Below are positions 1 to 22,189 of a stretch of 22,189 bases of DNA, one piece after another. Made by a program: the position numbers and the translations under genes. Numbering within the stretch: position 1 is the first letter of the stretch; every line of letters starts with the position of its first letter. The notes beneath the pieces are model-generated. The model was not told the origin of the DNA, did not search any database, and saw only the letters and a list, made by a program, of their open reading frames with translations. Source of the stretch: a virus; the IMG/VR virus record IMGVR_UViG_3300042507_004498, positions 1 to 22,189 of that record; one strand, written 5' to 3'.

Positions 1-637
1 CACTATTTAAATCTCCTACCCAAGTATATCCTGGTTGAACGTTTGGTAGATCATTGTACCATGAAGGGCCTTGGATTACACCAGAGCCATTCACTGCTGA
101 TTTTTCAACGTTACCTAATTTTTGTATGAGAGCAGATCCTGTTGGTTTTACGTTGGTATAACCACCTCCTACTGCAACAAATACATCATCACCAGCTGCA
201 AAAGCAGATGTATTTACACCATTAATATAACCGTATATATACACTCCTCCTTCATCACCTGCTGTTATAGTTTCAGCTAGTACACCACCAGCAGGCATTA
301 AGTTAGGATTACCAGCATCAGCTGGGATTACTCCTACTAAGTTACCCATAGTACCTGAGCCTGTAAAATATACAGGGGTACCTTTAGGGAGAGGAGATGC
401 GGTAACGTTTTTACCTTGAATGATAAGATCTTGAGCTGATTCAGCTATGTTAGGTACCCATTCAATGCCGGTACCTGTTGATAAAATTATCTGCCCAGCA
501 ACACCTGGATTTCCTGTATAGTCTATTAAAGAGCCGCTTAATGAAAGGCTACCTGTAATGGTTACATTTGTTGTAACATCTAAAGAGTTTAGGGCAGCAT
601 CTGACCCTGATAGTATGACTTTTTTCCAACTTGGCAT
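1..637 (-). CDS. Fibre-like virion protein, partial (3' end beyond the window)
   Basis: The frame is open from an ATG at 637 to the left edge, about 212 codons, so the C-terminus is missing. The N-terminus (MPSWKKVILSGS) closely matches that of the 1154-2197 protein (MATWKKVIVSGS), which suggests a shared attachment or folding module. The rest is Gly/Ser/Thr/Val-rich with alternating hydrophobic residues, as in beta-structured tail or head fibre proteins; segments such as GTPVYFTGSG and GGVYIYGYINGV are typical of phage fibre domains. No catalytic motif is visible. It follows gp13, gp14, gp15 and other fibre-like genes in the same direction, so a virion surface or baseplate-associated role is likely. 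The exact product is inference. The gene ends the visible late cluster and has its own 88-base upstream gap with a degenerate copy of the recurring octamer. Confidence 0.75.
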   Translation of the reverse strand, partial: MPSWKKVILSGSDAALNSLDVTTNVTITGSLSLSGSLIDYTGNPGVAGQIILSTGTGIEWVPNIAESAQDLIIQGKNVTASPLPKGTPVYFTGSGTMGNLVGVIPADAGNPNLMPAGGVLAETITAGDEGGVYIYGYINGVNTSAFAAGDDVFVAVGGGYTNVKPTGSALIQKLGNVEKSAVNGSGVIQGPSWYNDLPNVQPGYTWVGDLNS

Positions 638-705
638 ATTTCAATTTTATTATGGTTGGTTACAGGTAGCGCCTGTCCACTTCTCTTGCGAGCCAATAAT
701 ATGTC

Positions 706-713
706 AATAAATA
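706..713 (-). promoter_or_regulatory. Degenerate copy of the recurring intergenic octamer
   Basis: The plus strand reads AATAAATA, one base off the TATAAATA found in other gaps here. It lies 12 bases after the stop codon of the 726-893 gene and upstream of the fibre gene starting at 637. The function is unknown. Confidence 0.3.
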
Positions 714-725
714 TGGATAAAGATA

Positions 726-893
726 CTATTGATTTGTTATATCGGCAAGTTCTTTGTCGCGTTTTTGTATTTCTTTTTGTAAAGCTATTTCTACTTTATC
801 TTGTAAAGCAACCATTTTTCTTGCGCTTGCTCCTGTAATTGTTAGGAGGTCAAGTCCTTGTCTTATAACTGATAATTCTTCTATTGAAAACAT
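726..893 (-). CDS. Small conserved-type phage protein, 55 aa
   Basis: This 55-codon frame begins MFSIEELSVIRQGLDLLTI and ends KELADITNQ. The ATG at 893 follows the stop of the upstream gene by a few bases, and the junction reads TGAGGAAAATG, giving a good AGGA ribosome site. The same leader precedes the scaffold gene, which supports both starts. The protein is predicted to be all-helical: an N-terminal helix of the EELxxIRQGL type, a short GAS turn, then a Lys/Glu-rich helix likely to form a coiled coil. I do not recognise a named family. Very small helical proteins of this type are common among the tail and fibre genes of T4-like phages, where a chaperone or assembly role is possible but unproven. 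It is one of a pair of tiny genes between two fibre genes. Confidence 0.65.
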   Translation of the reverse strand: MFSIEELSVIRQGLDLLTITGASARKMVALQDKVEIALQKEIQKRDKELADITNQ

Positions 894-898
894 TTTCC

Positions 899-1108
899 TC
901 ATTGATTTATTTTAGTGTAATGATCTTGAAGTTTATAAACTGTCTTATAAACTATTTCAATCATATCTCCTTTAAATGTAGAATTTTTAACTATTGTTAA
1001 AAGAAATTCTATTTCTTGCTTTGAAAGCTCTACTCCTTTATTTGAAACAGAAGACCCTCCAGGTATTTCTCCTGAAGGGGTCTGTACATTATTGGCTGTG
1101 AAACCCAT
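899..1108 (-). CDS. Small hypothetical phage protein, 69 aa
   Basis: The ATG at 1108 gives 69 residues starting MGFTANNVQTPSGE. An in-frame TTG at 1135 would add nine residues (LKYLKRLF-type), but the ATG is the better start because the extension is AT-rich noise with no ribosome site. The N-terminal third is Gly/Ser/Pro-rich and probably unstructured. The C-terminal part (VELSKQEIEFLLTIVKNSTF, then a MIEIVYKTVYKLQDHY helix) is predicted to be helical. No enzymatic motif is visible. It lies between the 347-aa fibre-like gene and the 55-aa gene, all in the same direction and nearly touching, so it is probably co-expressed with virion components. The function is not known to me. Confidence 0.65.
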   Translation of the reverse strand: MGFTANNVQTPSGEIPGGSSVSNKGVELSKQEIEFLLTIVKNSTFKGDMIEIVYKTVYKLQDHYTKINQ

Positions 1109-1153
1109 AAATAATCTTTTTAAATATTTTAACAAAACTAATTTAATATATTA

Positions 1154-2197
1154 TTAGGAATAAATCCAGATATTTTCGTCTGTACCTACAAATATGTTAC
1201 CAGCAGCATCATATCTAGCAGGAGCAGCATTTGGGTCCGTACCAGCACCTACTACTACAGCAGCCATAAATGCATCTGGAGCTATTGTTGATGTTGAACC
1301 ATTAAATGATCCTGTAACTCCCCAACGAACCGCTGCTAAATCAAAAGCGAATGCTTCACCAATTCCTTGAGTACCTTGTTGTACTACAATACCACCATCA
1401 CCTCCTGTATTAGAACCTGAGGCTAATAGAATGAAACGGTCAGCTACATCTAAGTTAGTAGTGTTTTGGAATGAAGCAGTACCTAATACTGTTAAGTTAC
1501 GGTTAACTGTTAAGTCCTGAGCAATTATTACATCATTTGGTAAACCAATAGTTAGAGTTTGGTTAACAGCTGATGTTTCAATTTCATTAGTAGTTCCTGC
1601 AATTGTAAAGGTTTGAGTCTTTAATGCTACTGTACCATTACCTGTTGAACCCGAGAAATTAAGATTAGAAACAACTCCAGTTAAATTTGAACCATCACCC
1701 TGGAATGAACCACTAAATGAACCTGAAAGATTTGAAGAAGCACCTGTTAATTGTAAAGAGGAAGCACCTGTAATTGTGGTACCATTATCTGTAAGACTAG
1801 AATTAACAAATTTACCATCAGTTGAGTTCCATTTAGTAATAGCATTACTAGATAATTGAGCTGCACCTGAAACTGCTACAGTTTGAGCTGTTAAACCATT
1901 ATAAGAGAAAGGTACAATACCTGTTCCTTGGCTAATAGAGTTAGGGTTAGTGGCTACAACCCCAGTTAAGCCTGAACCATCACCTTGGAATGAACCAGAG
2001 AAGGAACCAGAAAAGCCGGCAGCTTGAACTTGAGAAGATCCTAAGTTTAAAGTAGTACCATTATAGGTAAGACCACTATTTTCAAGGGCTCCTCCTACCC
2101 CAGCTATTACTAAATTATCATTAGTTAGTACAGAAGAGGTTACTGAGGTAAATTCACCAGCTGATCCACTAACTATGACTTTTTTCCATGTTGCCAT
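1154..2197 (-). CDS. Fibre-like virion structural protein, 347 aa
   Basis: The protein starts MATWKKVIVSGS, the module shared with the partial gene at 1-637. It contains two copies of a roughly 20-residue repeat of the form SGSFSGSFQGDGSxLTGVV, at about residues 62-81 and 157-176, a pattern typical of phage fibre shafts. Around residue 250 comes a FILLASGSNTGGDGGIVVQQ segment, then a C-terminal region ending GNIFVGTDENIWIYS. Composition is Gly/Ser/Thr/Asn-rich and beta-prone, with no transmembrane or catalytic signature. In T4-like phages, genes of this kind lie beside the neck and tail completion genes and encode appendage proteins. Which virion position it occupies is inference. The upstream gap of 53 bases carries one of the recurring octamers. 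Confidence 0.8.
   Translation of the reverse strand: MATWKKVIVSGSAGEFTSVTSSVLTNDNLVIAGVGGALENSGLTYNGTTLNLGSSQVQAAGFSGSFSGSFQGDGSGLTGVVATNPNSISQGTGIVPFSYNGLTAQTVAVSGAAQLSSNAITKWNSTDGKFVNSSLTDNGTTITGASSLQLTGASSNLSGSFSGSFQGDGSNLTGVVSNLNFSGSTGNGTVALKTQTFTIAGTTNEIETSAVNQTLTIGLPNDVIIAQDLTVNRNLTVLGTASFQNTTNLDVADRFILLASGSNTGGDGGIVVQQGTQGIGEAFAFDLAAVRWGVTGSFNGSTSTIAPDAFMAAVVVGAGTDPNAAPARYDAAGNIFVGTDENIWIYS
1668..1730 (-). repeat. Coding repeat (FSGSFQGDGSxLTGV), copy 2
   Basis: This is the second copy of the fibre-shaft repeat inside the 347-aa gene, at about residues 157-176. The plus-strand bases are close to those at 1957-2013, differing mostly at synonymous or conservative positions. Confidence 0.6.
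1957..2013 (-). repeat. Coding repeat (FSGSFQGDGSxLTGV), copy 1
   Basis: This is the first copy of the fibre-shaft repeat, at about residues 62-81 of the 347-aa protein. It suggests growth of the shaft by internal duplication. Confidence 0.6.
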
Positions 2198-2234
2198 ATC
2201 TTTCTTTGGTTTTTATTGTTGAGTTCTAGTCTGT

Positions 2235-2242
2235 TATAAATA
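2235..2242 (-). promoter_or_regulatory. Recurring intergenic octamer
   Basis: The plus strand reads TATAAATA and the coding strand TATTTATA. It lies 8 bases after the stop of the 129-aa gene and 37 bases before the ATG of the 347-aa fibre gene. It matches the T4 late promoter octamer in sequence, but in the orientation opposite to the genes. Confidence 0.45.
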
Positions 2243-2250
2243 TGTTATTT

Positions 2251-2640
2251 TTAAGCAAAACCAAGAAAAAATTCATTAGATGAGGAATAAAAAAAGCCAC
2301 CACTAACTGCTGTAGGTGGAGTATTTAATTTACCTAAAACTACAGCTCCTTCATTATTAACTCGAAACTTATTTGGATCTCCATTACCATTATTTAATTT
2401 AACTAAAAATGGTCCTTCTAATTGTAAAGATCCAGTAATAATAGCTGAGCCTGTGTATGGAAAAGGATCAGAAGTGGTTTCAACTGTAAATGTATCACCA
2501 TTACCTCTAGTAAAAACAATCCCTCCTCCACCTGGTTCTTCAACAGCATTTACTAGAAAAGACCCAGTATCATTACTTCCCCCACTTGTTTGGTAAGTAC
2601 CAACTGAAACTTGGTCTAAAAATCTAACATTGCTTGCCAT
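2251..2640 (-). CDS. Small fibre-like or decoration-type virion protein, 129 aa
   Basis: This 129-residue protein is rich in Gly, Ser, Thr and Asn and begins MASNVRFLDQVSVGTYQTSG. The middle contains TGSAIITGSLQLEGPFLVKL, then KFRVNNEGAVVLGKL, and the C-terminus ends in an aromatic stretch (GGFFYSSSNEFFLGFA). This layout, with short beta repeats and an aromatic tail, resembles the end domains of phage fibre or decoration proteins, but I cannot assign a named family. It lies between the gp15-like gene and the 347-aa fibre gene, with 26- and 53-base gaps, each containing the recurring octamer. It has no membrane segment or catalytic motif. A virion role is inferred from composition and position. 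Confidence 0.7.
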   Translation of the reverse strand: MASNVRFLDQVSVGTYQTSGGSNDTGSFLVNAVEEPGGGGIVFTRGNGDTFTVETTSDPFPYTGSAIITGSLQLEGPFLVKLNNGNGDPNKFRVNNEGAVVLGKLNTPPTAVSGGFFYSSSNEFFLGFA

Positions 2641-2644
2641 TACT

Positions 2645-2652
2645 TATAAATA
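2645..2652 (-). promoter_or_regulatory. Recurring intergenic octamer
   Basis: The plus strand reads TATAAATA in the 26-base gap between the gp15-like gene and the 129-aa gene. It ends only 4 bases from the ATG, too close for an ordinary promoter with a leader. Confidence 0.45.
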
Positions 2653-2666
2653 TGTGTACTTAATAA

Positions 2667-3752
2667 TTAAGGATTTTGAAGGGATTGTATTGTTGCATTT
2701 GCGGCCGCAAGTTGAGATTGTAAATTATTTATTTCTTCTAATAAAGCTTCATATTCGGTATTAGGTGTAAAATTAACACTTGAACCTCTACCTCTTCCTT
2801 GTTGAGCTATATATTTATCTGCTCCTAAAGTTCTAACATCATTAGCATTAAATCTTCCTGAACCATCATCTACTACTGGAGTGTTAGGATCAAACACTAA
2901 TGGATCATCTGTTGTTTCTAAAGAGAATATTAATTTAGCCTTATTACGATATTTTTGTAAAGAAGATACATTGTTTTGTAAAGTATTAGGGATAACATAC
3001 CCATATAATTTTATATCAAATGTACTTCTTACTACTCTAATATTGTCTTGTGGTAATTCAGTTACAGTATTAAATGAATTAATAGCTGCTTTAAATTGGT
3101 ATCGTTGTGGGTTACCCCAGTAAGAATCTGAGGCGTAGTTAATGGCTTCTACTATGCCATTTAGTTGTTCAACATAGTAAGTATAAACTACACATGAATA
3201 AGTTAATGTAACATAATCAGGTATAGTTACAGCATAAAATTGTTCTTCAGGAACACGATTAGTTAATACATTAAAGTTTGAATAGAAGTTTTTAGTATCA
3301 TACTTCTTTTTCATTACCCCATATAAATTAGGATAATTACCATCTAGTTTATTACCTAAAGAACGGTTTTTTTCAATAGAATTTCTTTTAAACATAATAA
3401 GTGGGGCCATAATGGCACCATTCTTATCTTTATAATATCCATCCTTTTGAGTAGATTTCCATCTTTCAGGTGAACCATATATTACAGGTACCTCAATTCT
3501 ATTCCCATTTTGAATTACAAAAGGACGAATTACATTCTGGAAATAGTACATTACGGCTTCATCAAGATCTTGAATACCAACTGTAAATGGTTTAACAGTA
3601 TCATCTTCCCAACTACTCTGTAAAGAACGATTAGGCCCCGCAAAATTAGGATTAGCTAAGTTAGGATCTCCTAATAAAGAATTACTCGCTCCAGACAACT
3701 CATTACTGAGTTGTTGTTGGGTCTTAGGTACGGGTTTACGTGATTGAGCCAT
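2667..3752 (-). CDS. gp15-like tail completion / tail-sheath stabiliser protein
   Basis: This 361-residue protein follows the gp14-like gene, the same order as 13-14-15 in T4. T4 gp15 forms a hexameric ring that caps the tail and joins it to the neck. Here the N-terminal 45 residues are Asn/Ser/Pro-rich. The core has VPVIYGSPERW at about residue 88, reminiscent of the VPI-Y-S-E segment of gp15, then a P-rich beta segment, a long helix around VVYTYYVEQLNGIVEAINYA, and a VVRSTFDIKLYGYVIPN strand comparable to the end of gp15. The C-terminal 25 residues (LLEEINNLQSQLAAANATIQ) form a predicted coiled coil, which T4 gp15 (about 270 aa) lacks. The assignment rests on order and pattern rather than an alignment. 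Confidence 0.6.
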   Translation of the reverse strand: MAQSRKPVPKTQQQLSNELSGASNSLLGDPNLANPNFAGPNRSLQSSWEDDTVKPFTVGIQDLDEAVMYYFQNVIRPFVIQNGNRIEVPVIYGSPERWKSTQKDGYYKDKNGAIMAPLIMFKRNSIEKNRSLGNKLDGNYPNLYGVMKKKYDTKNFYSNFNVLTNRVPEEQFYAVTIPDYVTLTYSCVVYTYYVEQLNGIVEAINYASDSYWGNPQRYQFKAAINSFNTVTELPQDNIRVVRSTFDIKLYGYVIPNTLQNNVSSLQKYRNKAKLIFSLETTDDPLVFDPNTPVVDDGSGRFNANDVRTLGADKYIAQQGRGRGSSVNFTPNTEYEALLEEINNLQSQLAAANATIQSLQNP

Positions 3753-3753
3753 A

Positions 3754-4341
3754 TTACATTCTTTCTAGGGTTATACCTACCTTATCTGCTGGTATATAAG
3801 CTGTTTGACAGATAATGGAAACATTATAACCAAACTCATCTAAACCAGGGTTCCATAAAGGTGATGGTAAAGGATAAGTAGCTCCGGCTGGATTAGAAGG
3901 TTGGGGTGAATTAGGATAATCTGGGTCTTTACCAACGAAATATTGAGCAGCATTAGTATTTATAACTTCATAATATGAAGTTTCATATAATATAACATCA
4001 CCAACTTGAGGTACTAAATTAGCACCATAAATAGTATCTTCGTTAAAGTCTTGAAGTTTATTTAAAAGATCATCTCTTAAAAATCTAAATGTAGGTTTCC
4101 AGCTAAAGCTTACACCCATTTCATCTGTGGGAAATTCTTGGTCTGGTAGATCGATTAGAGTATAAAGAAGAATAGGGCCATCATAAAATTTAGCCTCAGC
4201 TGCTTCTCCATACATGTTAAAATTAGTTTGAGTAAGTCTAAGTTTGTAGAATGCAGCTTGTTGAGAAATAATATTACCCATCAACTCTCTGTTGACGTAT
4301 CTGAACATTGAGATATCTCGTGATTGTCCAAATAATGCCAT
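3754..4341 (-). CDS. 14: gp14-like neck protein
   Basis: This 195-residue protein fits the gp14 neck family of marine T4-like phages. It has an N-terminal helical arm (FRYVNRELMGNIISQQAAFYKL), then KFYDGPILLYTLIDLPDQEF and a FRFLRDDLLNK segment. Next comes a beta domain, QVGDVILYETSYYEV, followed by QYFVGKDPDYPNSP, and a C-terminal SIICQTAYIPADKVGITLERM strand. The DGP-LL--L-D-PDQE and GD-I-Y---YYEV patterns are the strongest clues. Gp14 works with gp13 to close the packaged head and bind the tail. T4 gp14 is longer (about 256 aa). Its ATG overlaps the stop of the 113-aa gene by one base (TAATG), implying translational coupling with the gp13 operon. Confidence 0.75.
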   Translation of the reverse strand: MALFGQSRDISMFRYVNRELMGNIISQQAAFYKLRLTQTNFNMYGEAAEAKFYDGPILLYTLIDLPDQEFPTDEMGVSFSWKPTFRFLRDDLLNKLQDFNEDTIYGANLVPQVGDVILYETSYYEVINTNAAQYFVGKDPDYPNSPQPSNPAGATYPLPSPLWNPGLDEFGYNVSIICQTAYIPADKVGITLERM

Positions 4342-4682
4342 TATATTCTACGTAAAGTATTTAAGTCAAATTTTACTGCTATAACTCCAGGTATCTTTAA
4401 TTCATCACCTTCTCCAGATTTTGTGATTTGTTGTTTAAACTCTTCTACATCTTCTTCTGGTTTACCGGTTTTGCTCAAAAATTTGATATTGATTTTTGTG
4501 TATTCAATATTTTCTTTTTGAGGAAAATCTGGTGGGGTTATATTTTTTAAGGTAGTGATTTTTCTTAAAGCACGTATCTGATCTAATATATCACTAATGT
4601 TTTGGTCTGTATTAGACTTGATTATACCTTCCACCTCATAGGTGTTCATAATCTCAGTTAATATGTCTTGTAGCTTGATCAT
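4341..4682 (-). CDS. Small phage protein between gp13 and gp14, with a possible cleavable leader
   Basis: This 113-residue protein overlaps the gp13 gene by four bases (ATGA) and the gp14 gene by one. It begins MIKLQDILTE, almost identical to the MIKLIDILNE start of the ADP-ribosyltransferase-like protein and ending in an L-T-E site of the type T4 gp21 cuts. The remainder suggests a small alpha/beta fold: strand YEVEGIIKS, helix ISDILDQIRALRKI, strand TKINIKFL, helix EDVEEFKQQIT, then strand IPGVIAVKFD. This resembles a ferredoxin- or ACT-like arrangement seen in short proteins near the gp13/gp14 genes of marine T4-like phages. No function is established that I know of. Tight coupling to both neck genes argues for a role in head completion. 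Confidence 0.7.
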   Translation of the reverse strand: MIKLQDILTEIMNTYEVEGIIKSNTDQNISDILDQIRALRKITTLKNITPPDFPQKENIEYTKINIKFLSKTGKPEEDVEEFKQQITKSGEGDELKIPGVIAVKFDLNTLRRI

Positions 4683-5857
4683 CCTATATAAATTGTCATT
4701 GGAGTTTTATTTAACTCAGTTTGAGAAAAATCGGCTTCTGCTGCTCTTCTTTCTAGCATTGATTGGCGAGATGTTTGATCTAAATATTCTCTTAATCTTA
4801 CAATTAAAGCTTCTTTATCAGTAGCAGCAGATGCTGTTAAAGTGTCCCCATTTAAAGTTACTTCAGCGCCAGGGATAGGAATCTGTGAGTATTTGTTACG
4901 AACATATCCTAACATTTCTTTACAAAGTGCTAAAGTATATTCAAAAATCCAAGCGCGTCCTATTGAATTAATTTGGCTGTAAACTGGGTTAGCATAAGGG
5001 ACATTTGATACATTAGTAACAAGTCCAGCACCATTTTCTCCACTACCCGAAGCCAGTGAATTTTCTAAACGTTCATCTTTAAGTAAATATTGGAACCAAT
5101 AATGAGTACCTGTATCACCATCAGTTGGTACTGGGAATATTCTAAGTTTATTGTTTATAATCTGGAAAGTATATGCTGAAAATAAAATATCATTTCCTAG
5201 TTCTACTTCTTGAATGGCTGCTACGTTATATGATAAAGGAGTTATTAAATAATTATTAGCTGCTCCATATCCTGATACACCACCTAAAGCACCAAAAAAT
5301 CCACCCCAACCAGCTCCTAAACCAATACCACCACCATAATAATAGGTAGCAGAGGCAGGAACACCTTGATAAAATACTCGTTTGATTTCTAAATTGCTTC
5401 CTGAAATGCCGTTTTGTCTAGCCCATTCATCTAAATCATAGTCCTGGATGGAGGCAGTTAAAATAACTGAACCTGAGTACCAGTTAGTGTTTCCACCAGT
5501 TCCTGCTTCTTCTCCGTATTGTTCTGAAATACGGATAATATTACCCATGTTTGGAGTAATTTGGGTATTGTTTAAAACTGGAGTGGTAATGGGTAAACCT
5601 TCCAAGTTGAGCATGTTTTCTCTAACTTGGTAAGCATATAATTCATTACCATAAACTGTTACGGCTTGTTCAAATGCTGTGTAAAAATTAGTATCTTGTA
5701 ATTCAACGTTTTCAATAGGCCAACCTAAACGTCTAGCACAAAAATTAGCTACTTTAAGAGCATCTTGTTGGAATTGTAAATCATTATTATAAAACCCAAA
5801 AGGTACATATGTGGGGTTCCATACAGGATTACCATCGTATATAGGAATATTTGCCAT
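4679..5857 (-). CDS. 13: gp13-like neck protein
   Basis: This 392-residue protein matches the gp13 neck (head completion) pattern of marine T4-like phages. It has an N-terminal VWNPTYVPFGFYNNDLQFQQDA segment, FCARRLGWPIENVELQDTNFYTAFEQAVTVYGNELYAYQVRENML, and a C-terminal helical part with RNKYSQIPIPGAEVTLNGD, KEALIVRLREYLD and the end MTIYIG. It contains a Gly/Tyr-rich loop (about residues 172-200). Gp13 binds under the portal with gp14 after packaging. T4 gp13 is shorter (about 309 aa), so the glycine-rich insertion is extra here. It starts the overlapping 13-(113 aa)-14 set; a 6-base gap separates it from the 140-aa gene upstream. Confidence 0.75.
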   Translation of the reverse strand: MANIPIYDGNPVWNPTYVPFGFYNNDLQFQQDALKVANFCARRLGWPIENVELQDTNFYTAFEQAVTVYGNELYAYQVRENMLNLEGLPITTPVLNNTQITPNMGNIIRISEQYGEEAGTGGNTNWYSGSVILTASIQDYDLDEWARQNGISGSNLEIKRVFYQGVPASATYYYGGGIGLGAGWGGFFGALGGVSGYGAANNYLITPLSYNVAAIQEVELGNDILFSAYTFQIINNKLRIFPVPTDGDTGTHYWFQYLLKDERLENSLASGSGENGAGLVTNVSNVPYANPVYSQINSIGRAWIFEYTLALCKEMLGYVRNKYSQIPIPGAEVTLNGDTLTASAATDKEALIVRLREYLDQTSRQSMLERRAAEADFSQTELNKTPMTIYIG

Positions 5858-5863
5858 GATTTA

Positions 5864-6286
5864 TTAAGTTGTAGCTATAAAATATTCAACTTGAGCGGCT
5901 GCTCCTGAAGGAATTATAGAGATAGAATGTATATTATCTAAAGTAAAATCTGAAGTAGAAAGGCTACCAGTTGTTTGATTTGTAGATAATATAAATGAAC
6001 TTCCAGAAGATACTAAAAAAGAAAGACTTGTAGAAGAAGACACATATAATTGAATAGGAACTACAGAAAGATTTGATATTCTTCCATATTGAAAGCTACT
6101 TGTTACAAACTGACCAGCACCCGGTACATTACTTAATTTAAATATTTCGGTAATTGAACCTGAAGGGCAATTTAAATTTCGAGTATCTATATAATTAATA
6201 CTTGAAATTATTTGATTATAGGATTCTGCCTGGGTTTGCCCATTTAAAGTAATAGTTTCAGTGATATTTACTGTTAAGTCTGCCAT
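5864..6286 (-). CDS. Hypothetical beta-rich structural protein, 140 aa
   Basis: This 140-residue Ser/Thr/Ile-rich protein starts MADLTVNITETITLNG and ends AAAQVEYFIATT. Strand-like segments such as SFQYGRISNLSVVPIQLYVSS and FTLDNIHSISIIPSG alternate with short Ser/Gly loops, suggesting a beta-sandwich. There is no signal peptide, membrane segment or catalytic motif. It is separated from phoH by 30 bases carrying the recurring octamer and has an AAAAGG ribosome site close to the ATG. Because it directly precedes gp13, I infer a small virion or decoration protein. I do not recognise the family. Confidence 0.65.
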   Translation of the reverse strand: MADLTVNITETITLNGQTQAESYNQIISSINYIDTRNLNCPSGSITEIFKLSNVPGAGQFVTSSFQYGRISNLSVVPIQLYVSSSTSLSFLVSSGSSFILSTNQTTGSLSTSDFTLDNIHSISIIPSGAAAQVEYFIATT

Positions 6287-6297
6287 TGCCTTTTCGT

Positions 6298-6305
6298 TAT
6301 AAATA
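6298..6305 (-). promoter_or_regulatory. Recurring intergenic octamer
   Basis: TATAAATA on the plus strand, in the 30-base gap between phoH and the 140-aa gene, 11 bases after the phoH stop and 11 bases before the next ATG. Confidence 0.45.
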
Positions 6306-6316
6306 TGTGAAAAGGG

Positions 6317-7048
6317 TTAATTCTTCCTCCCGTTTGAACCTGAGGTGTTTAGTGATATACCTTGGTCTACTGCTTCCTCATAGTAGCTGATTAGATCCTC
6401 TACAATTGGGTGGCGATGGTTTGTCTTAAGAGATATAGCACATAGATCCTTTATCTTTTTAGCTCCAGTGTAAAGAAATCTAAAACCAGAATCGCGTTTT
6501 GCTTTTAAATCAACTTGGGCATCATCTCCACAAATAATCATTTTTGAACGTAAACCTAAACGGGTTACAATCATTTCCATTTGTTCATGTGTTACGTTTT
6601 GGGCTTCGTCTACAATTACTACTGAATCAAGAAATGTACGTCCTCGCATAAAGCTTAAAGGTACTATCTCGATCTGCCCATTAGATATGAGTTGTTCCAC
6701 TTTAACCTTGTCATATAACGCGTACATGTTCTGGTATATCGGCTGCACCCACGGGTCCATTTTCTCGCGTAAATCACCGGGAAGAAAACCTATTTCCTCT
6801 TTTGATACTGTGGGTCTAGTGATGATGACTTTTTCAGCTTCTTTCATAAATAGCTTCTCTAGTGCTATTTGACATGCTAAAAATGTTTTACCTGATCCGG
6901 CTGAACCGGCTAATAACGTAACTGTATGTTGTAATATTTTTGCTTTAGCTTCTTTCTGTTCTGGGTTTAATTCTGTTTTAAACTTAATTGGGGTTTTGGG
7001 TTTGCGCTTTTCCTGGAAGATTGGATCTTCGTGATGGTGTGAAGCCAT
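6317..7048 (-). CDS. phoH: PhoH-like P-loop ATPase
   Basis: This 243-residue protein has the PhoH/RecD-like helicase layout: LNPEQKEAKAKIL (Q motif), Walker A GSAGSGKTFLA at about residues 47-57, ITRPTVSKEEIGFLPGDLREKMDPW (PhoH signature), Walker B VVIVDEAQN, and ICGDDAQVDL (motif III) before a C-terminal NHRHPIVEDLI. The N-terminus MASHHHEDP is a variable tail. PhoH proteins are common in marine myoviruses and in many bacteria. Their cellular role is uncertain; some have RNA-helicase or RNase-linked activity, and the old phosphate-starvation label does not prove a phosphate function. It lies just past the capsid gene terminator, so it needs its own promoter between 7049 and 7092 or read-through. 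Confidence 0.93.
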   Translation of the reverse strand: MASHHHEDPIFQEKRKPKTPIKFKTELNPEQKEAKAKILQHTVTLLAGSAGSGKTFLACQIALEKLFMKEAEKVIITRPTVSKEEIGFLPGDLREKMDPWVQPIYQNMYALYDKVKVEQLISNGQIEIVPLSFMRGRTFLDSVVIVDEAQNVTHEQMEMIVTRLGLRSKMIICGDDAQVDLKAKRDSGFRFLYTGAKKIKDLCAISLKTNHRHPIVEDLISYYEEAVDQGISLNTSGSNGRKN

Positions 7049-7092
7049 AAATTAATTAATAAGTGAAACAAATTATTATCGTGTATACATAT

Positions 7093-7121
7093 AAAAAAAG
7101 AGCCCCGCTTTCGCGGGGCTC
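7093..7121 (-). terminator. Rho-independent terminator after the capsid gene
   Basis: A perfect 9-bp stem (GAGCCCCGC/GCGGGGCTC, 7100-7121) encloses a four-base loop that reads GAAA on the minus strand, followed by seven T in the transcription direction (A-run at 7093-7099). It ends the scaffold-capsid unit before phoH. Confidence 0.93.
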
Positions 7122-7147
7122 CTTATTTAATTCTAGGTTATTCTAGA

Positions 7148-8899
7148 TTAAAGGCTGTTAAGGCCAGAAACGTAGATCTTACCATAGAATTCAGGACGAA
7201 GCATCTTCTTAGCGTAACGAGTCAAGAGACCTTTTCTTGGAGTGAAGGTTTCTGGATCGTAGATAAGAGGAGTCATGATCAACGGAATGTAAGGAGCAAA
7301 CACAGCACCAGCTTCCAAGAACTGAGTACCACGGAATCCCATAAGGATTGTGTTTTCAGTCATGTAAGGGTTTTTGTAAACTGTGTAGCGGCTGTTCAAT
7401 TGACCGGCTTTCTGTACACCAAATGCATACTCCATCTTGTCGGCAGAACCATCGCTGTTAGAAGCGAATCCTGGGATTGACTCGATTACAGTAGCAACTG
7501 TTGGAGAACATACTAAGAAGTTTGCACCACCACGTAGGGTTAATTGGTGAATCTTGTTAGAAAGTTTCTGCATCTTAGTACCAAGAGTTTGGAACCACTG
7601 GCCTTGAGTGTTGAAGAAACCTGTCTGTGAAGTTGAATCTGGGAATGCGAATCCGTTTGCAGAAGCATTGTAAACACCGTTGTTTAATACAGTCCAGTAT
7701 TCAGTACCAGCAGCTGCGTCTTCGATCAACATGTCTAGGATTTCGAGGTCGATTTCAAGAGAGATGTACTCACTCATGATGTTAGTAACCTCGGCTTCAG
7801 CGTCAAGAGCTTGGTAAGCATTCAAGTCTTGAGCGAATTCAGGTGTCCAAACTGCCTTTAGCTTCTTAGTCTTAGCTACGATAGCTTGAGATTGCATTTG
7901 GATGTTGATTTCTGGGATCACGATCTCAGTTGCGCTTTCAGCGTTAGGAACTGCGAATGCGTTTCCAGCTTCGAAATCACCTACGTTGTATGGGCTCATT
8001 TGAGTAGCCTTGTTGTAGAATACAGTAGCAAAAGTTCCAGCGTTTGAAGGATCTAATGTAGAAGAAGCTGTTACGTAGAAAGAAATTGTGCTGTTAGTGT
8101 AGTTGTAAGTAGTAAAGTTAGGAAGCAACGAAGAATTAGTAGCTAACGAACCTGTGGTAATAACAAATCCACGAACTGCGTCAGGATCAAAAGCAGTTAA
8201 TCGAGCTGTAGGAACTATAATCTCGTATACTTGACCAGCAGCAACTGAAGCTGACAAATCAGAATCATAGTTCAAATCAGCCCAAGTAGCATCAGCTATA
8301 GAACCAGTACCAGTAGCAACAGTTGGTAGAGTACCACCGTTCTCTGAACCTGTTAAAGGAACTGAAGCAGAGAATTGGTTAGTTGAGTATGTAAATCTAC
8401 CAGCACCATAAAGACCACCGTTGTTGTTCTCGCCTAAGTTATTAGGGTTAGTTGAGAATGGGTAGTTACCAGTAGCTGAACCAGTGTTACCATAAAGTGA
8501 CTGACCAGATGTAAATGGATTCTTAGTAGTTCCGTATTGGAAATCTAGGAAGAATACAAGACCAGAAGGAAGGTTCATTGGCTGAACAGAAACGAATTCC
8601 TTAGCAGCGATTTGTCCGAAGACCTTACGTACCAAAGGAAGAGCGATACCTGCCCATTCAGCACCTGTACCTACTGAGAAGTTACCGTAGCCTGAACCAC
8701 CACCAACTGATGATTGTTCTACTACAAGTTGTTTTGCTTGGTTTTCGAGGATAAGAGACATGTTGTTCTTGTCGGTTTCTGAACGAAGACCCTCAAGAAG
8801 ACCTGTCTTTTCCCACTTGGACGCTAAACGAGCAGCGTCAGACTGCATATTCTTCCATCCAGAAGAGGCAGACTCAAGAAGTTGTTGTACTTGTGACAT
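7148..8899 (-). CDS. 23: Major capsid protein (gp23)
   Basis: This 583-residue protein is the T4 gp23-type HK97-fold major capsid protein. The first 61 residues form a helical prohead leader that ends KQLVVE; cleavage after Glu61 would leave QSSVGGGSG as the mature N-terminus, matching the roughly 65-residue leader removed from T4 gp23. Recognisable blocks are EWAGIALPLVRKVFGQIAAKE, QPMNLPSGLVFFLDF, the long Ser/Thr/Gly-rich insertion (about residues 120-300), VVAKTKKLKAVWTPE-type residues, LRGGANFLVCSP, and the C-terminal TPLIYDPETFTPRKGLLTRYAKK. T4 gp23 is shorter (521 aa), the difference lying in the insertion. Codons are more biased (AAG, TTC, AAC frequent) than in neighbouring genes, as expected for very high expression. 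It shares a unit with the scaffold gene. Confidence 0.96.
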   Translation of the reverse strand: MSQVQQLLESASSGWKNMQSDAARLASKWEKTGLLEGLRSETDKNNMSLILENQAKQLVVEQSSVGGGSGYGNFSVGTGAEWAGIALPLVRKVFGQIAAKEFVSVQPMNLPSGLVFFLDFQYGTTKNPFTSGQSLYGNTGSATGNYPFSTNPNNLGENNNGGLYGAGRFTYSTNQFSASVPLTGSENGGTLPTVATGTGSIADATWADLNYDSDLSASVAAGQVYEIIVPTARLTAFDPDAVRGFVITTGSLATNSSLLPNFTTYNYTNSTISFYVTASSTLDPSNAGTFATVFYNKATQMSPYNVGDFEAGNAFAVPNAESATEIVIPEINIQMQSQAIVAKTKKLKAVWTPEFAQDLNAYQALDAEAEVTNIMSEYISLEIDLEILDMLIEDAAAGTEYWTVLNNGVYNASANGFAFPDSTSQTGFFNTQGQWFQTLGTKMQKLSNKIHQLTLRGGANFLVCSPTVATVIESIPGFASNSDGSADKMEYAFGVQKAGQLNSRYTVYKNPYMTENTILMGFRGTQFLEAGAVFAPYIPLIMTPLIYDPETFTPRKGLLTRYAKKMLRPEFYGKIYVSGLNSL

Positions 8900-8923
8900 T
8901 GTCTAAATTATTTTTTAAGTTAA

Positions 8924-10174
8924 TTATTTTTTAATTCCTGCAAGAACTTGCCATCTTGCAAATTGATCATTTACCTCAAGAATTGGTTTCTTTTCTGGAG
9001 CAATTCCTGCTGCTTTAGAGGCCATACCTCTTACTGATTCATTTATCGCTGGTTTAGTTTCCTTAACTGTAGATAATGTTTCGTAAATAAGTTTTGCGTC
9101 TTTTACAGAGGCAGCTTTATCAAAAGCTTCCAATACCTTTACTTTTTGACTTTCAGTTAAATTCTTAGCTCTGAAAATCTTGTTTGTGTAAAGAAGTTTA
9201 GCGTTTAGAAGTTTTACTTCTGAAAGAGTTGAAGCGAGTTCTTCAAGTTCTTGTCTCATTTTACCCATTTCTTCTTCTTTCATACCACCTGAAGCACCAC
9301 CACCAATGCCACGTAAGAAGTTTAGGACTTTCTTAGCTTTATCGCTGGTTTCAGCTTTTTTCTCTAGAGCGCTCATTAAAGCAGCTCCACCACCTGCAGT
9401 ACCTAGAAGACCAGCAATGGTTCCGATGATGATAGTAATTGGATCTACCACTTCGTTCATTTCATCTTCTTCTTCTTTTAGAAGTTCACCTTTTTCTTTA
9501 GCAGTTGATTTACGAGGTTTGTCTTTTGGATTCTTACCGTAGTAAGCTCTTTCAGTTACCATTTCCTCTTCATCTTCCATATCGATGTCGATGTCTTCTT
9601 CGTCTTCTTCGTCTTCGAATTTTTCACCGGCTTCGAGCTCACCAGCTCTAACCATGTCTTCGATTACGTCCTCAATTAAGTCCTTGAGTTCTTCTTCAGT
9701 CATGTCTTCAAGGTCGATTTCTTCGTCGCCCTCTTCACCTTCTTCTCCCTCTTCAGAGTCCATTTCCATTTCCTCTTCTTCGGCTTCGTTTAAGGTTTCT
9801 TCCATGTCTTCTTTTTCTCTCATTTCCTCATCGAGTTCGGCTAGGAGTTCTTCAAGATCCAATTCTTCTTCCATGTTTTTGTCACGCATTTTTTCGGTTT
9901 CGAGCTCTTCAGCATCATCACCTCTTAAACCACGTCTCATCACTGGATTAGACATTTTTTCTTCTAAGTCCTCACCGTAGTTCTCATCAGTCATCTCTTC
10001 GTACATATCATCCTCTTCTTCCATTTCCATTTCAGCTAATTTAGCTGCAAATTTCTCTTGCAAGTAAGGAGTAAATGCTTCCTCGAGAGCTGCTTTGGCA
10101 TTTGCGATAGCTGCTTCTTTAACAGATTTAGCATCAGCAATAGCCTCTTTCAATAGGTCTCTACTGTTTGACAT
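8924..10174 (-). CDS. 22: Prohead core scaffolding protein (gp22-like)
   Basis: I place the start at the ATG at 10174 (416 aa), preceded by TTGAGGAAA; the TTG three codons earlier is less likely. The N-terminus is helical with several possible protease sites (LLKE-A, SVKE-A, ALEE-A, YLQE-K). Residues 45-207 are extremely acidic (long Glu/Asp runs). A hydrophobic, Gly/Ala-rich stretch follows at about 243-270 (PITIIIGTIAGLLGTAGGG). The C-terminal LLNAKLLYTNKIFRAKNLTE and EAFDKAASVKDAKLIYETL are the conserved gp22 end. In T4, gp22 builds the core inside the prohead and is then degraded to peptides by gp21. At 416 aa it is longer than T4 gp22 (about 269 aa), chiefly through the acidic domain. 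Position 21-22-23 is as in T4. Confidence 0.9.
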   Translation of the reverse strand: MSNSRDLLKEAIADAKSVKEAAIANAKAALEEAFTPYLQEKFAAKLAEMEMEEEDDMYEEMTDENYGEDLEEKMSNPVMRRGLRGDDAEELETEKMRDKNMEEELDLEELLAELDEEMREKEDMEETLNEAEEEEMEMDSEEGEEGEEGDEEIDLEDMTEEELKDLIEDVIEDMVRAGELEAGEKFEDEEDEEDIDIDMEDEEEMVTERAYYGKNPKDKPRKSTAKEKGELLKEEEDEMNEVVDPITIIIGTIAGLLGTAGGGAALMSALEKKAETSDKAKKVLNFLRGIGGGASGGMKEEEMGKMRQELEELASTLSEVKLLNAKLLYTNKIFRAKNLTESQKVKVLEAFDKAASVKDAKLIYETLSTVKETKPAINESVRGMASKAAGIAPEKKPILEVNDQFARWQVLAGIKK

Positions 10175-10246
10175 TTTCCTCAAAATTTAGTTTGTGGGGT
10201 ACGGTTATTATCTTTCTGAACCGCAATAAGTGTTATACAAATCCCA

Positions 10247-10267
10247 ATGTTATATAAAAGATAACAT
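10247..10267 (-). promoter_or_regulatory. Inverted repeat in the scaffold gene leader
   Basis: ATGTTAT, seven spacer bases, then ATAACAT form a perfect 7-bp inverted repeat. It lies 73 bases upstream of the scaffold ATG and 42 bases past the terminator. It could be an operator or mRNA hairpin; no clear -10/-35 pair can be called. Confidence 0.35.
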
Positions 10268-10308
10268 ACTAGGGTCAGTGATACATATATAGAGATTTAT
10301 CAAAAATC

Positions 10309-10342
10309 AAAAAAAGAAACCCCTACATTTCTGTAGGGGTTT
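10309..10342 (-). terminator. Rho-independent terminator after the prohead protease gene
   Basis: An 11-bp perfect stem (AAACCCCTACA/TGTAGGGGTTT, 10317-10342) has a GAAA loop on the minus strand and is followed by C and seven T in the transcription direction. It separates the terminase-portal-protease operon from the scaffold-capsid unit. Confidence 0.92.
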
Positions 10343-10391
10343 GCCCGAGGATACTATCCAAGGGGGGGCTTTCCTAAGGTAGCATCTTAGA
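10343..10391 (-). other. GC-rich structured 3' untranslated stretch
   Basis: In this AT-rich genome these 49 bases stand out. They carry seven G in a row, a GGATA-G-TATCC palindrome nested inside GCCC/GGGC arms, and a CTAAG/CTTAG hairpin next to the protease stop. Together with the terminator they may fold into one compact 3' RNA structure. No tRNA or known RNA family is recognised. Confidence 0.35.
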
Positions 10392-11000
10392 TTATATGAT
10401 AGGACAAGTACCTTTAGAGCAAAGAATTTCTGTTAAAATGCTACTTACCTTTGCGTATCTATTTATTTGATTATATTCTTTTCCTTCTTTAACCAAGTGC
10501 ATAAATGAACCTGGGTTAGATGGGGTTGAAACAAAATCCCAACATAGTAATTCAAAATCGTCTTGTACCTCCATCATACCTTCTCCCATTGGCTTAAGTG
10601 AACCCATACCACGAGAAGATACACCTACTTGGACATTATTATCGATAAGTGCTTTTAAAATATTGCCGGATACTGTTGGTAAAATCTCGATTTTACCTAC
10701 GACATGATCGCCATCCCACCATATGTCACGAATAATGTGACATACGTTTTTTAAGTTAATTATAGACGAATCTGGATGGTCTAGTTCACCTGTGGCTCTG
10801 TTTTGTTTAACCACATCCATGTACTTGTCAATTTCTCTTTGCCATAAGTCTTTAGCATAGTATCTGCCGTTTCCGTTTTTTACTTGTGCTGTAGCTAAGA
10901 TACCTTCAACAATAGGATTTCCAGCTGGAGATTTAATACCTTCAGTTAGCTGAACAGGATTAACCTGGAACGATTGGGTTTCAATTAAAACTTGTTTCAT
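10392..11000 (-). CDS. 21: Prohead core protease (gp21)
   Basis: This 202-residue serine protease belongs to the T4 gp21 / herpesvirus assemblin-like clan. It contains ILATAQVKNGNGRYY, GELDHPDSSIINLKN with the catalytic His, and VGVSSRGMGSL with the catalytic Ser, then DFELLCWDFVSTPSNPGS. T4 gp21 is similar in length (about 212 aa). Putative sites recognised by the enzyme itself lie at both ends: LIE at 5-7, LTE at 18-20 and ILTE-I in the last 15 residues, consistent with self-processing. It cuts the scaffold, capsid and internal proteins after (L/I)-x-E inside the prohead. The ATG overlaps the preceding stop by one base (TAATG). The gene is followed by a strong terminator. Confidence 0.93.
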   Translation of the reverse strand: MKQVLIETQSFQVNPVQLTEGIKSPAGNPIVEGILATAQVKNGNGRYYAKDLWQREIDKYMDVVKQNRATGELDHPDSSIINLKNVCHIIRDIWWDGDHVVGKIEILPTVSGNILKALIDNNVQVGVSSRGMGSLKPMGEGMMEVQDDFELLCWDFVSTPSNPGSFMHLVKEGKEYNQINRYAKVSSILTEILCSKGTCPII

Positions 11001-11671
11001 TATTTTTTAGGTAAGTCGCCGTATCCGCTTGCTTTATATTTTCCTTTAGCAGGAATAGTTTCTCCCAAACCAGCTGCATCTTTTGTGTATCCAATTCCTT
11101 TAATACCAAATGCAGCATTTTCTACATAGTATGTAGGAGTTTTAGCTAAATTCTTTCTTACAATTTCCTTTAATTGGTCGATAGTTTTATCAACATTTTT
11201 AGGATCTTTCATTTCAGCGTAGTATCCTTTTAGGAACTCTTCACCGTAAATGTTATCAATTAATTCTTTATTAGTATAGTCTAAACCAGTTTCTTTTTGG
11301 CTAGTTTCTACTTCTTTAGACATATTTTTTTCAACAGCTTTAGTACTTTGAACACCCATAGGTTTGGGTGGTTTAATAGGATTTTCCTGTTGTGAAGCAT
11401 ATGTTGGACCTACACCACCAGCTACTGTATATTCTTCATTTACGTAATTATTGAAGGCCTTAAATGGATCAAAAGCACGTTGTGATGAAACTCCACCACC
11501 TACAATTACCTCACTTAAAATACCTCTTTGTTTTAAGATAGTTGTAGCTTCACCATATGAGGCAAAGTTTGTAATGTACTCTGGAAATAATCTACGAGCG
11601 GATTTTAGGAACATATCTTTATGTCCTTTACCTTCTTGGATTAAATTGAATTGTTCTTGTAGAGTTTTCAT
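11000..11671 (-). CDS. Putative prohead core or internal head protein, 223 aa
   Basis: The protein begins MKTLQEQFNLIQEG, very like the T4 internal-protein leader MKTYQEFIAEA and ending in an I-Q-E protease site at residues 11-13. A second site, ILSE, at about residue 54 is followed by VIVGGGVSSQRAFDPF, and the middle contains EEYTVAGGVGPTYASQQENP. The C-terminal half is Lys/Glu-rich and helical, ending with a Gly/Lys-rich tail (GYGDLPKK). I do not recognise a characterised family, but the position between portal and prohead protease is where T4 keeps gp67 and gp68, the core components. I infer a prohead core or packaged protein. Only one base separates it from the 82-aa gene; it overlaps the protease gene by one base. 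Confidence 0.75.
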   Translation of the reverse strand: MKTLQEQFNLIQEGKGHKDMFLKSARRLFPEYITNFASYGEATTILKQRGILSEVIVGGGVSSQRAFDPFKAFNNYVNEEYTVAGGVGPTYASQQENPIKPPKPMGVQSTKAVEKNMSKEVETSQKETGLDYTNKELIDNIYGEEFLKGYYAEMKDPKNVDKTIDQLKEIVRKNLAKTPTYYVENAAFGIKGIGYTKDAAGLGETIPAKGKYKASGYGDLPKK

Positions 11672-11672
11672 G

Positions 11673-11921
11673 TTATTTATTTAATAATTCTTCAATATCG
11701 TTTAAATAATCCATAATCAAATCTGTAGGTTTTACTACAGCATAAGATTCGGGTTTTTCTTTATAATAAGCTATTGTTTCGTCTTTTGCTCTATCAATAG
11801 CAGGATATAGGCTATTTAATCTTGATTCGATAGCTTTAAAAGCATCAATACGTTGATTTTGGAACTCTATTCTTTTAGGATCCGCCTCGTTTAATCTAGA
11901 TTTTAACTTGTACTTATACAT
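11673..11921 (-). CDS. Small head-region protein (possible gp67 analogue), 82 aa
   Basis: This 82-residue, highly charged helical protein starts MYKYKLKSRLNEADPKR; L-N-E at 10-12 is a candidate prohead protease site. The remainder (RIDAFKAIESRLNSLYPAID, then DYLNDIEELLNK) is predicted to be two or three helices with no Cys, membrane segment or catalytic motif. T4 gp67 is also about 80 residues, is cleaved by gp21, and lies just after the portal gene; the size and neighbourhood agree, but gp67 is strongly acidic and I see no direct sequence match. A core-protein role is therefore inference. The recurring octamer lies directly after the upstream stop, 3 bases from this ATG. Confidence 0.65.
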   Translation of the reverse strand: MYKYKLKSRLNEADPKRIEFQNQRIDAFKAIESRLNSLYPAIDRAKDETIAYYKEKPESYAVVKPTDLIMDYLNDIEELLNK

Positions 11922-11924
11922 ACC

Positions 11925-11932
11925 TATAAATA
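11925..11932 (-). promoter_or_regulatory. Recurring intergenic octamer
   Basis: TATAAATA on the plus strand, directly adjoining the stop of the 193-aa gene (TAA at 11933) and 3 bases from the next ATG. Confidence 0.45.
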
Positions 11933-12514
11933 TTATTCTTTCCCCCAGAGATATTTAGTGTCTATAGCCTTAGATTGGGCAGCTAATTTTTTACTATCAA
12001 CAGGTTTAAAACCAAAGTTTTTAGTATAATAATTATTTTTTACACCTGTAGCTCCTGCTTTAGGTCCTTTACCTAAAGAAGCACCAGGATTAGCTTCACC
12101 TAATTTTTTCATTTTAGGAGCTAATTTATAGGCAAATGGAGTAGCATATTGACCACCAGTTCCAGTTGAGAATGAGCCTGCTCCTGCTCCACCACCTGTA
12201 CCAGACATTTCAAATAATCCTTTAATTTTCTGGTATTCAGTTGGATAATTTTTTCTCATATGAGTTCTAAGAGTATTTCTTAGAAGTCTAAATTCATTAT
12301 AAATTTCTCCAAACTTAGGATCCTTAATTATTTCAGGATCTGTAGCAATTGTTCTGAGTGTGTCTAAAGCCCGGTTAATATCCTTTAAAAGGGTTTCAAA
12401 ATCAGGAACGTATACTACATCAGATTCAAAATTTTCCTCACCACCTGGGGTTGGTTTAAGGATGAATTTTCTTCCTCTGGCTACTTCTTTGATTTTATTT
12501 GATAGTTTGTCCAT
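11933..12514 (-). CDS. Head-region structural protein with Gly-rich linker, 193 aa
   Basis: The first 100 residues are helical and charged, with IDRALDTLRTI-type heptads and LLRNTLRTHMRKNYPTEYQKI. Then comes an abrupt Gly/Ser/Thr-rich linker (MSGTGGGAGAGSFSTGTGGQ, about residues 103-122) beginning right after a Phe-Glu, followed by a basic tail (KLAPKMKKLGEANPG, YYTKNFGFKPVDSKKLA). The linker resembles the first residues of the mature capsid protein. Such Gly-rich patches followed by basic tails occur in virion proteins of marine T4-like phages. I cannot name the product; the position between portal and protease points to prohead assembly. It overlaps the 289-aa gene by 20 bases, so the two are probably translationally coupled. 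Confidence 0.7.
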   Translation of the reverse strand: MDKLSNKIKEVARGRKFILKPTPGGEENFESDVVYVPDFETLLKDINRALDTLRTIATDPEIIKDPKFGEIYNEFRLLRNTLRTHMRKNYPTEYQKIKGLFEMSGTGGGAGAGSFSTGTGGQYATPFAYKLAPKMKKLGEANPGASLGKGPKAGATGVKNNYYTKNFGFKPVDSKKLAAQSKAIDTKYLWGKE

Positions 12515-13364
12515 TGGCTGATTTTAGTTCTTCTACGAGTTCGCAGTATTGAAGTAAGTCAACTATATTTTCGTTTCTAATAGGATGATTTTTTTCTATC
12601 TCAACGATAAGAGGTAATACCTCATGTAGTTTAATTTGTACAGCCTTGTCTGTTATAGTTTTGTTAATAGTAGCTAACTCTTCTTTAAGTTGCTTGATTC
12701 TATTATTATAAAATGTTCTTAGTTTTGGTGTTGAATCAACTGAAGTGATAAATTCTTTAAGTACTTCTTTTTGTGATTCGTATAGACCTGAATACTTACC
12801 ATTGAATTTCTCTAGTAAGATTTTGTAGGTAAGAAGTCTTACATCCTTATCGTATGTTTGGAACTCCTGTAAAACTTCATCTTTTGTCTTTTCTTCTTTA
12901 ACTATTGAAGTAGATAAGTGCTCTAATAGAGTAAACTTATTCTCAATCAATTGAGTTGGGTTAACTGTATCAGTTGTATGTTCAGCCTCAATTAAAGTAT
13001 ATAAAGCAGCAAATGGCTTATAGCTAACTAATTTAGTTTTAAAGAACTCATCTAGATCGTAATGTTCCTTAATCTCATTGATTAGGTTATACTTTTGTCT
13101 ACGTAAAGAAGATCTATTTAGTTTTTTAGATGACTCTAAAATAGTTTGAATTAAAATATTTGCTTTAGATTCGTTTACTTTATTAGTCTTACTTAGAGTT
13201 TCATATAGTTTTAACTCTTTACCTAATTCACTTTTTACAAAATACTTCTTAATAATATTTAATGCGGGAGATTGCCCTCCATTAAGAGTATCAGACGTTA
13301 CTTGGCGAACAAGTAATTCGAATAGGATTCCGGTATTTTTATATTTCGAATGTTTAATATTCAT
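12495..13364 (-). CDS. Conserved-type head-region protein of T4-like phages, 289 aa
   Basis: This 289-residue protein is almost wholly alpha-helical and rich in Lys, Glu and Leu. It begins MNIKHSKYKNTGILFELLVRQ, and contains ALNIIKKYFVKSELGKELKLYETL, SKKLNRSSLRRQKYNLINEIKEHY and FKTKLVSYKPFAALYTLIEAE. I have seen this style of protein between portal and protease genes of marine T4-like phages, where it is usually called hypothetical. It has no nucleotide-binding or metal motif. The ATG at 13364 is preceded by AATAGGA, a good ribosome site. The C-terminus overlaps the 193-aa gene by 20 bases. A role in prohead core assembly or portal-core contact is a guess from position. Confidence 0.75.
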   Translation of the reverse strand: MNIKHSKYKNTGILFELLVRQVTSDTLNGGQSPALNIIKKYFVKSELGKELKLYETLSKTNKVNESKANILIQTILESSKKLNRSSLRRQKYNLINEIKEHYDLDEFFKTKLVSYKPFAALYTLIEAEHTTDTVNPTQLIENKFTLLEHLSTSIVKEEKTKDEVLQEFQTYDKDVRLLTYKILLEKFNGKYSGLYESQKEVLKEFITSVDSTPKLRTFYNNRIKQLKEELATINKTITDKAVQIKLHEVLPLIVEIEKNHPIRNENIVDLLQYCELVEELKSANGQTIK

Positions 13365-13380
13365 TCCTATTAGGATTTAT

Positions 13381-13388
13381 TATAAATA
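13381..13388 (-). promoter_or_regulatory. Recurring intergenic octamer
   Basis: TATAAATA on the plus strand in the 35-base gap after the portal gene, 11 bases from the portal stop and 16 bases from the next ATG. Confidence 0.45.
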
Positions 13389-13399
13389 TATTAAGATAT

Positions 13400-15289
13400 T
13401 TAATCAGTCAAATTAGACTCATCTAATAACGATTCTTTAACTTTATCTTTTTGGAAAACTAATTGTTTATCTAAAGACTCTAGTAATGTTTTATTTCTAG
13501 CATAGTTAGTTTGAGCTGTCTCTAGTGCTAAAGGTGAACCACCTTTAAAATTAGTTTTAATAGATACTTCAGTATCATCTACTTTCATATCTTTTCTACC
13601 TAAACGATCACGTCCAAAAGCATTATCTTGGGTGTTTGTATTAGTTGCTTTTTCTTTGGGGCGACCCAATTCTTTTTTCTCATCGTATCCATCAGGTACT
13701 GAGTTGTCTTGGTATCTTTCTCTACCGTAAAGTGAAGCTAAATCATGTGGTGTTCCATATGAACGACCGGTTTCAACTGGGTCGTTACCTTCTTCGGCAA
13801 TTTGAGTAGTTCTAAAGGCACGTTTTTGGTCTTGAATAATCAAATCTCTATACTCATCGTATTGATCCTGGCTAAACTGGAATACATTATCGTAAATCCA
13901 ATCAGTTGGAATAATTTTAGTATCAAGCATTTGCTTGGCTAATTCAACCTTTTGGGTCAATAGAGCAATTTTTTCCTGTTCAGCAATGATTGAAGGAGTA
14001 GTTAATCTAAGTTCAAAGTTTGTTAACTCTTCTCCATCGTACCCCTGTGTGTAAAGGTGTACTAGAGCAATCTTGTAAAGTTCAGAAATAAAGATTCTCT
14101 GAATACGATCAATTGTACGAGCAAAACGAATATCTTCAGCTGCTAATGTAGCTTTACCAGTTAAGTCTTTCTCGTAACCCATAAATGCTTTAGGCACTTT
14201 AAGGGCGGCAAATAATTTATCTCTTAGGTAAGCTACGTCTTCGATACCATTGTATTCTAGACCTTTTGTAGTATCGATTTTGGTTGTTTGGTCGTTTCCT
14301 CTTACTGGGATATAGAAATCCTCTAGTAAGTTTTGCATGTTGTATTTTTGGTTATATTCACCTGTTTTTTCATCCATCAATGGAGTTTTCTTCATTGTTT
14401 GGATAGTTTTTTGCATAAATGCATCAACTTCTTGTGGTGGGATATTACCTACGTTAATGTAGAAAATACGTTTTTCTGGGGCGCGAGCAATTCTGTGAAT
14501 AAGCATCGCGTCTTCCATCAACACATATTGTTTAAATAGACGACGAGCTGGTTCAAGATATGAACGACCATAAGGAAGATAGTTAACATCCGTTAACAAA
14601 CGGAAGTGAGCCATCTCATAGTTATCAAATGCTATTTGATTATCTGTAGGTTTAGTGTTTGGTGTAGCATAGTAACCTGATCCCCCTGTATAGTAACCAT
14701 CAGGTGAGTATAAGAATTGGACTTTGGCTGGGTTTTCCATGTCAAAGTTTTCGCGTCTTTGGATGTGATATGCTGTATAAGGAATAACGTTATATACACC
14801 AAACTTTTCCGCGATTTCTAGTTTTAAGAAAAAATCACCATACTTACACATTTGACGAACCCAAGACCATAGGTTGAATTCAATGTTAAGTACATCGTAG
14901 AATAGATTGTAAAGAATTTTTTGAATATCATCATTGCTACTTCTAATTTGAAGTACCTCATTCATATCATTTTTTAGAGTACATTCGTCAGCTATAATAT
15001 CAAGTGCAGAAGCTACAATAGCGTCTGTATCCATTGTATCATAGTCACTATATAAGTAAGTTCTAAGATATTGGTATTGTAGGTTAAATTGCTGGCCTAA
15101 AAGAGATGTAGCAGCTGGGTTGGTATAGATTTTACCAAACCTATCTACTAGTGAGTTGGTTTGAAATTCACCACTAGTTTGGATATGATCTGTATCAACT
15201 ACTTTAAGTTGGCTGCCCCCTTCATTTCTGATGACTACATCAGTTGAAAAGAGTCTTCTTAATCTTGAAAATATGCTAGTATCAGCCAT
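13400..15289 (-). CDS. 20: Portal vertex protein (gp20)
   Basis: This 629-residue protein is a clear gp20 portal, the dodecameric head-vertex channel through which DNA is packaged and to which gp17 docks. Recognisable segments are DAIVASALDIIADECTL, FNLWSWVRQMCKYGDFFLKLE, YNVIPYTAYHIQRREN, the MAHFRLL and LPYGRSYLEPARRLFKQYVLMEDAMLIHRIARAPEKRIFY crown/stem region, and KVPKAFMGYEKDLTGKATLA. The last 130 residues are a polar, Arg/Lys/Asp-rich tail (GRSYGTPHDLASLYG through LLDESNLTD) that makes it about 100 residues longer than T4 gp20 (524 aa). It directly follows the terminase gene, without the sheath (18) and tube (19) genes that lie between 17 and 20 in T4. Confidence 0.95.
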   Translation of the reverse strand: MADTSIFSRLRRLFSTDVVIRNEGGSQLKVVDTDHIQTSGEFQTNSLVDRFGKIYTNPAATSLLGQQFNLQYQYLRTYLYSDYDTMDTDAIVASALDIIADECTLKNDMNEVLQIRSSNDDIQKILYNLFYDVLNIEFNLWSWVRQMCKYGDFFLKLEIAEKFGVYNVIPYTAYHIQRRENFDMENPAKVQFLYSPDGYYTGGSGYYATPNTKPTDNQIAFDNYEMAHFRLLTDVNYLPYGRSYLEPARRLFKQYVLMEDAMLIHRIARAPEKRIFYINVGNIPPQEVDAFMQKTIQTMKKTPLMDEKTGEYNQKYNMQNLLEDFYIPVRGNDQTTKIDTTKGLEYNGIEDVAYLRDKLFAALKVPKAFMGYEKDLTGKATLAAEDIRFARTIDRIQRIFISELYKIALVHLYTQGYDGEELTNFELRLTTPSIIAEQEKIALLTQKVELAKQMLDTKIIPTDWIYDNVFQFSQDQYDEYRDLIIQDQKRAFRTTQIAEEGNDPVETGRSYGTPHDLASLYGRERYQDNSVPDGYDEKKELGRPKEKATNTNTQDNAFGRDRLGRKDMKVDDTEVSIKTNFKGGSPLALETAQTNYARNKTLLESLDKQLVFQKDKVKESLLDESNLTD

Positions 15290-15304
15290 TGTTTAAATTA
15301 TTGT

Positions 15305-15312
15305 TATAAATA
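15305..15312 (-). promoter_or_regulatory. Recurring intergenic octamer
   Basis: TATAAATA on the plus strand, abutting the terminase stop (TGA at 15313-15315) and 15 bases from the portal ATG. Confidence 0.45.
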
Positions 15313-16878
15313 TCAAAGAAGCCAACGGAGGTCTTCCTGTTGATCTCCTATTTTTTGTGAATAAGGATTTTGAACCATATTGCCAGAATATACTCCTCCT
15401 TGTGTTTTTGTCATTCCACCTAAAGCGGCACGAGTCATGTCTAGACCTTGTTGTTGGAATTTGAGTGAGGTGTCTCTTAAGAACATTCCAATACCAAATG
15501 ACATTACAAGGTCATCGTTGTAGCCCAATTGTGCTTCGGGTCTACCGTTTCTCCAAATGAATACTTTCATTTCTTCAAGTAAACGTTTAGAGCGGATGAT
15601 TACACTCTTGTCGCCAACATATTCTCTAAATTTGTTTACTACTAGAGGACGTGTTTTCATAGACATTGTGAAACCTGGGGTCATGTTGCTGCTAAATTCA
15701 TATCGGTTAAAATACGACTCAGCTGTTAATTGGTCACTCTTAGGTGAATAATAGAAGTTTTGGTAGTTACGTTCCATTATAGTTTCGATAGTTGCCCACC
15801 CCACTGAAGCATTTTCTACTACAAGTAGAGCATTGTTGTATTCGGAGGCTAGACCAACTAAAAAGTGTCCAAATTCTTTTGGAGACAATTGTCCTTTATA
15901 TTCTGCTACTTGGGTGTTTGTTTCAACATCCATTACATGCGCTGCAGAGAAGTCCTTCCCATCACCGCGCGCAACGTCTGCTACCACCATGTAATCACGG
16001 GAATAGGACGCGTTTTCCCATATCCATAGATTTTTATCTACGCCTCGTCTCTCAACGGGTTCCTGAATAGTGGTTTGAGTGATAAATTCAATCCATTCTG
16101 AATAGAAAACAGTATCACCCGAGGTGCTAAAGTCACAGTCACATTCTTGTGCTGCTGCTCTAGGATCACCTAGTAATTCGTCTTGTTTTTTTCTCCACTC
16201 CTCATTTCTCTCCGGGTGGACATACCATGGTAACTTGATAGGTAAAAAGTCGTTCTCTGCTGCTTCCGCCCTCACCCATGTCTGGTGAAACCAGTTTCCA
16301 GTTCCATACGGTGTTGAAAGTACTATTGCTCCACCACCTGTGGCAAGTGTTTGTTGTGCTGATGCCCATGTTTCTGCTACGTTATCGATAAAGGCAGCTT
16401 CGTCAATTACCAGCAAAGATACTGCTTCTGAACGTGCTGCGTCACTATTTGATGATTTTGCTTTGATTTGTGATCCGTTTGCTAGTTTTAAACTTAAACG
16501 GTTGTTTTCTATTTCTTTTTCTTTCAGCCAGGAAGGTAAGTTATCGTACATAAAACGAACCTTGGTAACCATGTTCTTGGCTGTTTCCTGGGTTGTTGCG
16601 AGACACAACACGTTTTTGTCTTTATGGAAAGTCATTAACCATAAAGAATAACTTGCTGCTAGAGTTGAGATACCTAGCTGGCGAGATTTTAAAACGATAG
16701 AATATGGGTTGTCTCTCCACAAGTGGAGTACCTTTTCTTGGAATGGGTAAAGATTGAATGTAATCCTACCACGTTGTGGGTGCTGAATATAACAGTACTT
16801 TTTCATAAAGTGGCCAGGGTCCTGAGCGCACTTTATATATTCTTGTTGAATTATTTTTCTTAAGTCCGGATTACTCAT
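15313..16878 (-). CDS. 17: Large terminase subunit (gp17)
   Basis: This 521-residue packaging motor has both expected domains. ATPase: LYPFQEKVLHLW (Q-like motif), a deviant Walker A KSRQLGISTLAA near residue 63, Walker B LLVIDEAAF near residue 155, and the coupling motif VLSTPYGTGNWFHQTW. Nuclease (RNase H-like): VVADVARGDGKDFSAA, LLVVENASVGWATI and YNDDLVMSFGIGMF carry the three acidic clusters that bind metal. T4 gp17 is 610 aa, the difference lying mainly at the N-terminus and C-terminal tail. The protein docks on the gp20 portal encoded next. No small terminase (gp16) gene is recognisable in the window. Confidence 0.96.
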   Translation of the reverse strand: MSNPDLRKIIQQEYIKCAQDPGHFMKKYCYIQHPQRGRITFNLYPFQEKVLHLWRDNPYSIVLKSRQLGISTLAASYSLWLMTFHKDKNVLCLATTQETAKNMVTKVRFMYDNLPSWLKEKEIENNRLSLKLANGSQIKAKSSNSDAARSEAVSLLVIDEAAFIDNVAETWASAQQTLATGGGAIVLSTPYGTGNWFHQTWVRAEAAENDFLPIKLPWYVHPERNEEWRKKQDELLGDPRAAAQECDCDFSTSGDTVFYSEWIEFITQTTIQEPVERRGVDKNLWIWENASYSRDYMVVADVARGDGKDFSAAHVMDVETNTQVAEYKGQLSPKEFGHFLVGLASEYNNALLVVENASVGWATIETIMERNYQNFYYSPKSDQLTAESYFNRYEFSSNMTPGFTMSMKTRPLVVNKFREYVGDKSVIIRSKRLLEEMKVFIWRNGRPEAQLGYNDDLVMSFGIGMFLRDTSLKFQQQGLDMTRAALGGMTKTQGGVYSGNMVQNPYSQKIGDQQEDLRWLL

Positions 16879-16882
16879 AATA

Positions 16883-17302
16883 TTATAATAGAAGAAGTAT
16901 GGCTACGCCTACCACCCCTGTACCAAAACCAATAGCTGCCCCACTCCAGAATTTGGAAGTTTTTTCTCGTTTGAGGGCTTGGATTTCATCGTTTTTTAAT
17001 CGTATTTGTAAATCTTTCTCTTTAACTACACCTTGACAATCATTTAGACGACCAGCAGTATTTTCATATTCCTGTTCTCTAATTGACGCCAATTTACGAA
17101 GGTTTTCGATGTCACGCAAGTAACTTTGCTTTTCTTTTTGACAAAAGTCACCTGTTTCTAGATCCACCATGATTTGGCGAACCATAGATTCTGGGAAGCA
17201 GATAAGAGTATCGCCGTTAACGACTGTAACGCTCTGTGAAATAGCCGGGAAGCTCAGCAGTAGAAAGCTTACCAAGCTCAGAAATCTTTTTATCGTATTC
17301 AT
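16883..17302 (-). CDS. Secreted coiled-coil protein with C-terminal membrane anchor (candidate spanin partner)
   Basis: This 139-residue protein has a signal peptide (MNTIKRFLSLVSFLLLSFPA, likely cut near ISQ-S), the short motif TVVNGDTLICFPESM found in Bacteroidota phage lysis-region proteins, a coiled coil at about residues 55-115, and a final transmembrane helix (118-139) with a glycine zipper (GAAIGFGTGVVG). It starts inside the end of the 118-aa membrane gene, an 86-base overlap in another frame, as in nested Rz/Rz1 pairs. There is no lipobox Cys, so it is not a classical Rz1 lipoprotein; the C-terminal anchor could take that role. A function in envelope disruption at lysis is inference. 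An alternative is a virion- or host-envelope protein unrelated to lysis. Confidence 0.75.
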   Translation of the reverse strand: MNTIKRFLSLVSFLLLSFPAISQSVTVVNGDTLICFPESMVRQIMVDLETGDFCQKEKQSYLRDIENLRKLASIREQEYENTAGRLNDCQGVVKEKDLQIRLKNDEIQALKREKTSKFWSGAAIGFGTGVVGVAILLLL

Positions 17303-17573
17303 TTTTAGCTTTTTTACGTCGTTTTTCCTCTTTGTCTAGCTCTACCAGAATGGAATCAGCTTGTGCACGTAATCTAACATTAACCAAAGCCAGAGAATCA
17401 GAGTGTGTCTCTAGATCTTTTATCTTTGCTTCGCTTTCGATTCGTTGTTGGTTAAGTTGCTTTTTAAATGCTCTTTTATATGTGTTAGGTACAAAGAACA
17501 TTTGAAAAAGAACAACCCCCAGCAACGTAAATATTACCGCTAGCTGGGGGTTGGTTTTAATCCAATTAAACAT
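17217..17573 (-). CDS. Rz-like membrane coiled-coil protein (candidate inner-membrane spanin)
   Basis: This 118-residue protein has a short cytoplasmic start (MFNWIKTNPQ), one transmembrane helix (about residues 11-29, LAVIFTLLGVVLFQMFFV) and a long periplasmic coiled coil (about 33-97), ending in TAELPGYFTERYSR. This N-in, C-out arrangement with a coiled coil is that of Rz-type i-spanins, which fuse inner and outer membranes in the last step of lysis in Gram-negative hosts. Its last 86 bases overlap the start of the secreted coiled-coil gene, and its ATG overlaps the stop of the AT-hook gene by one base (TAATG). No endolysin or holin is evident in the window, so the rest of the lysis set would be elsewhere. 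Confidence 0.75.
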   Translation of the reverse strand: MFNWIKTNPQLAVIFTLLGVVLFQMFFVPNTYKRAFKKQLNQQRIESEAKIKDLETHSDSLALVNVRLRAQADSILVELDKEEKRRKKAKNEYDKKISELGKLSTAELPGYFTERYSR

Positions 17574-18340
17574 TATTTCAATTTTGCAATGGCAGCGTCT
17601 ATTGAAGGTTTAGCTTTTGCCCATTCAGCGGCATATTTTTCTTTATCAAGTACGCGGTTTGCATTGTCTACAATACCTTTGTCTTTTAAACCTTTCAAGA
17701 ATGCTTTAACCATCTTGGTTTTTTCTTGTTGTCTTAGTTGAGAGACTTTGCTTTTCTCAACTTTACCACCTGACTTAGCAAGTGATCTCAATTCAGCATC
17801 AGATGGGCCTTCCTTATCGTCTGCGTAATATTTTCTTTCATCACCCATTTTGAATGTCTTTTGAGATGCTTTTTTAGCAGCAGCAGACATTTTTGGAGTA
17901 GCTGATTTAGGACGACCACGCATTCCTGGCTCTTTTGGTTCTTTAGCAGGTTTGTTTGGATCTGCTTTACGGCCGCGTTGACCAACTTCTCTTTCGCCTC
18001 TTACAAGGTCGATAAATTTATTAAGTTGGTTATCAAACAAATCATCATCTGGACCTAGAGCTGATTGAACAGCATCGTCTGCTTTAATAGCTTTACGAAC
18101 GTCTTTCTTTTCAGCGTCTTTATTTTTAGCGATTACTTTTTCAATAGCTGCTTTTAAATCGCCTGCGATTTTAGCCATTTCCATAAGTGACTCGTCTTCA
18201 GCTACTACTTTAACGGTATCACCTGGTTTTAGTCTATCTTTAATTTTATCAACCTCACCAGGTTTAGATTGGAATTCAGCCTCGTTAAGTTCGCTGACGA
18301 TCATCTCGCGAATAGCTGACTTTAATTCAGATATTTTCAT
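17573..18340 (-). CDS. Lysine-rich AT-hook protein with candidate capsid-targeting leader
   Basis: This 255-residue, strongly basic protein begins MKISELKSAIREMIVSELNEAEF, a helical leader with (L/I)-x-E sites at residues 10-12 and 18-20. The middle carries two AT-hook-like cores, GQRGRKADPNKP and GMRGRPKSATPK, around residues 119-150, flanked by Lys/Pro-rich linker. The C-terminal part (KAFLKGLKDKGIVDNANRVLD, KYAAEWAKAKPSIDAAIAKLK) is helical and basic. AT-hooks bind the minor groove of AT-rich DNA, which suits this genome. By analogy with T4 internal proteins I infer a DNA-associated head protein, though a nucleoid or transcription role in the infected cell is equally possible. It is the first gene of the head-lysis operon and has the recurring octamer upstream. 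Confidence 0.8.
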   Translation of the reverse strand: MKISELKSAIREMIVSELNEAEFQSKPGEVDKIKDRLKPGDTVKVVAEDESLMEMAKIAGDLKAAIEKVIAKNKDAEKKDVRKAIKADDAVQSALGPDDDLFDNQLNKFIDLVRGEREVGQRGRKADPNKPAKEPKEPGMRGRPKSATPKMSAAAKKASQKTFKMGDERKYYADDKEGPSDAELRSLAKSGGKVEKSKVSQLRQQEKTKMVKAFLKGLKDKGIVDNANRVLDKEKYAAEWAKAKPSIDAAIAKLK

Positions 18341-18364
18341 TTCTAAAATATTAATATGTTTTGA

Positions 18365-18372
18365 TATAAATA
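18365..18372 (-). promoter_or_regulatory. Recurring intergenic octamer
   Basis: TATAAATA on the plus strand, abutting the kinase stop (TAA, 18373) and 24 bases upstream of the AT-hook ATG. Confidence 0.45.
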
Positions 18373-18903
18373 TTATAGAGAAAGTACCTCTTTCAATTGT
18401 TTGATACGTTCTTCAGTAGTTCCCGAGAGAATGTGAAAATTCTTCATTCTGAATTTATTACTATTAATAATGTTGCGAATAGTGAAATCAATCAAATCAC
18501 GATATTCAAGATTTGTTTCACGAACACCATTATCTTCCATTTTAACTCCAAAAGGATCTATATAAAAAATATAATCGTATTCTGGGATTAGTCGTTTGGC
18601 TAATGTAGCAAAGTCTTCTTTATCTAGAAAATCCATAGATTTGGAAGCACTAGCAAATGCCATAACATCAATAATAGTACGATCTGTAATAATATTCTCG
18701 AACATCAATTCGCTAGCTCGTTCAGCCAAAAACACACATTGACCTTTCAATGTTGAATCTGTGTTTAGAGGAATACCTAGCTCCTTCAAATATTTTGAAC
18801 GTTCTGTTCTAAAATTGTACCCTTTGAATTCAGGTAGTTTTTTCAATGTATTTACAAGTGTAGTTTTACCTACAGACATAGTACCACAAAAACCTATTTT
18901 CAT
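18373..18903 (-). CDS. NadR/AAA_28-like P-loop kinase
   Basis: This 176-residue protein has a Walker A motif GTMSVGKTT at residues 7-15, helix LVNTLKKL, a basic RTERSKYLKELG segment, a NIITDRTIIDVMAFA strand-helix (lid/substrate region), and YDYIFYIDPFGVKMEDNGVRET, where the D-P-G-R pattern is typical of NadR-type and deoxynucleoside kinase-type ATPases. The size fits a single small-molecule kinase. The substrate cannot be read from sequence; ribosylnicotinamide, nucleotides or a sugar are possible. The ATG overlaps the stop of the cupin gene by four bases (ATGA), so the two are coupled. The first residues MKIGFCG leave no room for a signal peptide. Confidence 0.8.
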   Translation of the reverse strand: MKIGFCGTMSVGKTTLVNTLKKLPEFKGYNFRTERSKYLKELGIPLNTDSTLKGQCVFLAERASELMFENIITDRTIIDVMAFASASKSMDFLDKEDFATLAKRLIPEYDYIFYIDPFGVKMEDNGVRETNLEYRDLIDFTIRNIINSNKFRMKNFHILSGTTEERIKQLKEVLSL

Positions 18904-19244
18904 ACTCTTCCGTAATTATCTTCTAGTCTAACAATATCATCTTCTCCAAAATATGTTCCGGTTTGGATTTCGATAAAGATACAATCTTCATCTCCGGTAT
19001 TCCAAATACGATGTTTAGCTCCTCGAGGAATGAAAATGGCTTCCCCAGCTTCTCGATCCATATCGTAATCATCGATTGTGATTGTTGCTTCGCCCTGAAT
19101 GATTACCCAGCGTTCTGCTCGGTACTCGTGGTATTGATACGAGAGTTTCTCTCCAGGTTTTACAACGATTTCTTTGACTTTACATTTTGGGGTTTCGTGC
19201 AACACAGTAAACTTACCCCAGGGACGTTCTTCAGTATACTTCAT
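18900..19244 (-). CDS. Cupin of the mannose-6-phosphate isomerase type
   Basis: I start this 114-aa protein at the ATG at 19244 (MKYTEERPWGKF), one base past the previous gene's stop; the longer in-frame start at 19301 would lie inside that gene. It matches the C-terminal cupin of type II phosphomannose isomerase / GDP-mannose pyrophosphorylase: ERPWGKF, PGEKLSYQYHEYRAERW, GEAIFIPRGAKHRIWN, and the end TGTYFGEDDIVRLEDNYGR. Metal ligands are likely Gln37, His39, Glu44 and His78. Stand-alone versions occur in bacteria and phages and are often annotated as sugar isomerases, but activity is unproven. Its role may be in sugar-nucleotide or surface-sugar metabolism during infection. It is coupled to the downstream P-loop kinase. 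Confidence 0.85.
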   Translation of the reverse strand: MKYTEERPWGKFTVLHETPKCKVKEIVVKPGEKLSYQYHEYRAERWVIIQGEATITIDDYDMDREAGEAIFIPRGAKHRIWNTGDEDCIFIEIQTGTYFGEDDIVRLEDNYGRV

Positions 19245-19245
19245 A

Positions 19246-19518
19246 TTAGAAACGAGTGGTTCCACGCATTGAAGGATTTTTATACCATGGCAAACCTTCA
19301 CGATCTTTCAAGGTGTTTTTCCATTCATCTTTTGTTAGTTTATTACCATACAAGTAATATTCTTCTGTGTGTTCTGAATCGTCAGTGAATGGTTGAATTG
19401 CGGGACCTTCCCAGTTGTGATATTTCCATGCTTCTTGACCTTGTTCACGGAACAAATAGTGCTTTGCACCTTTGTTGGTCATGATTCTTTCTTCGTAGAT
19501 TCTTTCCTTTTTTGCCAT
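19246..19518 (-). CDS. Small GPA-motif protein, 90 aa
   Basis: This 90-residue protein is aromatic and charged: MAKKERIYEERIMTNKGAKH, then HYLFREQGQEAWKYHNWEGPAIQPF, YYLYGNKLTKDEWKNTLKDREGLPWY. The pattern (H-LxREQG, GPAI, YYLYGNKLTKDEW) is that of short phage and bacterial proteins built from one copy of a GPAxxxxxGxxYYxNGKxxxxEEW repeat. These are usually of unknown function. It has no membrane segment or catalytic residue. An octamer variant (TATAAATG on plus) lies 13 bases upstream of its ATG. It begins the cupin-kinase group and lies just after the inserted cassette. Confidence 0.7.
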   Translation of the reverse strand: MAKKERIYEERIMTNKGAKHYLFREQGQEAWKYHNWEGPAIQPFTDDSEHTEEYYLYGNKLTKDEWKNTLKDREGLPWYKNPSMRGTTRF

Positions 19519-19531
19519 GTTTTTATTTTGA

Positions 19532-19539
19532 TATAAATG
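19532..19539 (-). promoter_or_regulatory. Variant of the recurring intergenic octamer
   Basis: The plus strand reads TATAAATG (one base off TATAAATA), in the gap after the cassette repeat and 13 bases before the ATG of the 90-aa gene. Confidence 0.35.
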
Positions 19540-19567
19540 TACGAAAATATTCGTTTAAAGTCAAATT

Positions 19568-19597
19568 TGAATATTAGGAATGGATTGGGTGGTCATG
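19568..19597 (-). repeat. Cassette-flanking direct repeat, downstream copy
   Basis: These 30 bases match 20308-20337 at 26 positions. On the minus strand both can be read as H-D-H-P-I-H-S-stop, but here that peptide follows no gene in frame: the ADP-ribosyltransferase-like gene ends across it in another frame. It looks like a leftover copy of the 3' end of the oxidoreductase gene. Confidence 0.8.
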
Positions 19598-20273
19598 ATT
19601 CAAGTTTTGAATTTATATATCGTTCTACCTCTATTGTTAATATATCGTATTTAGTATTTAATTTTTTATTAAAATATTTTATCATTTCATACTTAGGAAA
19701 ATCAATACTATACTCTATTTTTTCCTTAGTTATAATATCATCAATATATTGTTTAACATCATCATTTAAAGGTAAAGCTGCTTCAGTATAATTAACAAAT
19801 TTTTTACCTCTTCTTACTTTATCTGATACTTTTATAAAGGGATATTGATCAATCAAATTTTTTATAAAGTTTGGATTGTGTATAAATCCCTCTGTAGGAT
19901 TTATTCTTACTTCTATTATATAATCTATAATATTCTTAATATCTCCTTGTATTATTTCTTCCATTTCATCTTCAGATTCTTTATAATCAGGATAGTTAGA
20001 GTAATAATTATATGGAATAATTTTATATTTATTAGATAATTTATTCCCATCTATAGATATTCTAACAGTTTTAGTACCTGATCCTCCTACTCCCCCTATA
20101 TCTCCTAATTTATCTCTAGTTAGAGATACTGTTGGTGGTTTGTCTTTTTCAAATTTGTTACTTGCCTTTAATGTGTTTGTTTTTAAAATATCAAGTAATG
20201 CGGAGAAATTTGTAAAGTGATACAATGTACCTACTTGCTTTGCTTCGTTTAATATGTCTATTAATTTTATCAT
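19593..20273 (-). CDS. ADP-ribosyltransferase-like phage protein with candidate capsid-targeting leader
   Basis: I start this 226-aa protein at the ATG at 20273 (MIKLIDILNEAKQVG); the frame is open further upstream but that part overlaps the oxidoreductase end. Residues 1-10 end in L-N-E, a gp21-type site, like the leaders of T4 Alt and the internal proteins. The core has LYHFTNFSALLDILKTNTL (His19, Thr21), VSLTRDK (residues 49-55), KTVRISIDGNKLSNKYKIIPYNY, then EDEMEEIIQG with candidate catalytic Glu105/106. The YHxT start followed by a helix and a later S-x-T-R and Glu pattern resembles DarT/KptA-like and other ADP-ribosyltransferase folds. The family is common in marine T4-like phages without an assigned function, so the enzyme call is inference. 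The gene is bracketed by a 30-bp repeat, which points to recent insertion. Confidence 0.75.
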   Translation of the reverse strand: MIKLIDILNEAKQVGTLYHFTNFSALLDILKTNTLKASNKFEKDKPPTVSLTRDKLGDIGGVGGSGTKTVRISIDGNKLSNKYKIIPYNYYSNYPDYKESEDEMEEIIQGDIKNIIDYIIEVRINPTEGFIHNPNFIKNLIDQYPFIKVSDKVRRGKKFVNYTEAALPLNDDVKQYIDDIITKEKIEYSIDFPKYEMIKYFNKKLNTKYDILTIEVERYINSKLES

Positions 20274-20305
20274 AATAATAAATATAGGGTGTATACTATG
20301 TTTAT

Positions 20306-20313
20306 TATAAATA
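20306..20313 (-). promoter_or_regulatory. Recurring intergenic octamer
   Basis: TATAAATA on the plus strand, directly abutting the oxidoreductase stop (TAG, 20314-20316) and about 32 bases upstream of the ADP-ribosyltransferase-like ATG. A second relaxed copy (AATAAATA) lies nearer that ATG. Confidence 0.45.
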
Positions 20314-20337
20314 CTATGAATGGATTGGGTGATCATG
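20308..20337 (-). repeat. Cassette-flanking direct repeat, upstream copy
   Basis: This copy forms the true 3' end of the oxidoreductase gene (last residues H-D-H-P-I-H-S and TAG). Its partner at 19568-19597 differs at four positions, three of which are silent if read as the same peptide and stop. Confidence 0.85.
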
Positions 20338-21687
20338 GAAATCTGGGTACAGATCTGGGTGGTGGTAGTAGTTGAGTAGATCCTCTGCTACGTAAATTGC
20401 TTGTGCTCCCGAAACTGTAATACCACGAGCCGACAAAGCATCTCCTACAAAGTGTACATTTGGGAACTTGGTTAGAGACAAGTTACGATAGTTTACAAGT
20501 GGTTCAGGTGAAAGATATTTCACCTCTGGGATGTAAATTCCCCAATCGTCTTGTAGTGTTGGGAATACTTTTTTCATGTCCTCGATAAAGTCCATAATGT
20601 AGGTCCAATATTCACCCATTACATTTTCTACTCCATTCAAATTATCAATTTGGAAAGATGTAACATTGTTTCCTTCTGCTGTAGTGGATGGAACTCGAGT
20701 TGGTGAGTAATACAAACCAGTACCATTGAATTGAAGCTTATTCACTACATCACGTGACCAAGTAAATGGATCTTCAATACCATTGATTTCCATCAAAATA
20801 CCAAAATTGGTCATGTCGTTTCGATAACGCATATCTTTTTTAGCGTGACCATTATAGGTGTGGTCACCATATGTTTCTTCTACAGCAACATAAGCGGCAT
20901 TATTGTTTGTACAGAATGAGCGAAGTGAAACACCTTTATCTTCAAATTTACGATACAACTTAAAGTCGTATGAAACATCAATTAGTTTCTGGAAGTGTTT
21001 TTGGGGTGCTTCAAAACGTACTCCAATTTGAACTGATTTAGGTTCGTCTGGGAGTTCATATTTGTTGGCTAATTCTTGAGCAAAATCAATACCTGATTTG
21101 CCTACACCAAAAATAAGTTCATCATAAAACATATTATCGTTATCCATATTTGCGAATTCAGGTTTAACTGATTTCATGATAACTTCGTTGTGTCTAAAAT
21201 TAATGTTAGATACTTTAGTCTCCCAATGGAATTGTACACCTTTAGATACTAAGTAATCGTACCAATTCTTTCCAATTTCAGATAGATAATCTGTACCTAC
21301 GTGCCATACAGGAAACAAACGCAAACCAAAGTATGGTTTAATAAAATCTGGTTCTGCTTCAGGATTTGAACATTGTACTTCTTCTGGTTTAGGATGGAAA
21401 CGCTTAAAATTGGTAATAACTTGATCCATCAATTCCATTGCTTTTTCCTCACCACAATACTTTGACAATTGACCTCCAATTGCAGTGTGGTAAGTAAGTT
21501 TACCATCAGACCAACCACCTGCACCTAAGAAACCTGTCATTACTTCTTCAGGTTTACGTTTGTATGGGTCTTTACCCATATCGATGATGGTGATGTATTC
21601 ACCTGGGTAGCCGTTGTCTACAAGTTTAGTAGCAGCATTGACACCTGCTACACCAGCACCTACGATTACGATTAATTTTTCCTTCAT
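20314..21687 (-). CDS. FAD-dependent oxidoreductase (COG2509-like)
   Basis: This 457-residue flavoprotein has an N-terminal dinucleotide-binding motif (IVGAGVAGVNAATKL, GxGxxG at 10-15) and acidic IIDMGKDPYKR ending the second strand. Next come MTGFLGAGGWSDGKL, GVGKSGIDFAQELANKY, IGVRFEAPQKHF, and the C-terminal FAD motif VHFVGDALSARGITVSGAQA. The layout agrees with the FAD-dependent dehydrogenases of COG2509, cytosolic enzymes of uncertain substrate. Such a gene is unusual in a late-gene region and would count as an auxiliary metabolic gene. It stands between a terminator (21718-21753) and the inserted cassette, so it probably has its own promoter in 21688-21717. The length is close to that of the cellular family, so it appears intact. 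Confidence 0.85.
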   Translation of the reverse strand: MKEKLIVIVGAGVAGVNAATKLVDNGYPGEYITIIDMGKDPYKRKPEEVMTGFLGAGGWSDGKLTYHTAIGGQLSKYCGEEKAMELMDQVITNFKRFHPKPEEVQCSNPEAEPDFIKPYFGLRLFPVWHVGTDYLSEIGKNWYDYLVSKGVQFHWETKVSNINFRHNEVIMKSVKPEFANMDNDNMFYDELIFGVGKSGIDFAQELANKYELPDEPKSVQIGVRFEAPQKHFQKLIDVSYDFKLYRKFEDKGVSLRSFCTNNNAAYVAVEETYGDHTYNGHAKKDMRYRNDMTNFGILMEINGIEDPFTWSRDVVNKLQFNGTGLYYSPTRVPSTTAEGNNVTSFQIDNLNGVENVMGEYWTYIMDFIEDMKKVFPTLQDDWGIYIPEVKYLSPEPLVNYRNLSLTKFPNVHFVGDALSARGITVSGAQAIYVAEDLLNYYHHPDLYPDFHDHPIHS

Positions 21688-21717
21688 GTTTCTGTTTCTT
21701 GTTACACATTAATATAC

Positions 21718-21753
21718 AAAAAAAATATGGCGCCTCCAAATTTGGGGACGCCA
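21718..21753 (-). terminator. Rho-independent terminator before the oxidoreductase gene
   Basis: A near-perfect hairpin (21728-21753; TGGCG and CGCCA arms, one mismatch and one wobble, AATT at the tip) is followed on the minus strand by eight T (A-run at 21718-21725). It ends the transcript of the 86-aa gene. Confidence 0.88.
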
Positions 21754-21790
21754 CAGCTGTCATAAGTTTTTTAAAGCGACTGGCTATGAA

Positions 21791-22051
21791 TCAGTCTAAA
21801 TGTATTTTGACTTTAAGTGGTCCTGTTCCTTTTATGGTTCGGTGCCACATATGTCGGGGTATAAATATAGGGCCTTTTATTTGAGATGGCAACTGATCGT
21901 CTAATTGGATTAACCAGTCTGTTTCTCCTAGAATCTCAATTGTTCTATCTTCATCATCTCGGTGCCACATTAACTCTATTGGATCAATGTTTTCGGTAAA
22001 TTCTCGGATGATGTATTTGTCTGTAACTTCTAGATCGGTGTAGGGGGTCAT
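21791..22051 (-). CDS. Minimal cupin-like protein, 86 aa
   Basis: This 86-residue protein has ELMWHRDDEDRTIEIL at about residues 27-42 and PIFIPRHMWHRTIKGTGPLKVKIHLD at the end, with strand-like segments between (DWLIQLDD). The paired MWHR(D/T) motifs and the PRHMWHR histidines look like the two metal-binding motifs of a very small cupin. Similar short proteins are frequent in marine T4-like phages and have no known function. The DNA encoding both MWHR motifs shares TCGGTGCCACAT (plus strand), suggesting internal duplication. The ATG overlaps the stop of the gene upstream (ATGA), and a terminator follows. Confidence 0.75.
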   Translation of the reverse strand: MTPYTDLEVTDKYIIREFTENIDPIELMWHRDDEDRTIEILGETDWLIQLDDQLPSQIKGPIFIPRHMWHRTIKGTGPLKVKIHLD

Positions 22052-22189
22052 TGAATTTCGTAAGGAATATTTTTTTCTTGAATTTTTTTGATTAAAGAAT
22101 CAAAATATGTGTAAGAATATTCATCTTCATCATTTATTATAACTTTTATATTTGTTATATAATTTATAGGAAGTCCATCTTTTTTAGTT
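22048..22189 (-). CDS. Partial hypothetical protein (5' end beyond the window)
   Basis: The frame is open from the right edge to a TGA at 22048-22050, about 46 codons, ending FDSLIKKIQEKNIPYEIQ. It overlaps the start of the cupin-like gene by four bases (ATGA), a common coupled arrangement in this window. The visible part is Lys/Ile/Asp-rich with a strand (INYITNIKVIIND) followed by a helix (TYFDSLIKKIQEK), suggesting the end of a small alpha/beta protein. The family is unknown. Confidence 0.6.
   Translation of the reverse strand, partial: TKKDGLPINYITNIKVIINDEDEYSYTYFDSLIKKIQEKNIPYEIQ

What the first reader, a model, noticed from the sequence alone, without database searches (positions are those of the whole stretch)
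19593..20273. Possible Alt-like effector: ADP-ribosyltransferase-like protein with a capsid-targeting leader
The protein combines a 10-residue leader (MIKLIDILNE-A) that ends in the (L/I)-x-E site cut by gp21-type proteases with a core that resembles ADP-ribosyltransferase folds (LYHFT, VSLTRDK, EDEMEEII). In T4, Alt is an ADP-ribosyltransferase with a similar leader that is packaged in the head, trimmed by gp21 and injected to modify host RNA polymerase. If both readings hold, this is an unrelated injected modifying enzyme in a phage of another host group. The leader and motifs are seen; the fold and role are inferred.
Basis: partly seen in the sequence, partly recalled or inferred. Interest (0 to 1): 0.8.

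Follow-up and report, generated by a model that had tools for sequence, protein, structure and literature searches.

The report
Phage-head-packaged ADP-ribosyltransferase with cleavable leader
A T4-like phage, probably of aquatic Bacteroidota-type bacteria, encodes an ADP-ribosyltransferase-fold enzyme carrying the short address tag that T4-like phages use to load proteins into the head, so it is probably injected with the DNA to modify the host; the same tag sits on dozens of other unstudied proteins in related phages.

Summary
Confirmed, and stronger than reported. The gene is on the minus strand (20273..19593, 226 aa). Its core is predicted with good confidence to be an ADP-ribosyltransferase (ART) fold, closest to Tpt1/KptA and DarT. 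It carries an H19-R53-Y83-[E/Q]103-x-E105 signature, so it belongs to the H-Y-E side and is not a T4 Alt (R-S-E) relative.

The leader MIKLIDILNE|A matches the experimentally defined T4 capsid-targeting register: hydrophobic at 4, 7 and 8, E at 10, and an L/I-x-E cut. In 68 aligned homologues, found mostly with a search that ignored the leader, E10 is 68/68, P3 is L/I in 65/68 and P1' is A/G/S in 67/68, although the upstream leaders differ. The same register occurs on 71 unrelated genes in these contigs, against 2.5 expected. The window encodes its own gp21-type (S77) protease, and its scaffold, major capsid and protease genes carry similar sites.

In several relatives the ART is one module of an 840-1320 aa precursor with gp21-type sites between domains. 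The gene is an AT-rich cargo insertion between direct repeats.

Best reading: a head-packaged, protease-trimmed, injected ART effector. Virion presence, activity and target remain unproven. New variant of a known kind.

The parts
19593..20273 (-). Whole gene: leader plus ADP-ribosyltransferase-like protein, 226 aa plus stop
   Evidence: dN/dS 0.39 against L011 homologue
20244..20273 (-). Capsid-targeting-type leader MIKLIDILNE (residues 1-10): hydrophobics at 4, 7, 8 and E10
   Evidence: register as defined for T4 IPIII in PMC9026906
20241..20246 (-). Predicted prohead-protease cut E10|A11 (L8-N9-E10|A11)
   Evidence: E 68/68, P3 L/I 65/68, P1' A/G/S 67/68 in homologues; cut itself not tested
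19899..20243 (-). ART-fold core, residues 11-125
   Evidence: AF2 models; VIA-align Z 11.1 to Tpt1 7yw4, 8.5 to DarT 7omw
20211..20225 (-). Motif I LYHFT (H19 invariant)
   Evidence: aligns with DarT IYHIT
20115..20129 (-). Motif II VSLTR (R53, 67/68)
20025..20048 (-). GNKLSNKY motif (G76, K78, S80, Y83 invariant in the family)
19959..19967 (-). [E/Q]-x-E motif, E103-M-E105, predicted key glutamate E105
   Evidence: compare Q-x-E of DarT, PMC11281641
19596..19898 (-). C-terminal tail, residues 126-226, poorly conserved, low-confidence model after about residue 155
19570..19597 (+). Direct repeat copy 1, 28 nt, at the 3' end of the ART gene
   Evidence: 89% identical to copy 2
20310..20337 (+). 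Direct repeat copy 2, 28 nt, at the 3' end of the FAD-type oxidoreductase gene
   Evidence: empty or alternative site in relatives
10392..11000 (-). Prohead protease, gp21/peptidase S77 family, with its own VQLTE|G site at residue 20
   Evidence: PF03420 E 4.2e-27, phrog_207 E 1.5e-55
8924..10183 (-). gp22-type scaffold candidate, MSNSRDLLKE|AIADAK from the start at 10174
   Evidence: Position between protease and major capsid genes, acidic composition, leader
7148..8899 (-). Major capsid protein gp23, MSQVQQLLE|SASSG
   Evidence: phrog_138 E 1.3e-66; leader
4341..4682 (-). Second MIKL-type leader protein, MIKLQDILTE|IMNTYEV, 113 aa
17573..18340 (-). Protein with long leader MKISELKSAIREMIVSELNE|AEFQ, 255 aa
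11000..11671 (-). Head-cluster protein MKTLQEQFNLIQE|GKGHKD
11673..11921 (-). Head-cluster protein MYKYKLKSRLNE|ADPKR

Best explanation
The gene encodes an internal head protein. Its first ten residues dock it into the prohead scaffold, and the phage's own gp21/S77-type protease cuts after E10 during head maturation. The trimmed enzyme (from A11) stays in the head and is ejected with the DNA. In the new host it uses NAD+ to ADP-ribosylate a bacterial macromolecule early in infection. Shown here: the leader pattern and its conservation, the ART fold prediction, the conserved catalytic-type residues, the protease in the same genome, and the cargo-type gene context. Inferred: packaging, cleavage, ejection, catalysis and any target.
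For: Fold: AF2 core model (pLDDT 83, pTM 0.79) matches ARTs or ART-like folds in its leading hits: Tpt1 Z 11.1, rmsd 2.7 over 109 residues; KptA with NAD+ Z 9.0; DarT with NAD+ Z 8.5. 22 of 68 family members hit Pfam Tox-ART-HYD1, best 1.3e-6, two of them above its curated cutoff. H19, R53, Y83 and [E/Q]103-x-E105 are conserved. Leader: it matches the T4 IPIII register (residues 4 and 7 target, 8 and 10 process; PMC9026906). The L/I-x-E|[AGS] site is near-invariant although leaders vary. 71 unrelated genes share the register against 2.5 expected. T4 gp24 (MAKINELLRE|S) has the same register, and lambda has no such gene. Protease: S77 in the window and above cutoff in 12 of 20 records holding the family, including all nine IMG/VR records over 150 kb. 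Modularity: ART modules inside precursors with sites between domains. A homologue in Dickeya phage JA13, where no S77 was detected, starts directly at MNTLFHFT with no leader.
Against: No virion proteomics or enzymology was available. The conserved E-x-KQVG stretch abuts the core, so part of its conservation could be structural. The window protein itself does not hit any ART model in Pfam. Foldseek E-values are modest (1.4e-3 to 1.6e-3). The leader-to-genome matching test is only moderately significant (1 of 300 permutations).
Confidence: 0.7

Rival explanations
1. The core is a genuine ART but the E-x-KQVG stretch is simply the N-terminal edge of the fold. The leader is not a capsid address; the enzyme is made and acts in the infected cell (host takeover, superinfection exclusion or nucleic-acid modification).
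For: K12, Q13 and G15 are as conserved as E10, so the stretch may be structural. Divergent ARTs such as JA13_138 lack a leader altogether, and many phage ADP-ribose-network genes are early genes (PMC9503650).
Against: The P3 (L/I) and P1' (A/G/S) constraints and the free P2 fit a protease site. The leader occurs on 71 unrelated genes. In Mel-JY01 the leader is kept while KQVG is lost (MIKLKSLLQE|IISDRVWHLT). Head proteins in the same window carry the same site.
Confidence: 0.14
2. It is a packaged nucleic-acid enzyme that works like Tpt1/KptA or DarT (RNA or DNA end processing or base ADP-ribosylation) and does not modify host proteins.
For: Closest folds are Tpt1/KptA and DarT. [E/Q]-x-E and R53 resemble the DarT Q-x-E and R51.
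Against: No Tpt1 N-lobe: only the C-lobe aligns, and 16 residues precede LYH. DarT Pfam hits are weak, 4 of 68 members, best 0.0081. Fold does not give substrate.
Confidence: 0.12
3. A degraded or inactive ART-fold protein kept as a structural or binding protein in the head.
For: The C-terminus is variable and NAD binding is not demonstrated.
Against: Catalytic-type residues near-invariant and dN/dS 0.39.
Confidence: 0.04

Closest known systems
Phage T4 Alt (gpAlt, RNA polymerase ADP-ribosyltransferase)
   Same: ART, short leader ending in a gp21-type site (MELITELFDE, read from NC_000866), found in T4-like phages, T4 copy packaged and injected
   Different: Alt is of the R-S-E Alt/VIP2 clade (PMC5512222) and about 680 aa; this one has H in motif I, is 226 aa, and no Alt family was hit
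T4 internal proteins and their capsid-targeting sequence, and gp24 (MAKINELLRE|S)
   Same: Leader length, hydrophobic register and E10; cut by the head protease; cargo highly variable
   Different: Here seen on an ART family and on many other proteins in distant T4-like phages; processing not shown
Tox-ART-HYD1 (PF15633)
   Same: H, [RK], [FY], [DE] residue order (PMC3482391); 22 of 68 members hit it
   Different: Known members are polymorphic toxins of bacteria; the window protein itself is below detection
DarT and Tpt1/KptA
   Same: Closest solved folds, bound to NAD+ in several entries
   Different: No toxin-antitoxin pairing seen, no Tpt1 N-lobe, 9-28% identity over the aligned core
Phage polyvalent proteins with ART domains (PMC5512222) and head-packaged ARTs (PMC9503650)
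   Same: Predicted head-packaged ARTs, some inside multidomain proteins
   Different: Those papers argue from fusions and gene context; here a cleavable leader and gp21-type sites between modules supply the packaging signal

Membership tests
T4-type capsid-targeting sequence | N-terminal leader of about 10 residues ending in L/I-x-E | tested here: met
   MIKLIDILNE|A; 65/68 L/I at P3 and 68/68 E
T4-type capsid-targeting sequence | Targeting residues at positions 4 and 7 (hydrophobic in T4) | tested here: met
   L4 and I7; positions taken from PMC9026906
T4-type capsid-targeting sequence | gp21/S77 protease encoded by the same phage | tested here: met
   PF03420 E 4.2e-27 at 10392..11000
T4-type capsid-targeting sequence | Removed by the protease in the prohead; protein present in virions | not testable with these tools
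   Needs virion proteomics
ADP-ribosyltransferase superfamily | ART fold | tested here: met
   VIA-align Z 11.1 to 7yw4 and 8.5 to 7omw; leading rows are ARTs or ART-like folds
ADP-ribosyltransferase superfamily | NAD+-dependent transfer | not testable with these tools
   Needs enzymology
T4 Alt/VIP2 (R-S-E) clade | Arginine in the first motif | tested here: not met
   H19 in 68/68
Tox-ART-HYD1 (PF15633) | Score above Pfam cutoff | tested here: inconclusive
   Window protein no hit; 22/68 homologues hit, two seen above the cutoff (25.6 and 25.1 against 25)
Tox-ART-HYD1 (PF15633) | H, [RK], [FY], [DE] residues in order | tested here: met
   H19, R53, Y83, E105; residue correspondence is inferred
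DarT (PF14487) | Pfam DarT model | tested here: inconclusive
   4/68 members, best E 0.0081
Tpt1/KptA | Two-lobed enzyme with N-terminal RNA-binding lobe | tested here: not met
   Only the C-lobe aligns; 16 residues precede LYH
Polyvalent proteins | Two or more effector domains in one polypeptide | tested here: not met
   Window protein has one recognisable domain; homologues L027, L066 and others do have several

The most novel reading that the evidence does not exclude
T4-like and jumbo phages of environmental bacteria use a portable leader code, L/I-x-E|[AGS] after a short amphipathic segment, to load a large interchangeable arsenal into the head. It includes ARTs, NMN-adenylyltransferase-like, peptidase, acetyltransferase, nucleotidase and Nudix-like proteins. 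In some phages these are fused into one precursor that the head protease would cut into separate effectors before injection. The ART here is one cargo of that system.
Probability: 0.5. Interest if true: 0.82.

Novelty: new variant of a known kind. Interest (0 to 1): 0.64.

Why it matters
T4 Alt is the worked example of a head-packaged, injected ART, and other cases are mostly predictions. An ART of another clade with the same delivery logic in distant phages would show that the delivery route is general and the enzyme interchangeable. The conserved cut site also gives a sequence-only rule for predicting which phage proteins are injected, testable in one proteomics experiment on an isolate phage that carries a homologue (Microcystis phage Mel-JY01) or, for the leader rule, on Flavobacterium phage immuto.

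Tried and rejected
Pfam S1 domain (E 0.0019), NCBIfam rpoE and a PHROG DNA polymerase hit on the window protein: single weak matches to short stretches (residues 102-139, 103-134 and 186-220), not shared by homologues; taken as chance.

PADLOC: no hit. Sequence search of PDB: no significant hit, only short DarT motif I matches. Alt was not among the listed fold matches, which does not exclude it.

A leader-to-genome matching test (does the ART leader resemble other leaders in its own contig?) gave 1 of 300 permutations at or above the observed mean; it is kept as modest support because MIKL-type leaders dominate.

Enrichment of [LI]xE[AGS] in the eight precursors is 36 against 17.6 expected, but about eight of these sites are the KQVG-adjacent ones that define the family. 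Without them it is about 28, under the maximum of 33 in 1000 shuffles, so this is weak. Large control proteins show a slight excess too (150 against 122).

The genome scan found only one match, a MAG contig. No virion proteomics for immuto or Mel-JY01 was found in the library.

Full report
What is there. The finding's coordinates hold a minus-strand gene, 20273..19593, of 226 aa: MIKLIDILNEAKQVGTLYHFT...VSLTRDK...GNKLSNKYKI..P...EDEMEEII. The window is a complete IMG/VR record with a T4-type head module on the same strand: large terminase, portal (phrog_213), S77 prohead protease (PF03420, E 4.2e-27), scaffold candidate and major capsid protein (phrog_138). The closest isolate phages are Flavobacterium phage immuto (terminase 61%, capsid 54% identity), then Microcystis phage Mel-JY01, so the host is probably in or near Bacteroidota (inference).

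Is it an ADP-ribosyltransferase? Single-sequence searches of the window protein find nothing convincing. With the family the picture changes. 22 of 68 members hit Tox-ART-HYD1 (best E 1.3e-6) and 4 hit DarT weakly; two members individually pass the curated HYD1 cutoff. Two AF2 models were built: full length, pLDDT 78; core residues 11-160, pLDDT 83, pTM 0.79. Both match Tpt1/KptA and DarT structures first, then other ARTs. The best is Z 11.1, rmsd 2.7 over 109 residues, to yeast Tpt1; KptA with NAD+ gives Z 9.0, and DarT with NAD+ Z 8.5. Near-invariant residues are H19, S50, R53, G76, K78, S80, Y83, P87 and E105, with E or Q at 103 in 65/68. The order H, R, Y, E fits the published HYD1 signature H,[RK],[FY],[DE] (PMC3482391). 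[E/Q]-x-E and R53 recall Q-x-E and R51 of DarT (PMC11281641); the correspondence is inferred from order and spacing. It is not an Alt-type R-S-E enzyme, because motif I has His in 68/68.

Is the leader a capsid-targeting sequence? In T4 IPIII the ten-residue leader suffices for packaging. Residues 4 and 7 carry targeting, 8 and 10 carry processing, and the gp21 motif is L/I-x-E (PMC9026906). MIKLIDILNE has L4, I7, L8 and E10. T4 gp24 begins MAKINELLRE|S and Alt MELITELFDE (read from NC_000866).

Conservation was tested without leader bias. A core-only profile, scanned with the single pattern G[DN]K[LI]S[NE][KHN]Y, gave 80 loci. Nearly all have xxE|[AGS]K[QN]x immediately before G-x-LYH, behind very different leaders: MIKLxDILxE, MKTFKEYLLE, MITYFKIFE, MKKSELKQIIKEEIRKVLNE, MNRLLLLEKKLDRIENTLLRKFE and others. 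In the 68-row alignment E10 is 68/68, P3 is L/I in 65/68, P1' is A/G/S in 67/68, and P2 is free. More divergent members keep the L/I-x-E after a short leader even when KQVG is lost: Mel-JY01 MIKLKSLLQE|IISDRVWHLT, and a 636-kb phage MKYIKIFE|NFNSNIVYHFT. One member, in Dickeya phage JA13, has no leader at all and starts MNTLFHFTS; no S77 protease was detected in that record.

The leader is portable. Among 1152 non-ART genes in the fetched contigs and window, 71 match the strict register M..h..hh.E, against a shuffled mean of 2.5 and maximum of 9 in 1000. The looser h-x-E|[AGS] site at residues 7-26 is on 153 of 1154 against 84 expected. T4 gives gp24, lambda gives none. One contig (L006) has a run of seven consecutive MIKL-led genes that includes the ART. 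Related genes are counted separately, so these are not independent events; however, the hits span unrelated protein families. In the window itself the scaffold, major capsid protein, protease and three further proteins carry such sites, and 4341..4682 is a second MIKL-type protein. The S77 protease is above the family cutoff in 12 of 20 records that hold the ART family, including all nine IMG/VR records over 150 kb.

Precursors. In L027, L028, L033, L039, L057, L066, L074 and L078 the ART is internal to proteins of roughly 840-1320 aa. Again it is directly preceded by x-x-E and KQVG (D replaces A/G/S once, in L078), and other L/I-x-E|[AGS] sites occur in linkers. Pfam sees cytidylyltransferase-like (NMN-adenylyltransferase type), metallopeptidase-like, GNAT, NT5C nucleotidase and DUF6934 regions in one or more of them (several are below cutoff). 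L005 carries the nucleotidyltransferase-like, peptidase-like and ART genes separately and in that order. Immuto has a 907-aa protein of this type annotated as a NadR-like enzyme. Enrichment of sites in the precursors is suggestive only.

Cargo behaviour. The ART gene has 24% GC against 36% for the window and lies between two 28-nt direct repeats, 89% identical, that form the gene ends. In relatives L096-L102 and L104 the oxidoreductase gene is followed directly by the next conserved gene; in L092-L095, L103 and L105 a different gene occupies the slot. This is what an exchangeable cargo gene looks like.

How it most likely works. Late expression, docking to the scaffold through the leader, a cut after E10 by the S77 protease, retention in the head, ejection with DNA, then NAD+-dependent modification of a host macromolecule. 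Steps up to the presence of signal and protease are shown from sequence; the rest is inferred by analogy with T4. The substrate cannot be read from the fold: relatives modify DNA, RNA or proteins.

Novelty. Packaging of phage ARTs has been predicted from fusions and context (PMC5512222, PMC9503650), and T4 Alt is the worked example. The novel parts are the ART clade, the distant phages, the invariant cut site in front of exchangeable leaders, and the precursor forms. I rate it a new variant of a known kind.

Noticed in passing
window 4341..4682 (-): Second protein with the same leader (MIKLQDILTE|IMNTYEV...), between tail/neck-type genes; no family match.
   Followed up: partly
window 19570-19597 and 20310-20337: 28-nt direct repeat flanking an AT-rich insert; empty or differently filled slot in relatives L092-L105.
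   Followed up: yes
L006 4013..7454: Seven consecutive MIKL-led genes, including the ART homologue; the 272-aa neighbour at 5186..6004 has an FHGT motif and may be another ART.
   Followed up: partly
L027, L028, L033, L039, L057, L066, L074, L078: Large multidomain proteins that join nucleotidyltransferase-like, peptidase-like, ART and other modules with gp21-type sites between them.
   Followed up: partly
L007 6001..8443 (Microcystis phage Mel-JY01): Three MIKL-led ART-like genes close together in a cultivated phage, the second one cut short.
   Followed up: no
L029 8429..8887: MIKL-led gene directly after the ART whose core reads like a Nudix protein (by eye only).
   Followed up: no
L009 (Dickeya phage JA13): Leaderless homologue in a phage record where no S77 protease was detected.
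   Followed up: partly
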